Shown: one piece after another, positions 1 to 55,576 of the stretch
Layout of the letters: the number at the start of each line of letters is the position of its first letter
How positions within the stretch are numbered: the first letter of the stretch is position 1
Assembly: GCA_025353105.1 (NCBI GenBank)
Contig: JANXRG010000063.1
Span: 1 to 55,576 of the forward strand
Source: Verrucomicrobiota bacterium
Lineage (GTDB): Bacteria > Verrucomicrobiota > Verrucomicrobiia > Chthoniobacterales > SZAS-18
Direction: 5' to 3'
DNA length: 55,576 bases
Notes under the pieces: generated by a model
Database searches by the model: none
Seen by the model: the letters and a program-made list of their open reading frames with translations, nothing else
Told to the model about the DNA's origin: nothing
Translations under genes and position numbers: made by a program

Positions 1-2006
1 GGTGACGCGGCCACGGACGGAGCCGGCGCGACCGGGGCCCCCGGCGTGGGAGTGGGCATGACCGCGGCCGTGGCGGTCAAATTTCGCGCGGCCTTTGCTG
101 CCGGGGGCGAGGCGACGGCGCGGCCACCGACGATTTCCTCGAGCAGTTGCGCCTCGGTGTGCGCCAAGACCGACTCGGTCAACTCAACCGCGGGCGTGAC
201 GTCGGCGATGGGGGGCGGCAGCAGGTCGGCCCGCACCGGCGCCTCGTCCTGCGGGGTCGGGTTCGGCGCTGCGGCGGGGGCCGCCGCGGTCGGCGGGACG
301 GCCGCGGGCAGCGGGAGCATCGACAATTTTTCCAGCGACTGGGCGAAGATGAAGTTGAGCGACGCGGGATAAAATTGTTCCGCCGATCCGAGCGCCTGCG
401 CGGCTTTTTCGAAGCGTTTTTGCGAAACGTCGAGGGCGATCCGCGAATAATACCAAGCCGGCGTCTGGCCAGCGAGGGGCAGCCGGTCGGCCAGCTTCTC
501 GGCCGCGGCCACCTTGCCCTCGAGCAGCAACGTCAGCACGATTTTATATTGCAGCAGCTCCCGCTCGACCGGCTGCTTCGTGTTGCTGGTGCCGCCCAAC
601 ATTGCTTCGTACTGCCCCCGGGCCCGGGCGTATTCCTTCTCCACGAACGCGATCTCCGCGAGGTCAAATCTCGCCGGCCAGCTCGCCGGATCCGCCACCA
701 GAGCCTTGCGGAAGAGGGCTTCGGCCGCGCGGTAATTGCCGCGGTAAAACTCCAGGGCCCCGCGCAAATTCAGGGCTTCGGCCGGCTTTGAGTTCAGCGC
801 GATCGCCTCATCGAGAAGTTGCGAAGCCCCATCCAGATCCCTTGCCTTCAACTTCGCCTGTGCCTCGCGAACCTTTGCGGCGTAAGCGTCCGCCCCCTCG
901 TTCGCCGCGCGGATCCATTGGGATTCGCTCGCGCGTTTCTCCGCGAATCGCCACTCGGTCCTGCCTCGGACCTCGGACGAATCCTTGGGCGCCGGCGAAG
1001 CCTTCGGTCCCGCTTCATTTTCCTCTGGTGGTGTCTTCGCCGGCGGCGTACCGACATCGGCCGCGGGCAATTTGGACAACGGTAGTTCATCGATCGGCGC
1101 GGCGGAATCGCCGGCGAGCGAGCTGCCGCTGCCCTTGGGCAAATCGACGTCGAGCGCCGGCGGAAGCAGCGGCACGGGCAGGCCCCGGACGCGCAGGCCG
1201 CCGCGTTGTCCCGCGGTCGGATCGTACGCCATGTTCGGCGCGGCGGTCGGCGCGAGCCAGCCCGCCGCGACCAGCGCATCGGCATAGATGGCCTTCAACG
1301 CCGCGCTGCCAGGCGTTCCGGCGAGCGCGAGCACCTTGCTGGCCGACGCCGCATCGTTCCGGGCGAACGAGAGCGCGGCCTGCGCGTAGATCTTTGCCGT
1401 CGACGCGGGATTCGATCGCAGCCGCGTGAAGCGCTTCTGGGCGTCCGCCGCGTCACCCGTCAACAGCGCGCAAACGATAAGCTTGTATTGCACCAGCTCC
1501 CACTCGGCCTCGAGCTTGTAGCGGTCGGTCTCAAATGCCAGATTTTCGAATGCGCGCCGCGCCGCCACGAAATCCTTCTGCCGGAACGGCACCTCGGCGA
1601 CATTGAAGCGCGCCACCCAGAGGCTTGGATCCAGATTGACGGCGCGACGGAACTGCTCGGCCGCTTTTGCAAACTGGTCGCCCCGCAAAAAAATCGCGCC
1701 GCGCAGGTTGGCGTTCTCGGCGCCATTCGCAGCCTGCTTGTCCGCCGCGTCCAGTTTTTCGAGCGCGAGCGAAAGATTGCCCGCCTCGTAGGCCGCGTAC
1801 GCCATTTGCAGCATCAAATCCGCGCCCGTCTTTCCCGGCGGCATTGGCGCGGCCGCGTCCCCCGGCTTTTTCGTCGCGTTCGCGGACACTGCCTTTCTGG
1901 TCTGGCCCTTGGATCCTGCGTCCGGCGGCTCCGCGGGAAGCAGGGTCGTCAGGCCCGCGAACAGGCCTGCCAAAAACAAAAAAATGAAACGGTGACACCG
2001 GCGCAT
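1..2006 (-). CDS. Exported TPR-repeat protein, C-terminus cut by window edge
   Basis: An open frame of 668 codons runs from an ATG at 2006 (complement) off the left edge without a stop. It begins with a hydrophobic signal-like segment (FIFLFLAGLFAGLTTLLPA) and then holds two clearly related TPR blocks. The first lies at about residues 60-220 (NLRGAIFLRGDQF, AEQFRRAVNLDPSLW, LEAEWELVQYKL). The second lies at about residues 390-510 (NLRGALEFYRGNY, AEALFRKALVADPASW, VERELLQYKI). A proline- and alanine-rich linker separates them, and an Ala/Pro-rich tail follows. TPR proteins of this kind usually scaffold complexes in the periplasm or envelope; no enzyme domain is visible. It lies 68 bp downstream of miaB on the same strand. 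The real C-terminus is unseen, so the full length is unknown. Confidence 0.8.
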   Translation of the reverse strand, partial: MRRCHRFIFLFLAGLFAGLTTLLPAEPPDAGSKGQTRKAVSANATKKPGDAAAPMPPGKTGADLMLQMAYAAYEAGNLSLALEKLDAADKQAANGAENANLRGAIFLRGDQFAKAAEQFRRAVNLDPSLWVARFNVAEVPFRQKDFVAARRAFENLAFETDRYKLEAEWELVQYKLIVCALLTGDAADAQKRFTRLRSNPASTAKIYAQAALSFARNDAASASKVLALAGTPGSAALKAIYADALVAAGWLAPTAAPNMAYDPTAGQRGGLRVRGLPVPLLPPALDVDLPKGSGSSLAGDSAAPIDELPLSKLPAADVGTPPAKTPPEENEAGPKASPAPKDSSEVRGRTEWRFAEKRASESQWIRAANEGADAYAAKVREAQAKLKARDLDGASQLLDEAIALNSKPAEALNLRGALEFYRGNYRAAEALFRKALVADPASWPARFDLAEIAFVEKEYARARGQYEAMLGGTSNTKQPVERELLQYKIVLTLLLEGKVAAAEKLADRLPLAGQTPAWYYSRIALDVSQKRFEKAAQALGSAEQFYPASLNFIFAQSLEKLSMLPLPAAVPPTAAAPAAAPNPTPQDEAPVRADLLPPPIADVTPAVELTESVLAHTEAQLLEEIVGGRAVASPPAAKAARNLTATAAVMPTPTPGAPVAPAPSVAAS

Positions 2007-2074
2007 CGAAGACCAGCCACCAAGGGAGCGCGAAATGTCCGGTTTGTCGAGTCTGGCGGATGACGTTCGCCCAC

Positions 2075-3496
2075 TCATGCAGTCAGCGCCGGTGCCGACG
2101 CCACCGTCGCGATCGCATCGTCGTCCGTGGTTGTGGCCTCGCCGTAGAGCGTGAAGCCGCTCGAATGCACGATGCGCAGGTCGAAAACTTCGCCGATGTG
2201 TCGCGCGCGGCCCTCGAATACCACGATCTTATTCGCGCGCGTGCGGCCCGAGAGGCGGTGCGGGTTCGTCTTGCTCGGGCCTTCGCACAGAATCTCGAGG
2301 TCGCGCCCGACGCATGCCGCGCTGTGCCGGCGCGCGAGCCGATTGACGACGTCGAGCAGCTCCTGGTTCCGCTCGTCCTTCAACGTTTCGGAAATCTGCG
2401 CGTCCATTTCTGCCGCGGGCGTTTCCTTCCGCGACGAATAGCGAAAGACAAACGCGTTGTCGAAATTTGCCGTCTCGACCGCCGCACAGGTCGCGGCGAA
2501 ATCCTCCGCGGATTCGCCGGGGAAACCCACGATGACATCGGTGGTGATAGCCATGCCGGGTCGCGCGCGACGCAGCCCGGCGAGGAGATCGAGATAGCCT
2601 TCCACGGTGTAACCGCGGTGCATCGCCTTGAGAATGCGGTTTGACCCGCTCTGCAGCGGGAAATGCACGTGCTCGCAGAGTTTCTCCAGCCGCCCGAACG
2701 ACTCCACCAAATCCCGTCGGAAGCCAATCGGGTGCGGCGAGGTGAAACGAATCCGCTCTAGTCCATCGACGGCGTTCACCGCCTCGAGCAACTGGACAAA
2801 CGGGCTGCGGCCGTCGGCCGTCTTCGAAAATTCATGCCGGCCGTATAGATTCACGATCTGACCGAGCAGCGTCACTTCCTTCACCCCCCGCTCCACCAGC
2901 GAGCGCACCTCCGCCACGATGTCGGCGATCGGGCGGCCGCGCTCCGCCCCCCGCGTTCGCGGCACGATGCAATAGGTGCAATGCATGTTGCAGCCCTGCA
3001 TGATCGAAACAAATGCGGTTGCCTGGCGGGCGGCGAGCGCATGCTCGCGAATCGTGTTCTGCGAGCCAGCCTCCGCCGCCACGTCGACGACCGAGAAGCG
3101 AAGATCATCGATTGCGCCGGACTCGACGCGGCGGCGGCGCTTCGCGGCCACGGCCGCATCCACGTGATCGGCGACGCGATGAAATTTTTGCGTGCCGACG
3201 ACCAGATCGAGATGCGGCACCTGGGTCAGGAGCGATTCCCCGCGTGCCTGTGCCATGCAGCCCAAAAATCCGTACACGACCTCGGGGCGCGCCCGGTTGC
3301 GCGCACCGACCATGCCCATTTTCCCCAGCGCCTTTTGCTCCGCCATGTCACGAACGCTGCAGGTGTTGAGGAGCACCACATCGGCGTCCTCCGCGCGAGG
3401 CGTCATCTCATAGCCACGCGCCACCAGATCGCGCGCGACTTGTTCCGAGTCGCGCTCGTTCATCTGGCAGCCATATGTCTTGAGGTAAACTTTCAT
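2075..3496 (-). CDS. miaB: tRNA-2-methylthio-N6-dimethylallyladenosine synthase MiaB
   Basis: This radical-SAM methylthiotransferase adds the 2-methylthio group to i6A37 of tRNAs reading UNN codons. The 473-residue product matches the family's usual length. The N-terminal methylthiotransferase domain carries the auxiliary cluster cysteines C10 (KTYGCQMN), C46 (LNTCSVRD) and C80 (FLGCMAQ). The radical-SAM CxxxCxxC triad is C169/C173/C176 (QGCNMHCTYCIVPRTRG). A TRAM-type RNA-binding tail lies near the C-terminus (GRTRANKIVVFEG). I chose the ATG at 3496 because MKVYLKTYGCQMN is the family start; the frame is open a further 176 codons upstream, but that stretch is antisense to the aldehyde dehydrogenase gene. 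The gene is divergent from that gene with 111 bp between the chosen starts. The TPR gene follows on the same strand. Confidence 0.96.
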   Translation of the reverse strand: MKVYLKTYGCQMNERDSEQVARDLVARGYEMTPRAEDADVVLLNTCSVRDMAEQKALGKMGMVGARNRARPEVVYGFLGCMAQARGESLLTQVPHLDLVVGTQKFHRVADHVDAAVAAKRRRRVESGAIDDLRFSVVDVAAEAGSQNTIREHALAARQATAFVSIMQGCNMHCTYCIVPRTRGAERGRPIADIVAEVRSLVERGVKEVTLLGQIVNLYGRHEFSKTADGRSPFVQLLEAVNAVDGLERIRFTSPHPIGFRRDLVESFGRLEKLCEHVHFPLQSGSNRILKAMHRGYTVEGYLDLLAGLRRARPGMAITTDVIVGFPGESAEDFAATCAAVETANFDNAFVFRYSSRKETPAAEMDAQISETLKDERNQELLDVVNRLARRHSAACVGRDLEILCEGPSKTNPHRLSGRTRANKIVVFEGRARHIGEVFDLRIVHSSGFTLYGEATTTDDDAIATVASAPALTA

Positions 3497-3607
3497 CGCA
3501 AGCCGTGCCGTCAAAGGTAGTGAAAAACGGGCGTCCCGCCAATCGTGACTTCCCCGAGACGAACACCAGGATTCGCCGGACGGCAATCCCTCGTTATGTT
3601 CGCAGGT

Positions 3608-5041
3608 ATGACTCCGCTGCCCTTGCTCATTGGTGGTGAACGCGTCGCGACGACGCAAACGCAAGACGTCCGTAACCCGTACGACGGCACGCGGCTCGCT
3701 CGCTTTTGCGTGGCGGAACCAGAGGAAATCGGCCGCGCCCTGGACGCGGCGGAGAAGGCTTTCGTCATCACGCGGCGGCAACCGGCGTTCGAGCGCGCCG
3801 GCATATTGCAGCGTGCCGCCGGGCTCATCCGCGCGCATTGCGCCGATCTCGCCGAACTCGTCATGGCCGAAGCGGGCAAGCCAATCACGCTGGCCGAGTC
3901 CGAGGTGGCGCGATGCATCCAGACGTTTGAGTTCGCCGCCGCGGAAGTGCTCACCCAGTCGGGCAGCACCGGCGTGAATCTCGCGGCGAGCGCGGTTGGC
4001 CGGGATTACGAGGGCTACGTGCATCGTTTTCCACTCGGCATCATCCTGGCGATTTCACCCTTCAATTTTCCCATCAACCTCGTCGCGCACAAACTCGCAC
4101 CCGCCATCGCGACCGGAAACACCGTCCTCTTAAAACCGTCTCCGCGAACGCCGTCGGTCGCGCTGCGCCTCGTCGAATTGCTCCTCGAGGCCGGGATGGC
4201 TCCGGGCCAGGTGAACGTCCTGCAATTCGATCCGGCATTGGTCCCCCAGGTGCTCGCGGACCCGCGCGTCCGGATGCTGTCGTTCACGGGCAGCGCCGCA
4301 GTCGGCTGGAAACTAAAGACCCAAGCCGCCAAACAGAAGGTCGCCCTCGAGCTGGGCGGCAATGCCGCCGCCATTGTCCACGCGGATGCCGACTGGCGAA
4401 AAGCGATCCCGACGCTCGCGGCCGGGGCGTTCAACTACGCCGGCCAGGCCTGCATCAGCCTGCAGCGACTTTACGTGGAGCGGCCGATCTTCGAGGCCTT
4501 CAAGGCTGCGTTTCTCGCGCATGTCCGGACGAGCGTGAAGCATGGAAATCCAGTGGAGCGCGACGTGGTGGTCGGGCCGATGATCGATCCGGGCGCGCGC
4601 GATCGCGTGCTCGCGTGGACGGATGAAGCCCTCAAGGCCGGCGCGAAATTGCTGACCGATTTACGCGTGGGCAAGGACGACACCGTGATTCCGGCGATCG
4701 TGCTCGACGGCTTGCCCGCGGGCGTGAAGATGAGCTGCGAGGAGATCTTTGGGCCGGTTATCGCGCTCGAGCCCTATGACTCATTCGAAGACGCGCTGGC
4801 TCAAGTGAATGGATCCGCCTACGGCCTGCAGGCGGGCGTTTTTACGCAGGACCTGGGACGGATCTACCAGGCGTTTCGCGAGCTCGAGGTTGGCGCCGTG
4901 ATGATCAACCAGGGGCCGACGTTTCGCCCGGAGAATCTACCGTATGGTGGCGTGAAGGACAGCGGCCACGGCCGCGAAGGACTGCGCTACGCGATGGAGG
5001 ACATGACCGAACCCCGGGCGCTCGTGATCAACCTCGGCTAG
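3608..5041 (+). CDS. NAD(P)-dependent aldehyde dehydrogenase
   Basis: ALDH-superfamily enzyme oxidising an aldehyde to a carboxylate with NAD(P)+. With the ATG at 3608 the protein is 477 residues, the usual length. Visible hallmarks are the Rossmann segment (PFNFPINLVAHKLAPAIATG, residues 151-170), KPSPRTP, the general base in VALELGGNA (E248) and the nucleophile in FNYAGQACISLQR (C282), followed by EEIFGPV. The SPFNFP and GQACIS contexts resemble the GapN/succinate-semialdehyde/lactaldehyde branch, but the substrate cannot be read from sequence. In-frame ATGs at 3545 and 3596 are alternative starts; I preferred 3608 for length and for the typical LPLLIGGERV opening. The TAG stop shares a CTAG palindrome with the stop of the convergent PEP-CTERM gene. 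Confidence 0.9.
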   Translation: MTPLPLLIGGERVATTQTQDVRNPYDGTRLARFCVAEPEEIGRALDAAEKAFVITRRQPAFERAGILQRAAGLIRAHCADLAELVMAEAGKPITLAESEVARCIQTFEFAAAEVLTQSGSTGVNLAASAVGRDYEGYVHRFPLGIILAISPFNFPINLVAHKLAPAIATGNTVLLKPSPRTPSVALRLVELLLEAGMAPGQVNVLQFDPALVPQVLADPRVRMLSFTGSAAVGWKLKTQAAKQKVALELGGNAAAIVHADADWRKAIPTLAAGAFNYAGQACISLQRLYVERPIFEAFKAAFLAHVRTSVKHGNPVERDVVVGPMIDPGARDRVLAWTDEALKAGAKLLTDLRVGKDDTVIPAIVLDGLPAGVKMSCEEIFGPVIALEPYDSFEDALAQVNGSAYGLQAGVFTQDLGRIYQAFRELEVGAVMINQGPTFRPENLPYGGVKDSGHGREGLRYAMEDMTEPRALVINLG

Positions 5042-5757
5042 GTCCGCGCCACGCGGAGCCGCTTCCAAGAAAAGTGCGCCACCAGCGCGAGCGTGATGCC
5101 TGCCATCCAGATCGTCGACGCCTCGGGGACCATGATCGAGACATCGTCCAAGTACAGCCCGGAATTGCTCGCGGTTTCCCGTAAGGCGCTGAAATCCAGC
5201 GTGTAGTTTCCCGTCGTCGCGATGTTGAAGAAAATGGTTACCTGCTGGAATATGCCGGACGCCGACGGAAGCGTGATGCCTTGGCTGAGGAGGGCGCCGC
5301 CTGAGATGGAAACAGTGGCGTACGGATTAGCGTCCGCCGTACCCGCGAAATGGCCCACAAAGAACGAAAGGACATAAGTGCCGGCGTTCAGGGTCACGGT
5401 CTGCTGGATCTCGCCCAAGGCCGATCCCGCAGCGGTTCCCACCAAATCGATGGCGTGGGTGCCGCTGTGCACGAGAAACGTATTCGTGACAAGGTCGAGA
5501 TTCGATGACCCGGGCGTAGCAAGGACATTGTTCACGACCGACCAACCGCGGAGCGAGGTCGAATCGCCCGGATTGACCGTCAGATACCCGTTGCTATTCA
5601 GGAAGGTGGTTTGCCCGAGTGACAAACCGCTGAGATCCTCAAAGCCAGGATTGACGAGCAGGTTTTGCGCGCGCAAAGCGTGCATGGACCCCGTTGCGAC
5701 AAACGCGGCGAGCAGGCCAAAAATTACCAGGCGGTGGCGATTCAAATTCGTTTTCAT
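5038..5757 (-). CDS. PEP-CTERM-type exported surface protein
   Basis: A 239-residue protein with a signal peptide (LVIFGLLAAFVATGSMHALRAQ) and a beta-sandwich-like body of choice-of-anchor/DUF642 appearance: NLLVNPGFEDLSG near the N-terminus, LRGWSVVNN, then SGTHAIDLVG and YLDDVSIM. It ends in VPEAST, a hydrophobic helix and a basic cluster (WKRLRVART). That tripartite tail is the PEP-CTERM sorting signal recognised by exosortase, so the protein is probably cleaved and attached to the surface or exopolysaccharide matrix. I took the ATG at 5757 (MKTNLNRHR) over the one at 5769 because it gives a compact signal peptide. The stop overlaps the convergent aldehyde dehydrogenase stop. No exosortase gene is in the window. 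The binding target is unknown. Confidence 0.85.
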   Translation of the reverse strand: MKTNLNRHRLVIFGLLAAFVATGSMHALRAQNLLVNPGFEDLSGLSLGQTTFLNSNGYLTVNPGDSTSLRGWSVVNNVLATPGSSNLDLVTNTFLVHSGTHAIDLVGTAAGSALGEIQQTVTLNAGTYVLSFFVGHFAGTADANPYATVSISGGALLSQGITLPSASGIFQQVTIFFNIATTGNYTLDFSALRETASNSGLYLDDVSIMVPEASTIWMAGITLALVAHFSWKRLRVART

Positions 5758-5868
5758 AAGACTCGGCACACGGCCCTAGCATCGATATGCGGGTTCGGCT
5801 GTCAAGTCCCATGTACGAGAGAGCCAAAGGCAAGGCAGCCAGAGCGTCGGGAGGCGGATGGCCCTTGC

Positions 5869-7635
5869 TCAGAACTCGTCCGCTTCGAATGCCATCATCG
5901 GCGCCTTGCCGGCCTTGATGAAGGCGACCAGGGCGCGTGTCTCCGGCAGCACGTTGCTCAAGAAATAGCGCGCGGTCTTGAGTTTCGCCCGATGGAAGGC
6001 GTCATCCTTGCCGACGCTCGCCCTTGCGGCCAGGCACCACATCCATGCAATGGCAGTGAGCGCGAACAAATTCAGATAGTTGGACGCGACGGCGCCGACT
6101 TCCTCGGGATCGGTCATGCCCTTCATCGCCACCTCCATGGTGATGCCATTGAGCAGCTCGAGCGTTTTCGCGAGCGGCTCGGTGAATTCCTGCAGCGCGG
6201 CGTCTTCCCGGTTCTGCTTGAGGAACCGCCCGACCTTCGATCCAAACGAACGGTACATGCGCCCGTTGTCGACCGGCAGTTTCCGGCCCACGAGGTCGAG
6301 CGCCTGGATGTGATTGGTCCCCTCATAAATCATCGCGATGCGGGAATCGCGGAGGAACTGCTCGATGCCCCAATCGCGGGTGTAGCCGCTGCCGCCGAGC
6401 ACTTGCAGGCAGTCGCTGATGTTTTCAAAGCCGCGCTCGGTCAGGTAGCTTTTTACGACCGGCGTCATCAACGCCACCATGTCCGCCGCGTCGGCCTTCA
6501 CGGCTGGATCGGGATGATGAAAGCTCAGGTCCAGCTGCTGCGCGGTCCAATAAGCCAGCGCGCGCATGCCTTCCGTGGACGCCTTGCAGTTGAGCAGCAT
6601 GCGGCGCACATCCGGATGCACCAGGATGAGGTCGGCCCCCGCCGACGTGTCGCGTTTGGCCGGATTCAGCGACCGGCTCTGACGACGTTCCTTCGCGAAC
6701 ACCAGCGCGTTCTGGTAGGCGACCTCGCCCATGCCAAGACCCTGCAGTCCCACCTCGAGCCGGGCTCCGTTCATAAAGGTAAACATGGCCTGCATGCCTT
6801 TGTGCGGCAGGCCCACGAGCCACCCTTCCGCGCCCTCAAAATTGATGACGCACGTCGGCGACGCATGAATCCCCATCTTGTGCTCGAGGCCACCGCAAAA
6901 GACGGGGTTACGCGAACCGTCCAGGAGGAATTTCGGGACGATGAACAGGCTGATACCCTTGATGCCCGCCGGCGCATCGGGCAGGCGCGCGAGCACGAGA
7001 TGAATGATGTTTTCGGAAAGATCGTGCTCGCCAAAGCTGATCCAAATCTTGGTGCCCGTGAGCTTCCAGTGATCGCCATGCACTTCCGCCTTCGTCGTGC
7101 TCAGCCCGAGATCCGTGCCGCATTGCGGTTCGGTCAGGCACATCGTGCCGCTCCATTCGCCGGTCACGAGTTTGGGCATGTACTGCTGTTTCAGCGCCTC
7201 GCTGGCGTGGCTGTGAATCGCATGCATCGCGCCCTGGCTCAGCCCGGGGCACATGGCGAACGACTGGTTGCACGAAACTTGGAACTCGTTGAGCACCGCG
7301 CCGATCACGGCCGGCGCGCCCTGGCCACCGAACTCGACCGGCTGCGAGATTCCCACGATCCCCTGAGCGTTGAACTTCTTGTAGAGCTCCTTGAAGCCCT
7401 TCGGGGTGGTGACGGTTTTCTTTTCCGGATCGTACTTGAGGCCCTCGAGATCCGCGCTCGCGTTCAGCGGCAGCATCTCATTCGTGCAGAATTTCGAGGT
7501 CTCGGTGAAGATCGCCATGGCCGTCTCGAGGTCGAAATCCTTGTACGCGTCCAGCGACGCGACCTGGCCCGGATAGTCGAGCACCTCTTCGAGGAGGAAG
7601 CGGATTTCCTGGAGGGGAGCTTTGTAGACGGCCAT
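5869..7635 (-). CDS. Long-form acyl-CoA dehydrogenase (DmdC/FadE-like family)
   Basis: A 588-residue flavoprotein of the large acyl-CoA dehydrogenase branch that includes 3-methylmercaptopropionyl-CoA dehydrogenases. It would catalyse alpha,beta-dehydrogenation of an acyl-CoA and pass electrons to ETF. The N-terminus (MAVYKAPLQEIRFLLEEVL) is typical of this branch. CLTEPQCGTDLG is the mid-domain flavin loop, and YEGTNHIQALDLVGRK carries the presumed catalytic glutamate. The extra C-terminal domain (about residues 460-588) accounts for the length. The frame extends 18 codons upstream, but the ATG at 7635 gives the family start. The natural partners are the EtfB/EtfA/EtfD-like genes at 9.2-14.9 kb. 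Chain-length preference cannot be inferred. Confidence 0.9.
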   Translation of the reverse strand: MAVYKAPLQEIRFLLEEVLDYPGQVASLDAYKDFDLETAMAIFTETSKFCTNEMLPLNASADLEGLKYDPEKKTVTTPKGFKELYKKFNAQGIVGISQPVEFGGQGAPAVIGAVLNEFQVSCNQSFAMCPGLSQGAMHAIHSHASEALKQQYMPKLVTGEWSGTMCLTEPQCGTDLGLSTTKAEVHGDHWKLTGTKIWISFGEHDLSENIIHLVLARLPDAPAGIKGISLFIVPKFLLDGSRNPVFCGGLEHKMGIHASPTCVINFEGAEGWLVGLPHKGMQAMFTFMNGARLEVGLQGLGMGEVAYQNALVFAKERRQSRSLNPAKRDTSAGADLILVHPDVRRMLLNCKASTEGMRALAYWTAQQLDLSFHHPDPAVKADAADMVALMTPVVKSYLTERGFENISDCLQVLGGSGYTRDWGIEQFLRDSRIAMIYEGTNHIQALDLVGRKLPVDNGRMYRSFGSKVGRFLKQNREDAALQEFTEPLAKTLELLNGITMEVAMKGMTDPEEVGAVASNYLNLFALTAIAWMWCLAARASVGKDDAFHRAKLKTARYFLSNVLPETRALVAFIKAGKAPMMAFEADEF

Positions 7636-7725
7636 AACGGAACGGGAGTTGGGGAAAACCGGAGAAACGCTGTAGCTAAGCGGATCCAAGCGAGATGTCG
7701 AGCATCGCGTCGCGGCGCGGCGCTC

Positions 7726-7930
7726 CGAATGACGAAATCAAAATGACGAAACCCGAACGAATGACGAATGGCAATCGCGAATGGCCTAGCGACGATGAAA
7801 GTATCTGACAAATAGATTGTTGCGCCGGCCTGAACCAGGGTGCGACGACGCCTCTTCGTCATTCGTTCGTCATTCTGGTTTCGTCATTCGTCATTCCGCC
7901 GCTCGCGGCGGTGGTCATTCGTCATTCCGC
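7726..7930. repeat. Intergenic word repeat (ATGACGAA / TTCGTCAT) with inverted arms
   Basis: The 312-bp gap between the acyl-CoA dehydrogenase start and the FAD oxidoreductase holds no convincing gene. Its left side (7726-7770) repeats the word AATGACGAA. Its right side (7855-7930) repeats the complement TTCGTCATTC at least five times. Perfect inverted pairs include GAACGAATGACGAA at 7755-7768 with TTCGTCATTCGTTC at 7855-7868, and AATGACGAAACC at 7742-7753 with its complement near 7878. The last TTCGTCATTC-like word ends just before the downstream gene start. A related right arm occurs at about 20083-20100. Confidence 0.75.
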
Positions 7931-7947
7931 AAGCGATGCTTGCACCC

Positions 7948-9156
7948 ATGTCCGGCCACGTCATCAATCGCGCCGACCAGGAGCTGCCGCAATCCCGCTA
8001 CGATATCGTCGTCATCGGCGGCGGCGTGCTCGGTCTCGCCGCGGCGTTTTACCTCCGCAAGTTCGCACCGGCCCGCCGCGTTCTCGTCGTCGAGCAGGGC
8101 GGGATTCCGAGCGAGGAAGGCGAGACCCATTTCTCCCCCGCCCTCCATCATCACTTCTTTCCGGACGAGGGCGACCGGCGACGCGCCCGGTGGTGGAGCG
8201 CCGTGCTGGCGGATTTCCAACACGAAAGCGGCGTGAGCGTTGCCCTCAAGAACGTTTTCTCGCGCGTCCGCTATGTCACGTCGGAGCCGTCTGGCGTCGA
8301 AATCGCCCGGGCCGACCCGGCTGCATTCCGGTTGGCGAAGGCCGCGGAGTTTCGCGGCACAATGGTTGAAAAATTCGTGACGTTCGACGACGACGCGTGG
8401 CTCGCGGTCGATCCCGACGGTGGTTACGGCAACGCCGAGGCCGCCGCGTTGCACTATGGTCACGGCGCCGTCGCGCTCGGCGCCGATCTCTGCCTCAACG
8501 CGCGCGCGGCGATCGACCGCTCCGGCGAGGTGCGGCTGGATCGCCTCACGATCAATAACCGGATGCAGATCGAAACGGCGCGACAGACCCGGGTGCAGAC
8601 GGGAATGCTGATCCTCGCCGGCGGCGCGGCGACCGGCGCGTTGATTGAGCACCAGCTCGGTGAACTCAATCCATTTCAGCGCTATTACGCGCAGTTCCCG
8701 CGCATTGATCACGCGCCCGGTTTTTCGCTGGCCGAAGACGGTTCGCTGGATTGTCCCGTGGTCTCGACGGGCGATTTCACCTTCCGCCCGCACCTCGACG
8801 GCGCGCTCGTCATCCCCAGTGCGCTTCCGCCGGATCCCGATGGTTACAAGCCCACGGGCGGACGGTTGATGGGGGTAAACGTCGGCCTCCGCAAGGAATT
8901 GATCACGCGCCTCGTGAACCGAATGGAATCGATTCCGGCCTTCACGCTGCCCACCCTGAATCTCGGCAAGACATGCGGAAATCTGCGGGGCGCATGGGAA
9001 GCGCTCACGCCTGCCCGCCGGCCGGAATTCCGGCGGGTCCCCGATCTCGACGCCTACGCGCTCGTCGGCGGATCGCATGGATTCTCGCTGGGGCCGGCCG
9101 TGGCCCTGGAACTCGCCGCCCGGCTGGCCGGACGCGACGATCTGCCGTGGGATTGA
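7948..9156 (+). CDS. FAD-dependent oxidoreductase (DAO-like)
   Basis: A 402-residue flavoprotein with an N-terminal dinucleotide-binding motif in YDIVVIGGGVLGLAAAFYL and the acidic end of the second beta strand in VLVVEQGG. The C-terminal LVGGSHGFSLGPAVALELA is the second FAD-contact region typical of the DAO/glycine-oxidase fold. The substrate is not evident; the central domain (ETHFSPALHHHFFPDEGDR) is histidine-rich and unlike the well-known amino-acid oxidases. Two ATGs, 7936 and 7948, are four codons apart and neither has a strong Shine-Dalgarno sequence; I took the second. The word-repeat block lies immediately upstream, so any promoter must lie within or before it. The EtfD-like gene follows 78 bp downstream on the same strand, so both may share electron-transfer chemistry. 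Confidence 0.75.
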   Translation: MSGHVINRADQELPQSRYDIVVIGGGVLGLAAAFYLRKFAPARRVLVVEQGGIPSEEGETHFSPALHHHFFPDEGDRRRARWWSAVLADFQHESGVSVALKNVFSRVRYVTSEPSGVEIARADPAAFRLAKAAEFRGTMVEKFVTFDDDAWLAVDPDGGYGNAEAAALHYGHGAVALGADLCLNARAAIDRSGEVRLDRLTINNRMQIETARQTRVQTGMLILAGGAATGALIEHQLGELNPFQRYYAQFPRIDHAPGFSLAEDGSLDCPVVSTGDFTFRPHLDGALVIPSALPPDPDGYKPTGGRLMGVNVGLRKELITRLVNRMESIPAFTLPTLNLGKTCGNLRGAWEALTPARRPEFRRVPDLDAYALVGGSHGFSLGPAVALELAARLAGRDDLPWD

Positions 9157-9234
9157 GCGCGGACGCGGCTAGTTCGGGATTTGCTTGCCTTTCGACGTGG
9201 CGAACGGCGACATAGCGCGCAACCCTTCCCCGCC

Positions 9235-11337
9235 ATGCTGACCCTTCCGGAGCAGTTTCTTTTCGCCGTCCTCCTCATCGCCTCGCTGTACTACGCGTAC
9301 CTCGGATTCAGCGAGGTCATCGGTGTCATCAATCGCGGCGCGACGACGTACTATCCCCGCACGAATCACCCCGTCGCGCGGCTCCGTGATGCGATCGTGC
9401 GTACGATCACGCAGGTGACCGTGTTCCGCGACCGGCCGGTCGTCAGCTTCTTCCACAGCTTTGTCTTTTACGGTTTCATTTTCTACGGGCTGGTGAATAT
9501 CGTCGACTTCATCGAGGGCTACGTCCCGGCCGAGGTGCTGGCGCCGATTCACGCGAGCATTTTTGGCGGTCTGTTCCGGCTCGGGGCGGATGTTTTCGGC
9601 TCGCTCGTGCTGATCGGCGTGGCGTATCTGCTGTCCCGGCGCTTTGCCGCGGAGGATCCGAAATTGGAGAAGTTCAATCCGACGGTCCTGCTGCATCCCG
9701 GCGTCACCGCGGGCGGCATCCGGCGTGACTCGCTCATCGTTGGCTGTTTCATCCTGCTGCACGTCGGCTGCCGCATGCTGGCGGCGGGATCACTCCTCGC
9801 GGCCGAGGGGCACAATGATCCGTGGCAGCCCGTCGCCAGCCTGATCGCAAACGTCATCGGCCACGCCCCCAATCGGATCATCGGATGGCACATCGGCTGG
9901 TGGGGTGCGCTCGGCTTGGTCCTCGCTTTCCTCCCCTATTTTCCGCGTTCCAAGCACATCCACCTTTTCGCCGCGCCCGCCCGCTTTGCCCTCGAGCGCC
10001 GGCACGTCGACGGCTCGCCCGTGCCGCTTGGCGCGCTCGAACCGCTCGATCTCGAAGACGACACCGTGGAGCAATTCGGGGTCGAGCGACTCGAGCAACT
10101 GCGCTTCACCCAGCTCCTCGATCCGTACGCGTGCATCCAGTGCAACCGTTGCACGAATGCCTGCCCAGCCCACGCCACCGGCAAGGCGCTCGCGCCCTCA
10201 GCCATCGAAATCAACAAGCGCTATGAGCTGAATGCGATTCGCACGGAATTTGCGGAAAAAAAGATCGGCTCGCGCCCCGTGATGGAATTCGTGATGAGCG
10301 AAAGCGCGCTCTGGGCGTGCACCGCGTGCGGTGCGTGCGTGGAGGTTTGCCCGGTCGGCTGCGAACAGCTCACCGACATCATCGACTACCGCCGCGACGC
10401 GGTCATGACGAAGGGCGAGTTTCCGCAGCAGCTCAACAACGCGTTCCGCAATCTCGAACGCACGAGCAATCCGTGGGGCATCGCGCAAGCTAAACGCGAG
10501 GAATGGAAAAATGCCGACACCGTGGCGCCGACGGTCGCGGAGAATCCGGATTTTGAGGTGCTGTACTGGGTCGGCTGCGCGGGTTCGTACGACCCCTCGG
10601 CGCAAAAGACCGCGCGGGCATTCGCCGAGATCCTGAACCACGCGAAGGTGAATTTCGCCATCCTCGGCAAGAGCGAGGGCTGCACCGGCGATCCGGCCCG
10701 CCGCGCGGGCAACGAATACCTCTATCACTCGCTCGCCACCGGAAATGTCGAAACGCTCAACGCGACGCTCCTCGACGAGAAGCTGGATCCAAACAAAGCC
10801 AAAAGGGTGGTCGCGACGTGCCCGCATTGTTTCAATGCGTTAAAGAACGATTACCCGCAGCTCGGCGGGAACTACAAGGTCGTCCACCACACGCAGCTCA
10901 TCGAGGAACTTATCGCCGCGGGCGAACTGCCGGAGATGATCCTGGACGAGAAATTTACATACCACGATCCGTGTTATCTCGGCCGGCACAACGGAGTGTA
11001 CGAGGCGCCGCGCTCGGTCCTGACCGGCGGCGGCAAGGCGGGCGCGACGTTCGCGGAGATGCCGCGAAACAAGAACAATTCGTTCTGTTGCGGCGCCGGC
11101 GGGGCGCAATTCTGGAAGGAGGAGGAGCCGGGGACGATGAAGGTAGCGGAGAATCGTTACCGCGAGGCCGAGGCGACCGGTGCAAAGACGATCGCCGCGG
11201 GCTGTCCGTTTTGTAAATCGATGCTCGCAAGCAGCGAAAGCGCCGGCCGCGAAGGCGCGCCCGTCATCATGGATATCGCCGAGCTCGTGGCCGAAAACCT
11301 ACGCAAGACCAAGGCGAAGCTGGGACTCGCGGGGTGA
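9235..11337 (+). CDS. Membrane-bound Fe-S oxidoreductase, EtfD-like (ETF:quinone route)
   Basis: A 700-residue integral-membrane iron-sulfur protein likely to take electrons from reduced ETF to the quinone pool. The N-terminal ~230 residues form several transmembrane helices of the NarI/HdrE heme-b type (FLFAVLLIASLYYAYLGF; SLIVGCFILLHVGCRML). Two 4Fe-4S motifs follow: CIQCNRCTNACP near residue 300 and CTACGACVEVCP near residue 362. Two CCG (HdrB-type) domains follow: YWVGCAGSYD with CPHCFNALK, then HDPCYLGRHN with FCCGAGGAQFW and GCPFCKSM. Cys-rich CCG domains are typical of heterodisulfide-reductase-like and FadF/EtfD proteins. The ATG at 9235 starts immediately before the first membrane segment. 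The neighbours (acyl-CoA dehydrogenase, EtfB, EtfA) support the assignment. Confidence 0.88.
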   Translation: MLTLPEQFLFAVLLIASLYYAYLGFSEVIGVINRGATTYYPRTNHPVARLRDAIVRTITQVTVFRDRPVVSFFHSFVFYGFIFYGLVNIVDFIEGYVPAEVLAPIHASIFGGLFRLGADVFGSLVLIGVAYLLSRRFAAEDPKLEKFNPTVLLHPGVTAGGIRRDSLIVGCFILLHVGCRMLAAGSLLAAEGHNDPWQPVASLIANVIGHAPNRIIGWHIGWWGALGLVLAFLPYFPRSKHIHLFAAPARFALERRHVDGSPVPLGALEPLDLEDDTVEQFGVERLEQLRFTQLLDPYACIQCNRCTNACPAHATGKALAPSAIEINKRYELNAIRTEFAEKKIGSRPVMEFVMSESALWACTACGACVEVCPVGCEQLTDIIDYRRDAVMTKGEFPQQLNNAFRNLERTSNPWGIAQAKREEWKNADTVAPTVAENPDFEVLYWVGCAGSYDPSAQKTARAFAEILNHAKVNFAILGKSEGCTGDPARRAGNEYLYHSLATGNVETLNATLLDEKLDPNKAKRVVATCPHCFNALKNDYPQLGGNYKVVHHTQLIEELIAAGELPEMILDEKFTYHDPCYLGRHNGVYEAPRSVLTGGGKAGATFAEMPRNKNNSFCCGAGGAQFWKEEEPGTMKVAENRYREAEATGAKTIAAGCPFCKSMLASSESAGREGAPVIMDIAELVAENLRKTKAKLGLAG

Positions 11338-11349
11338 ACGGCCAAGTTT

Positions 11350-11834
11350 TCACACGGAGCTCACGGAGGCACGGAGGAAGAAATGGAGATCAATCAAATC
11401 TCCAGGATCATCGTGGATTAGGCACTGCGTTTGCATTGCGAACTGGGACCGGGATTGCTCGAATCGGTCTACGAAGTCGTGCTGGCGGACTTGTTAAAGG
11501 CGGAAGGTTTTGCGGTCGAACGACAAAAGCCCATTCCGATTCGAGCTTTCGGAAAATCGTTCGAAGAGGGATTTCGCGCGGATTTGATTGTGAATGGGCT
11601 GGTTCTTGTCGAACTCAAATCCGTTGAGAAGTTGTCCTCGATCCATCGCAAGCAGGTCCAGACGTACCTCAGACTGGCAAACCTCTCTGTCGGCTTGCTC
11701 ATCAACTTCGGCGGTGAGTTACTCAGGGGAAACATCGAGCGAATTGTGGTAGGCGAAGCCCCAGACTTGCGAAAGTGCCCAATCGACCCCAAATAAACCT
11801 CCTTCCCCTCCGTGCCTCCGTGTGCTCCGTGTGA
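11350..11834. mobile_element. 485-bp unit bounded by 28-bp inverted repeats (CACGGAGG words)
   Basis: The arms 11350-11377 and 11807-11834 are inverted copies matching at 27 of 28 positions. Each is built from the reiterated word CACGGAGG. The unit contains only the interrupted GxxExxY gene and separates the EtfD-like gene (stop at 11337) from the acyl-CoA dehydrogenase (start 11868). It interrupts what would otherwise be a compact operon. No obvious target-site duplication is visible directly outside the arms. The arms resemble insertion ends, but no transposase is encoded; the boundary call is from sequence symmetry only. Confidence 0.7.
11383..11796 (+). pseudogene. GxxExxY protein (PD-(D/E)XK-like), interrupted by amber codon
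   Basis: The family-like frame starts at the ATG at 11383 (MEINQISRIIVD), meets TAG at 11419-11421, and continues with ALRLHCELGPGLLESVYE to a TAA at 11796. The name motif GLLESVY (GxxExxY) is intact. So is a PD-(D/E)XK-like core: FRADLIVNGLVLVELK, then HRKQVQTYLRL. The 5' ATG has a strong Shine-Dalgarno sequence (GGAGG) supplied by the flanking repeat itself, whereas restart after the amber would need the TTG at 11431 (121 residues). The gene is therefore either a recent pseudogene or is expressed from the alternative start without its first helix. GxxExxY proteins are poorly characterised. The inverted-repeat bracketing is the notable context. Confidence 0.8.
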
Positions 11835-11867
11835 GACCTCCGTTGGCACCATCCCCGGACTTTGACG

Positions 11868-12998
11868 ATGAATTTCGACCTCTCCCCTGAACAAAAGGAA
11901 ATGCAGCGCATGGCGCGGCAGTTTGCCGCCGAACGCATCATCCCGAACGCCGCGAAATGGGACCGCGAAGAATCCTATCCGGCGGAATTCGTCAAGGAAG
12001 CCGCCGACCTCGGTCTCCTCAATATCACCATCCCCGAAGAATACGGCGGCCTCGGCCTCGGCCTCGTCGAGGAGGTTCTCATCGGCGAGGAACTCGGCTA
12101 TGCCTGCATGGGCTTCGACACGATTATTCTCGCGTCCGACCTCGCCATCGTCCCGATCAAGATCGCCGGTAACGACGAGCAGAAGAAACGCTTCTTTCCA
12201 CTTCTCCACACGGGTCTTGGCGCATTCTGCCTGTCCGAGGCCGACAATGGCTCCGACGCGGGGGCGTTGAAGACCCGGGCGGAATTCGCCGGCGACGACG
12301 TGGTCCTCAACGGCACCAAGATGTGGATCACAAACGGAGGCGTCGCTGCGCTGTACGTCGTCTTCGCCCGGATGGAAACCGAGCACAAACACACCGGCAC
12401 GGTGGCCATCGTGGTGCCCGCCGACGTGCCCGGCATCTCGCACAACAAGCTGCACGGCAAAATGGGCCAGCGTTGCAGCTACACCGCGGAGATGATTTTT
12501 GAAAATGTCCGCGTGCCGCGTGCCAACATCCTCGGCGAACCCGGGGACGGCTTTAAGATCGCGATGAAGACGCTCGATCGCACGCGCATCACGGTCGCCG
12601 CCGGGTCGGTCGGCGTGGCCCGGCGCGCGCTCGAGGAAAGCGTGAAGTACGCGAAGACGCGCCACGCCTTCAACCAGCCGATCGCGAATTTCCAGGCCAT
12701 CCAGTTCAAGCTGGCGGACATCAAGATGGGTCTCGACACGAGCCGGTTGCAGACGCTCTACGCCGCCTGGTTGGTGGACAACAATCGCTCCCATGGCCAG
12801 GCCAGCGCGATCGCGAAATGCCGGGCGTCGGATGTCGCCTTCGCCGCGGCGGGCGAGGCCATCCAAATCCACGGCGGGTACGGCTACATGAACGACTTCC
12901 CCGTCGAAAAGCTGCTGCGCGACGTGAAGCTGAACCAGATCTACGAGGGCACGAACGAAATCCAGCGCGTCGTCATCGCCCGCAGCCTGCTGAAATGA
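11868..12998 (+). CDS. Acyl-CoA dehydrogenase (short/medium-chain type)
   Basis: A 376-residue acyl-CoA dehydrogenase of standard length. Flavin and substrate motifs are visible: FCLSEADNGSDAGALKT in the middle domain, MWITNGGVAALYVVFA, then TRHAFNQPIANFQAIQFKLA. The C-terminal IYEGTNEIQRVVIAR carries the catalytic-base glutamate of the short-chain, butyryl- and glutaryl-CoA type enzymes. It would introduce a trans-2 double bond and reduce ETF. The ATG at 11868 (MNFDLSPEQKEMQ) is preferred over an in-frame TTG two codons earlier. The EtfD-like gene is upstream across the GxxExxY unit, and EtfB/EtfA follow, which suggests one electron-transfer transcription unit. Confidence 0.93.
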   Translation: MNFDLSPEQKEMQRMARQFAAERIIPNAAKWDREESYPAEFVKEAADLGLLNITIPEEYGGLGLGLVEEVLIGEELGYACMGFDTIILASDLAIVPIKIAGNDEQKKRFFPLLHTGLGAFCLSEADNGSDAGALKTRAEFAGDDVVLNGTKMWITNGGVAALYVVFARMETEHKHTGTVAIVVPADVPGISHNKLHGKMGQRCSYTAEMIFENVRVPRANILGEPGDGFKIAMKTLDRTRITVAAGSVGVARRALEESVKYAKTRHAFNQPIANFQAIQFKLADIKMGLDTSRLQTLYAAWLVDNNRSHGQASAIAKCRASDVAFAAAGEAIQIHGGYGYMNDFPVEKLLRDVKLNQIYEGTNEIQRVVIARSLLK

Positions 12999-13004
12999 AT
13001 CAGC

Positions 13005-13093
13005 CAAAGAGGCACTGAGGACACCAGGATCTGAGGGGGTTGATCAACCACTTAGCCTCGCCACCTTCTCTTCCTCTTTGATCTCTGTGCCTC
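13005..13093. repeat. Intergenic inverted word repeat (GAGGCACWGAG)
   Basis: Between the acyl-CoA dehydrogenase and etfB, GAGGCACTGAG (13009-13019) faces CTCTGTGCCTC (13083-13093), matching at 10 of 11 positions. CAAAGAGG (13005-13012) faces CCTCTTTG (13073-13080). The design, purine-rich words left and pyrimidine-rich complements right, is the same as in the CACGGAGG unit upstream but with a different word. No gene lies in the gap. Confidence 0.65.
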
Positions 13094-13117
13094 GGTGGCC
13101 AAACCTTGGATTTCCCC

Positions 13118-13873
13118 ATGAAAATTTGCACCGTTCTCAAGCAGGTTCCCGATGCCGAAGCCAGCATCCGCACGAGCGGTAGCGGGGTCGATCTTGCCGG
13201 CGTCACTTTCGTCATGGACGGCATGGATGAATACGGCGTGGAGGAAGCCATCCGCCTCCGCGAGGCCGGGCACACGGCGGAGATTTTTACCCTCGCGCTC
13301 GGGCCCAGAAGATTTGAGGAGGCCATCCGCACGTCGCTCGCCATCGGCTGCGACCGCGCCATCCACATCGAAACCGACGAAGCGCTCGACGTCATCACGC
13401 AGGCGCGAGTGCTCGCGGATGCGGTGAAAAAGGAGGGTGCAGATCTCGTTTTCGTGGGCGGCAAGGAGGCGGACTGGGACAGCTCCGCGCTCGGGCCGGC
13501 GCTGGCCGAGGCGCTCGGCTGGACGCACCTCGACTGGACGACGAAATTTGTCCTCACCGGCACGACCATCGAAGCCACGCACGACACGGATGCCGGGAAC
13601 GAGACCGTGAAGCTCTCGCTGCCCGCCGTAATCACAACGCAGCAGGGACTCAATGAGCCGCGTTACCCGACGCTGCCGAACATCATGAAGGCCAAGCGCA
13701 AGGAACTGCGCAAGGCCACGCTGGCCGACTATGCCGCCCACGCCCCGCTGACAAAAATCGCGAGCGAAGCCATTCAGGTGAAAGCGCGCTTGAACAAGAT
13801 TCTATCCGGCGAAGGCCCCGAAACCGCAAAGCAACTCATCACCCTCCTCCGCGACGAAGCGAAGGTAATCTGA
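13118..13873 (+). CDS. etfB: Electron transfer flavoprotein subunit beta
   Basis: A 251-residue ETF beta subunit that binds AMP and pairs with EtfA to accept electrons from acyl-CoA dehydrogenases. Family features are the opening MKICTVLKQVPDAE, the region FVMDGMDEYGVEEAIRLRE, and the signature block near residue 170 with LPAVITTQQGLNEPRYPTLP followed by NIMKAKRK. The EtfB-type domain is intact to a tail ending RDEAKVI. An upstream in-frame TTG exists, but the ATG at 13118 gives the family start. The etfA gene begins 52 bp downstream. The leader reads TTTCCCC directly before ATG, with no Shine-Dalgarno sequence. Confidence 0.95.
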   Translation: MKICTVLKQVPDAEASIRTSGSGVDLAGVTFVMDGMDEYGVEEAIRLREAGHTAEIFTLALGPRRFEEAIRTSLAIGCDRAIHIETDEALDVITQARVLADAVKKEGADLVFVGGKEADWDSSALGPALAEALGWTHLDWTTKFVLTGTTIEATHDTDAGNETVKLSLPAVITTQQGLNEPRYPTLPNIMKAKRKELRKATLADYAAHAPLTKIASEAIQVKARLNKILSGEGPETAKQLITLLRDEAKVI

Positions 13874-13925
13874 GTCGCCTCCCCCTCATCACGCTTAACT
13901 CCCAACGCTTCACCAATCATTCCCC

Positions 13926-14885
13926 ATGATCCTGCTCGTCTCCGAACTCAACGCCGGCAAGCTACGCCCGAGCGCGCGGGAAATCGTCACGGCGGCGCGC
14001 GCGCTTTCCGCGATCGGCGATGAGATCCACGCGCTTCTGCTCGGTCCCGGCGCTGCCGCGGCCGCCACCGAGATGGCGGGCTATGTGTCGCACGTCCATT
14101 TCTGCGAGGACGCCGGCTATGAACCGTTCAAGGCCGACGTCTGGACCGCGGCCGTCGCCAAAACTGCGGCGGATCTCGGCGCCAAGGCGGTGATCCTGTC
14201 GGCTTCACGCAGCGGACTGTCGTACGCCCCGCGCGTGGCCATCCGACTGGGAGCCGGATTGCTCGAGGACGTCATCGAGGTGGAGAGCGACGGCGCAACC
14301 GTCGGCGCGAAACGCTTCACCTATCTGTCGCGCGTCACGGAAAGCATCCGGTCGCTGGGACTGCCGGTTGTGATCAGTGTGAAGGTAAATATTCTGAGCC
14401 CGGCCGATCCGGCCGCCGGCGCGGGCCAGGTGGCGACGATTGCACTGCCGATCGACGAGGCCGCAAATCGCGTAGAAGTCCTCTCTCAAGCGAAAGCCTC
14501 GACCGGCGGCGTGTCCCTCGACGAAGCCAGCATCGTGGTGACGGGCGGCCGCGGGATGGGCGGATCCGAAGGTTTCACGAAGTTGATCGAACCGCTCGCC
14601 GGCTGCGTCGGCGCCGCGGTCGGCGCCACCCGCGCGGTGGTCGATGCCGGGTGGCGGCCGTATTCCGATCAGGTCGGCCAAACCGGCAAGAGCGTGGCCC
14701 CCAACGTGTACATCGCCATCGGGGTCAGCGGCGCGGTCCAGCACCTCTCCGGCATGAATCGTTCGAAGACGATCGTCGCGATCAACAAGGACAAGGACGC
14801 GCCGATTTTCAAGGTCGCGGATTACGGCGTGGTGGGCGACCTGAACGACGTGGTGCCTGAGTTGATCAAGCTCCTGAAACTCTAA
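13926..14885 (+). CDS. etfA: Electron transfer flavoprotein subunit alpha
   Basis: A 319-residue ETF alpha subunit that holds the redox-active FAD. The N-terminal domain begins [19 protein letters not shown]. The C-terminal FAD domain is diagnostic: [21 protein letters not shown] from about residue 205, [30 protein letters not shown] and the closing [20 protein letters not shown]. It follows etfB with the same strand and a short spacer, so the two are almost certainly co-transcribed. As with etfB, the start codon is preceded by a C-rich TTCCCC and no Shine-Dalgarno sequence. A convergent lipoprotein gene ends 27 bp beyond the stop. Confidence 0.95.
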
Positions 14886-14902
14886 AGGCGCGGTGGTGAA
14901 AG

Positions 14903-14925
14903 GCCGGAGCGTTCAGCCGTCCGGC
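14903..14925. terminator. Possible bidirectional terminator hairpin after etfA
   Basis: GCCGGA (14903-14908) and TCCGGC (14920-14925) form a 6-bp GC-rich stem with an 11-nt loop. It lies between the convergent ends of etfA and the lipoprotein gene. There is no clear U-tract, so the call is tentative. Confidence 0.35.
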
Positions 14926-15416
14926 GTCATGATTTCCGTTGGCGAAGCCCGGTAACCGGGCTCGAAAATCGTCGCCGGATTCGCGTTGCTCAGCTCGAAA
15001 TTCGTCGCCACAAACTCGGGATAGAACCGGTTGCTGGCCGATTCGTAGATGGTTTCGCCGGTGAATCGACCTTTGATCCGGTACTCGCTGTTGTTGTCGA
15101 CGCCGAGCTGGTTGAGCGCGCGATCCGGGGCAAATTTGGTCTGCTCATTCAGGACCACGATCTGCGCGCTTTTCCACGGCTGCTGCGGACGGCGGATGTA
15201 GCCCCAGAACTTGTAATTGGCGTTGTAGTAGCGGCGACCGATCCAATAATCGCCCGGCGATTCGTTGGCGATGGCCTGGCGCATGGCCGCGCGAGCCGCG
15301 GCATCTCCGGCTCCCAGGGTTCCCCCGCCCGTCGCGCAGCCGTTGAGGGCCAGGGCGCAGAAGACCACAATTGCGGATGGCGGATGGCGGATTGCAGATT
15401 CTAGAATCGTCCGCAT
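14913..15416 (-). CDS. Lipoprotein of unknown function
   Basis: With the ATG at 15416 the product has 167 residues. It shows a lipoprotein signal: a hydrophobic stretch (IVVFCALALNG) and a lipobox cysteine in LALNGCATGGG. The mature part (GDYWIGRRYYNANYKFWGYIRRP, cut here to its first segment, then KFAPDRALNQLGV and GRFTGETIYESASNRFYPEF) contains many aromatic residues and no recognised domain. It may be an Opitutaceae-type envelope protein, but I cannot name a family. The N-terminal residues before the hydrophobic segment (ILESAIRHPPSA) are translated from an intergenic word repeat (GGATGGCGGATTGC). The repeat has therefore probably become part of the signal peptide, or the true start is elsewhere. 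An in-frame ATG at 15458 is an alternative start. Confidence 0.65.
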   Translation of the reverse strand: MRTILESAIRHPPSAIVVFCALALNGCATGGGTLGAGDAAARAAMRQAIANESPGDYWIGRRYYNANYKFWGYIRRPQQPWKSAQIVVLNEQTKFAPDRALNQLGVDNNSEYRIKGRFTGETIYESASNRFYPEFVATNFELSNANPATIFEPGYRASPTEIMTPDG

Positions 15417-15532
15417 CCGAACCGTCAGAAAGCGCCAAATTTGCATCTGCCCACTCATGCCGAGCGCAACCCGATTGTCGAATCCAGAATCTGAATACCG
15501 TTCGCCACTCGACCAATCCGAAATCCGAAATG
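15366..15532. repeat. Word repeat (GCGGATTGC / AATCCGAAATCC) with inverted arms
   Basis: The left arm (about 15370-15410) repeats GCGGATGGCGGATTGCAGAT-type words. The right arm (about 15476-15530) carries GAATCCAGAATCTG and CCAATCCGAAATCCGAAAT, roughly the reverse complement. CAGATTCT (left) faces AGAATCTG (right). The left arm lies inside the 5' end of the lipoprotein gene, and the right arm touches the stop codon of ppk1 (15533). Confidence 0.65.
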
Positions 15533-17611
15533 CTACGCGACGCGCGCCGGCTGCGCGCGCGCGAGCTGGCGGAAGTGCAGCTGGGCCTGGTGCGTTTTCG
15601 TCTTGGGCGGGCGCTGCACCCGCTCGTACCGCCCGTCGTTGCGCAGGAGGTGCGCCTTGACGTTATCGCTCAGGAACGCCGGCAGAATCTCGTCCGTGAT
15701 CCGCGCGCGGAGACCCGGATCCTCGACCGGAAACACGACCTCGACGCGGCGATCAAAATTGCGGCCCATCCAGTCGGCGCTGCCGAGATACACCAGCGGA
15801 TCGCCGTCGTTGCCGAAACAGTAGATCCGGCTGTGCTCAAGGAAGCGGCCGACGATGCTTCGCACCCGGATGTTCTCGCTGACCCCGGGAATGCCCGGAC
15901 GAAGGCAGCAGATCCCGCGGATGATGAGATCGATTTGGACGCCCGCGGCCGCGGCCGCGTAGAGGGCGGCGATCGTGCGCTCATCCACGAGTGAATTAAA
16001 CTTCACGATGATCCGGCCCTTCGGACCAAGATCGCGCTCGTGCGCAATGAGGGCGAGAAAACGATCGCGCATCTCGAAGGGCGCGAGGATCAATTTCCGG
16101 CCGCCGTGAAATTCCGAGAGACCGGTAAGGTTGTTGAAGACTGCGCCCACTTCCGCCGTGATCTCGGGATTGGCGGTGAGCAGACCCAAATCGGTGTAAA
16201 ACCGCGCCGTGCTGCTGTTATAATTGCCGGTCCCGAGATGCGCGTAGAGCCGCACGCGATCCTCGTCCCGCCGCACGATGAGCATCATCTTGCAGTGCGT
16301 CTTCAGTCCAACCATCCCGTACACCACGTGCACGCCTGCCTCCGCCAGCGCGCGCGCCCAGCGGATGTTGTTCTCCTCGTCGAAGCGCGCCTTAAGCTCC
16401 ACCAGCACGGTCACCTGCTTGTGCTGCTCCGCCGCGCGGATCAGGGCCCGTACGATCGGCGAATCCACGCTCGTGCGGTACAGCGTCAGCTTGAGCGCGA
16501 GCACCCGGGGATCGTCGGCCGCTTTCTCGACCAGTTCCACAACGCTGCCGAAGCCTTCGTACGGATGATGCAGTAAAACGTCCTGGCGCCGCAGCACATC
16601 GAAGATGTCGGGGCCGCCCGCGAGCGCTCTCGTCATCACCGGCTGGAATGGTTTGTCCTTCAGGCGCGGAAATTCCGCGCTGGAATAAAGCGACTCGAGG
16701 TGCAGAAAATTGATCGGGCCATCGAGGCGGTAAAGATCCTCCGGGCCAAGTTCCAGATTTTCGAGCAGAAATCGCGAAATCTCGTCCGGACATGCGGCCG
16801 CGATTTCCAACCGCACCGCGTTGCCCTTGCTGCGCCGGCGCAATTCGTCCTCGATTGTCTCGAGCAGATTCTCCGCCTCCTCCTCGTCGATGTAGAGGTC
16901 GCTGTTCCGGGTCATGCGAAAGGCATGGCTTTCCTTGACCACGAGGCCCGGGAAAAGCAGCGCCATGTGCCGGCGGATGATGCCCTGCAGAAACACATAG
17001 TGACGGCCCGGCCCGAGTGGTTCCGCGGCCGCGTCCGGGATGCGCTGCAGCCGCGGGAACAGCTTCGGAATCTGCACGATCGCGTACGCCAGCCCGTCGT
17101 GTGGTCGGTTGAGCGCGACGATCAGGTTGTGGCTCTTGTTCGAGAGCTGCGGAAACGGATGGCTCGGATCGACCGCCAGCGGCGTTAGCGTGGGAAAGAT
17201 CTCCTCGCGAAAGTATTTCTCGCTCCACTCGATCGTCGTCGCAGGCAGTTCGACGGTGCGGTAAAAATGGATTCCCTCCTTCGCCAGGCGGGGAATGAGT
17301 TCCCGGTTCCAAACGGCGTAGGCTTCGCCGACGAGCTCGTGCGCCCGTTTCTGGGCCGCCGCAAACGTGTCCGCCGGCGTCAGATGGTCTGGGCCCACGA
17401 CCGTGCTTCCGTGCTCGATCTGCTGCTTCAGCCCGGCGATCCGAATCTCAAAAAATTCATCCAGGTTCGAGCCAAAGATGCTGAGAAAGCGCACCCGCTC
17501 GAGCAGCGGCTGAGTCGAATCGGCCGCCTCGCCCAAGACCCGGGCGTTAAACTCCAGCCAGCTCAGCTCGCGATTCAAGTAATACTCCGGTTTGGTAAAA
17601 TCTTGTTTCAT
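15533..17611 (-). CDS. ppk1: Polyphosphate kinase 1
   Basis: A 692-residue PPK1 that reversibly polymerises the gamma-phosphate of ATP into inorganic polyphosphate. The four-domain layout is recognisable: N-domain YYLNRELSWLEFNARVL, then IFGSNLDEFFEIRIAGLKQ. The C1 domain holds the autophosphorylated histidine in AHLGTGNYNSSTARFYTD (His about 458). The C2 domain holds a second histidine in GRFLEHSRIYCF (about residue 595). The length matches the family. The start at 17611 is the only good ATG and gives MKQDFTKPEYYLNRELSW. A possible consumer of its product, the PPGK-like kinase, is at 23.3 kb. The gene is divergent from the GH109-like gene, and a small inverted repeat lies in the shared upstream region. 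Confidence 0.96.
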   Translation of the reverse strand: MKQDFTKPEYYLNRELSWLEFNARVLGEAADSTQPLLERVRFLSIFGSNLDEFFEIRIAGLKQQIEHGSTVVGPDHLTPADTFAAAQKRAHELVGEAYAVWNRELIPRLAKEGIHFYRTVELPATTIEWSEKYFREEIFPTLTPLAVDPSHPFPQLSNKSHNLIVALNRPHDGLAYAIVQIPKLFPRLQRIPDAAAEPLGPGRHYVFLQGIIRRHMALLFPGLVVKESHAFRMTRNSDLYIDEEEAENLLETIEDELRRRSKGNAVRLEIAAACPDEISRFLLENLELGPEDLYRLDGPINFLHLESLYSSAEFPRLKDKPFQPVMTRALAGGPDIFDVLRRQDVLLHHPYEGFGSVVELVEKAADDPRVLALKLTLYRTSVDSPIVRALIRAAEQHKQVTVLVELKARFDEENNIRWARALAEAGVHVVYGMVGLKTHCKMMLIVRRDEDRVRLYAHLGTGNYNSSTARFYTDLGLLTANPEITAEVGAVFNNLTGLSEFHGGRKLILAPFEMRDRFLALIAHERDLGPKGRIIVKFNSLVDERTIAALYAAAAAGVQIDLIIRGICCLRPGIPGVSENIRVRSIVGRFLEHSRIYCFGNDGDPLVYLGSADWMGRNFDRRVEVVFPVEDPGLRARITDEILPAFLSDNVKAHLLRNDGRYERVQRPPKTKTHQAQLHFRQLARAQPARVA

Positions 17612-17632
17612 AGGCGCGCGTCCCGCCCGCTT

Positions 17633-17677
17633 GAAAGGACGCGAAGGGGGGGATGATAAGGCACCTCGCGTCCTTTC
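17633..17677. repeat. Inverted repeat in ppk1/GH109 divergent spacer
   Basis: GAAAGGACGCGA (17633-17644) and TCGCGTCCTTTC (17666-17677) are perfect 12-bp complements around a 21-nt loop containing a G-run. It begins 22 bp upstream of the ppk1 start codon. It could be an operator or hairpin in the ppk1 leader, or another member of the purine-word inverted-repeat class. Confidence 0.6.
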
Positions 17678-17786
17678 GCCACGTTGTCTTGCGCGTCATG
17701 CGAAGGACTTTTCTTGACCGAAGACGCCGTCCAGCCCCGCCTTGTCCGACCCGCGGGGCCTTGGCATGCTGCCAAGCCCCTTCCCC

Positions 17787-19160
17787 ATGCATCCCCCTCC
17801 TTCCCGCCGCCGCTTCCTCCAATCCATTCTCGCCGCAGCCGGCGGCATCCTCGCCGTCGGCCAGCGCCTGCGGGCCGCCACCGAGCCGCCCCGCGCCGCC
17901 GGGGCAAAGGCGGTCACCCGGCTCGCCGCGCCGCGAATGGAGCGGATTCGCTGGGGCCTCATCGGGCTGGGCGACCGGGGCACGAGCCAGCTCGAGGAAC
18001 TCATCGAGCTCGAACACTGCGAGGTCACGGCATTGTGCGATACCGATCCAATCGTGCTCAAGCGCGCCGCGGACATGCTCGAAAAGGCGAAGCACCGCCC
18101 CGCCGCGATGTCCGGCGCGAGCGCGGAGGCCTACCGCAAGCTCGTGGAGCGGGACGACGTCGACGCCGTCATGATTTGCACCCCGTGGCGCGCCCATGTG
18201 CCGCAGGCGGTGGCCGCAATGCGGGCGGGGAAGCATGCCTTCATCGAGGTGCCGGCGGCGGTTTCACTGGAGGAATGCTGGCAGCTCGTGGACGCGGCGG
18301 AGTCGACGCAGCGACACTGCATGATGATGGAGAACTGCTGCTACGGGCAGGAGGAGTTGATGGTGCTGCGCCTTTGCCGCGAAGGCATTTTCGGCGAGTT
18401 GCTGCATGCCGAGGCCGCCTACATTCATGATCTTCGTTTTCAAATGAAACAGGTCGAGCGCGGCACGGGGTCGTGGCGCACGCGAGAGCATGAACTGCGC
18501 GACGCCAACATCTATCCGACGCACGGTCTCGGACCCGTGGCGCAGTGTCTCGGCGTTAATCGCGGCGATCGCTTCACGCGCCTCACCTCAATGAGCAGCC
18601 CGTCGCTCGGCATGCCCGACTTCGCCGCCCGCGAGTTCCCGCCAAATCATCCGCGTCGGACTGCGAAATACATCTGCGGGGACCTGAACACCAGCCTCAT
18701 CCAGACCGCGCTCGGTCGGACCATCATGGTCCAGCACAACACGATGAGTCCGCGCCCGTATTCCCGCATAAATCTGGTTCAGGGCACCCGCGGCGTCTTC
18801 GCCGGATTCCCCAACCGCATCCACGTCGAAGGCCGCAGCCCAGAGCACAAATGGGAGACCGATCTCACGAAATGGTTCGCGGAATTCGATCACCCGCTTT
18901 GGCGCAAGGTGGGCGAGGTGGCCGCGAAAAAGGGCGGCGGGATGGGCCATGGCGGAATGGATTACGTGATGAAATGGCGCATCGTCGAGTGCCTGCGCGC
19001 CGGCCTGCCGCTCGATCAGGACGTGTACGATGCCGCGGCGTGGAGCGCCGTCACCCCGCTCAGCGAATCGGGCGTGGCCCGGCGCGGCGACGCGATCGAT
19101 TTCCCCGATTTCACCCGCGGCGCGTGGAAGGAACGGCCACCGCTCGAGATAAATCTCTAA
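17787..19160 (+). CDS. Gfo/Idh/MocA oxidoreductase, GH109-like, Tat-exported
   Basis: A 457-residue protein with a twin-arginine signal (SRRRFLQSILAAAGGILAV) followed by an NAD-binding Rossmann domain (RIRWGLIGLGDRGTSQ) and a Gfo/Idh/MocA C-terminal half. VMICTPWRAHVPQAVAAMRA and HAFIEVPAAVSLEECWQLVD are typical of the superfamily, and ENCCYGQEELMVL, YIHDLRF and NIYPTHGLGPVAQ match the GH109 alpha-N-acetylgalactosaminidase group. In that group NAD+ is a recycled cofactor. The substrate here could be another glycan. I chose the ATG at 17787, which puts the RRRFL motif near the N-terminus; 17766 is an alternative. The stop codon lies in the left arm of an inverted repeat shared with the convergent gene. 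Confidence 0.85.
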   Translation: MHPPPSRRRFLQSILAAAGGILAVGQRLRAATEPPRAAGAKAVTRLAAPRMERIRWGLIGLGDRGTSQLEELIELEHCEVTALCDTDPIVLKRAADMLEKAKHRPAAMSGASAEAYRKLVERDDVDAVMICTPWRAHVPQAVAAMRAGKHAFIEVPAAVSLEECWQLVDAAESTQRHCMMMENCCYGQEELMVLRLCREGIFGELLHAEAAYIHDLRFQMKQVERGTGSWRTREHELRDANIYPTHGLGPVAQCLGVNRGDRFTRLTSMSSPSLGMPDFAAREFPPNHPRRTAKYICGDLNTSLIQTALGRTIMVQHNTMSPRPYSRINLVQGTRGVFAGFPNRIHVEGRSPEHKWETDLTKWFAEFDHPLWRKVGEVAAKKGGGMGHGGMDYVMKWRIVECLRAGLPLDQDVYDAAAWSAVTPLSESGVARRGDAIDFPDFTRGAWKERPPLEINL

Positions 19161-19244
19161 GGAACAAGGAAAAAGGAAGAAGGCGGGGAGTGATCGTCCG
19201 CCGCGTTCGACGCCGTCTTTCTTCTTCCTTTCTCCTTGTTCCTT
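19159..19244. repeat. 24-bp inverted repeat between convergent stops (AAGGAACAAGGA words)
   Basis: The left arm 19159-19182 and right arm 19221-19244 are complementary at 23 of 24 positions with a 38-nt loop. The TAA stop of the GH109-like gene and the TAA stop of the DsbA-like gene both overlap the outer ends of the arms. The arms are purine-only on one strand apart from one C, unlike a normal GC-rich terminator, but could still form a hairpin that ends transcription from both sides. Confidence 0.75.
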
Positions 19245-19897
19245 TACTTCGGCGGTGGTCCGCCGAAATGCACGGTGTACGACGCCACCGCCGCGGCATC
19301 AGCGAGCATCGCGTCAATCGTCGCCGCGATCGGTATGGCGTTGGCCAGACCAGAAAAAACGGCGCGGTCGCCAATGGCGTTTTCGAGCAGGAAGGTCGGA
19401 CGCTGCGTCACCTGCAGGGCGTGAAATTCGGCGGTGGTTGCCCGGGCGCGAGCCTCCACCTCCGGCGACCTCGCGCGCGCGAGCAATTTCGCGGCGTCCA
19501 GGCTCGTTGCGCGGGCCGCGACTTCCGCGGACACTTCCCACCGCGCAACTTTCTTCCCTTCCCGCAGCGCGGCATGCGCGATGGCGAGTCGCGCGCGATC
19601 GTCGATGATCCCGAAATCCTTCGCGGCCTCGGCGACGAAATTTGGCGCCGGATATTCTGACACGCCCTCCTCATACCAATCTGAATTCAGCATGAACGAT
19701 GAGCGCAGACCCGTCCCGCTCCGCCGGTAAAACCACTCGCATTGCTCGCGGGAGACGGGAAAACCCGAGGCGTCCATCAGCGCAATCTTCCAGCCGAACT
19801 CGGCCCGACCCTCATAGCGCGCCTTCAAGTCCGCCCAGGCCGGCTCGGCCCAGTAGCACCAGGAGGAGATGACTTCCAAGTAGAGGGTGATTTTCAT
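19244..19897 (-). CDS. DsbA-family thioredoxin-fold protein
   Basis: A 217-residue cytoplasmic protein (no signal peptide) starting MKITLYLEVISSWCYWAEP. That is the beta1-loop-alpha1 opening of the DsbA/FrnE/HCCA-isomerase class. The active site reads SWCYWA rather than CxxC, so only one cysteine of the redox pair is present and a thiol-disulfide exchange role is doubtful; a GST- or isomerase-like role is possible. The distal thioredoxin-fold element with a cis-proline context (VTQRPTFLLEN) is near residue 170. The ATG at 19897 was chosen because it places the first beta strand at the N-terminus. The gene is convergent with the GH109-like gene. Confidence 0.75.
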   Translation of the reverse strand: MKITLYLEVISSWCYWAEPAWADLKARYEGRAEFGWKIALMDASGFPVSREQCEWFYRRSGTGLRSSFMLNSDWYEEGVSEYPAPNFVAEAAKDFGIIDDRARLAIAHAALREGKKVARWEVSAEVAARATSLDAAKLLARARSPEVEARARATTAEFHALQVTQRPTFLLENAIGDRAVFSGLANAIPIAATIDAMLADAAAVASYTVHFGGPPPK

Positions 19898-19970
19898 CGG
19901 CGGCGCGGCGGCCAAGGGTTCGTCAGCTTCGCTTGGATCGCTGGTTAATGACTAATGAATAAACCTGTGG

Positions 19971-20121
19971 CCAGAACGAATTCCCGATGGCGAAACACCA
20001 TTCAATCCTGCCCATTTGGTTATTCCAATCCGAATTTGCTAACAGCCAAAAGTAACAAGCGAGATGCCGACTTCGTCATTCGTTCTGCATTCGTCACTCG
20101 GAGCGTAGCGCATCGCGCTAC
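19971..20121. repeat. Word-repeat remnant and hairpin downstream of SDR gene
   Basis: The 220-bp gap between the DsbA-like and SDR genes holds no gene. CAGAACGAAT near 19973 faces ATTCGTTCTG near 20086, and CTTCGTCATTCGTT belongs to the same word family as the 7.7-7.9 kb block. A perfect 7-bp hairpin, GTAGCGC-ATC-GCGCTAC (20105-20121), overlaps the SDR stop codon and could terminate its transcript. Confidence 0.5.
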
Positions 20122-20945
20122 ACGATGGCCGTGTCCACTTCGGCCGGCTCCCACAGCAATCGGCCTTCCATCCCGCCCGCGATCACCATCGTCTGGCCCG
20201 TGAGATGCCGGGCGAGCGTATCGGACGAAAGAAAAACCACCGCGTGCGCCATGTCGTCCGCGCGCGCGATCTGCGGGAGCGCCATCGTCGCGACGACGCG
20301 TTTCACATTCCTTTTGTCGCGAAGTTTTCCCGCCGTGCGCGGCACCACGGTCCAGCCGGGACAGACACAGTTCACGCGGCCGCCGCAATACGTCGACATG
20401 TGCGGCGCGAGGCGCGCGATTTCATTCTTGAGCGAGCGCGTCAGGCCGAATGCCATGGCCGACTTGGCCGCCGCGTAATCCGCGTGCCCGGCTTCGCCGA
20501 AGATGCCGGCGGTCGAAGAAATCAGGACGGCGTTCCCGCGTCTCTGTTTCGCGACGAGCCGGAAAAACTCGCGAAGGCACAGAAAAGTGGAAGTCAGCAC
20601 GCCCAACTGCGTCGAGTTCCACTGACGCAGGGTCATGTCCTGTAGTGGCACGTCGCGCGGTTCCCAGGCCCCGGCGTTCGCGACGAGCGTGTCGATGCGG
20701 TCAAATTTTTTCACCGCTTGGGCAAAGAGCTTGATCACGTCAGATTCCTTGGTCAGGTCGGCGCGAATCACAATGGCTTGCGCCACACCCAGCTCCTGCT
20801 GCAGGGCATCGGCTCCGGCGCGATTCTGGTGGTAATGCAGCACGACGCGCGCGCCTTCCTCGGCAAAGCGCCGTGCGATCGCCGACCCGATGCCGCCCGA
20901 GGCACCGGTGACAACGACGACTTTCCCTTCCAAATCGGATTTCAT
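20118..20945 (-). CDS. SDR-family NAD(P)-dependent oxidoreductase
   Basis: A 275-residue classical short-chain dehydrogenase. The cofactor motif is VVVTGASGGIGSAIA (TGxxxGIG), LVANAGAWEP is the NAG element, the catalytic serine lies in AVLISSTAGIFGE, and the YxxxK pair is in ADYAAAKSAMAF. NCVCPGWTVVPRT follows as expected. The body resembles 3-oxoacyl-ACP reductase and related sugar or steroid dehydrogenases, but no neighbour indicates the substrate. The ATG at 20945 begins MKSDLEGKVVVVTGA. A purine-word inverted repeat lies immediately upstream of the start. Confidence 0.9.
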   Translation of the reverse strand: MKSDLEGKVVVVTGASGGIGSAIARRFAEEGARVVLHYHQNRAGADALQQELGVAQAIVIRADLTKESDVIKLFAQAVKKFDRIDTLVANAGAWEPRDVPLQDMTLRQWNSTQLGVLTSTFLCLREFFRLVAKQRRGNAVLISSTAGIFGEAGHADYAAAKSAMAFGLTRSLKNEIARLAPHMSTYCGGRVNCVCPGWTVVPRTAGKLRDKRNVKRVVATMALPQIARADDMAHAVVFLSSDTLARHLTGQTMVIAGGMEGRLLWEPAEVDTAIV

Positions 20946-20970
20946 AGGCGAATGCTAGGCCGCAGACTCA

Positions 20971-21059
20971 AGGAAGAAGGAGCAAGGAGAAAGGAAGAAA
21001 AAACTTGGCCGTGCTGGCGGTCATTCGAAACGGCGGGTTCCTTCTTCCTTTCTGCTTAT
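20971..21059. repeat. Second AAGGAAGAAGG-type inverted repeat
   Basis: CAAGGAGAAAGGAAGAAAAA (from 20983) faces GTTCCTTCTTCCTTTCTGCT (from 21037); the arms match at most positions around a ~32-nt loop. The words are the same as in the 19159-19244 repeat. The block fills the gap between the SDR start and the end of the CbpM-like gene. Confidence 0.65.
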
Positions 21060-21361
21060 CCTCCGCGCCGGAAGCGAACTTCCTCCCGCAATTGTTCGAG
21101 CTCGCCAAGCATCTCCAGCATCATCCGGACGCCGGCCATGTTCATGCCGTATTCGGTGCGGAGATGTTCAATGTGGCGCAGCCGGTGGATCGCCTCCTCG
21201 TCAAAGAGCCATCCGCTCTCCTCCGGTGTGGCGACCGGTGAAATCAGTCCGTGCTGGCAATACACGACGATCAGCCGGCGCGAGACATGCGTGATCTCGG
21301 CGACGGCTTCGATCGCGTAACGGCTCGCCGCCGCGGAGTCATCGGGCACATTCGGGTTCAT
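21056..21361 (-). CDS. CbpM-like chaperone modulator (MerR-type fold)
   Basis: A 101-residue protein just downstream of the dnaJ/cbpA-like gene, in the position of the modulator that binds CbpA's J domain. The middle has a MerR-like winged helix: ITHVSRRLIVVYCQHGLISPV, then WLFDEEAIHRLRHIEHLRTE. The C-terminal half is a coiled helix (GVRMMLEMLGELEQLREEV). A DNA-binding role cannot be ruled out from sequence. The ATG at 21361 (MNPNVPDD) lies 22 bp after the cbpA stop, so the two genes are co-transcribed; a longer frame to 21412 would overlap cbpA. Confidence 0.8.
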   Translation of the reverse strand: MNPNVPDDSAAASRYAIEAVAEITHVSRRLIVVYCQHGLISPVATPEESGWLFDEEAIHRLRHIEHLRTEYGMNMAGVRMMLEMLGELEQLREEVRFRRGG

Positions 21362-21383
21362 GGGGGCAGGTGCGATCCGTATT

Positions 21384-22382
21384 TCATGTCTTGGAATCGC
21401 TGCGCGGGTCAAACGATGAGGCCACCTTGAGTTTTTCCCAAAGTTCCCGCTCCGCGTCAGTCATCTCGGTCGGAATCTGGATGTTGGACACCACGTACAG
21501 GTCGCCGCGATCACCGCTCTTGCCGATGGGCAGGCCCTGTGCGCGCACGCGGAGTTGCTGGCCGCTTGCGGTGCCCGGAGGAATCCGGACCTTGATCGCG
21601 CCGGAGAGGCCGGGGACGATGACTTGCTCGCCCAGCACCGCTTCCCACGGCGCCAGATCCAAATCGTAATAAAGGTCGGCGCCACGCGGGCGGAAATCCG
21701 GGTGCGCCGCCAGGCGAACGCGCAGGTAAAGGTCGCCCGCCACGCCCCCGCCCGTGCCCTCTGCGCCTTTCCCGGGCACGCGAATTCTCCGGCCATCGGT
21801 CGCGCCCGCCGGAATGCGCACGGTGAACGAATGCGTCTCCGCCTTGCCCGAGCGTGGGTCGGCGGTCTGCATGGAGATTGGACGCATGGTGCCAAGCATC
21901 GCCTCCTCGAGCGTGACGAGGATGTCGCCTTCGATGTCGGCGCCGCGCCGGGCGCGGCCCGCCCCGCCGTCCGCCGTGAATTCCTGCTCGCCGGACGGGA
22001 ATCCATAGTTGCGCCGGCCCGCGCCACCGAAGAACTGCTCGAAGAAATCGCTGAAGCCGGTGCCCTCGAAATGAAATTCCTGCGCCGGCGTTCCATCGGC
22101 CCGATGCCCCGCGCCCGCCCGGCCACCGGGCGGAGGCCGATAGCCGCCGCCGTCCTGCCAGTTCGCCCCCAGCTCGTCGTACTTCTTGCGCTTGACTGGA
22201 TCACTCAGGACTTCGTTCGCCTCGTTGATCTCCTTGAATTTCTCTTCGGCCGTCTTCTTGTCCTTGGCGACGTCGGGATGATATTTCCTCGCGAGCTTGC
22301 GAAACGACTTCTTGATCTCCACTTCGGTCGCCGACTTCGACAAGCCGAGCGTGGTGTAATAATCTTTGAAGGCGGCAGGCAT
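21384..22382 (-). CDS. cbpA: DnaJ-type co-chaperone (CbpA-like)
   Basis: A 332-residue J-protein stimulating Hsp70 (DnaK) ATPase activity. The J domain (residues 1-75) contains the HPD tripeptide in ARKYHPDVAKDK. A Gly/Phe-rich linker follows (EFHFEGTGFSDFFEQFFGG). The zinc-finger domain of DnaJ proper is absent, and the two C-terminal beta-barrel domains follow directly (IEGDILVTLEEAMLG, VRIPAGATDGRRIRVPGKG, VRIPPGTASGQQLRVRAQG). This layout and the downstream CbpM-like gene point to CbpA. A MITE-like element begins 13 bp upstream of the start codon, so native promoter and leader signals were replaced or displaced. Confidence 0.9.
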   Translation of the reverse strand: MPAAFKDYYTTLGLSKSATEVEIKKSFRKLARKYHPDVAKDKKTAEEKFKEINEANEVLSDPVKRKKYDELGANWQDGGGYRPPPGGRAGAGHRADGTPAQEFHFEGTGFSDFFEQFFGGAGRRNYGFPSGEQEFTADGGAGRARRGADIEGDILVTLEEAMLGTMRPISMQTADPRSGKAETHSFTVRIPAGATDGRRIRVPGKGAEGTGGGVAGDLYLRVRLAAHPDFRPRGADLYYDLDLAPWEAVLGEQVIVPGLSGAIKVRIPPGTASGQQLRVRAQGLPIGKSGDRGDLYVVSNIQIPTEMTDAERELWEKLKVASSFDPRSDSKT

Positions 22383-22394
22383 TTGGTTTCGTTA

Positions 22395-22670
22395 GGAGCC
22401 TGTTGAAATACAGGCATGGCCCGCGCGAGCGTCGCTTGGGCTGGCGGGCGGTGGCGCGAGGAGGGAGCGGGTTCCATCGACCCCGCGACCGACAAGCAAC
22501 GCAGGCAGACGGCCCAAGCCACGCTCGCCCTCCGGGTTGTGCCGCTTTTTGGCATGGGCGGTGTCGCCGCGCTTGGGCAGGATCGCCTTGGATCCAGCCG
22601 CTTCGCGCGCTCCTTGCCCAAGCCAAAAATCGACTGCAACGCGGGTCATGTCAGTATTTCAACAGGCTCC
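22395..22670. mobile_element. 276-bp MITE-like element with 31-bp terminal inverted repeats
   Basis: GGAGCCTGTTGAAATAC opens the left end (22395) and its complement closes the right end (22670). The 31-bp ends match at 28 positions. The interior contains a second inverted pair (22425-22441 with 22512-22528, 16 of 17) and a GCTTGGGC/GCCCAAGC hairpin (22571-22578 with 22616-22623). TAG occurs just outside both ends and may be a short target duplication. No transposase is encoded; open frames inside have low-complexity translations and are not credible genes. It fills the divergent spacer between cbpA and the GNAT gene. Confidence 0.8.
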
Positions 22671-22738
22671 CTAGATTCAATCCATTTGTCGCGGCTTTTC
22701 AATCCCTGCTTCTTTCCGTGCCGATTTGTTCCAGAACG

Positions 22739-23311
22739 ATGCTCGCAAATCTCCGCCTGGCCACGCTCGAGGACATCCCCTCGCTCGAGATTCTGATTGC
22801 GCAATCGGCGCGCGGTCTGAGCGCGCCGTTCTACTCGTCGGCGCAAATCGAGGCGAAGCTGCGTCACGTCTTCGGCGTGGACACGCAGCTTATCCACGAT
22901 GGAACTTACTTTGTCATCGAGGAGGATTCCGCTTTGGTGGCCTGCGGCGGCTGGAGCCGGCGCGGCACGCTCTTTGGCGGCGACCAGGCCAAGATCGGGC
23001 CCGACCCGCTGCTCGACCCGGCTACCGCGCCCGCCCGGATTCGCGCGTTTTTCGTCCATCCGGGCCAGGCGCGCCGCGGACTTGGCACCCGGATTCTCGA
23101 CGCCTGCACCGTCGCGGCCGTGTCCGCCGGCTTCCGCGCCTTCGAGCTCGTGGCGACCGGCGCCGGTGAGCAGCTCTATCGGATTCATGGATTTACGCTG
23201 GTCGAGCGATTCGAGATTGATTTGCCCGTGGAAATCCGCGTTCCCGTCGCACGCATGAGGAAGAATATTGGTCCTGCCGTGATGGTTGACTTCGCGCCGC
23301 CAACTCCCTAG
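22739..23311 (+). CDS. GNAT-family N-acetyltransferase
   Basis: A 190-residue acetyl-CoA-dependent acetyltransferase. The opening MLANLRLATLEDIPSLEILI is the usual first strand and helix. The acetyl-CoA loop is visible in HPGQARRGLGTRIL (Q/RxxGxG/A), preceded by IRAFFVHP. The C-terminal GEQLYRIHGFTLVERFEI is motif B. The substrate is unknown. I chose the ATG at 22739; the frame is open upstream through the MITE-like element, but that part is not homologous in appearance to GNAT proteins. The glucokinase-like gene follows 18 bp downstream on the same strand. Confidence 0.85.
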   Translation: MLANLRLATLEDIPSLEILIAQSARGLSAPFYSSAQIEAKLRHVFGVDTQLIHDGTYFVIEEDSALVACGGWSRRGTLFGGDQAKIGPDPLLDPATAPARIRAFFVHPGQARRGLGTRILDACTVAAVSAGFRAFELVATGAGEQLYRIHGFTLVERFEIDLPVEIRVPVARMRKNIGPAVMVDFAPPTP

Positions 23312-23329
23312 TTCTCTAAGCCCCCCACT

Positions 23330-24076
23330 ATGAACATCCTCGGCATCGACATCGGCGGCACTGGCATCAAAGGCGCACCTGTGGACCTCGAAAGCGGCAA
23401 ATTGCTACACGAGCGTCATCGCATCGACACGCCCAAACCCGCCACGCCCGACGCGGTGGCCGACGTGGTGAAGACCATCGTCGAGCATTTCGGCGGCGGC
23501 GATCGCGTGGGGATCACTTTTCCTGGCATCGTGAAGAACGGCGTGACGCGCAGCGCCGCGAATGTCGACAAGGGCTGGGTCGATCTCGACGCCGCCAAGC
23601 ATTTCGTGAAGAAGCTGGGCCTGCCCGTCACGGTCGTGAATGATGCGGATGCCGCCGGCGTGGCCGAGGTGCATTTCGGCGCCGGCCGCAACGTCCCCGG
23701 GGTCGTGCTCATGGTGACGCTCGGCACGGGCATCGGGTCCGCGCTGTTCCTGAACGGCAACCTTGTGCCAAATACGGAACTCGGTCACATCGAGGTTCGC
23801 GGGAAGGATGCAGAAAAGCGCGCTTCCGAGCGTGTGCGCGAGCAAAAGGAACTCAGCTGGAAACGTTGGGGTGCCAACGTTGGCGAATACCTCGGCCGGC
23901 TCGACGCGTTATTCTCGCCGGATCTTTTCATCATTGGCGGCGGCGTCTGCAAGAAGGCCGACAAGTTTTTCCCGTTTCTCAAGAAATTCACGGCCGTGCC
24001 GATCCTGCCGGCGCAATTGCAGAACGACGCCGGCATCGTCGGCGCGGCGTTGCTTGCGCAACACATCGCGGGCTGA
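23330..24076 (+). CDS. ppgK: Polyphosphate glucokinase-like ROK kinase
   Basis: A 248-residue ROK-fold sugar kinase that phosphorylates glucose, probably with polyphosphate and/or ATP. The phosphate-binding loop [19 protein letters not shown] and the segment [18 protein letters not shown] are characteristic of polyphosphate glucokinases. [12 protein letters not shown] contains the catalytic aspartate, [13 protein letters not shown] is the second phosphate loop, and [14 protein letters not shown] the adenosine-side motif. The ROK zinc cluster of repressor-type members is absent, as expected for this branch. The presence of ppk1 6 kb upstream gives a plausible supply of polyphosphate. ATP-only use cannot be excluded. 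Confidence 0.85.
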
Positions 24077-24133
24077 TTCCGCGGGCCGCCCGCTGGCGTC
24101 GGTCGGCGACAGTGCTACGGTCCCGTCTCTCCG

Positions 24134-25159
24134 ATGGCCCGTTTTTCGTTCGACCCGCAGGATTTTTCGGTCTCGTTCCTCAGCATCCTCTTCGAAGGAT
24201 TGCCTTTCCTGTTGCTGGGCGCGCTCGTCTCGGGGTTAATTGAGGCCTTCGTGCCCGCGCGTTGGATGACGCGCTTCCTGCCCCGCTCGCCGCTGCTGGC
24301 GATGCTGATGAGCGGCTTGCTCGGGTTGATCTTTCCGATGTGCGAGTGCGGCGTCGTGCCGGTGATCCGGCGGCTGATACGCAAGGGCCTGCCCGCCTCC
24401 TGCGCCGTAACCTACATGTTGTCGGCTCCGGTTATCAGTCCGGTCGTTTTGCTCAGTACCTACGCGGCGTTCAATCAGCAACAGCCTTTGCGCATGATGC
24501 TCTTCCGCGCCGGCTTGGTCTACCTCGTCGCCGTGGCCGTCGGACTGATCGTCTCGCGCCTGCGCGCCGAACAATTTCTCGATCCCAAGGTTGTCGCCCA
24601 ACTCGCCGGCGGCCGCCGGAAAAACACCTTCCAGCTTTCGCGCGCACCTCTGCCCGAGGCACTGCCCTCGACGAATCCGGCGGTCGCCGACTCGGGCAAC
24701 GCGGAAGCCGCCCAGACGCTGGGTGAGATCGAGCGTGAACTTGAGCCCACCTTCCTCGGTCGCCTCCGGCTCGCGTTGTCCCGCGGGGCGGCCGATTTCC
24801 TCGATGTCGCGATCTTCGTCGTCATCGGCGCGGCCTTGACCGCCGTGTTCAACACGTCGGTCCCACGCGAGAGCATCATGCCGCTGGCGCAGAATCCATG
24901 GCTGGCCACGGGTGCCATGATGGGGCTGTCTTTTTCGTTAGCCCTTTGCAGCACGTCAGATGCGTTCATCGCCGCGACGTTCACCACTTTTCCGTTCGGG
25001 GCCAAGCTTGCGTTCCTCACGCTTGGGGCGATGCTCGACGTGAAGTTAATCTTCCTCTACCGGCTGGTGTTCCGGAAGCGCTTCATCGCGTTGCTGGCAC
25101 TCGGTTTGGTGGTGGTCATCGGCCTTGTTTGCGTGCGTCTTAGCGCCTTCCTCGGATGA
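24134..25159 (+). CDS. Permease of the DUF318/ArsP-like family
   Basis: A 341-residue polytopic membrane protein of the YraQ/DUF318 permease family. Eight or so hydrophobic segments are visible in two halves separated by a polar loop (about residues 145-205). The conserved motif FPMCECGVVPVIRRLIRKG follows the second helix, and LALCSTSDAFIAATF is its counterpart in the second half. Members are linked to efflux of arsenicals or other small molecules, but the substrate here is unknown. Its stop overlaps the start of the TIGR03943-like gene by four bases (ATGA), so the two products are probably made together and interact. Confidence 0.88.
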   Translation: MARFSFDPQDFSVSFLSILFEGLPFLLLGALVSGLIEAFVPARWMTRFLPRSPLLAMLMSGLLGLIFPMCECGVVPVIRRLIRKGLPASCAVTYMLSAPVISPVVLLSTYAAFNQQQPLRMMLFRAGLVYLVAVAVGLIVSRLRAEQFLDPKVVAQLAGGRRKNTFQLSRAPLPEALPSTNPAVADSGNAEAAQTLGEIERELEPTFLGRLRLALSRGAADFLDVAIFVVIGAALTAVFNTSVPRESIMPLAQNPWLATGAMMGLSFSLALCSTSDAFIAATFTTFPFGAKLAFLTLGAMLDVKLIFLYRLVFRKRFIALLALGLVVVIGLVCVRLSAFLG

Positions 25160-26115
25160 AAACCCTGAATCGAATCCTGGCCCGCACGCTGCCCGCCATC
25201 ACGCTTTTCTCGTGGTCGGCCATGCTGTTGTATTTTTACTTCAGCGGCCGCCTGAATCATTATCTGATCGACACCTACCGGCCGCTCGTGCTGGCCACCG
25301 GACTTCTGCTGCCGGTCGTCGCCCTGGGACTTCTGTTCACCGCCAAAGGGGTCGTCGTGGCGCCGGAAGACGAAGCCGACGGGATGGCCTTTGGCGTGCG
25401 GGGCGCCGGCTCCGACGCGAAATTGCGTCCGGGCCAGATCCTCGCTTTCCTCGTGTTGCTGCTGCCCCTTGGCGCCGCCGCCGCGGTCCGGACCGACAGT
25501 TTTTCCTCCCGCGCGATTCTTAACCGCGGCCTCGTCGAAAATGCGGCGGGGATGCCCCAGACTTCGACGTCATTAACGCCGCCGGCACCGTCTGCAACTA
25601 AGAACCCGACCGCGACCGCAGCCGCGCCGTCGACCACGCAGCCAGCCACGCCGCTGGAGCCAGCGCTCCCGACCAAGGATGCCCAATCCGCACCACCCGC
25701 GGCCGCCGTGGGCGCGGATCGCGTCGACGCCACGCAGTATCTCCGCAAATCTCCGGAGGGCCTCCCGATCGTGGAGGTTGTCGATCTCCTCTTCGCGGCG
25801 GACGATCAATCGATGCGTCCGGATTTCGAAGGCAAGCAAGTCGAAATGATCGGCCAGTTCCTGCCGGATCGCAGCGGCAGCAAAATGAAATTTCAGCTCG
25901 TGCGCATGTTCATGCTTTGCTGCGCGGCTGACGCGCGGCCGGTAGCCGTGACCATCGAGGCGCCGGGCACGCTCGAGGGGATGACTGACATGTCGTGGTT
26001 GAAGGTCATTGGCAAGGTGTCGTTCCGCGCCGGTGCGGATGGCCGGATGACCGCCGTGGTGCAAGCCGAGCGCATTCTGCCGACGACTCCGCCGGCGGAA
26101 ATCATGCTTTACTGA
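25156..26115 (+). CDS. TIGR03943/DUF1980-type permease partner
   Basis: A 319-residue protein whose N-terminus carries three hydrophobic segments (ITLFSWSAMLLYFYFSG, PLVLATGLLLPVVALGLLF, ILAFLVLLLPLGAAAAV). A long Ala/Pro/Thr-rich linker (residues about 135-195) leads to a soluble C-terminal domain. That domain contains VEMIGQFLP and MLCCAADARPVAVTIE, with a CC pair typical of the family, and closes ERILPTTPPAEIMLY. Such proteins always seem to accompany DUF318 permeases. The ATGA overlap with the upstream permease supports a two-component membrane system. Confidence 0.85.
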   Translation: MKTLNRILARTLPAITLFSWSAMLLYFYFSGRLNHYLIDTYRPLVLATGLLLPVVALGLLFTAKGVVVAPEDEADGMAFGVRGAGSDAKLRPGQILAFLVLLLPLGAAAAVRTDSFSSRAILNRGLVENAAGMPQTSTSLTPPAPSATKNPTATAAAPSTTQPATPLEPALPTKDAQSAPPAAAVGADRVDATQYLRKSPEGLPIVEVVDLLFAADDQSMRPDFEGKQVEMIGQFLPDRSGSKMKFQLVRMFMLCCAADARPVAVTIEAPGTLEGMTDMSWLKVIGKVSFRAGADGRMTAVVQAERILPTTPPAEIMLY

Positions 26116-26269
26116 AGAGACAGGTCGGCGGTTCGACGGCAACCGACCCGGCGGATTGGATAACAGACGCCTTGCGGCCTTACATTCCACCCCGCCGGTC
26201 GCCCCGTTTGCGGCGTTCGCCGTTGTCCGCGTCCTCGACATCGAGATGGGCAGAGCGTAGCCCTCAGCC

Positions 26270-26458
26270 ATGAGTCAGACCTTGCAATGTATTACGGACG
26301 AGCACGGCGACCGCACCGCTGTCGTTCTTCCCATTGGTGAATACGAAAAATTGATTGAGGATTTGGACGACCTCGCCATCGTCGCCGAACGTCGCGACGA
26401 ACCCGTCATCGCTCACGACGCATTCCTCGCCGACCTCAAGCGCGATGTAGCTCTTTAG
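26270..26458 (+). CDS. Antitoxin of a RelE-type toxin-antitoxin pair
   Basis: A 62-residue protein with a prevent-host-death-like N-terminal half (EHGDRTAVVLPIGEYEKLIEDL) and an acidic, helical C-terminal half that would wrap the toxin (AERRDEPVIAHDAFLADLKRD). It is the immediate upstream neighbour of a RelE/ParE-like toxin frame, the usual order. It would bind DNA as part of the autoregulatory complex. The ATG at 26270 is the sole good start, without an evident Shine-Dalgarno sequence. Confidence 0.8.
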   Translation: MSQTLQCITDEHGDRTAVVLPIGEYEKLIEDLDDLAIVAERRDEPVIAHDAFLADLKRDVAL

Positions 26459-26459
26459 C

Positions 26460-26708
26460 ATTCAGTGGCGCAGTTCGACCAAGAAAGACATCCGTAGCTT
26501 GCCACGGCTTGAGGTGGCCCGAGTCGTCGAGGCCGTTAGTCAGCTCGTGAATGATCCTCATCCGCATGGGTTACAAAAACTCACAGGCTCCGAGCGCACT
26601 TACCGAATCCGCGTCGGAGATTACCGTGTTATCTACGAGATATTCGCAGATTCGCGCATGATCGAGGTTCAGCGCGTCAGGCATCGCAAGGACGTCTATC
26701 GCGACTGA
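26460..26708 (+). CDS. RelE/ParE-type toxin, start codon unclear
   Basis: The frame from ATT at 26460 reads IQWRSSTKKDIRSLP and continues through YRIRVGDYRVIYEI to RHRKDVYRD, the complete beta-alpha-alpha-beta core of a RelE-type mRNA interferase or ParE-type gyrase poison. The expected start would overlap the antitoxin end. An in-frame ATG does lie there (26445) but is followed at once by TAG (26448-26450). Expression therefore requires a rare ATT start at 26460 or the TTG at 26499, which removes the first strand and part of helix 1. The toxin may be inactivated by a codon-2 nonsense mutation while the antitoxin remains intact. Confidence 0.7.
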   Translation: MQWRSSTKKDIRSLPRLEVARVVEAVSQLVNDPHPHGLQKLTGSERTYRIRVGDYRVIYEIFADSRMIEVQRVRHRKDVYRD

Positions 26709-26736
26709 CCGCACCGCCTGACCTCAACTCGCCGGG

Positions 26737-26814
26737 TCACGCGGAATCCCGGGGAGCCGCCGCGGCGGGACCCGCGATCCAGCCGCTGGTCCAGGCGGAT
26801 TGAAAATGATACCT
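26737..26814 (-). pseudogene. Displaced 3' end of an HI0933-type flavoprotein gene
   Basis: On the minus strand this fragment encodes FQSAWTSGWIAGPAAAAPRDSA and a TGA stop. The intact flavoprotein gene at 29216-30472 ends FQSAWTTGWIAGHAAAAKASA and a TGA stop. The nucleotide match is roughly four in five over about 60 bases, with the same orientation. The rest of the gene is absent here. The geometry, intact gene then foreign segment then orphan 3' end, is what insertion at a gene's 3' end leaves. Confidence 0.75.
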
Positions 26815-26899
26815 GCGTGACCCGCGAATTCTTCGTTCTGCGCATCTCTGAATCGAGGGACTGCCTGTCCATTTTGCGCTGCCGTTGAAAACCCCCCAT

Positions 26900-26999
26900 T
26901 TTGTCCTAATAGCAAAGCCCTTTCTTCTGGAATTTCGTTGCAGACCGGACGGATCCGTACCATTTGCAAAGTGCTTTTTCGCCGTGCTATTAGGACAAA
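26900..26999. repeat. 15-bp perfect inverted repeat, 70-nt spacer
   Basis: TTTGTCCTAATAGCA (26900-26914) and TGCTATTAGGACAAA (26985-26999) are perfect complements. The segment is AT-richer than its neighbours. The rest of the 329-bp gap (26709-27037) holds only the flavoprotein remnant; I see no gene. The repeat could mark ends of an excised or tiny insertion, or an operator for the downstream pair. Confidence 0.75.
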
Positions 27000-27037
27000 C
27001 CGTCCTCATACTCCCTGTTAGGCGGAGGCCCGAACGA

Positions 27038-27310
27038 ATGACGATTGAAGCACTCATCGCGGCAGCCTCTCAGAGTAAGAGGCTCTCGCCTCACGAGGTT
27101 GACGCATTTTGCGCAAGAGAGACGCTCACGGTTGAGGCATTCTGCGACGCATTTGCTCGCAAGATCGCTGTTGGCTACTTCGGAGGTGAGTTCACTTTTT
27201 CATTCTGCGACAACGCCATAAACGCTCTCATCGCTCGACCTAGATACGAATGCGGTCGCTTGCGAACATCTTTCCGGATAACTTCTGAGGAAACATGGAG
27301 CGTCGCCTGA
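27038..27310 (+). CDS. Small protein of unknown function
   Basis: A 90-residue soluble protein (MTIEALIAAASQSKRLSPHE, then FGGEFTFSFCDNAINALIA). It has predicted helices and no signal or membrane segment. I do not recognise the family. Its stop lies 16 bases inside the cyclase gene, so translation of the two is probably coupled. Base composition is AT-richer than the window average, as in the cyclase gene. The frame is open upstream to 26885, but the ATG at 27038 avoids the inverted repeat. Confidence 0.55.
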   Translation: MTIEALIAAASQSKRLSPHEVDAFCARETLTVEAFCDAFARKIAVGYFGGEFTFSFCDNAINALIARPRYECGRLRTSFRITSEETWSVA

Positions 27311-29133
27311 CTGCCATCCTTGCCGCGGACGTAGCGGGATTTAGCCGTTTGATGGAGGCCGACGAGTCCGGCACGCTCGCGGCGTTGAAAACGCTCCAGA
27401 CGGAGCTAATCAACGGGAAGATTGCGGAGCACCGGGGACGAACGGTCAAGCTGACCGGAGATGGGATGCTGGTGGAATTTCCCAGCGTCGTGAACGCGGT
27501 TGCTTGCGCCGTCGACGTGCAGCGTAAGATGCGGGAACGAAACGCCGACGTGCCGCGGGATCACAGACTCGAGTTGCGCATCGGCGTTAATCTCGGCGAT
27601 GTGATCGTGGAGGGTGACGATATCTTCGGCGACGGTGTAAATCTGGCGGCTCGGCTCGAGAGCATTGCGATGCCGGGCGGCATCACGATTTCCAACTCGG
27701 TCCGTGATCACGTCGGCAACCGACTTGAACTCATTTTCGAGGACTTGGGCGAACGAAAGCTGAAGAATATCGAGAAGCCCATTCGTGTTTACAATGTCAT
27801 CGTTGACGAGGTCGCAGCGGGACAAACCAAGCAGACGACTTTGCCTGACGAACGACCGTCGATCGCCGTATTGCCCTTCAATAGTATGAGCGGCGACCCT
27901 GAGCAGGAGTATTTCAGCGATGGGATCACCGAGGACATCATCACGGATCTTTCAAAAATCTCAGGGCTCTACGTCGTCGCGCGCCACACCGCCTTCACGT
28001 ACAAAGACAGACCTGTAAAAGTGCAGCAGGCGGGCAAGGAGCTTGGTGTTACGTTTGTCCTGGAAGGAAGCGTGCGCAAGGCGGGCTCGCGCGTCCGGGT
28101 TACCGGACAACTCATTAACTGTAAAGATGGCAGTCATGTTTGGGCCGACCGCTTTGATCGCGATCTAACCGATATCTTCGCGATCCAGGACGAGATTACT
28201 CATGCCATCGTGGAACAATTGAAGGTAAAGCTTTTGCCGGGAGAGAAGAAGTCCATCCGACAAGCACCCACGACGAATGTCGAAGCCTACACCTATTACT
28301 TGAGGGGTCGGCAATTTTGGCACCGGCACTCGAAATTCTATTACGAACGGGCGCGCCGCATGTTCGTCAAGGCGGTGGAACTGGATCCCCATTATGCGCG
28401 CGCCTATGCCGGTATTGCCGATTGTGATTCCCTCCTTCTTCTGCACTACAATGTGGATGTAGGGATCGAAAACATTCTGACCAACGCGGCAAAGGCGCTC
28501 TCCTTGGACAGTGAGCTTGCCGAGGCACATGCATCGCGAGCGGTTGGGCTTTTCATTCAGCAGCGACGTGAAGAAGCGGTGGCGGAATTTGAACGAGCCA
28601 TCGCGCTCGACCCTAATTCTTTTGAGGCCCATTACCTCTATGCGCGCGCATGCGTGCAGCAATCCAAACTAGAACGAGCGGCGATCCTCTTCGAGCGAGC
28701 TGCCGAAATCAAGCCGGACGATTACCAATCGGTATGCCTACTGATTGCCATCTACCGGTCGCTGGGACGGGAAGAAGATGGCAAAGCTGCCGCACGCAAA
28801 GGCATCAAATTGGCTGAACGTGAGCTGACTCTCCACCCCGAGGATTCAAGGCCAGTCCAACTAGGGGTGGGCGCACTCATTGAACTGGGGGAAGTGGAAC
28901 GCGCCCGGGAATGGATGTCCCGAGCCCTGGCGTTGGACCCGGATGATCCCATTACCCAGTACAACGTTGCGTGCGGCTATGCGCAGCTGGGCGACGTTGA
29001 CGCGGCTTTCGATCTGCTGGAAAGCGCCCTCCCGCGCGCTCCAGAGAAGAGGGAGTGGATTAGACACGATTCCGATTTTGACTCCATCAGGCGCCATCCA
29101 CGCTATCAGAAAATACTCGAAATGATCGGGTAG
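27295..29133 (+). CDS. Class III adenylate/guanylate cyclase with TolB-like and TPR domains
   Basis: A 612-residue protein. The cyclase domain (1-170) opens MERRLTAILAADVAGFSRLM, with a metal-binding aspartate, then VKLTGDGMLVEFPS with the second aspartate and FGDGVNLAARLES. A TolB-N-like domain follows (about 185-300: PSIAVLPFNSMSGDPEQEYF, DGITEDIITDLS). The remainder is TPR-like (AVELDPHYARAYAGIADCD; RAIALDPNSFEAHYLYARAC; RALALDPDDPITQYNVACGY). This architecture is abundant in rhizobia and other Alphaproteobacteria. With the AT-richer composition and the flanking 3'-end duplication, it suggests horizontal acquisition. No cAMP receptor or phosphodiesterase gene is nearby. It would make cAMP in the cytosol in response to an unknown partner bound by the TPRs. 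Confidence 0.88.
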   Translation: MERRLTAILAADVAGFSRLMEADESGTLAALKTLQTELINGKIAEHRGRTVKLTGDGMLVEFPSVVNAVACAVDVQRKMRERNADVPRDHRLELRIGVNLGDVIVEGDDIFGDGVNLAARLESIAMPGGITISNSVRDHVGNRLELIFEDLGERKLKNIEKPIRVYNVIVDEVAAGQTKQTTLPDERPSIAVLPFNSMSGDPEQEYFSDGITEDIITDLSKISGLYVVARHTAFTYKDRPVKVQQAGKELGVTFVLEGSVRKAGSRVRVTGQLINCKDGSHVWADRFDRDLTDIFAIQDEITHAIVEQLKVKLLPGEKKSIRQAPTTNVEAYTYYLRGRQFWHRHSKFYYERARRMFVKAVELDPHYARAYAGIADCDSLLLLHYNVDVGIENILTNAAKALSLDSELAEAHASRAVGLFIQQRREEAVAEFERAIALDPNSFEAHYLYARACVQQSKLERAAILFERAAEIKPDDYQSVCLLIAIYRSLGREEDGKAAARKGIKLAERELTLHPEDSRPVQLGVGALIELGEVERAREWMSRALALDPDDPITQYNVACGYAQLGDVDAAFDLLESALPRAPEKREWIRHDSDFDSIRRHPRYQKILEMIG

Positions 29134-29215
29134 TGGAAATGATAGTCCGCGTGAGCTCAACTTTGTAGTGCAACACATGAGAATGGTCAAGGAATCACGC
29201 GCCCCATCCTGCGCT

Positions 29216-30472
29216 TCACGCTGACGCCTTCGCGGCCGCGGCGTGGCCCGCGATCCAACCGGTGGTCCAAGCAGATTGGAAATTGTAGCCGCCGGTGATG
29301 CCGTCGATGTCGAGAATTTCGCCGGCGAAATAGAGGCCGGGACAACGCCGGCTCTCCATCGTGCGAACGTCCACCTCGCGCAGGTTTACTCCGCCGCAGG
29401 TGACAAACTCCTCCTTGTTCATGCTCTTGCCGCGCACCTGAAATTCACCCGCGGTCAATTGTTCCGCGAACGCCAGAAGTGCTTCCCGCTCCACGTGCGC
29501 CCAGCGCGTTTCCGCCCGGATTCCCGCCGCGAGCGCGAGCCGCTCCCACAGCCGCGCAGGAATGGCGAACGCGGGATCACCGGCGACCAGCTTCTTCGCC
29601 TTCGTTTCCTTCATCGTGCGCAGGTCGCGCATCATGTCGTCGCGCGTCTGCGCACCAACCCAGTTGACGCGAATGGAAAAATCATAGTCGCGTTTGTGCA
29701 TCCAGCGCGCTCCCCACGCAGAAAGTCGCAGAATCGCCGGCCCGCTCACGCCCCAGTGCGTGATCAACACCGGTCCCGTCTCGTCGAAGGCGGCATCCAC
29801 CACCCGCGCCCGCGCCCGCTCCACCGCCACCCCGGCCAATCCCTTCAGGCGTTCGTCCTCAATGTGAAACGTGAAAAGCGACGGGACCGGCTCGCTCAAG
29901 GTGTGACCGAGGGCCGCGGCAACGGCCGGACCGCCGGTCGCCGCGCGCGGTCCGCCCGTCGCGAGAATTATGTGGTCGGCATCCAACGTGCGATTTCCAT
30001 CCAACGCGAGGCGGAAGCCGGCCGCGGAACGGTCGGCGCGAATCAGGCCGGTTCGCGTGAAGATTTCCGCGCCGCTCGCGCTGGCCGCATCCATCAAGCA
30101 TTGGATGATCGTCTCCGAGCGATCCGTGATCGGAAACATGCGGCCGTCCGCCTCCGTCTTGAGTTTCACGCCCCGCGCCTCGAACCACGCGATCGTGTCG
30201 GTCGGTTGGAAATGATGCAGCGGCCCGCGTAGTTCCCGCCCGCCGCGCGGATAACACGTCACTAGCACGCCCGGATCGAAGCAGGCATGCGTGACATTGC
30301 AGCGACCACCACCGGAGATTTTCACCTTGGCGAGCAACTGTGATGATTTCTCGAGCAGCACGACCGGTCCGCCATCGGCTTCCGCGCACGCGATCGCCGC
30401 AAAAAAACCCGCCGCGCCGCCCCCGACGACCGCCACGCGGCAGGTCGAAGGGAGATCACGATCGGCGGACAT
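29216..30472 (-). CDS. HI0933/BaiN-family NAD(P)/FAD-dependent oxidoreductase
   Basis: A 418-residue flavoprotein of the HI0933 (YhiN/BaiN, aminoacetone-oxidase-like) family. The N-terminal FAD motif is VAVVGGGAAGFFAAIACAEA. The family-specific KVKISGGGRCNVTHAC follows, then HIILATGGPRAATGG. The C-terminal half ends with GLYFAGEILDIDGITGGYNF and QSAWTTGWIAGHAA, the second FAD-binding site. The physiological substrate of the family is not settled. The ATG at 30472 (MSADRDLPS) is chosen over 30493. Its 3' end is duplicated at 26737-26814. Upstream lies the palindrome block at 30.5-31.0 kb, so the promoter must be within or beyond those repeats. Confidence 0.9.
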   Translation of the reverse strand: MSADRDLPSTCRVAVVGGGAAGFFAAIACAEADGGPVVLLEKSSQLLAKVKISGGGRCNVTHACFDPGVLVTCYPRGGRELRGPLHHFQPTDTIAWFEARGVKLKTEADGRMFPITDRSETIIQCLMDAASASGAEIFTRTGLIRADRSAAGFRLALDGNRTLDADHIILATGGPRAATGGPAVAAALGHTLSEPVPSLFTFHIEDERLKGLAGVAVERARARVVDAAFDETGPVLITHWGVSGPAILRLSAWGARWMHKRDYDFSIRVNWVGAQTRDDMMRDLRTMKETKAKKLVAGDPAFAIPARLWERLALAAGIRAETRWAHVEREALLAFAEQLTAGEFQVRGKSMNKEEFVTCGGVNLREVDVRTMESRRCPGLYFAGEILDIDGITGGYNFQSAWTTGWIAGHAAAAKASA

Positions 30473-30508
30473 GAGGATTGAACATAGTCGCAAGGCGCAG
30501 GCGCGGAC

Positions 30509-30993
30509 AGGTGGATCGGCTCGTCCCGAGCAGCTGGCAATTAGGTAGGGATGACCGTCCCCGGTCGTCCCAAATCCGGCGCTTGCGGCGTCTCACGCGG
30601 AGTGGAGCAAGGCATGTCGGTTTGCCGCATGGGTGGCGAATTATTTCCGCGATGTTTGGGACGTTTCGGCGAAAGGTCCCTCCCAAACAGACAACGCTCC
30701 CGGAGGTCGGGGGAAGATAACCGTTCGGGGACATGGCTGGAGGAACGATCCGAAAGGCGCGCCCGCAGACAGGTGGAACGCGACCGCGCGTTGGCGAAAA
30801 CATTTGCAGCCCGCGCCCGCGGGCTGCCACAACCCTTGGCATCGGCTGCGGGACCAGCCGATCCACCTTGGCGCGAGAAGGCAACACGTGGCTTGAGCGA
30901 GCAATTGGTAAATCACGTCCGCACGATGTTTGGGACGTTTCGGCGAAACGTCCCTACCCATTTGCCAACGCGCCCGGCGGTCGCGTTCCACCT
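30509..30993. repeat. Composite block of nested palindromic repeats
   Basis: The 546-bp gap 30473-31018 has no credible gene and is mostly repeats. AGGTGGATCGGCTCGTCCCG (30509-30528) faces 30849-30868 (19 of 20). AGGTGGAACGCGACCGC (30771-30787) faces 30977-30993 (17 of 17). GGGACGTTTC-GGC-GAAACGTCCC (30932-30954) is a perfect 10-bp hairpin. Its direct copy at 30650-30684 has a decayed right stem. GGGATGACCG at 30548 pairs with CGGTCGTCCC ending at 30571. The hairpins share an outer frame of GGTAGGGA and TCCCAAA but differ inside the stem. They lie between the flavoprotein start and the end of cardiolipin synthase. Confidence 0.8.
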
Positions 30994-31018
30994 TGCCCGA
31001 GTCCGGCATTCCACCAAA

Positions 31019-32416
31019 CTACAAGACGGGCGCGAGGAGCCGCAACGCTCCTTCGGACAACCGGCGAAAGCTCGACCGCCTCGCGAAGGCCGCCCGATCA
31101 ATGCGGTCGGCATGCTTGAAGTCCGCGCCCAAGATGGACGCCAGCGCCGAATTCGTCCGCGCGCAATGCGTCAGCACGTTCAATTCAAAGTTCAGTTTCA
31201 GCGAACGGATATCGAGATTGGCCGAGCCGATCATGCTCCATTCGTCGTCAAGCACCAGCGCCTTGCTGTGCAGCATCCGCGGCACGTACTCGTAGATCCG
31301 CACGCCCGCGGTGAGGAGGTCCTCGTAGAACGACCGCGCCACGTGACCGATGTAAAAACTATCGGGATGCCTCGGCAGGAGGACGCGCGTATCGACGCCG
31401 GACCGCGCGCAAATCTGCAGCGCGGCGGTGATCGCCGGATCGGGCACGAGGTAAGGCGTCGAGATCCACAGGCGGCGCTGCGCGCTGCCGACGAGCGCGA
31501 GCAACGTCACGCGAATGGCGTTGGCGGAAAATTCCTGATCGGGTCCGGCCGCGAGCACGAGCGCAGTGGCATCCCCGACCGGCGGAACCGTCGGATAATA
31601 CGCGATCTCGGTGAGGCGCTCCGCCGTGGCGAAAAACCAGTCGTCGGCAAACACGCCCTGCAGCTCCGTCACGGCGGGGCCATCCACCCGCGCGTGCAAG
31701 TCACGCCACGCCGCGTAGTCGCGCCCGATATTCATGCCACCGACGAAAGCCACGGTCCCGTCGCAGACCGCGAGTTTTCGGTGATTGCGCAAGTGCAGGA
31801 ACCAGCGCTGGCGGAATGGGTTCGCGCTGGAAAACCAGCTCACCCTCCCGCCCGCCGCGCACAACGCGTGGAACGCCGACATCGACAAGCGCAGGCAGCC
31901 GACGGCATCGAGGAGTAAACGCACCTCGACCCCGCGCGCGGCGGCGCGGGTGAGAGCGACGGTCAGTCGCTGCCCGACGTCATCGTCCTTCCAGATGAAA
32001 AATTCGATGTGGACGTGCCGCTGGGCGGCTTCGATCGCCGTGTCCAGGCTGTCGTAAAGTTCCTCGACCTCGGGAATCAACGCGACGCGGTTACCGGTGG
32101 TGAACCCCTTGCCGGCCAGACGGAGTAACCTTTGCGCAAGTGGCGGCAGCTTGGTCGGGTCGGGCGCGGCGAGGGCGGTTGGGTCAACCTTGGCGAGCGG
32201 TTTGCGCCGTCGCCGCAACCGCTTCCTTTGCATCCGCTCCGTGCCGAACATCACGTAGCAAAGCGGACCCAGGATGGGGAAGAGCAACAATCCCCACAAC
32301 CAAGAGAGCGCCGAGAGCGGATTGCGCTTGTTCAGCAGCACATGCGGAATGAGCAGCAATCCCGCCAGTTCGATGACGCCGCCAATCCACCACCAGCGTG
32401 AAGAAAAAAAACTCAT
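31019..32416 (-). CDS. cls: Cardiolipin synthase (phospholipase D family)
   Basis: A 465-residue enzyme that joins two phosphatidylglycerols, or PG with a CDP-alcohol, to make cardiolipin at the inner membrane. Two N-terminal transmembrane helices (IGGVIELAGLLLIPHVLL; ALSWLWGLLLFPILGPLCYV) precede two PLD domains. The HKD motifs are HRKLAVCDGTVAFVGGMN and HSKALVLDDEWSMIGSANLD, both complete. The C-terminus ends in a hydrophobic RLLAPVL. The ATG at 32416 was chosen because it precedes the first membrane helix; the frame is open upstream to 32614 through a GC-rich hairpin and into the next gene, which is not credible. It may feed the lipid module at 35-41 kb. Confidence 0.92.
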   Translation of the reverse strand: MSFFSSRWWWIGGVIELAGLLLIPHVLLNKRNPLSALSWLWGLLLFPILGPLCYVMFGTERMQRKRLRRRRKPLAKVDPTALAAPDPTKLPPLAQRLLRLAGKGFTTGNRVALIPEVEELYDSLDTAIEAAQRHVHIEFFIWKDDDVGQRLTVALTRAAARGVEVRLLLDAVGCLRLSMSAFHALCAAGGRVSWFSSANPFRQRWFLHLRNHRKLAVCDGTVAFVGGMNIGRDYAAWRDLHARVDGPAVTELQGVFADDWFFATAERLTEIAYYPTVPPVGDATALVLAAGPDQEFSANAIRVTLLALVGSAQRRLWISTPYLVPDPAITAALQICARSGVDTRVLLPRHPDSFYIGHVARSFYEDLLTAGVRIYEYVPRMLHSKALVLDDEWSMIGSANLDIRSLKLNFELNVLTHCARTNSALASILGADFKHADRIDRAAFARRSSFRRLSEGALRLLAPVL

Positions 32417-32481
32417 CGGTGCGGTTGCGTCACGTCCCGGCGTTTGTGCGCGCGAACCGCCTTGGCACGGGCAAAGGCAAA

Positions 32482-32512
32482 GCCCGGCCGGCACGGGCAC
32501 GGGCGGCCGGGC
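32482..32512 (-). terminator. Putative terminator of the DUF3016-like gene
   Basis: GCCCGGCC (32482-32489) pairs with GGCCGGGC (32505-32512) in an 8-bp GC stem with a 15-nt loop. Read on the minus strand it follows the DUF3016-like stop by about 22 bp and is trailed by a T-rich stretch (TTTGCCTTTG). It separates that gene from cls. Confidence 0.45.
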
Positions 32513-32534
32513 GAAAAGCGGTCCTAGTTGCCCG

Positions 32535-33080
32535 TTACCGCGCGACGAACGTCTGCCGCAGCCAGCGTTCAAACCCGTCCTTGACCGTCGGCATCGCGCC
32601 GAGGTTCGAGTCAAAGGTGGCGCCCGCCCGGTTCGAGAAATTCGTGAACCGCCAGTGGCCGGACTTCAGCACGCGATTGTTCACGTCCGTGTAAACATAG
32701 TCGAAATCAACGACGGCAGGATAATTCCGGTCCACCACGCGAATCCTTGTGCCCGTACGGCTCGGCACGAGATGCCCGGCGTCATCGATGTTGAGGATGC
32801 GAATCTTGAGCGTTGTGCCGGCCGGCAGGAGGTCCGCGATTTCATGAACCAGCCATTTGCCAAGGTCCGGCAGCAGCACCGGCAGGCTGTCCTGGGCGGA
32901 CGAGCCCGTGATTTGGACGTCGGTGTAGGTCCAGGGTTTGACGAATTCGATGACGCCCTGCGCGCGCAGCAGTGGCTGGTTGATCACGGCCTTGGTCGCA
33001 GTGCGTTTCTGGGCGTGAGCGGAAAGGGCGGGAACGAGCGCGACGGCAAGCACAAGCGCCAAGCGGGAGGTGATATTCAT
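32535..33080 (-). CDS. DUF3016-like exported protein
   Basis: A 181-residue protein with a signal peptide (RLALVLAVALVPALSAHAQ). The mature part resembles DUF3016: VIEFVKPWTYTDVQITG, LLPAGTTLKIRILNIDDAGH, IRVVDRNYPAVVDFDYVYTD, then VLKSGHWRFTNFSN. The family is uncharacterised and periplasmic in most bacteria. The ATG at 33080 gives the signal peptide directly. A GC hairpin follows the stop, so it is probably transcribed apart from cls. Confidence 0.75.
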   Translation of the reverse strand: MNITSRLALVLAVALVPALSAHAQKRTATKAVINQPLLRAQGVIEFVKPWTYTDVQITGSSAQDSLPVLLPDLGKWLVHEIADLLPAGTTLKIRILNIDDAGHLVPSRTGTRIRVVDRNYPAVVDFDYVYTDVNNRVLKSGHWRFTNFSNRAGATFDSNLGAMPTVKDGFERWLRQTFVAR

Positions 33081-33328
33081 GGGATTGATCGGGAATGGAA
33101 GCGGATTGTTGACCCAGGGGCCGATCCGGGCCGACGAGGTTCAAACAGAGTTCTACCAGCAACTTGACGGGGATTGAAGACCCATTGTTCAATTTTTCAT
33201 TCGACCTGACCCTCCGCCGGATCCGCGAGACCATGCCGCGACCGGACTCCACGCACCCGCGCGCCGCCGTCGCAAAAACTCCGCGCCGTGCCGCATCGCG
33301 CTGCCAGCGGTGAACAGGACGGGCCGGT

Positions 33329-33461
33329 CACGCGCGCCGCAGTCCGGCCGTTGACGATGACGCGCGCGCCCTCAGCCGCAAGAGTTTTTGCGATGGCAAA
33401 GCCGATTCCCGCGGTTGACCCTGGTGATCAGGGCGGTCTGGTCAACGATTTTCAGGTTCAT
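33329..33461 (-). pseudogene. N-terminal remnant of an SDR gene, frameshifted
   Basis: From the ATG at 33461 the minus strand reads MNLKIVDQTALIT. After one extra base it continues GSTAGIGFAIAKTLAAEGAR and VIVNGRTAARV. The joined segments are the classical SDR opening (TGxxxGIG). Homology ends near 33329 and nothing downstream restores the fold. The 525-bp gap 33081-33605 holds no other gene. It looks like decay of a complete dehydrogenase gene, now cut to about 44 codons. Confidence 0.8.
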
Positions 33462-33605
33462 GTTTTTAGAGAGAGGGTTGAGCGGGTCGGCCGTGATTCG
33501 TTTCCCACTCTGCGTGGCCATTGCCACCCGCAAAATAATTTTCCTCTCATCATCGACGGGCGATTCCCTCTCGCGCGCACCGCCGTTCGGGCCCAAGCTT
33601 TCGGC

Positions 33606-34643
33606 ATGGCTCCCGCTTCGAATCGTCAGTTCCTCCTCAAACGCCGCCCGACCGGACTCGTCACGCGCGACGATTTCGAATGCCGCGAGACCGCCATCCC
33701 CTCGCCCGGCTCCGGCGAGGCGCTCGTGCGAAATCTGTTTCTATCGTTCGATCCCTCGCAGCGCATTTGGATCACCGACATGCCCGGCTACATGCCGCCG
33801 GTCGCGATTGGCGAGGTCATGCGCGCCCACGGCATCGGCCAGGTCATCCTGTCAAATGATCCGCAGCTCCCCGTGGGCTCGCTGGTGCATGGTTTGATCG
33901 GCTGGCAGGACTATGTCGTCAGCAGCAAGTCCGTTCCGTTTGGTTTCACCCCCTTGCCCCTGCGCCTGCCCGTGCCGCCTGAGGTCATGCTCAGCGTGCT
34001 CGGCATGACCGGCATCACGGCGTATTTCGGCCTGCGTGAAATCGGCGCGCCGAAACCGGGCGAGACCGTGGTGATCTCGGCCGCAGCCGGAGCGGTCGGC
34101 TCCATCGCGGGGCAGATCGCGAAAATCGAGGGCTGTCGAGTGGTGGGGCTTGCGGGCTCCGACGACAAATGCACCTGGCTCACCCAGGATCTCGGGTTCG
34201 ACGCCGCCATCAACTACAAGGCGGCGGATTGGAAGAAACAACTTCGCGCAGCCTGCCCGAAAGGAGTCGACATCGATTTTGAAAACGTCGGCGGGGAAAT
34301 CATGCAGGCAGTCTTCTCGATGCTGAACTTGCATGCACGGGTCGTGCTCTGCGGACTCATCACGGGTTACAACGGCGACAATCCGACCGCCAGCCTCGTT
34401 GATCTCGGGCCGATCCTGGTCAAGCGCGTGCGCATCGAGGGGTTCATCGTGCTCGATTACGCGAAGCGCTACCTCGAAGCCGTGACGCAACTCGGACAGT
34501 GGCTTGCGGCGGGGAAAATCAAGCACCGCGAAACGATCGTGGAGGGACTCGAGCACGCGCCCGAGACGCTCAACCGCTTGTTCGACGGCGACAAGCTCGG
34601 CAAGCTGCTGCTCAAGATTGCCGAAGCGCCCATAAAGCCGTAA
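33606..34643 (+). CDS. NADP-dependent MDR oxidoreductase (zinc-free, CurA-like)
   Basis: A 345-residue medium-chain reductase of the leukotriene-B4-dehydrogenase/CurA type, reducing activated double bonds with NADPH. Visible features are the catalytic-domain segment FLSFDPSQRIWITDMPGYMPP, then VLGMTGITAYFGLREIGAPK. The coenzyme loop is VVISAAAGAVGSIAGQIAK (AxxGxxG). IDFENVGGEIMQAVF is the family IDVYFDNVGG-type element. There are no zinc ligands. The ATG at 33606 was chosen from the typical NRQFLLKRRPTG opening; the frame continues upstream over the SDR remnant, which is not coding for this protein. No clear operon partners. Confidence 0.88.
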   Translation: MAPASNRQFLLKRRPTGLVTRDDFECRETAIPSPGSGEALVRNLFLSFDPSQRIWITDMPGYMPPVAIGEVMRAHGIGQVILSNDPQLPVGSLVHGLIGWQDYVVSSKSVPFGFTPLPLRLPVPPEVMLSVLGMTGITAYFGLREIGAPKPGETVVISAAAGAVGSIAGQIAKIEGCRVVGLAGSDDKCTWLTQDLGFDAAINYKAADWKKQLRAACPKGVDIDFENVGGEIMQAVFSMLNLHARVVLCGLITGYNGDNPTASLVDLGPILVKRVRIEGFIVLDYAKRYLEAVTQLGQWLAAGKIKHRETIVEGLEHAPETLNRLFDGDKLGKLLLKIAEAPIKP

Positions 34644-34715
34644 TCAAGGTGGTTGCTCCGGGCGCGTTTTGACCATCACTCGCAAATCCACTTTCCTGCG
34701 CGATGTTCGACCGTC

Positions 34716-35078
34716 ATGCCCACCAACGTTCTCGGTGCTGAATTGGAATGCTGCTGTGCGAATCCGCCGACCGGCTATTTTCGCGACGGCTATTGCCGGA
34801 CGGCGGCCGACGACAAGGGCCTCCATACCGTTTGCGCGGAGATGACGGCCGAATTTCTCGAATTCTCAGCGGCGGCCGGAAACGATCTCAGCACGCCCCA
34901 CCCGGATTGGGATTTTCCCGGACTTGCGGCCGGGGACCGCTGGTGCCTGTGCGTCGAACGGTGGAAGGAAGCGCTCGAAGCCGGGGTCGCGCCACCCGTC
35001 GTGATCGGCGCCTGCCAGATCTCCGCGCTGGAATTTGTCTCGCTGGAAGATCTGCAGGCCCACGCGCTCACCCGCTAG
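34716..35078 (+). CDS. DUF2237-family protein
   Basis: A 120-residue soluble protein with the DUF2237 pattern: MPTNVLGAELECCCANPPTG, YFRDGYCRTAADDKGLHTVC, then GDRWCLCVERWKEALEAG. A Cys cluster is retained. Function is unknown in the family; the cysteines suggest metal or redox involvement. The ATG at 34716 begins MPTNVLG, the family start. Its 3' end overlaps the convergent GH1 gene by 11 bases. Confidence 0.85.
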   Translation: MPTNVLGAELECCCANPPTGYFRDGYCRTAADDKGLHTVCAEMTAEFLEFSAAAGNDLSTPHPDWDFPGLAAGDRWCLCVERWKEALEAGVAPPVVIGACQISALEFVSLEDLQAHALTR

Positions 35079-36612
35079 CCAGCCCGGGCCCGTCCGCGCC
35101 CGGGTCCATTCGCGCGCGCGCGGCGCGAATGACGGCCGCGTATGTGGCCGACGCGTCGTCGCCGTCCGGGTCGACGGCGTTTCGCTCGAGGCTCCGCGGA
35201 AAATCAATCGAGAAGAGACCAAACCGCGGCGTGTAGGTGCCCCATTCGTAGTTATCGAAGAGCGACCAGTGCAGGTAACCGACGAGCGGGACGCCCTCCG
35301 CGACGATCTTTTCGACCTCGTGCACATGCAGCCGCAGGAACTGGCTGCGCGTCATTCGGTCGCGCCGGGTTCCGCGCCGCCGCGCCGGGGCCTGCGGCTT
35401 TCGGCGCAACGCCATACCGTTCTCGGCGATCAAGACCGGCCGCCCGAAGTCCGCGGCGTAATGCCGGCAGAAAAAATGCAGTCCGCGCGGCAACACCCGC
35501 CAGTCCCACCACTTGCTCGTGATCGTCGCGAGCATCCATGCGCGAAACGAGCGGTTCTTGAATTCGTGATCCCAGATCACGGGAAACCGGAACACGTGCG
35601 CCGCGAACGGATCGTAGTAGTCGAGTCCGATAAAGTCGATCAGCCGCGCGCGCGGCGAGGCATAGATGGCGTCGAGCAACGGGGCGAAGGCAGAGGCGTC
35701 GAAGTTCCGGCAACCGATCCAGTTGCTGACGCGCTTGAGCACAGCGCCAAAATAGTAGGAGGCGTCCCGGTGCAGCGGCAGGCGTGCGTCCTTGAACGCG
35801 CGCTCAAAATCACGAGCGTAGCCGCCGATGTACGGTCCGAGCTCCGTCCGCGCCACGCCGCGTTCGCGGGCGCAGACGAGGTCAAGCAGCAGCTTGTCGG
35901 ACCAATAAAGATCGCTGCAGTAATTGTTGAACGTGACGTGCGGGGGTTCCCATCCGCGTGCCGCCGCGAGGTCGTGCAGGACGTTGTAGGCGAGGACGTG
36001 CGCGCGCAAAAGCTGGCTGGAGGCGGTGGTCATCGTGGCCAGGCCGCGACGCGGCCCAGCGGGAAATTGCCGACCAAGGTACGAATTGAGCACGAGCATG
36101 TTCGGCTCGTTGATCGTGATGAACCAGCGCAGCGGGCGCGGCAGTCTCTCGCTCACATAGGCCACCGTCGTTCGAACGTACGACGCAAAAAGCTCCGCGG
36201 TGGCGGGTTCGAGCCATGGGTCGGTTCCGAGCCATGCGGGGTGCACGAAATGATGCAGGGTGATGACCGGTTCGAGGCCGTGGCGCTGGCAGGCCGTAAA
36301 CATCGCGACGTAATGATCGAGCGCGGCGAAATCGAAAGGAGGCGGTGGTCCGGGTTCGCGTCCAAACGTGGGCTGAATCCGGCACCACTCGAGCCCGAGG
36401 CGAAATGCGTTCAAGCCAAGCTCACGGCCGCGGGCAAAATCCCCCTCGTAACGATTCCAAAAATCCGCCGCCCCGCCGACGACCGCGACGTCACCCCGCG
36501 TTTCTGCGACGGCCCAGTTTGTTTGCGGTTCGCCGCTTCCGTTGTACCCGCCCTCGGCTTGATACGCGGAGGTGGCGACACCCCACAGGAACGCGCCATT
36601 CATGCGCGTCAT
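35068..36612 (-). CDS. GH1 family glycosidase (beta-glucosidase-like)
   Basis: A 514-residue (beta/alpha)8 glycosidase. Family 1 features are the opening FLWGVATSAYQAEGG, acid/base glutamate in FITINEPN (E169), the subsite motif LEWCRIQP, and the nucleophile in VLIAENGMAL (about residue 390). The C-terminal YLHWSLFDNYEWG supplies the aglycone tryptophans. No signal peptide is visible, so it acts in the cytosol, on phosphorylated or imported beta-glycosides or on a glycolipid intermediate. Its ATG overlaps the glycosyltransferase stop by four bases (ATGA), so it is the last gene of the operon. That placement next to a glycolipid synthase is unusual. Confidence 0.92.
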   Translation of the reverse strand: MTRMNGAFLWGVATSAYQAEGGYNGSGEPQTNWAVAETRGDVAVVGGAADFWNRYEGDFARGRELGLNAFRLGLEWCRIQPTFGREPGPPPPFDFAALDHYVAMFTACQRHGLEPVITLHHFVHPAWLGTDPWLEPATAELFASYVRTTVAYVSERLPRPLRWFITINEPNMLVLNSYLGRQFPAGPRRGLATMTTASSQLLRAHVLAYNVLHDLAAARGWEPPHVTFNNYCSDLYWSDKLLLDLVCARERGVARTELGPYIGGYARDFERAFKDARLPLHRDASYYFGAVLKRVSNWIGCRNFDASAFAPLLDAIYASPRARLIDFIGLDYYDPFAAHVFRFPVIWDHEFKNRSFRAWMLATITSKWWDWRVLPRGLHFFCRHYAADFGRPVLIAENGMALRRKPQAPARRRGTRRDRMTRSQFLRLHVHEVEKIVAEGVPLVGYLHWSLFDNYEWGTYTPRFGLFSIDFPRSLERNAVDPDGDDASATYAAVIRAARARMDPGADGPGLASG

Positions 36613-37799
36613 TCGCGGGCCGCCGCGAGACCGATGGCCTGGCGTTGCTCGACCTCGAGCGCGAGCGGAGGCAGTCCATTCTCAAGATCATCCAGCAGGG
36701 TATCCACCACGGTTCGTGCGGCGCCCGGCCGACCGAGGGCAAGCGCGTTTCTTCGCATGGCGGCGAGACGTTCGGGGTGGTCAAGCAATCGATCGATCTT
36801 GAACGGCATCGTCGTCAGCTCATTGCACCGGACCGCCGCGCCCTCCTCGAGGAGATGATCGGAATTGCGCTCCTCCTGACCGGGGATCGGCGAGAAGATG
36901 ACCATCGGCAACCCACACGCCATCGCCTCGGACGTCGTCAGGCCGCCCGGCTTCCCGATGAAGAGATCGCTGATGTGCATCAGTTCCTGCATCCGATCCG
37001 AGTAACCAAGGATGAGAAACTTCCGATTCTCCGCGCCTGCCGCCTGAGTCACCCGCTGTTTCACCTCCTCGCTGCGACCGCACGTCACGATCGTCTGGGT
37101 CTCGTTCTGCAGCAGCTTCAGTCGCTCGACCATGAGCTCCGTCGGACCCAAACCCAGCGCGCCCGCGGAGAGCAACATCGTCGGCCGGTCGGGGTCGAGC
37201 CCATACGCGGCCCGCACCGCCCGGCGATCCACCGGCGCGGCGAAAACGGGATCGATCGGAATGCCTGATACCGTGATGCGCTCCGGCGGCAGACCGAGCG
37301 CCTCCAGGTGAGCCTTGGTTTCGTCCAACGCCACAAAGTAGCGGTGAAAGAGCCGCGAAAGCCACATCGCGTGACAGTCGTAGTCGGTGACGACGATCGA
37401 ATGGTGGGTCAGAAGCTTCTCCTTTTCGAGCAGATGCGAAACGATCCCTGCCGGCATGAAATGTGTGCAGACGGTGAGGTCCGGGTCGAAATCACGAATG
37501 AATTTGATCAGTTTCGGCAGATTGAGCCGGTCAAGCTGCTCGCGCGCCGCTTCGCCTTTCCACGGCTCGTCGCTCGCCTTGTAAACCCAGCCGAGCACCT
37601 CCGGCGCGGACCGGGCCAGCTTCAAGTAGAGCGTTGAGTAAAACTCGCGGAAGAGCTTGTTGGTGAACTTCAGCGCGTCCTCGTGGATGACCCGCCCCAC
37701 GCGCGGATCGCGGGCGAATTCCTTCTCGAGCGCCTGGGCCGCGCGCACGTGGCCCGTGCCCGCGCTGGTCGATAAAATCAAGACGCGCCTCTTTTCCAT
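36609..37799 (-). CDS. MGDG-synthase/UgtP-type glycosyltransferase
   Basis: A 396-residue GT28-like enzyme that would transfer a sugar from UDP- or GDP-sugar to diacylglycerol. The N-terminal STSAGTGHVRAAQALEKEF matches the MGD1/UgtP lipid-binding start, PDLTVCTHFMPAGIVSHLL is in the first Rossmann domain, and DLFIGKPGGLTTSEAMACG in the second forms the nucleotide-sugar site. The ATG at 37799 (MEKRRVLILS) is chosen over a 27-codon longer frame. It lies between the PAP2-phosphatase fusion (46-bp gap) and GH1. PAP2 could make the diacylglycerol that it glycosylates. Confidence 0.88.
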   Translation of the reverse strand: MEKRRVLILSTSAGTGHVRAAQALEKEFARDPRVGRVIHEDALKFTNKLFREFYSTLYLKLARSAPEVLGWVYKASDEPWKGEAAREQLDRLNLPKLIKFIRDFDPDLTVCTHFMPAGIVSHLLEKEKLLTHHSIVVTDYDCHAMWLSRLFHRYFVALDETKAHLEALGLPPERITVSGIPIDPVFAAPVDRRAVRAAYGLDPDRPTMLLSAGALGLGPTELMVERLKLLQNETQTIVTCGRSEEVKQRVTQAAGAENRKFLILGYSDRMQELMHISDLFIGKPGGLTTSEAMACGLPMVIFSPIPGQEERNSDHLLEEGAAVRCNELTTMPFKIDRLLDHPERLAAMRRNALALGRPGAARTVVDTLLDDLENGLPPLALEVEQRQAIGLAAARE

Positions 37800-37845
37800 G
37801 GCCGAGCTTGCCACGAGCCGTGCCGATCCGAAAGACCGGGACGCT

Positions 37846-39144
37846 TCACCCCGCCGGTTGACGCGCGAGTCCCGCGTCAAATTTCCGCAGTGCTGCCTCG
37901 GCCTCGGGCCGGATCACAATCGATGGCCGGACCGCGCGGAGCATGGCCATTGCCTCGTCGGCATCCGCCGCCCGCCCGCTCGCGACGAGCCACGCACCGA
38001 CGACCGCCGCGCTGCGCGAGTAGCCGATCTTGCAGTGCACGTAAACTTTTCCGCCGATCACATGCGCGTCGATGAAGCTCACCGCCTCCCGCAGCTGCGC
38101 TGGCGTTGGCGCGGTCAGGTCGAGAATCGGCAGATTGCGATATGCGGCCAAACGGAACAGCGATGCCTCGGAAAACTCCGCCGTCAGATCCAGCACCGCC
38201 GTCACGCCGTCCCGAAGCGCGTCCGCCGCTTCCTGGTCATCCAATTGCCGGCCGATGAGCACGCCGCGGACGACCTCATCCCATGGGTGACATTGGCGCT
38301 GATAATGCCAGAGCGAAATTTGCTGTGCGAAGAGCGTCGGCGCGAGCAAGAAGCGCGCACTCCACGGCAGCGTTCCGGCCCGTTTTCGATAAATGCCGGG
38401 GCCGATTCCGAAATACCCCGAGGCGACAATGCCCAAAGCCAGCGCCGGCCAGAGCAGCCACAGTCCCCACGGACGGGTCAGGACGGCGGCGATCGCCAGC
38501 GTCAGCGCACCGACGACGTAAGAGGCGCCCAGTCGCGGGTTCGGTGGGACCGCGGACTTCGCTCGCGATTCCGGAACAAAATAGAAACAAAATGCGGCAA
38601 GGACAAAGCCGCCGACCACGTCGATGAAATGATGTTGGTAGGTCAACAGCGCCGAAATGGCGATGAGGCTGAACCACACGTTCGAGAGTGCGCGCCAGGG
38701 GCCGGATGAATGTCGCGCATAGTGCACACCCAGAATGCCGCAGAACGCGATGTGCAGCGAGGGCAGCAGGTTGAAGGGCCGATCAAGCTCGCAGAACTGC
38801 CGGAAGACCGCGCCGAGCCAGCCCGCCGCATCCGGGCGCTCGACCGCCAGTTGCAGCGGCAGGAGAAGAAAGCAGGCCCCCGCCACGAAAATGGCCATCG
38901 CGACGCGGCGCGAAAACGTCCGCAGCTCCACCTCGTCATCGCAAAGGAATGGTGCCGCGACGAAGAACCCATCAATCGACGTGTAGGGCAGGATGAAGAA
39001 TGGCACGAATGGGATGAATCGCTCCCACGCAAAATAAATCGTCCCGACCCCGGAACGCTGCGCCGTGATCCAGCTGCAGCCGCCGTAGACGACGATGAAG
39101 AGCGCCGACAGGAGCGCCGAAGCCTTGAGCGCGCGGATTTTCAT
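37846..39144 (-). CDS. PAP2 / dual-specificity phosphatase fusion membrane protein
   Basis: A 432-residue protein. The N-terminal half is an integral-membrane PAP2 phosphatase: several hydrophobic helices, NLLPSLHIAFCGILGVHYA and YQHHFIDVVGG with the phosphohydrolase His/Ser residues. The C-terminal half is a cytosolic dual-specificity phosphatase with the signature KVYVHCKIGYSRSAAVVG (HCxxGxxRS, catalytic Cys about residue 370). Two phosphatases in one chain could act on a phosphatidyl-phosphate and a phosphoinositide-like or phosphoprotein substrate. The ATGA overlap with the upstream hydrolase-methyltransferase gene indicates strict co-translation. The ATG at 39144 is the first Met before the membrane helix. 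Confidence 0.9.
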   Translation of the reverse strand: MKIRALKASALLSALFIVVYGGCSWITAQRSGVGTIYFAWERFIPFVPFFILPYTSIDGFFVAAPFLCDDEVELRTFSRRVAMAIFVAGACFLLLPLQLAVERPDAAGWLGAVFRQFCELDRPFNLLPSLHIAFCGILGVHYARHSSGPWRALSNVWFSLIAISALLTYQHHFIDVVGGFVLAAFCFYFVPESRAKSAVPPNPRLGASYVVGALTLAIAAVLTRPWGLWLLWPALALGIVASGYFGIGPGIYRKRAGTLPWSARFLLAPTLFAQQISLWHYQRQCHPWDEVVRGVLIGRQLDDQEAADALRDGVTAVLDLTAEFSEASLFRLAAYRNLPILDLTAPTPAQLREAVSFIDAHVIGGKVYVHCKIGYSRSAAVVGAWLVASGRAADADEAMAMLRAVRPSIVIRPEAEAALRKFDAGLARQPAG

Positions 39145-40862
39145 GTCCCGATCCGCCGCGCCACCGACACGCTGAAGATGCCCCATTCGTCGATCTCCTC
39201 ACGCATCTTCTCAAAGCCCGCCGCGCCCACGAGCTCGTCCATTTCGGCCTGCGTGCGCCGGCGCATGATCCACGGCTGGCCCTCCCGATTCACCAGCACC
39301 CGGGCGATAAACTCCACCTGAGGATGCCACGGTTGATTCGTGTAAATGAGGTGGCCGCCCGGTTCGATCGCATCCGCCAATCCAGCCAATGACGTGCGCA
39401 CGGGCGCATTCTCCGGGAACAATTCGTACAAGCCGGAAACGATTCCGATCGTCGGCCGCGGCTTCAGGCCCGCCAGCGAAGCGCGATCGAAGGCATCACC
39501 GTGGGCAATTGTCGCGCCGGTGAGCTTCAACTCGTCCGCAAGCCTCGTCGCCACTTCGAGATTCTCCTGCTTGTAGTCTCGAAGCGTCGCGGTCGCGGGA
39601 ATGTTCGTGAGACGATGAAGCGTCTCGAGCACGTAGCGCCCGCCGCCGCACGCAATGTCGAGCAACCGCACGGGCCGGCCGGCGGCATGGGCCTCCTCCA
39701 TCAACTCGCCCAATAGCTTCTCGAGATGCACGCGCCGCTGCCGGATGCCGCGCCAGCCGAGGCTGTTGAGAAAATTGTGATCGATGAGTTTGCCAAGTGA
39801 CGTCCGGCCGCGGGTGCGATTTTCGTATACGTAATCCAGCGTCACGCCGGAATCGAAACCCGTGCGCCAGCCGAGACGGACGCCGTCACTTAGCGGGCCC
39901 ACCGTCTTCATGAACCCCCGCGTCACCGCGAACATCGGATTGCCGGGCCCCCGCAGCCGGTCGTATTCCATCTTCGTGTAACCATGCTGGTCCGCGTCGA
40001 GCAGCGTCGGTGTGGCCGACGGGCCGGCGAACCGCTCGACGATAAACTCGCGGCACGTTTCAAATACGATCTTCCGATCCTTCTCGTGGAAGATCGCGTG
40101 GTTGAAGCCAGCCAAGACCGTCATCCGCTTCACCGGCGATGAGAGCCGATCGAAAAACTGCCGCTGCGCGGAGAGACTCACGACCCAGTCGGTGTCCGCG
40201 CTCAAGATCAAAGTCGGCACGTGGATCGCGCCCGCGTCATCGAGCAGGCGCGTCGACGTGTCGTGCAAATCGAGCAGGATGTTGACCGCGATTTGCCGGA
40301 AGATCAGGGAATCGGCCTCATAGCTCGCCGCTTCCGCGGGGTCGTGGGTGAGCATTTTTGCCTTCACGTAGCTCTTCACGAAGCCCGGCCCGAACAGCTT
40401 CTGTTTGAGCCGCAACGCGGGCACCGCGAGCGGGACATAGAGCTTCACCCGGAAAGCCGGCGTTCCGAGAATCAGTGCGCGAATCGGCGGCGCGTAATCA
40501 TGCACCCACGCGGTGGCGGTCACCGCACCGACGCTGTGCGCCAGCACGACCATGTCTGCCACGCGGATGCCGCGTTGTTCGGAAATGTGGCGGACAAACG
40601 CGTCTGTATCCTTGATCACGGCGGCAAGATTCGGGGCGGAACCTCGCTCGCCGGGCGAGCGGCCGTGGCCGCGCGCATCCCAGGCGAATACCGCCACATC
40701 CGTGAGATTCAGCGCGTCGACCAGTTCCTGCCAGCGGCCGGAGTGCTCATGCCCGCGATGGAAAAGCACGAGGGCCTTCCGGGCGGCCGGCGCGGGCGAC
40801 CAGGCGCGGTAGAAGAGCTCGGTCCCGTCCCAGGACACCATGGTGTGTTCGGTCAGATTCAT
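39141..40862 (-). CDS. Alpha/beta hydrolase - SAM methyltransferase fusion
   Basis: A 573-residue two-domain protein. The N-terminal domain (1-285) is an alpha/beta hydrolase of monoacylglycerol-lipase appearance: LFHRGHEHSGRW, AWDARGHGRSPG, and the nucleophile elbow VLAHSVGAV (Ser) with the histidine in AGFNHAIFHEKD. A linker leads to a class I SAM methyltransferase (from about 385) with motif I in LLDIACGGGRYVLETL and GIVSGLYELFPEN later. Fusions of this kind recur in bacteria beside PAP2-phosphatase fusions, lipid cytidylyltransferases and acyltransferases. The exact lipid substrate is unknown. It is the first gene of the operon. No signal peptide. Confidence 0.9.
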   Translation of the reverse strand: MNLTEHTMVSWDGTELFYRAWSPAPAARKALVLFHRGHEHSGRWQELVDALNLTDVAVFAWDARGHGRSPGERGSAPNLAAVIKDTDAFVRHISEQRGIRVADMVVLAHSVGAVTATAWVHDYAPPIRALILGTPAFRVKLYVPLAVPALRLKQKLFGPGFVKSYVKAKMLTHDPAEAASYEADSLIFRQIAVNILLDLHDTSTRLLDDAGAIHVPTLILSADTDWVVSLSAQRQFFDRLSSPVKRMTVLAGFNHAIFHEKDRKIVFETCREFIVERFAGPSATPTLLDADQHGYTKMEYDRLRGPGNPMFAVTRGFMKTVGPLSDGVRLGWRTGFDSGVTLDYVYENRTRGRTSLGKLIDHNFLNSLGWRGIRQRRVHLEKLLGELMEEAHAAGRPVRLLDIACGGGRYVLETLHRLTNIPATATLRDYKQENLEVATRLADELKLTGATIAHGDAFDRASLAGLKPRPTIGIVSGLYELFPENAPVRTSLAGLADAIEPGGHLIYTNQPWHPQVEFIARVLVNREGQPWIMRRRTQAEMDELVGAAGFEKMREEIDEWGIFSVSVARRIGT

Positions 40863-40918
40863 GCGGGTAAATGACTGCGCAGCCTCATTTCATCGCATCG
40901 AAACGTCCGCTGTCAGCC

Positions 40919-41620
40919 TCACAAACCGAGATACGCTTTCCGCACGTCCTCGTTCGCCAGCAATTCCGCGCCCGTGCCGGACAGGACCAACCGGCCCGCT
41001 TCGAGCACATAGCCGTGCTGCGCGAGGGCAAGCGCGTGCTGCGTGTTCTGCTCAATCAGGAGAATGGTTACACCGGTCGCGTTGATTTCCTGCACCACGC
41101 GAAACATTTCCTCGACCAGCAGCGGCGCGAGCCCGAGCGACGGCTCGTCGAACATCAGAAGTTTCGGATCCGCCATTAGGCCCCGGCTGATCGCCACCAT
41201 CTGCTGCTCACCACCCGAGAGCGTCCCGGCCTCCTGCCGCTGCCGCTCCTTCACGCGCGGAAAAATGGAAAACACTTTTTCCAGTCGCTCCGCGCGGCCG
41301 GCCTTCGGCGTCGAGTACGCTCCCATCAGGAGATTCTCCAGCACCGACATCTCCGGGAACAGGCGGCGGGCCTCGGGCACATGGACGATGCCTCGCCGGA
41401 CGATTTCCGTCGACTCGGCGCCGTCGATGCGCACGCCGTTGAAGATGATCTTTCCGCTTTTCGGCTTCAACAGGCCCGAGAGCGTCCGCAGAGTGGTCGT
41501 CTTTCCCGCGCCGTTGGCACCGACCAACGCCACGATTTCACCTTGCGGAACGATGAAGCTCACGTCCCACAACGCGGGCACGCGGCCGTACGAAACCTGC
41601 AGATGCTCGACTTCAAGCAT
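40919..41620 (-). CDS. livF: Branched-chain amino-acid-type ABC transporter ATPase LivF
   Basis: A 233-residue ABC ATPase of the LivF type. Walker A is VGANGAGKTTTLRTL, the signature is TLSGGEQQMVAISRGLM, and Walker B is PKLLMFDEPSLGLAPLL, the last being diagnostic of LivF. It overlaps the end of livG by eight bases. Last gene of the importer operon. Confidence 0.93.
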   Translation of the reverse strand: MLEVEHLQVSYGRVPALWDVSFIVPQGEIVALVGANGAGKTTTLRTLSGLLKPKSGKIIFNGVRIDGAESTEIVRRGIVHVPEARRLFPEMSVLENLLMGAYSTPKAGRAERLEKVFSIFPRVKERQRQEAGTLSGGEQQMVAISRGLMADPKLLMFDEPSLGLAPLLVEEMFRVVQEINATGVTILLIEQNTQHALALAQHGYVLEAGRLVLSGTGAELLANEDVRKAYLGL

Positions 41621-42344
41621 GGGCGGCCCCCTCTCCGAGGTAGGCGGCGATCACGTCCCGGTTCTTCACGATCTCCCGGGGCGGCGCGTCGCCGATCTTC
41701 ACGCCGTGGTGCAGGACAATCACGCGATCCGAGATCCGCATGATGGCCTTCATGTGGTGTTCCACGAGCATGATCGTGACGCCCTGATCGCGAATTCTCT
41801 GAACCAACTGGCAGGCCTCATCAATTTCCGTGGGATTGAGTCCGCCCATGGGTTCGTCGAGAAAGAGAATCTTCGGCCGCGTGGCCAGCGCGCGCGCGAT
41901 CTCGAGCCGCTTCTGCTCACCGAGAGTCAGGTCCGATGCGTTGCGTTCCACCTGCCCGGACAGGCCCACGATGCCGAGCATGCGCTTCGCCTCGGCCTCC
42001 GCGCTGGCGCGACGCGGCTCGTGCAGGAAGGCGGCGAGCGTCACGTTCTCCAGCACCGGGAGATTGCGGAACGGTTTGACGATCTGGAACGTGCGAGCAA
42101 TGCCCCGCTTGACGACCGCGTGGGGTTTCAATCCCACCACGCTTCGCCCCTCGAGCATCACTTCGCCCGAGGTCGGCGGAATGAAGCCGGCCATCAGGTT
42201 GAAGGCGGTCGTCTTGCCCGCGCCGTTGGGACCGATCAGGCCGAGGATTTCGCCCGGCTTCAACTCAAAGGACAGTCCCGCGACGGCCCTCAGGCCGCCG
42301 AAGTCCTTCGTCAGATTGGTGACGGAAAGAAGCTCCATCCTCAC
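41613..42344 (-). CDS. livG: Branched-chain amino-acid-type ABC transporter ATPase LivG
   Basis: A 243-residue ABC ATPase of the LivG type: Walker A IGPNGAGKTTAFNLMAGF, IARTFQIVKPFRNLPVLENV as in LivG, signature LTLGEQKRLEIARALA (LTLGEQ in place of LSGGQ), Walker B ILFLDEPMGGLNPTE. It forms the nucleotide-binding heterodimer with LivF. It overlaps livM by four bases and livF by eight. Confidence 0.93.
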   Translation of the reverse strand: MRMELLSVTNLTKDFGGLRAVAGLSFELKPGEILGLIGPNGAGKTTAFNLMAGFIPPTSGEVMLEGRSVVGLKPHAVVKRGIARTFQIVKPFRNLPVLENVTLAAFLHEPRRASAEAEAKRMLGIVGLSGQVERNASDLTLGEQKRLEIARALATRPKILFLDEPMGGLNPTEIDEACQLVQRIRDQGVTIMLVEHHMKAIMRISDRVIVLHHGVKIGDAPPREIVKNRDVIAAYLGEGAAHA

Positions 42345-43291
42345 TTCGGCCCTCCCCGCGGACCAAACCGCCGCAGCCGGCCCCAGATGCCCTCCGGCAT
42401 GTACCGGATCACGACCATCATAAAGAAGCCGTAGAAAATGAGGTGACCCGATTGAAACCGATCGCGAAATATCTCGCTGATCGTGAGGAGGAAAATCGCG
42501 CCGACAATCGGCCCGCCGGTGGTCGCAATCCCGCCGACCACCGCGATGAATACCATCTCGATCGAAAGCGAAATCGAGAAAACCGCATCCGGATCGATGT
42601 AGCGGAAATAGATCGCGTAGAATCCGCCGCCCAGCCCCACAAAAAATGCGGAGAGCGCCAGGGCCATAACCTTCGTTCGCACGGTGTCGATCCCCGCGGC
42701 CTCAGCGCTGTCGACGTCCTCGCGGATGGCCAGCAGGTAGGCGCCGAGGCGGGAATTCGAAAGCGCGTAGGTCGTCGCCATGACCAGCACGGTCAACGCC
42801 GCGGCGAGGTAGTAGAACGGAATCTTGCTCTCCCAATCCAGCGCGTTCCCGAAAAACGACGTAGCCGGCAGCTTCGTGATGAGCAGGCCCATCGGGCCGG
42901 CGGTAAGACTCTCCCAATTCAACACGATGATGCGCGCGATCTCCGCGACGGCGAGTGTGGCGAGCGAGAAATACGGTCCCCGCAGCCGGAAGCAGATCCA
43001 GCCGATGGGCAGCGCGAGCAACGCGGCGAGCACGCCACCCGCCAGCAAGCCGAGCCACGGCGACCACTGCAGCTTCAAATAGAATAGCATCGTCGTGTAC
43101 GCGCCGATCCCGAGAAAGGTGGCGTGGCCGAAAGAGACCTGGCCCGCGTAGCCGCCGAGCAAATTCCACGATGCGCCGAGCAGCGTCCAAAACAAAACCA
43201 TGATTAACAAGTGCTGCCCGAAGCTGGTCGGCGTGACGAGCGGCGCGACCAGCAGACCCATAACGCCAAGCGCGACGAGCAGGCGTCTCAT
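42341..43291 (-). CDS. livM: Branched-chain amino-acid-type ABC permease LivM
   Basis: A 316-residue membrane permease. The YSxFGHA-type motif appears as GYAGQVSFGHATFLGIGAY after the second hydrophobic segment, and LRGPYFSLATLAVAEI follows. The C-terminal part holds FFVGLGGGFYAIYFRYIDP and GGIATTGGPIVGAIFL. I chose the ATG at 43291 (MRRLLVALG); the open frame extends much further upstream but overlaps livH. ATGA overlap with livH and with livG shows tight coupling. Confidence 0.93.
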   Translation of the reverse strand: MRRLLVALGVMGLLVAPLVTPTSFGQHLLIMVLFWTLLGASWNLLGGYAGQVSFGHATFLGIGAYTTMLFYLKLQWSPWLGLLAGGVLAALLALPIGWICFRLRGPYFSLATLAVAEIARIIVLNWESLTAGPMGLLITKLPATSFFGNALDWESKIPFYYLAAALTVLVMATTYALSNSRLGAYLLAIREDVDSAEAAGIDTVRTKVMALALSAFFVGLGGGFYAIYFRYIDPDAVFSISLSIEMVFIAVVGGIATTGGPIVGAIFLLTISEIFRDRFQSGHLIFYGFFMMVVIRYMPEGIWGRLRRFGPRGGPK

Positions 43292-44154
43292 GATTTCGCG
43301 GTCCCCCACAGGCCCGGCGGTCGGAACAGCAGCACGAGCAGAAACAGGACGAAGCCAATCACGTCCTTGTAAGCGACCGACACGTAAACCGCGCCCAGTG
43401 ACTCGACGACCGCGAGCAAAATGCCGCCGAGGATCGCCCCGGGCACGGAACCGAGCCGTCCCAGCACGACGATGACGAAGCATTTCACGCTCAGGATTTC
43501 GCCAACCGTCGGATACAAATAGAGCGACGGGGCGAGCAACACGCCGCCCGCGCCGGCGAGCGCCGTGCCGAGGCCGAACGTGATCATCTCGATGCGCGGC
43601 ACGGGCACGCCCATCAACGCCGCTGAGTCGGGGTTCTGCGCGGTGGCGCGCACCGCGCGGCCGGTGTCGGTCCGCGCGAGGAAAAGATAGAGCGCGGTCG
43701 TAATCGCGATCGCCAGGCCGAACGCGATGGCCAGCGGGATCGGTACGGCGATGCCAAACGGCCGCGGCGGATTCATCGCGTAATCGAGATTGATCGTCCG
43801 GTAGTCTCCCGACCACGCCAGCAGCGCGAGATTCGCGATGAGCAGCGCGAGCCCGGCGGTGTAAAGCAGGGTGTTAAGCTCACCGCTGGGAATGATCTTG
43901 CGCAGCAGGAAGCGGTGCACCGCCACGCCGAAGGCAAACATCACCGGCACCCAGATGATAATGGAAAGGAAAGGATCCATGTGCCACGCCTGGTGCGCCC
44001 AGAATGCGCCAAACATTCCGAGCATCACGAACTCGCCGTGCGCCATGTTGATGATGCGCATCACCCCGAACACGATGGTCAACCCCACCGCGATCATCGC
44101 GTACAGCGAACCGGTCAAGATCCCGCTGACGAGGCTTTGGACAAAGGTTTCCAT
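43288..44154 (-). CDS. livH: Branched-chain amino-acid-type ABC permease LivH
   Basis: A 288-residue membrane permease starting METFVQSLVSGILTGSLYAM. Typical LivH features are VGLTIVFGVMRIINMAHGEF, RAVRATAQNPDSAALMGVP, and LGSVPGAILGGILLAVVESL. It pairs with LivM in the membrane. The start at 44154 is the only Met that gives the family N-terminus. Between it and livK lies a 324-bp gap carrying a VapC fragment. Confidence 0.93.
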   Translation of the reverse strand: METFVQSLVSGILTGSLYAMIAVGLTIVFGVMRIINMAHGEFVMLGMFGAFWAHQAWHMDPFLSIIIWVPVMFAFGVAVHRFLLRKIIPSGELNTLLYTAGLALLIANLALLAWSGDYRTINLDYAMNPPRPFGIAVPIPLAIAFGLAIAITTALYLFLARTDTGRAVRATAQNPDSAALMGVPVPRIEMITFGLGTALAGAGGVLLAPSLYLYPTVGEILSVKCFVIVVLGRLGSVPGAILGGILLAVVESLGAVYVSVAYKDVIGFVLFLLVLLFRPPGLWGTAKS

Positions 44155-44260
44155 CGAGGACGCAGAGCATGCTCGACAGGTCGGTCCAAGATCAAGCCAC
44201 GGTCGCCTGCTCCGAGCAATCCTCGAAGTTGCCAGGGACGGCGGCCGCAACGGCGCCGAA

Positions 44261-44413
44261 TCAACGAGACTTGCGCGATGCGGCCTGCCCGGCTTCGGCC
44301 AGCGATTGCGTCAAACGTGGAGCGGCCGCCCGCAAACGCCCATCCTCCGTTACCAGCCGTTTGTTGAGTTGCTTGGCCCCAACCAGAAATCGGGCGTCAT
44401 AGCCCGACACCGA
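44261..44413 (-). pseudogene. C-terminal fragment of a VapC-like PIN-domain toxin
   Basis: The minus strand encodes GYDARFLVGAKQLNKRLVTE, then DGRLRAAAPRLTQSLAEA, and stops at 44261. This is the last third of a VapC PIN domain, with the conserved YDA and TED acidic residues. The N-terminal two thirds and the VapB antitoxin are missing. It lies in the 324-bp gap between livK and livH, on the operon's strand. The remainder of the gap (44155-44260 and 44414-44478) has no recognised feature. Confidence 0.75.
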
Positions 44414-44478
44414 ACGGTTTTCTGTCAAAAGTCCGCGAGGTTCCCCGCCCACCGGGCGCGAAACAACCTCGACCTCTC

Positions 44479-45708
44479 CTACTTCGCCACCGGTTCCGGA
44501 AAGACGAAATCCGTCTCCGCGTTGGCCTTGGGCCAGACGTTGAGCAACTCGCCCTTGCGCCATTGCGCGAGGACCACTTGCTCGGGCGAATTGATGTTCT
44601 GGTTCGAGTATTTGTCGCCCAGGGGGCCGGCGTAGCTGCCAAACTTCACCTTGCCGAAGACCGTGCTCATGTCCGTGGCAAGCAACGCGTCGCGAATCGC
44701 GAGTCGATCGGCGTCGAGGTTGCCCGTGAGCTTCGCGCGCTTAAGGGCGTCAGCGAGAATAAAGACCGCGGCGTAGCCCTCGACCTCGTGCTCGTGCGGA
44801 TGGATGCCGTACTTCGACTGGAACGCCTTGTAGAAGGCGGCGGTCTGCGGGTCGTTCGGGTTGCCCGACCACGACGCCGACGAGAACACGTTTTCCGCCA
44901 GCGGCCCGAGCTGCTTCGCGAAATCGTCCACGCCGAAGCCGCCGCCGAAACCAACAAATGCGCGCGGCGTGACGCCGATTTCCTTCGCGTGCCGGGTCAT
45001 CAGGATCGCGTCCGTCGTGGAGACCGCCACCAGGAGCATGAAGTCGGGATTGTTCGCCTTCACCTTGGTCATGATGGGCTTGAAATCGAGCGTATTCACC
45101 GCGTAGGCCTCGTCGTTGACGATCGGGATGTTCTTCGACTTGAGATAATTCATCACCGCATTACCGATGGTCTTGCCGAAGAGCGAATTGTCGTACACCA
45201 CGGCGGCCGATTTCGGCATCGAGCCGGGCGCACCCTCAACGAATTTCTTGAACGCTTCCGGGTAGATCGAGCCGGTCGGATTGTTGCGGAATACCCACTC
45301 GAATCCCTTCGACGTGATGGCGTCAGCCGACGGATGGTCGACCATGTAGGGCGTCTTCAGCCGCTCGGCGACAGACGCGATTTCCATGGCCTGGCCGGAA
45401 GCGCGGCCGCCCGTCAGCACCAGCACCTGATTTTGCGTGATCAGTTTTTCCGCGGCGGCCGCCGCGAGCGGATTCTTGGCCTGATGATCCTCGATGATGA
45501 TCTCAATCTTCTTTCCGTTCACGCCGCCCTTGGCGTTGATTTCATCGACCGCCATCGAGTAAGCCTTCTTGAATTTGTCGCCGAAGGGAGCGTCGGGCCC
45601 GGTCATCGGCTGGGGCGCGCCGATCTTGAGCGTGTCCTGCGCAAACAGGGCGGACGAAGTTAGCGCCAGCCCGAGGGCCAGCACGCGGGGAAGAGTGGGA
45701 ATTTTCAT
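44479..45708 (-). CDS. livK: ABC transporter substrate-binding protein (LivK-like)
   Basis: A 409-residue periplasmic binding protein of the Leu/Ile/Val-binding type I fold. A signal peptide (VLALGLALTSSALFAQ) precedes DTLKIGAPQPMTGPDAPFG. Later PMTGP-type and ligand-lobe elements are AVDEINAKGGVNGKKIEIII, DHQAKNPLAAAAAEKLI and VVYDNSLFGKTIGNAV. The substrate may be an amino acid or amide; specificity is not readable. It is the first gene of the K-H-M-G-F operon. About 220 bp upstream, to the divergent exported-protein gene, contains the promoter region with an AT-rich stretch near 45725-45735. Confidence 0.9.
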   Translation of the reverse strand: MKIPTLPRVLALGLALTSSALFAQDTLKIGAPQPMTGPDAPFGDKFKKAYSMAVDEINAKGGVNGKKIEIIIEDHQAKNPLAAAAAEKLITQNQVLVLTGGRASGQAMEIASVAERLKTPYMVDHPSADAITSKGFEWVFRNNPTGSIYPEAFKKFVEGAPGSMPKSAAVVYDNSLFGKTIGNAVMNYLKSKNIPIVNDEAYAVNTLDFKPIMTKVKANNPDFMLLVAVSTTDAILMTRHAKEIGVTPRAFVGFGGGFGVDDFAKQLGPLAENVFSSASWSGNPNDPQTAAFYKAFQSKYGIHPHEHEVEGYAAVFILADALKRAKLTGNLDADRLAIRDALLATDMSTVFGKVKFGSYAGPLGDKYSNQNINSPEQVVLAQWRKGELLNVWPKANAETDFVFPEPVAK

Positions 45709-45928
45709 CGGGGGGATGGAATTAAATATTCACGCTACGGGAAGCCAGGCTGGCGGACCAGTACGAATTGCTTGCATTATTGAACGCCCGGCTGACCGAG
45801 CTGGCGCCGGTCGATTTCCTTGCTTGCCGAAGCCAAACTTCGGACCGTGAATGGAAAAAGCTTCGCCCGACGAAATATTCGACCGGTTTCATGCTCCCAT
45901 CAATGCCACCCAATCATTTCCCTGCTCC

Positions 45929-46711
45929 ATGAAACCATTCCTCATTTGGATCCTTCCCTCCCTCATCGCCGTCGGCCTCGTCCCGGCACTCGCTCTTGCC
46001 GAACCATCCGAAGAGTTTGTTACCGCGGTCGAAAGCGCGCACGGCGCGACCGCGTGGCCAAAAGGTCAGGCGCTGCGGGCGGATTTTACGATTCGGTTCG
46101 GCGACAAGAGCTGGGAGGGAACCTTCACCGTCGATCGGGACATGAGCCTCGTCCGGCTTGACGCAAAGGACGGGACGACCGTTGTGTTTGACGGCAAGGA
46201 AGTCTGGATGACGCCGCCCGACTCGAAGTTCAGCGGGCCTCGTTTTTGGATTTTCACGCCGCCGTATTTTGCGTTGCTGCCGTTCAAGCTGAGGGACAAT
46301 GGCGCGCACCTGGCCTCCGTCGGCTCGAAAGCGATCGACGGAGCTCCTTACGATGTCGCAAAGCTGACCTTCGCCGCCGGCACCGGCGACGCGCCGGATG
46401 ATTGGTATCTCCTTTTTCGCGATCCGAAGACGGGTCGGCTGGACGCGACCGCGTATATCGTCACCTACGCACGCGACGCGGCCAAGTCGGCTTTGGAACC
46501 GCACATCCTGCGCTATCTCGACTTCAAGACCGTGGACGGCGTGACACTTTCCACGCGCTGGCAGTTCTTCAATTGGAACGAGGGGCAGGGCCAGCACGGC
46601 GGGATGCTCGGCGAATGGACGATGGCAAACGTGAAATTCGTACCGGCGACTCCCGCGACTTTCCAGCGTCCCGACGAAGCGCGCGTCGTACCGATGGACC
46701 AGCCGCGCTGA
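45929..46711 (+). CDS. Exported protein of unknown function, LolA-like appearance
   Basis: A 260-residue protein with a signal peptide (FLIWILPSLIAVGLVPALAL). The mature part has alternating strands: ALRADFTIRFGDKSWEGTFT, then LVRLDAKDGTTVVFDGKEVW, and AYIVTYARDAAKSA. This resembles the outer-membrane lipoprotein-sorting LolA/LolB or DUF6503 half-barrel type, but no family motif is certain. It is divergent from livK and 61 bp upstream of the MFS gene on the same strand. The ATG at 45929 immediately precedes the signal helix; an in-frame ATG at 45851 is less likely. Confidence 0.7.
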   Translation: MKPFLIWILPSLIAVGLVPALALAEPSEEFVTAVESAHGATAWPKGQALRADFTIRFGDKSWEGTFTVDRDMSLVRLDAKDGTTVVFDGKEVWMTPPDSKFSGPRFWIFTPPYFALLPFKLRDNGAHLASVGSKAIDGAPYDVAKLTFAAGTGDAPDDWYLLFRDPKTGRLDATAYIVTYARDAAKSALEPHILRYLDFKTVDGVTLSTRWQFFNWNEGQGQHGGMLGEWTMANVKFVPATPATFQRPDEARVVPMDQPR

Positions 46712-46772
46712 GTGCGCACGGGGGCAGATCGCTGTCCCGTCGACAAGGCGCAACGATTTCGCATAGTGCGGG

Positions 46773-48044
46773 ATGGCGCTTTCCAGTCCACTGCGCGCGC
46801 TCCGCTCGCGCAACTACCGCCTTTATTTTTTCGGCCAACTCGTCTCTCTCCTCGGGACGTGGATGACGCAGACCGCCACGCTCTGGCTGGTCTATCATCT
46901 CTCGTCCTCGGCGTTTTATCTTGGCCTGACCGGATTCGTCAGCCAGGCGCCAAGCTTTCTGCTGGGACCCATCGCCGGCACCTGGGTCGACCGCGTGGAT
47001 CGGCACAAACTGCTCGTCCTCACGCAGGCGCTCTCGATGCTTCAATCGCTCACGCTCGCCGCGTTCGCCTTTGCCGGCGTAATCGACGTCCCGCATCTGC
47101 TCGTGCTGGGCGCGCTGCAGGGATTGATTAACGCCTTCGACCTGCCAGCCCGGCAGGCGCTGGTGGTGGATTTCGTCGAGAACCGCGAACACCTCGGCAA
47201 CGCCATCGCACTCAACTCGTCGATGTTCAACATCGCGCGTCTGGCCGGCCCGGCCCTCGCGGGCTTCATCATCGCCGCGAAAGGTCCCGCCGTCTGCTAC
47301 CTGGTCGACGGTCTGAGCTACCTCGCCGTCATTGCATCCCTGCTCATGATGCGCTTTCCGCCGCGCGAACGCGTCGGATCGACCCAGCGTCCGCTGGTCG
47401 AGTTGGCGGAAGGCTTTAGGTACACGTGGCAGCACACGCCGATTCGTTCGATCATCCTGCTCGTCACCGCCGTCAGCTTTTTCGGTTTTTCCTTCTCGGT
47501 GCTCGTGCCCGTCTTCGCGCGCGATGTGTTTCACGGCGACGCCCGCACGCTGGGTTTCCTGATGTCCGCCTCGGGCTGCGGCGCCCTCATCGCCGCGCTG
47601 TTTCTGACCACGCGTTCCGGCATCGGCGGCTTGGGCAAGGTGATCGCGGTGGGTGGCGCGCTGCTGGGCGTCGCCTTGATTCTATTTTCGCGCGTGGATG
47701 TCCTCTGGCTGGCTCTGCCGTGCATGGTTGGGATCGGACTGGGCGGTGTGTTGCTGATGGCCTCGAGCAATACGGTCGTCCAGACGCTCGTCGAAAATGA
47801 AAAGCGCGGACGCGTGATGGCGCTCTTCACGATGGCATTCACCGGCACTGCCCCCGTCAGCGCCCTGGTCATGGGCTGGGTCGCCCAGCGCATCGGCAGC
47901 GCCACGGCGCTCACCATCGCGGGAACCTTGTGTCTGATCGCGGTTTGGGTTTTCTACCGCCAGCTTCCCCGCATCCGATCCGCCGTCGCGAACGTCCACG
48001 CGGCCACGACTCAAGTTTCCCCGCCCGTAGCCGCCGAGACGTGA
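46773..48044 (+). CDS. MFS transporter, EntS-like exporter
   Basis: A 423-residue major facilitator with about twelve hydrophobic segments. It resembles the EntS/multidrug or siderophore exporter group: LRSRNYRLYFFGQLVSLLG, the motif GPIAGTWVDRVDRHKLLVLT, LQGLINAFDLPARQALVVDF and ENEKRGRVMALFTMAFTG. The substrate is unknown and no siderophore genes are near. The ATG at 46773 is preceded by no strong Shine-Dalgarno sequence. Its TGA stop begins a hairpin shared with the convergent ABC-F gene. Confidence 0.85.
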   Translation: MALSSPLRALRSRNYRLYFFGQLVSLLGTWMTQTATLWLVYHLSSSAFYLGLTGFVSQAPSFLLGPIAGTWVDRVDRHKLLVLTQALSMLQSLTLAAFAFAGVIDVPHLLVLGALQGLINAFDLPARQALVVDFVENREHLGNAIALNSSMFNIARLAGPALAGFIIAAKGPAVCYLVDGLSYLAVIASLLMMRFPPRERVGSTQRPLVELAEGFRYTWQHTPIRSIILLVTAVSFFGFSFSVLVPVFARDVFHGDARTLGFLMSASGCGALIAALFLTTRSGIGGLGKVIAVGGALLGVALILFSRVDVLWLALPCMVGIGLGGVLLMASSNTVVQTLVENEKRGRVMALFTMAFTGTAPVSALVMGWVAQRIGSATALTIAGTLCLIAVWVFYRQLPRIRSAVANVHAATTQVSPPVAAET

Positions 48045-48061
48045 AGGCCACGCCGCCTTCA
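48042..48061. terminator. Bidirectional hairpin containing both stop codons
   Basis: TGAAGGC (48042-48048) pairs with GCCTTCA (48055-48061) around CACGCC. The first TGA is the MFS stop. The last TCA, read on the minus strand, is the ABC-F stop. No U-tract is evident, but the geometry suits a bidirectional terminator. Confidence 0.5.
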
Positions 48062-49960
48062 GCGCCCGATTCGCTCCAGCTCTTCCCAGCGCGTATAAAG
48101 TCGCGCAATTTCCGCCTTTCCCCCGTCGAGCTCAGCGTGCATCCCCGGCGCATCCTGCGAGCGCGTCACGTAGAATCCCGGATCATCGAGCGTCGCCTCC
48201 AGTTCTTCGACGCGGGTTTCGGCGGCAAGGATGGCCGCTTCCATGCCGTCGAGCTCGCGCTGTTCCTTAAAGGAGCGCTTGCGGGTCTTCGCCGGCACGC
48301 CCGCGTTCCCTCCGTTTGCCAGTGCCGGATTTACTAGGGCCGCCACCCGCTTTTTCCCCTGCGCCTCGCGCTCCAGCTTCTTCTCCAGGTAATAGGAATA
48401 ATTTCCCGGCTGCACGACGACGCCACCGCCGTCCTCTAACGCGACGACCTGATCGCAAATTCGATCGAGGAAATACCGATCGTGACTGACCACCAGCACG
48501 CTGCCTTCAAAATCCGCGAGGGCTTCCTCGAGCAGGCGGAGGCTGGGGAGATCGAGATCGTTTGTCGGCTCGTCGAGCACGATCACGTTGCCGCCTTTGC
48601 GCAACACCTTGGCGAGCATCAACCGCGCACGTTCACCGCCCGAGAGCCGATCCACGCGCTCGTTCGCGCGCTCGTCCGGAAAGAGAAATCGCCGCAGATA
48701 ACCGCGCGCGCCAATCCGCACGTCGCCGAACTGCGTCACCTCGTCGGCATCACTGACCTCAGCCAGGACGGTCGAGTTTCCGTCGAGCTGCATTCGCGAC
48801 TGGTCGATGTAATTGAAAATCGACCGCTTTCCGATCGTGACCGTACCTTCGTCAGGCTCGCGGTCACCAAGGCATAAGCGAAGCAGCGTTGTCTTGCCGA
48901 CGCCGTTGCGGCCCACCACCCCGGTACATTCGCCGGGACGAAGCGACAGGTTCAAACCGCGAAAAAGCCAGCGCCCCTCCGCGCCTTCACCAACCCGCGC
49001 CCCGGCCTTGACCAACTCGACCGCGATGTTGCCGAGCTTGGGCGCGGGCGGAAGGAGCAAATCCATCTCCCGCTCCTCGGGCGGCGCCGCCAGGCCGTCG
49101 ACCGCGTAAAACGAGTCGAGCCGATGGCGGGATTTCGAGCGCTGCGCGCGCACACCGGCGCGCACCCACTCGATTTCCGCGCGCAGAAAACGCTGGCGCC
49201 GCCGCTCTGATTGCTCGGCGATTTCGCGCCGCACGGACTTTGCCTCGAGGTACGCGGTGTAGTTACCCGGGTGCGAAAACGCGCGGCCGTCGGACAGCTC
49301 GATAATGCGCGTGGCAATGACATCGAGAAAATAGCGGTCGTGCGTCACGAAGATAACCGCGCCCGGGAAGCCGCGCAGAAATCCCTCGAGCCAGCGGATC
49401 GATTCGGAGTCGAGATGATTGGTGGGCTCGTCGAGCAAAAGGAGGTCGGGCTGCGCGGCGAGGGCGCGGCAAAGGGCGACGCGACGTTTCTCGCCGCCGG
49501 ACAGGGGTCCAACCACCGCGTCGAGCGGCGGCGCATCCAGCGCGGTGGTGCTCGATCGGATCCGGGTGTTGAGATTCCATCCATCGGCGACCTCGATCTC
49601 ATGATGCAGTTCGGCGAGTTCGGCTTCGCTGCCCTCGCCTTCCTCGTAGCGTCGGAGCCATTCCATCAGATCCGCCGCGCCCGCCTCGATGTTTTCCCGC
49701 GCGGTCTTGTCCCCGTCGAGTTCGAATTCCTGCGGCAGATAGCCCACCCGAAGTCCGCGCCGCCGCGAGATTTCTCCGGAGTCCGCCTCGCTCGCGCCGG
49801 CGAGAATCTTGAGCAGGCTGGTCTTGCCCGACCCGTTGCGGCCGACGAGCCCGACCTTCTCCCCGGGTGCCACCGCGAGCGTGACGCCGGTGAGGAGCTG
49901 CTGACGACCGTAGCAAAGCGTCAGTTCATTCGCAGACAGCAGGGACGTCGGTGAACTCAT
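48059..49960 (-). CDS. ABC-F family ATPase (Uup-like)
   Basis: A 633-residue soluble twin-ABC protein acting on ribosomes or DNA rather than transport. Walker A motifs are GLVGRNGSGKTSLLKIL and GVVGRNGVGKTTLLRLC; signatures are LSGGEKRRVALCRAL and LSGGERARLMLAKVL. The inter-domain linker is helical (REIAEQSERRRQRFLRAEIE). The C-terminal extension is a coiled coil (QRELDGMEAAILAAETRVEE), which supports Uup. The start at 49960 is followed by SPTSLLSANELTLCYG. It is divergent from the PagL-like gene and convergent with the MFS gene. Confidence 0.92.
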   Translation of the reverse strand: MSSPTSLLSANELTLCYGRQQLLTGVTLAVAPGEKVGLVGRNGSGKTSLLKILAGASEADSGEISRRRGLRVGYLPQEFELDGDKTARENIEAGAADLMEWLRRYEEGEGSEAELAELHHEIEVADGWNLNTRIRSSTTALDAPPLDAVVGPLSGGEKRRVALCRALAAQPDLLLLDEPTNHLDSESIRWLEGFLRGFPGAVIFVTHDRYFLDVIATRIIELSDGRAFSHPGNYTAYLEAKSVRREIAEQSERRRQRFLRAEIEWVRAGVRAQRSKSRHRLDSFYAVDGLAAPPEEREMDLLLPPAPKLGNIAVELVKAGARVGEGAEGRWLFRGLNLSLRPGECTGVVGRNGVGKTTLLRLCLGDREPDEGTVTIGKRSIFNYIDQSRMQLDGNSTVLAEVSDADEVTQFGDVRIGARGYLRRFLFPDERANERVDRLSGGERARLMLAKVLRKGGNVIVLDEPTNDLDLPSLRLLEEALADFEGSVLVVSHDRYFLDRICDQVVALEDGGGVVVQPGNYSYYLEKKLEREAQGKKRVAALVNPALANGGNAGVPAKTRKRSFKEQRELDGMEAAILAAETRVEELEATLDDPGFYVTRSQDAPGMHAELDGGKAEIARLYTRWEELERIGR

Positions 49961-50104
49961 AAAAAATCGCGGCCGAGAACCGGCCTGCCGTCACGTCCGC
50001 GATCTTCCACTGCGATGCAACGGGATGCTTGAGCGCTAGATGAATTTTTTCACTCCGGGCGTTTACCGGCTTGCGCCCGCGGCCCGTGCTGTTTGAGTGA
50101 ACCG

Positions 50105-50710
50105 ATGAAACCGGGATGGATAGGTACGGCATTGCTGCTGTCGAGCGTGACTTCCGCGTGGGCCGGGGACATCCCACCACCGACGATCGGGACGAACCCC
50201 GGGCGCGATTTCGACGTGACGTTCGCCACCGGCGTGCTGTTCGGTCTGCGCAATCGAAACCATTACGTCACCGTGCCCAACATCGTCACGCTGCGTTGCT
50301 ATCTGCTCCGGACGGAGTGGTTTGGCGGGCAATTGCGCGTCGAACAGTGGTTGGGCGCGAGCCTGATCGCCACGGCCATTCTCCGCGGACCGGAATCTCA
50401 TTATTTCGGTATCGCCCTCGCCAGTGGAACCCGCCTGCGCCAGCCAGGCTCGCGCTGGAGTTTTCAATTCGACGCCCATGGCGGCGTGGGCGCGATCGAC
50501 AGTCGCGGAGTCCCCGAAGGACAGGGGCAGGATTTCACCATCACGGCCATCGGCCGGATGAGCGTGAACTATGATGTGACCAATCGCCTGACGCTTAGCG
50601 GAGGCGCGATCTACCAGCATTTCTCAAATGCGGGGCTTTCAGAACCAAAGGTGAGGAACACCGGGCTGGACACTATCGGTCCCGGCTTCAGCGTGGGCTA
50701 CCGTTTCTAA
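50105..50710 (+). CDS. PagL-like outer-membrane acyloxyacyl hydrolase
   Basis: A 201-residue protein with a signal peptide (IGTALLLSSVTSAWAG) and an eight-stranded beta-barrel pattern ending in phenylalanine (GFSVGYRF). The PagL-type catalytic site is probable in GAIYQHFSNAGLSEPK, with the HxS element. The family removes the 3-O acyl chain of lipid A in the outer membrane, though related barrels have no known activity. The ATG at 50105 is chosen over 50093. Its presence implies a lipopolysaccharide-bearing, Gram-negative outer membrane. Confidence 0.75.
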   Translation: MKPGWIGTALLLSSVTSAWAGDIPPPTIGTNPGRDFDVTFATGVLFGLRNRNHYVTVPNIVTLRCYLLRTEWFGGQLRVEQWLGASLIATAILRGPESHYFGIALASGTRLRQPGSRWSFQFDAHGGVGAIDSRGVPEGQGQDFTITAIGRMSVNYDVTNRLTLSGGAIYQHFSNAGLSEPKVRNTGLDTIGPGFSVGYRF

Positions 50711-50791
50711 TGGCCGGCAAACGCCGGCGGTAAAATGCCGGCCTGTCCGGCTGCGCGACGGCACAAATGCGCTAAGCTTCGCGTCTCCCGC

Positions 50792-51670
50792 ATGCCTCGC
50801 TTCGTTGTTCCCGCTTCGTTTGTCATTCTGTGGAGCACCGGGTTTCTCGGGGCTCGCTTGGGCCTGCCTTTCTGCCCGCCCCTGCATTTGCTTGCGCTGC
50901 GTTTTGCCATCGTGAGCGTGCTTTTGCTCGTCGCGGCACGGGTTGCGAACGTGCCCTGGCCGCAGGGGAAGGCGGTGGGCGGCATGGCCCTCGCCGGACT
51001 GTTGATTCATGGCGTCTGCCTCGGGGGCTTTTTCATCGCGATGAGCACCGCGCTCCCCCTTGGCCTGGTTGCGCTGATCGGCAGTCTGCAACCGGTGCTC
51101 ACGGCCATCGCGTCGCGCATTTTTCTCGGTGAGCGATTGCGGACTCCGCAATGGCTCGGCATCGCGTTGGGCTTCGCCGGGGTCGCGCTCGTCGCCTCGG
51201 AAAAATTTGGCGGCGGCCGCGTGGAAACCTTCGGTCTCGCCGCCTGCGGGTTCGGTGTGCTCGGCATTACCATCGGGACACTCGTGCAAAAGCGCTCCGC
51301 CGGGCAGGCTGATTTCCGCTCGCTCGGCGTGATCCAATACGCGGCCGCGGCCGCGCTGATGTTTGCCGGTTCGTTCTGGTGGGAATCGAGGCCCGTGCAA
51401 TGGACCGGCCAATTCGTCTTCGCGCTCAGTTGGCTCGTGATCGTGAATTCCATCCTCGCGATCGCTCTCCTCTACGTGATGGTTGCGCGCAGCTCGGTGA
51501 GCCAGGTGAGCAGCCTTTTTTACCTGACGCCGTCGGTGACCGCCGTCTTCGCGTTCCTGCTCTTCCACGAGCCGATCCATCCGCTCATGATCGCCGGCAT
51601 CGTGATCTCCGGACTGGGCGTGTATCTGACGGTCCGGCCGACGGTTCCGGTGACACCGCTCGAGGCTTAG
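50792..51670 (+). CDS. EamA/DMT-family transporter
   Basis: A 292-residue membrane protein with ten hydrophobic segments in two EamA halves. The first begins PASFVILWSTGFLGARLGLP and the second includes GVIQYAAAAALMFAGSFWW. ALIGSLQPVLTAIASRIFLG and LFYLTPSVTAVFAFLLFHEP are the paired motifs of the DMT superfamily. The substrate is unknown, often amino acids or metabolites. The ATG at 50792 (MPRFVVPASF) is chosen over 50735. It is convergent with the prolyl oligopeptidase. Confidence 0.9.
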   Translation: MPRFVVPASFVILWSTGFLGARLGLPFCPPLHLLALRFAIVSVLLLVAARVANVPWPQGKAVGGMALAGLLIHGVCLGGFFIAMSTALPLGLVALIGSLQPVLTAIASRIFLGERLRTPQWLGIALGFAGVALVASEKFGGGRVETFGLAACGFGVLGITIGTLVQKRSAGQADFRSLGVIQYAAAAALMFAGSFWWESRPVQWTGQFVFALSWLVIVNSILAIALLYVMVARSSVSQVSSLFYLTPSVTAVFAFLLFHEPIHPLMIAGIVISGLGVYLTVRPTVPVTPLEA

Positions 51671-51693
51671 CGCGGGGTGGCGGCGGCGTGCTG

Positions 51694-53877
51694 CTACGGA
51701 ATCTGTTTCGGTTGATAATCCTTCATCCCGAATTGCCACATCATGAAAGCATACGCATCGGCACGTTCCTGCAGCCGCTGCGTCTTCGTGGAACCGACGC
51801 CGTGTCCCGCCTCGTAGTCGACGCGAAAGATCACCGGCTTGCCGCTTGACGAAGCCGCCTGGAGACGCGCCGCAAACTTGGCCGATTGCCACGGCTCGAC
51901 GCGCGGATCATTCGCGCCATGCGTCACCATGACCGACGGATATTTCACCCCGTCCTTCACGTGCTGGAGAGCATCCATGTCATACAGCGCCTTGAATCCG
52001 TCCTCGGTCTGAACGCTGCCAAACTCCGGGATATTCGGCACCCCGTTGGGCGTGGTTTCCATCCGCACGGCGTTCACACAGCCGACGCGAGGGAAGGCGA
52101 CCGCAAACAATTCCGGCCGCTCCGTGATCGCGCGCCCAATCAAGATGCCGCCGGCGCTCGTCCCCTCACCGGCGAGCTTCGAGGGCGATGTGTAGCCTTT
52201 TTCGATCAGGTATTCCGCGCAGGCGATGAAATCCTTCCACGTGTTCGGTTTCGTCTTTTGAAAGCCCGCGCGATACCAGGCTTCGCCTTTCTCGCCGCCG
52301 CCCCTCACGTGCGCATAGGCCGCGATGCCGCCCTTCTCGTACCACGCGTACATCGATTGATCGAAAAACGGGTCGTACGTGATGCCGTAAGCGCCATAGC
52401 CCGTCAGCCACGTCGGGTTGGACCCGTCGAGTTTGACGCCTTTTTTGTGGATGATGGACAGGGGAACCATCGCGCCATCGTGCGATTTCACCTGCACCTC
52501 CTCGGCGACCAGATCGGGCGGCGCGTCGTAGGGTCCTTTCGTCACCAGCGGCAACTCCGTCGTCTTCTTTTTTGCCGGGTCATAAACGTAGGCGCCGCCA
52601 TAATCGACCCACGCGGCCAGATCGACGAGCACCCCGGGCAGGCGCGGATCGCTACCGGCCAGATTCACCGACCCCGCCAGCGGCAGCGCCACCATCTGCG
52701 GCTTCGACCTGCCATCGTAGGCGACCCGGGTCACCCGACCGATGCCGCCATCGAGCCATTGCACGTAGAGCGCGTCCTGGGCCGCCGAGAGATTCTTGAT
52801 GATCGCCTTCCCCTCCGGCACCGCCACCGTCGCCTGGGCGAGGTCGGGTTTCTTTAACGACGTCCGCAGGATCTTGAAGAGGGGCGCGTCCTTGTGCGAC
52901 ATGAGGAAAAGCGAGTCCCCCTTGATGCCGAAGTTCGTGATGTCGTCCGAGAAATCACAAACCTTCATCCACGGAATGTTCGCCTGCCCGAGCGCCGACG
53001 TGGGCGCGATGTAGAGCGAGCTTTCGTTCTGGACGAAGTTGGTCACCATCCCGACCATGTAGGGCTCGACTGGATGCACGAAGAGAAACGGTCCCTGCGG
53101 CGGATCCAGCTTCGGCGAGCCCGGCACGTCAATGCCCAGCACCACGGAATCCTTGTCCGCATCCGTTCCCAACTTGTGCAGGTACACCTTGCTCCGCTGG
53201 TATTTCTCGATCGGCGGAGCTCCTTCGGCGAGTTTTTGCAGCCGGTTGTAAACGAACCCGCTGCCGTCGGGCAGCCAGCTCACCGCTGGAAACTGGCAAC
53301 GATCAATCGGCTCGCCGATCGGCTTTCTGGTCGCCGTCTCCACGACGTAAATCGGCGCGTCCTCGGAGCCGCTCTGCGAAATGCCGTATGCGACGCATTT
53401 CCCGTCCCACGACGGCACAAAATAATTCAGCGCATGGGGCTTGCCGGTTCTGGCGCGAAACTCCTCGGGGTCGGCGAGTAGCTGCTCCTTCCCGTTGATG
53501 CCCTCACGCATGTAAAGCTTCGCCACATCTTCGGTCGCGAGCCGCTTGCGATAAAAGAGCTTGCCGTTGGCCAGCCGGAACAGGCCGCCAACCTTGGCTG
53601 GCACGGACGCGTCCAGCTCCAGCATGCGCGAGAGAAACGCGTCGCGACCAGGAATTTGCCGGAGCGCAGCCTTGGCAAATTCCGCCTGGCCCTTCATCCA
53701 CGTTTGGACTTCGTCGCTCTTGAGATCCTCCATGTAGCGATAGGGGTCGGTCACCTTCGTGCCGAAGTAATCGTCCACGACTGGCTTCACCGGCGCCACC
53801 GGCGGCGCGGTTTGGGCGAGCGCAGGCGTCGCAGCGATGAAGGCAAGCAGCGCAAAGCGAAAGATGGAGAGAATCAT
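51694..53877 (-). CDS. Prolyl oligopeptidase family serine peptidase
   Basis: A 727-residue S9A-type enzyme that cleaves short peptides after proline. It begins with a signal peptide (FRFALLAFIAATPALAQ), so it is periplasmic. The N-terminal segment VVDDYFGTKVTDPYRYMEDL is the family start, and a beta-propeller spans about residues 90-430. The catalytic domain carries Ser in LAGEGTSAGGILIGRA (about 573), Asp in THGANDPRVEPWQ (about 655) and His in DYEAGHGVGSTKT (about 690). The ATG at 53877 gives the signal peptide; upstream in-frame starts would add an unlikely Ala-rich leader. It is divergent from the membrane-protein gene. Confidence 0.93.
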   Translation of the reverse strand: MILSIFRFALLAFIAATPALAQTAPPVAPVKPVVDDYFGTKVTDPYRYMEDLKSDEVQTWMKGQAEFAKAALRQIPGRDAFLSRMLELDASVPAKVGGLFRLANGKLFYRKRLATEDVAKLYMREGINGKEQLLADPEEFRARTGKPHALNYFVPSWDGKCVAYGISQSGSEDAPIYVVETATRKPIGEPIDRCQFPAVSWLPDGSGFVYNRLQKLAEGAPPIEKYQRSKVYLHKLGTDADKDSVVLGIDVPGSPKLDPPQGPFLFVHPVEPYMVGMVTNFVQNESSLYIAPTSALGQANIPWMKVCDFSDDITNFGIKGDSLFLMSHKDAPLFKILRTSLKKPDLAQATVAVPEGKAIIKNLSAAQDALYVQWLDGGIGRVTRVAYDGRSKPQMVALPLAGSVNLAGSDPRLPGVLVDLAAWVDYGGAYVYDPAKKKTTELPLVTKGPYDAPPDLVAEEVQVKSHDGAMVPLSIIHKKGVKLDGSNPTWLTGYGAYGITYDPFFDQSMYAWYEKGGIAAYAHVRGGGEKGEAWYRAGFQKTKPNTWKDFIACAEYLIEKGYTSPSKLAGEGTSAGGILIGRAITERPELFAVAFPRVGCVNAVRMETTPNGVPNIPEFGSVQTEDGFKALYDMDALQHVKDGVKYPSVMVTHGANDPRVEPWQSAKFAARLQAASSSGKPVIFRVDYEAGHGVGSTKTQRLQERADAYAFMMWQFGMKDYQPKQIP

Positions 53878-54108
53878 AAATGAGGAATTTCCGGGAAGAG
53901 TTTCGGCGGCGCGGGAATCTGCCGTCGACGCTGCAAACGGCGCCACGGAGATTGGACCGCCGTCTCCCGATCCCACAATCAAAAAACCGATCGCGCGAGC
54001 CGCGCGGCGAGATTCTCGCAGCATCGGCGCGCTGGCCAGAGTTCCGGCGCCGGAACAGACGCAATCTGCGGCCTCGGTTTGACGCCTCCGCTATCGTGAG
54101 CGTCGCCC

Positions 54109-54852
54109 ATGAACGAATCCCGGAAATGGCGCTCCCGCGCCCGCGCCGCGCTCGAAGGCTACTTTAAGAAGCGCAGTTTTCCCCGGCTCATGCTCGGGCT
54201 CATCCTGCTCGTGACCGGATTGGCGGGCGGGGCCGTTTCCTACGGGTTGCGGCACGCAGGCGTCGCGCCGATGTGGCTCCGTTATCCCGTGGCGGTGCTG
54301 GTGGCTTACGCCGTGATGCTCGCGCTGGTGCGTCTGTGGATCGAGATCGAGCAGCGGCGCTTCGACCCAGACGATCCGGTCGTGCGCGAGGCGATTCGAC
54401 GCATCGAAGAAAAGGATCTCGCGGCCGAGGCAGAGCGATCCGGCCCAGACGTCGCGAAGGCCGGAACGGCCAGCAAAAAAAGCGGTTTCGATCTCGGCAA
54501 TCTCGATGGCTGGACGGATCTAAGCGGCTGCGGGGACGTGGAAGGCTGCATCCCGCTGTTGCTCGTCGGCGTGGTTCTTGGCCTCGTCGCCGTGCTCGGC
54601 ATCACCCTTGCGGGCGCGCCGGTGCTCCTCGCGGAAATTTTCCTCGACGCTTTTTTAATCGGCGCGCTCTACCGCCGGCTGCGCGTCCCCGCCAAGGAGA
54701 ACTGGCTCGCAACGGCCGTCCGCAAAACCTGGAAATCAGCCCTCATCACCGCCGTCCTGCTCGGCCTCGGTGGCGGCGTCCTGCAATACCTCGCGCCCGG
54801 TGCGCATTCGATTGGCCAAGCCATCCGCCAACTCTGGCACCAGTGGCGTTGA
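54109..54852 (+). CDS. Membrane protein of unknown function
   Basis: A 247-residue protein with an N-terminal basic segment and about five hydrophobic helices: LMLGLILLVTGLAGGAVSYG, YPVAVLVAYAVMLALVRLWI, IPLLLVGVVLGLVAVLGITL, PVLLAEIFLDAFLIGALY and SALITAVLLGLGGGVLQYL. A charged linker (RRFDPDDPVVREAIRRIEEK) lies between helix two and three. No family is recognised. Divergent from the prolyl oligopeptidase with a 231-bp spacer in which I see no further feature. Confidence 0.7.
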   Translation: MNESRKWRSRARAALEGYFKKRSFPRLMLGLILLVTGLAGGAVSYGLRHAGVAPMWLRYPVAVLVAYAVMLALVRLWIEIEQRRFDPDDPVVREAIRRIEEKDLAAEAERSGPDVAKAGTASKKSGFDLGNLDGWTDLSGCGDVEGCIPLLLVGVVLGLVAVLGITLAGAPVLLAEIFLDAFLIGALYRRLRVPAKENWLATAVRKTWKSALITAVLLGLGGGVLQYLAPGAHSIGQAIRQLWHQWR

Positions 54853-54895
54853 GCCGCGGACTCTGTTTCCTCAAGCCGTGCCGTCTGGCTCGGTG

Positions 54896-55519
54896 TCAAT
54901 CTGCCGATTTCTCGACCGTGTCCGGCGGCGGGATCGCCACCGGTCCCTGCCCCTCGGGATGCAATCCCTTGAAGGGGGCGTAATGCGCGCGGATTTTTTC
55001 CATGTCCGCATAGATGTCACCCGTCGGCCAGAGCAGCGACCCAAGACCGCCACGCTTCCGACCGTAATCCAGATAGCACAGCGCGATGGGAACCCCGGCG
55101 CTGTGTGCAATGTAATAGAATCCCGACTTCCAGTAAGGTCGCGCCGCGCGCGTGCCCTCGGGCGTAAACGCGAGCATGATCTCCTTGTTATCCTGGAGGG
55201 CGCGGACCGCCTGCATGACCGCGTTCGTGGCGCGTGACCGGTTCACCGGCACGGCGCCCAGCCAGCGGCACAACCAGCCGAATGGCGGGCGGAAGAAACT
55301 CGATTTCACGAACCACTTCGGATTGATCCGCAATTTCAACGCCAGGATGATGCCAACCGGCACGTCCCAATTCGAGGTGTGCGGAGCCACCGCGACGACT
55401 AGTTTTTTCACGTCCGGCACGACCCCCTCGGCGCGCCAGCCGGTGAGACCGCGCAGGGCGGCCGCGATGACCCGCAAAATCGGGGTGACGAGCGGGGTGT
55501 TGAAAATGGTGACAGGCAT
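54896..55519 (-). CDS. Lysophospholipid acyltransferase (PlsC-like)
   Basis: A 207-residue acyltransferase that would acylate lysophosphatidic acid or a similar acceptor. The HxxxxD motif is VAPHTSNWDVPV, and the second is FTPEGTRAARPYWKSG, with RSR and VPIALCYLDYG nearby. There is no long membrane anchor. The ATG at 55519 starts MPVTIFNTPLVTPILR. The convergent upstream gene ends 43 bp away. It may feed the lipid-modifying operon at 35-41 kb. Downstream of its start (55520-55576) I see nothing before the window edge. Confidence 0.9.
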   Translation of the reverse strand: MPVTIFNTPLVTPILRVIAAALRGLTGWRAEGVVPDVKKLVVAVAPHTSNWDVPVGIILALKLRINPKWFVKSSFFRPPFGWLCRWLGAVPVNRSRATNAVMQAVRALQDNKEIMLAFTPEGTRAARPYWKSGFYYIAHSAGVPIALCYLDYGRKRGGLGSLLWPTGDIYADMEKIRAHYAPFKGLHPEGQGPVAIPPPDTVEKSAD

Positions 55520-55576
55520 TCTGTGGCTAGGTCGCCGGCTTGAGGGGGGAGAGACCGGACGCGACGCATATTTCTG

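What the first reader, a model, noticed from the sequence alone, without database searches (positions are those of the whole stretch)
11350..11834. GxxExxY gene bracketed by near-perfect inverted repeats inside an Etf operon
The 28-bp arms match at 27 positions and enclose only a GxxExxY (PD-(D/E)XK-like) gene. The unit separates genes that otherwise work together. GxxExxY proteins have no settled function, and repeat-bounded copies would suggest a repeat-processing nuclease, in analogy to REP-associated transposases. The role is inference; the symmetry is seen.
Basis: partly seen in the sequence, partly recalled or inferred. Interest (0 to 1): 0.85.

Follow-up and report, generated by a model that had tools for sequence, protein, structure and literature searches.

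The report
GxxExxY nuclease gene inside cognate repeats
A small nuclease gene of unknown function sits between two mirror-image arms made of short repeated words; the same arrangement surrounds most members of this gene family across bacteria, and gene-less copies of matching arms (hundreds in some genomes) lie scattered through the same genomes, so this looks like a widespread, undescribed family of mobile or formerly mobile DNA palindromes.

Summary
In detail: 28-nt arms (11350-11377 / 11807-11834) match at 27 positions and enclose only a GxxExxY (TIGR04256/PF13366) gene. This copy has an in-frame TAG at codon 13, so it is probably decaying. The association is general. In 93 GxxExxY loci from the same order (Chthoniobacterales) 85% are bracketed by inverted arms, and 84% of 79 loci from many phyla, against 0/100 and 1/146 neighbouring ORFs. 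Each arm holds about three tandem words (core xCxxAx, 8-10 nt apart). The words differ from copy to copy but agree between the two arms. Arms co-vary with the protein (Mantel 0/999, also with non-homologous flanks). The same genomes carry gene-less palindromes of the same words with unrelated loops, up to about 300 word pairs, and copy number tracks which arm word the genome's GxxExxY gene bears. Empty sites, purifying selection and near absence from plasmids and phages fit a REPIN/RAYT-like system built on a PD-(D/E)XK nuclease. A second unrelated small protein (S23/four-helix bundle, PF05635) has the same layout with 7-nt words. Nuclease action on the arms and transposition itself are inferred, not shown.

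The parts
11350..11377 (+). left arm: TCA-CACGGAG-CT-CACGGAG-G-CACGGAG-G, three CACGGAG words at 11353, 11362, 11370
11807..11834 (-). right arm, inverted copy, 27/28 identical to the left arm
11383..11796 (+). GxxExxY (TIGR04256, PF13366) gene, PD-(D/E)XK fold; GGAGG of the left arm lies 5 nt before ATG 11383 and may serve as ribosome-binding site (inference)
11419..11421 (+). in-frame TAG (codon 13) that interrupts the frame; the next possible start is TTG 11431
9181..11337 (+). upstream neighbour: Fe-S/CCG-domain (EtfD-like) protein, stop 12 nt before the left arm
11868..12998 (+). downstream neighbour: acyl-CoA dehydrogenase
13118..14885 (+). EtfB and EtfA genes, completing the co-directional cluster
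7726..7890 (.). gene-less palindrome of the second class; its right arm is 25/25 identical to an arm of the four-helix-bundle element on contig C63 (L290)

Best explanation
The unit is the gene-bearing copy of an inverted-repeat element in which a PD-(D/E)XK protein of the GxxExxY family and arms made of about three tandem 6-7-nt words form a matched pair. Most likely the nuclease recognises its own word array, in inverted arrangement, and cuts or nicks at the arms. It thereby moves or copies short gene-less palindromes of the same word in trans, while the gene itself stays single-copy and is inherited mostly vertically, much as RAYT transposases serve REPINs but with a different enzyme and different DNA. 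Shown here: the bracketing, copy-specific words, cognate gene-less palindromes, protein-arm covariation, purifying selection and empty sites. Inferred: binding, cutting and mobilisation. The window copy itself is probably inactive because of the nonsense codon.
For: Bracketing: 85% of 93 loci vs 0/100 neighbour ORFs; 84% of 79 cross-phylum loci vs 1/146. Specificity: of 128 small ORFs in 400 kb of the own genome only three score as bracketed, two GxxExxY genes and one S23-type gene. Cognate gene-less copies: pattern CACGRAGGCACGRAG 28 hits vs 0 in the reversed control; gene-less palindromes with three to four symmetric words and unrelated loops; gene-less locus L009 matches the window arm at 26/28. 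Copy number follows the arm word of the genome's own GxxExxY gene: ACAGGAT p=3.5e-5, GCAGAT p=3e-4, CACGGAG p=0.03; in Sphingomonadales CGCGAAG pairs number 13-41 in four genomes so armed vs 1-7 in seven of eight others. Protein-arm covariation r=0.28, and r=0.25 with non-homologous flanks only, 0/999 permutations each. Empty sites: an M16-M16 gene pair abuts in four relatives but holds the element in G000 and G002; tdh-kbl abuts in G018 and G019. Gene under purifying selection, pN/pS 0.06-0.37; arms 91% identical between orthologues vs 72-78% for nearby non-coding DNA. Fold PD-(D/E)XK, pLDDT 92, active-site D, ExK and Q kept.
Against: No movement was seen between close strains. Some genomes have many words without a GxxExxY gene found so armed (G002 CACGGAG, G005 and G025 GCAGAT) or with no GxxExxY gene at all (G014, G008). 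S23-type proteins, which are not nucleases, have the same layout, so the protein may not be the mover. No target-site duplication is evident. About 15% of GxxExxY genes show no arms by this test.
Confidence: 0.58

Rival explanations
1. GxxExxY is a passenger or a co-adapted regulator: the palindromes are made and moved by another activity (host replication, template switching, or an unseen transposase), and the protein binds them to control expression or to protect the host.
For: An unrelated protein (S23/four-helix bundle) occupies elements of the same layout; loops of gene-less copies are unrelated to each other, as if arms formed around existing DNA; words occur in genomes without a GxxExxY gene.
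Against: Arm grammar is specific to the protein family (about 3 words at 8-10 nt vs 7-nt arrays), and arm word co-varies with the GxxExxY sequence even at unrelated sites, which a mere passenger would not require.
Confidence: 0.22
2. RNA-level element like 23S rRNA intervening sequences: the arms pair in the transcript, RNase III cuts the stem, and the gene is excised from the operon mRNA, so insertion inside operons is tolerated; the protein has an RNA-linked role.
For: The Coxiella IVS is a 428-nt element with an S23 ORF and a 28-bp terminal stem cleaved by RNase III (PMC4990558), the same size and anatomy; many elements lie between co-directional genes.
Against: Of 74 elements with both neighbours read, 25 lie between convergent genes, where there is no operon to protect, and gene-less copies can number in the hundreds; a simple stem would need neither three tandem words nor co-variation of word and nuclease.
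Confidence: 0.12
3. Arms are ordinary terminators or chance repeats with no link to the gene.
For: Some arms could act as hairpins in RNA (inference).
Against: Controls: 0/100 and 1/146 neighbour ORFs; only 3 of 128 small ORFs, all three of these two protein families.
Confidence: 0.02

Closest known systems
REPIN / RAYT system (REP-associated tyrosine transposases)
   Same: Inverted doublets with diverse spacer, many gene-less copies per genome, gene flanked by its own repeat class, several classes in one genome, gene vertically inherited, not self-copying and not on plasmids (PMC3116915, PMC8049555)
   Different: Enzyme is PD-(D/E)XK, not a Y1 HUH transposase; the arm is a tandem array of about three words, not a REP hairpin
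23S rRNA intervening sequence with S23 ORF (PF05635)
   Same: About 430-490 nt, one small ORF, about 28-bp terminal inverted repeats
   Different: Not in rRNA, different protein family; 7-nt words belong to the S23 class, not to GxxExxY
Insertion sequences and MITEs
   Same: Inverted ends, gene-bearing and gene-less forms, empty sites
   Different: No DDE/HUH transposase, no evident target duplication, gene-bearing copies do not multiply in the genome, almost absent from plasmids and phages, ends differ from copy to copy
Cas4-type and Hjc-type PD-(D/E)XK nucleases
   Same: Same fold (4ic1 Z 9.7 at rmsd 6.0, 114 aligned; Hjc 1gef Z 6.9 at rmsd 3.1, 85 aligned), active-site pattern kept
   Different: Low sequence identity, different genomic setting; fold alone gives no substrate

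Membership tests
GxxExxY (TIGR04256 / PF13366) | HMM match above the curated cut-off | tested here: met
   114 bits vs cut-off 35; 111 bits vs 22
GxxExxY (TIGR04256 / PF13366) | G-x-x-E-x-x-Y and PD-(D/E)XK residues | tested here: met
   G, E, Y, D, ExK and Q present in the window copy; full-length frame interrupted by TAG
RAYT / REPIN | Y1 HUH transposase | tested here: not met
   Only PF13366/TIGR04256 matched; PD-(D/E)XK fold
RAYT / REPIN | inverted doublets with diverse spacer, dispersed in one genome | tested here: met
RAYT / REPIN | gene vertically inherited, not self-copying, not on plasmids | tested here: met
   orthologous loci and no close paralogues in one genome; 8 of 72,556 plasmids; 0 phages
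RAYT / REPIN | enzyme processes its repeat | not testable with these tools
   needs biochemistry
Insertion sequence / MITE | transposase in the gene-bearing element | tested here: not met
   the only gene-like ORF inside is GxxExxY
Insertion sequence / MITE | target-site duplication | tested here: inconclusive
   empty sites too diverged to read
23S rRNA intervening sequence | S23 ORF inside an rRNA gene | tested here: not met
   element lies between protein genes and encodes PF13366

The most novel reading that the evidence does not exclude
Small non-transposase proteins (a PD-(D/E)XK nuclease and, independently, a four-helix-bundle protein) each drive their own class of tandem-word palindromes across bacterial genomes, with word specificity that turns over in concert in all six words of an element and in the gene-less copies: a new category of within-genome replicators whose motor is a lone nuclease.
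Probability: 0.4. Interest if true: 0.95.

Novelty: new variant of a known kind. Interest (0 to 1): 0.88.

Why it matters
GxxExxY proteins are widespread and have no known function; the search of the held papers found only two passing mentions of the name. The pairing with word-array palindromes gives them a testable substrate, would explain a large class of unexplained intergenic repeats in Verrucomicrobiota, Sphingomonadales and others, and would show that REPIN-like replicators arose with an enzyme unrelated to RAYTs. It also places S23/intervening-sequence proteins in a wider family of elements outside rRNA.

Tried and rejected
Search for CACGGAGG as a universal mark: rejected, words are copy-specific. 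Empty site between EtfD-like gene and acyl-CoA dehydrogenase: gene order not kept in relatives; G002 has a different gene-less palindrome after the EtfD-like stop, G004 none. Viral origin: 2 hits in 2.9 million viral contigs, 0 in phages. Solved homologues by sequence: none convincing. Sequences of the arm words in papers: no relevant hit. Reading the gene-less copies as copies of one MITE with a shared core: rejected, loops are unrelated by eye. Pattern CGCGGAG in Sphingomonadales did not discriminate, as nearly all genomes hold it.

Full report
OBSERVATION. The window arms 11350-11377 and 11807-11834 are inverted copies identical at 27 of 28 positions; extension gives 33 nt at 91%. Shuffled 2-kb sequences never gave an inverted pair scoring above 31, against 51 here. 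They enclose a single gene-like frame that matches TIGR04256 GxxExxY and PF13366. From ATG 11383 the frame has a TAG at codon 13, so the window copy is probably broken, or starts at TTG 11431 without its first helix. The last arm word supplies GGAGG five bases before the ATG (role inferred). Neighbours on the same strand are an Fe-S/CCG protein, an acyl-CoA dehydrogenase, EtfB and EtfA.

THE SAME GENOME. The genome (G000; order Chthoniobacterales, inferred from named contigs identical to contigs of relatives of the same order) has four GxxExxY genes. All four are bracketed by inverted arms, each with its own words: CACGGAG (window), CGCAGATT, CACGAAG and ACGGAATT. The three others also sit in gene clusters: between two M16 peptidases, between an HlyD-type and an ABC gene, and after tdh (names from sequence reading). 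The pattern CACGRAGGCACGRAG occurs 28 times genome-wide against none for the reversed pattern; several hits form gene-less palindromes between genes, some nested in each other. L009 matches the window arm at 26 of 28 positions with no gene inside.

RELATIVES. For 93 GxxExxY loci of the order, the upstream 250 nt were aligned with the reverse complement of the downstream 250 nt: 85% reach score 30, against 0 of 100 neighbouring ORFs, 3.6% of mismatched flank pairs and 15% in direct orientation. For 79 loci, 77 or so of them from a scan of GTDB contigs (Sphingomonas, Geobacter, Planctomycetota, Chloroflexota, Cyanobacteria, Bacteroidota, Acidobacteria and others) and two from viral contigs, 84% reach it, against 1 of 146 neighbouring ORFs; there mismatched pairs reach 18% and direct orientation 34%, because many share one consensus, CTCACGCxxAGxCGCxxAG, and elements are often clustered. 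In a blind test of 128 small ORFs in 400 kb of G000 only three pass: two GxxExxY genes and one four-helix-bundle gene.

ARM GRAMMAR AND A SECOND CLASS. GxxExxY arms hold about three words at 8-10 nt spacing (autocorrelation peak 0.43 at 8). S23/four-helix-bundle genes (PF05635) are bracketed too (78% of 27), but by arrays with period 7 (autocorrelation 0.60 at 7 and 14). G000 also holds gene-less palindromes of that class: the one in the window at 7726-7890 shares a 25-nt arm exactly with the four-helix-bundle element on contig C63.

GENE-LESS COPIES AND WORD MATCHING. Word pairs are abundant and genome-specific: CACGGAG 106 in G002; GCAGAT 315 in G005, 203 in G034, 144 in G025; ACAGGAT 30 each in G002 and G046; controls near zero in most genomes. 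They lie largely as inverted pairs some 30-170 nt apart; the sixteen read in full have loops of unrelated sequence. Genomes whose GxxExxY gene is armed with a word hold more of it elsewhere: p=3.5e-5 (ACAGGAT), 3e-4 (GCAGAT), 0.03 (CACGGAG) (related genomes are treated as independent, so the p values are optimistic). Exceptions are G002, G005, G025, G014 and G008. In Sphingomonadales, four genomes whose located GxxExxY copy is armed with CGCGAAG hold 24, 30, 41 and 13 pairs, against 1-7 in seven of eight others (the exception holds 30).

PROTEIN AND ARMS TRAVEL TOGETHER. Protein identity and arm 5-mer similarity correlate (r=0.28, 0 of 999 permutations), and still do when only pairs with non-homologous flanks are used (r=0.25, 0 of 999). 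Orthologues at one locus keep the gene under purifying selection with synonymous sites near saturation in many pairs (pN/pS 0.06-0.37) and keep the arms (91% vs 72-78% for nearby non-coding DNA). In the M16 orthologues of G000 and G002 the middle word differs in both arms alike.

EMPTY SITES. The M16-M16 pair abuts in G003, G005, G010 and G019, while G000 and G002 carry the element there; the 477-nt difference for G005 and G003 equals the element including its arms within one base. tdh-kbl abuts in G018 and G019. At the site of L033 a relative holds a different gene-less palindrome, as G002 does after its EtfD-like gene. No target duplication could be read.

DISTRIBUTION. 8 of 72,556 plasmids, none of 50,697 phage records and 2 viral contigs carry the gene. 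Except for a contig duplicate, copies in one genome are at most 76% identical, so the gene-bearing form does not multiply.

STRUCTURE. AlphaFold (43 sequences, TAG of the window copy read through) gives a PD-(D/E)XK fold at pLDDT 92. Nearest solved structures are the Cas4-family protein SSO0001 (Foldseek E 6.7e-4; Z 9.7, rmsd 6.0, 114 aligned), 3ijm (Z 8.3) and, lower, BamHI (7.1) and Hjc (6.9). These place the fold, not the substrate.

COMPARISON. REPINs are inverted REP doublets with a diverse spacer, served by single-copy, vertically inherited RAYTs that are not found on plasmids and do not copy themselves (PMC3116915, PMC8049555). The present system matches this list closely but with an unrelated enzyme and a tandem-word arm, so it works like REPIN/RAYT and is not a member. 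S23 elements in rRNA are known, with a 28-bp terminal stem (PMC4990558); their relatives outside rRNA described here form the second class.

LIMITS. Cutting, binding and transposition are inferred. Many genomes are draft metagenome assemblies, so missing genes are weak evidence. The literature searched is the open part of PubMed Central only, so an earlier description elsewhere cannot be excluded.

Noticed in passing
window 7726-7890: Gene-less palindrome of words like GAATGACGAA; one arm is 25/25 identical to an arm of the S23/four-helix-bundle element on contig C63 (L290).
   Followed up: partly
window 19159-19244: Gene-less palindrome AAGGAACAAGGAAAAAGGAAGAAG with about 7-nt words; a relative lies in L260:1870-1965.
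   Followed up: no
window 22395-22670: Inverted repeat GGAGCCTGTTGAAATAC..., a 276-bp MITE-like element with copies in L259:11077-11254 and L247:431-671; no word structure.
   Followed up: no
window 30509-30993: Nested inverted repeats with GGTGGAACGCGACC and GGGACGTTTCGGCGAAA; similar elements in L258:16794-16892 and L260:9224-9415.
   Followed up: no
L123-L152, L264, L287-L290: S23/four-helix-bundle (PF05635) genes outside rRNA are bracketed by inverted arrays of 7-nt words; gene-less palindromes of the word ACTCGAA occur in the same genome (G000).
   Followed up: partly
L196: Several nested CGCGAAG palindromes around one GxxExxY gene whose open frame includes translated arms (REDAKTQRG...).
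   Followed up: no
L154 (after the EtfD-like stop) and L042:640-800: Intergenic slots that hold a GxxExxY element in one genome hold a different gene-less palindrome in another, which suggests preferred insertion slots.
   Followed up: partly

Follow-up and report, generated by a model that had tools for sequence, protein, structure and literature searches.

Among the described systems closest to the locus reported here are integrative elements that sit at the 3' ends of protein-coding genes, for example SGI1 in trmE (PMC8409611) and Tn5253, which integrates at an 83-bp attB in rbgA (PMC8571831). Our literature search otherwise returned only background on elements at gene 3' ends and on REP repeats. 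We analysed a 55,576-bp stretch of DNA (the window) from a soil-type verrucomicrobial genome, in which the 3' end of an HI0933-like flavoprotein gene occurs twice (Table 1). As in SGI1 and Tn5253, DNA that was probably acquired lies between direct copies of a gene end and the gene itself is complete; the length of the repeat is of the same order as that of the Tn5253 attB given in that source. The window differs from both systems in that no integrase was found, the segment is only about 2.4 kb, the repeat has decayed to 85% identity, and neither an empty site nor a mobile form was seen. The locus is a real but fairly ordinary acquisition scar whose donor has to be corrected from rhizobia, and it offers an old gene acquisition that can still be read in a poorly studied soil lineage.

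Table 1. Coordinates of the features at the duplicated flavoprotein gene end (window positions).
Feature	Position	Strand	Basis or remarks
RelB-like / ParE-RelE-type toxin-antitoxin pair, outside the repeats, flanking the orphan	about 26270..26708	+	PF18506, PF05016, TIGR02385, phrog_1213
Left repeat: orphan, decayed flavoprotein 3' end	26737..26827	-	alignments; stop codon 26737-26739
AT-rich interval between the tail copies, read as acquired insert	26828..29215		GC 0.51-0.57 vs 0.63 for the window
Perfect 15-bp inverted repeat (TTTGTCCTAATAGCA / TGCTATTAGGACAAA), arms 70 nt apart, before the 90-aa ORF	26900..26999		folding z -3.9
90-aa ORF, no family assigned	27038..27310	+	weak relatives only
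Class III adenylate cyclase-TPR gene, 612 aa	27295..29133	+	Pfam, NCBIfam, PDB 3mr7, relatives, trees
Possible junction trace	29134..29162	+	matches 26801-26820, then 26722-26729
Right repeat: tail within the intact flavoprotein gene	29232..29307	-	alignments, one of 80% over 61 bp
Intact HI0933-like / TIGR00275 FAD-binding flavoprotein gene	29216..30493	-	425 aa; Pfam and NCBIfam

The product of the intact gene matched Pfam PF03486 (HI0933_like; E 1e-71) and NCBIfam TIGR00275 (406 bits; cut-off 184), and it shared 63-66% protein identity with its counterparts in genus mates. A blastn search within the window aligned the tail of this gene with the orphan without gaps (26756-26807 vs 29232-29283; 84.6% over 52 bp, E 5e-10). 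The gapped alignment joined 26756-26827 with 29232-29307 over 76 alignment columns, and its score was matched by none of 500 mononucleotide shuffles and none of 3000 dinucleotide shuffles. The similarity spans about 21-26 codons on the same strand, and the orphan closes with a stop codon; the TGG motif found upstream in relatives is gone from the orphan. Across the 3.7-Mb genome, the orphan was the clear best second match to the tail (E 6e-10; next E 0.007). That next match, near the host's C20 cyclase, falls in a GC-rich Ala-coding stretch without a flavoprotein gene and was taken as chance. Searching the host genome for the flavoprotein recovered nothing beyond the intact gene, the orphan and, on C50, a second, distant homologue. 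The original prediction of an orphan copy of the last ~22 codons, lying in the same direction as the gene, was therefore correct in both coordinates and direction.

The interval between the two tails stands apart in base composition. Its left limit is the end of the orphan's tail homology and its right limit is the intact stop codon. GC content was 0.510 at 26828-27037, 0.527 in the small ORF, 0.565 in the cyclase gene and 0.512 at 29134-29215, compared with 0.649 in the flavoprotein gene and 0.629 in the whole window. The orphan tail (0.692) forms a GC-rich, host-like island between this interval and the AT-rich toxin-antitoxin pair (0.551).

Since the repeat is real and unique in the genome, and since the AT-rich interval exactly fills a repeat-insert-repeat geometry, we favoured the reading that this is an old acquisition scar, left when the cyclase segment entered the flavoprotein gene at its 3' end, with one event giving both the insert and the duplication (probability about 45%). 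The data show the duplicated tail, the change in composition between its copies, the tree position of the cyclase, and the age and host-lineage origin of the tails; what we infer is that a single event made both insert and duplication. An AT-richer segment of 2.3-2.4 kb, carrying the small ORF and the cyclase-TPR gene, would have come to lie at the end of the flavoprotein gene. The intact gene would have stayed complete through its 3' end, with the second copy of the tail pushed 2.5 kb downstream, as when DNA integrates at an attachment site located within the 3' end of a gene. The displaced tail would then have decayed freely, and the gene's own tail would have changed at synonymous sites. 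Nothing points to a function of the duplication itself.

The locus resembles integrative elements in that direct copies of the end of the target gene flank the segment (85% over 52 bp) and the gene is complete. A Pfam scan of 29 window proteins from the larger ORFs revealed no integrase, excisionase or transposase, so we do not place the locus among integrase-mediated integrative elements; no tRNA that could have served as an insertion target was found in the window, nor any member of a known RNA family. No exact att core could be drawn, because the repeat is only 85% identical. In the genus mates G001 and G002 the flavoprotein gene is present, and its neighbourhoods there share nothing else with the window. 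The ArsP permease-DUF1980 pair on the left flank is conserved in genus mates, and beyond that pair their loci did not match the segment; neither an empty site nor a syntenic relative of the segment was found at their flavoprotein and permease loci. Integrase-type integration thus fits the geometry and is unproven. The original prediction had attributed the arrangement to integration at the gene's 3' end. Its geometry held, as did, among the 29 proteins scanned, its statement that no integrase is present, whereas site-specific integration as the maker of the duplication was left unproven by the missing integrase, the 85% repeat, the lack of an empty site in a relative and a duplication of the same tail without cargo in another genome of the order. 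That case, the tiny cargo for an integrative element and the suggestive trace at 29134-29162, which favours two steps, also count against a single event.

The two tails are old. Both read FQSAW, with a shared derived residue, while 19 relatives of the subfamily read FQAAW. They differ at 9 of 51 core bases, and six of these nine differences are synonymous, compared with 2.2 expected under random change (p 0.005). Comparison with relatives places all three amino-acid replacements (N to H, T to S and H to P) on the orphan, and the intact tail shows synonymous changes relative to genus mates. The common FQSAW and the mostly synonymous differences indicate that the tails were copied long ago, in the host lineage itself or in one close to it. 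Read from these substitutions, the pattern fits a duplication within the host lineage, followed by constraint on the intact copy and decay of the orphan; alternatively, a tail may have been carried in by an element from a close relative.

An alternative that we judged somewhat less probable separates the two events. Local slippage or recombination mediated by repeats would first have doubled the flavoprotein tail (a unit of about 26714-26820) in tandem, with the cyclase segment entering later between the two copies, close to their junction. We searched for the tail in 213 genomes of the order, and one of them (G061:C53; L205 9483-9980, minus strand) carries the tail twice more, in tandem and in the same direction, directly downstream of its intact flavoprotein gene, with no cargo. 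The two cases agree in gene family, gene part and orientation, and in having orphan tails that decay beyond the stop of the intact gene. They differ in the cargo and in the spacers: GGGGACAGTCACC repeats separate the tails of G061 (8 matches in 15 kb vs 0.05 expected), and no such spacers were seen in the window segment. The window holds a suggestive trace of its own: in 29134-29162, a match to the end of the left unit runs into a match to its start, the order that a tandem junction would show. This chimera was matched in none of 3000 shuffles and none of 2242 control pieces; however, it was found post hoc, and a less biased split test gave 3 of 300, a probability of about 0.01. A 20-bp near repeat (26801-26820 / 29134-29154) is a possible target duplication of the later insertion and was reached by 4 of 3000 shuffles in chosen windows. 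We chose several tests only after viewing the data: the chimera at the junction, the narrow windows for the repeat, and the clade test. In addition, the regions after the two stops are otherwise little alike, and a separate insertion requires a second event that landed at the junction. The exact mechanism that made the scar is no longer readable.

The orphan could also be the last remnant of a complete second flavoprotein gene, either a paralogue or an old duplicate, that was largely deleted or gave way to the acquired segment. We considered this unlikely. The mostly synonymous differences look as if both copies had been partly under coding constraint; however, synonymous change in the intact copy alone can yield the same pattern. 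The other ~400 codons left no trace in the segment, and besides the intact gene and the orphan the search of the host genome gave only the distant C50 homologue. A genome of the same order (G092:C23; L206 5700-12580) does have two HI0933-like pseudogene fragments in the same direction, 6.4 kb apart, with several ORFs between them. These fragments are alike over about 245 bp. We rejected this locus as a twin of the window, as its fragments come from a different HI0933 subfamily and their similarity runs past the stop. Neither the extra tails of G061 nor those of G092 come with a recognisable element. A broader proposal, which we judged improbable, is that the 3' ends of these TIGR00275 flavoprotein genes are a recurrent hot spot in Chthoniobacterales, where tails duplicate and foreign DNA is captured without a recombinase of its own, for example by recombination involving dispersed palindromic repeats. 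If tail duplication, as in the window and G061, is recurrent, it would provide a small natural system for how gene ends duplicate and capture DNA.

In the favoured single-insertion reading, the cargo includes the cyclase gene. In its product, residues 7-166 form the cyclase domain; a TolB/CadC-like region comes next, and then TPRs. The domain matched PF00211 (E 6e-14) and PDB 3mr7 (E 4e-48), and it was aligned with 3mr7 and Ma1120. The motifs ADVAGF, KLTGDGM and DDIFGDGVNLAAR are present in the sequence; we take them to supply the two metal-binding Asp residues, the adenine-selecting Lys/Asp pair and the Asn/Arg transition-state pair. Having both the domain and the catalytic residues, the protein belongs to the class III nucleotidyl cyclases, and it probably makes cAMP. 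It was not assigned to the Pycsar system: the match to PycC was weak (22.9 bits), and the adjoining 90-aa ORF had no effector match in Pfam or PADLOC.

To trace the origin of the cyclase, we compared its relatives. Of the 213 genomes searched for the order Chthoniobacterales, 26 had full-length matches (E<=1e-120): 25 belong to family f8, and the remaining one is the host. The other six genomes of the host family f1 had none; with the host, this family is represented by seven genomes, and those six are drafts in many contigs. Identity over the whole length was 65-76% to the f8 relatives and 54-67% to alphaproteobacteria, mainly Rhizobiales. Plasmid matches were mostly rhizobial, with a best identity of 64%. 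Some of the f8 loci are identical to records of Chthoniobacterales and Verrucomicrobia/Spartobacteria MAGs; the name of the order is taken from such records matching same-order genomes rather than from classifying the host directly. In the trees, the alphaproteobacterial cyclases formed one clade (SH-aLRT 99) beside the verrucomicrobial ones, and the window cyclase grouped with f8 rows outside it; its nearest rows were all f8. A rhizobial donor was rejected, as forcing the window cyclase into the alphaproteobacterial group gave a p-AU of 0.005 in a test that ran on a quick tree and with a constrained group named after a first tree had been viewed.

The presence of many full-length relatives in f8 and their lack in the six f1 genomes support acquisition, and the host lineage probably acquired the cyclase. 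These results suggest transfer of a regulatory cyclase from one family of Chthoniobacterales to another, instead of an arrival from rhizobia. The segment between the tails had been described as foreign-looking, with a cyclase typical of rhizobia that was to be checked for best matches in Alphaproteobacteria. The foreign look was borne out by the AT-rich interval lying exactly between the tails and by the probable acquisition of the cyclase, and the family is indeed common in Rhizobiales; the rhizobial source was not upheld, since this copy groups with Chthoniobacterales, and the highest identities were instead to f8 relatives.

It is very improbable that the segment was inherited vertically within the host's family and lost from the sampled relatives. 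Only six other genomes of the family, all of them many-contig drafts, could be searched, and the host does encode distant paralogues of the same cyclase-TPR architecture (48% and 46%); however, no full-length match came from any of the six, the segment is AT-rich, and the nearest tree rows are all f8. We gave almost no credence to chance or an assembly artefact as the source of the tail similarity, even with a single assembly and a draft contig, as the E value and the 0 of 3000 shuffles apply to a copy on the same strand, 2.5 kb off and ending in a stop codon, and a misassembly is expected to yield a near-identical repeat rather than one of 85%.

The relatives differ from the window in their surroundings. 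At 81 cyclase loci, no flavoprotein tail lay beside the cyclase, and shared upstream DNA extended at most 34 bp from the cyclase start. The window cyclase adjoins the 90-aa ORF, and no such ORF was found beside the relatives' loci examined. The window gene is a single copy, whereas several f8 genomes have tandem arrays; at least two near-full-length cyclase-TPR genes stand in tandem at L198 (G144:C78), G126:C123, G130:C30 and G132:C248.

The 90-aa ORF had no match in Pfam, NCBIfam, PADLOC or PHROGs. Its relatives in the order are weak and confined to two f8 genomes, and a comparison with plasmids gave a single weak match. The inverted repeat in front of it is possibly an operator, a hairpin or a miniature element; as a dispersed element it was rejected, since neither the host genome nor any of 56 relatives yielded another exact copy.

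Two further observations concern the flanks. The toxin-antitoxin pair has the DUF1980 gene on one side and the orphan tail on the other. Its antitoxin gene and its toxin gene of the RelE/ParE fold stand in tandem, as in RelBE/ParDE modules, with the TIGR02385 match just over the cut-off; the pair may have arrived separately from the cyclase segment. Upstream of the flavoprotein gene, 30650-30709 and 30924-30983 are direct repeats of 85% identity, each with the palindrome GGGACGTTTCGGCGAAACGTCCC or a near copy of it, and together they form a REP-like element.
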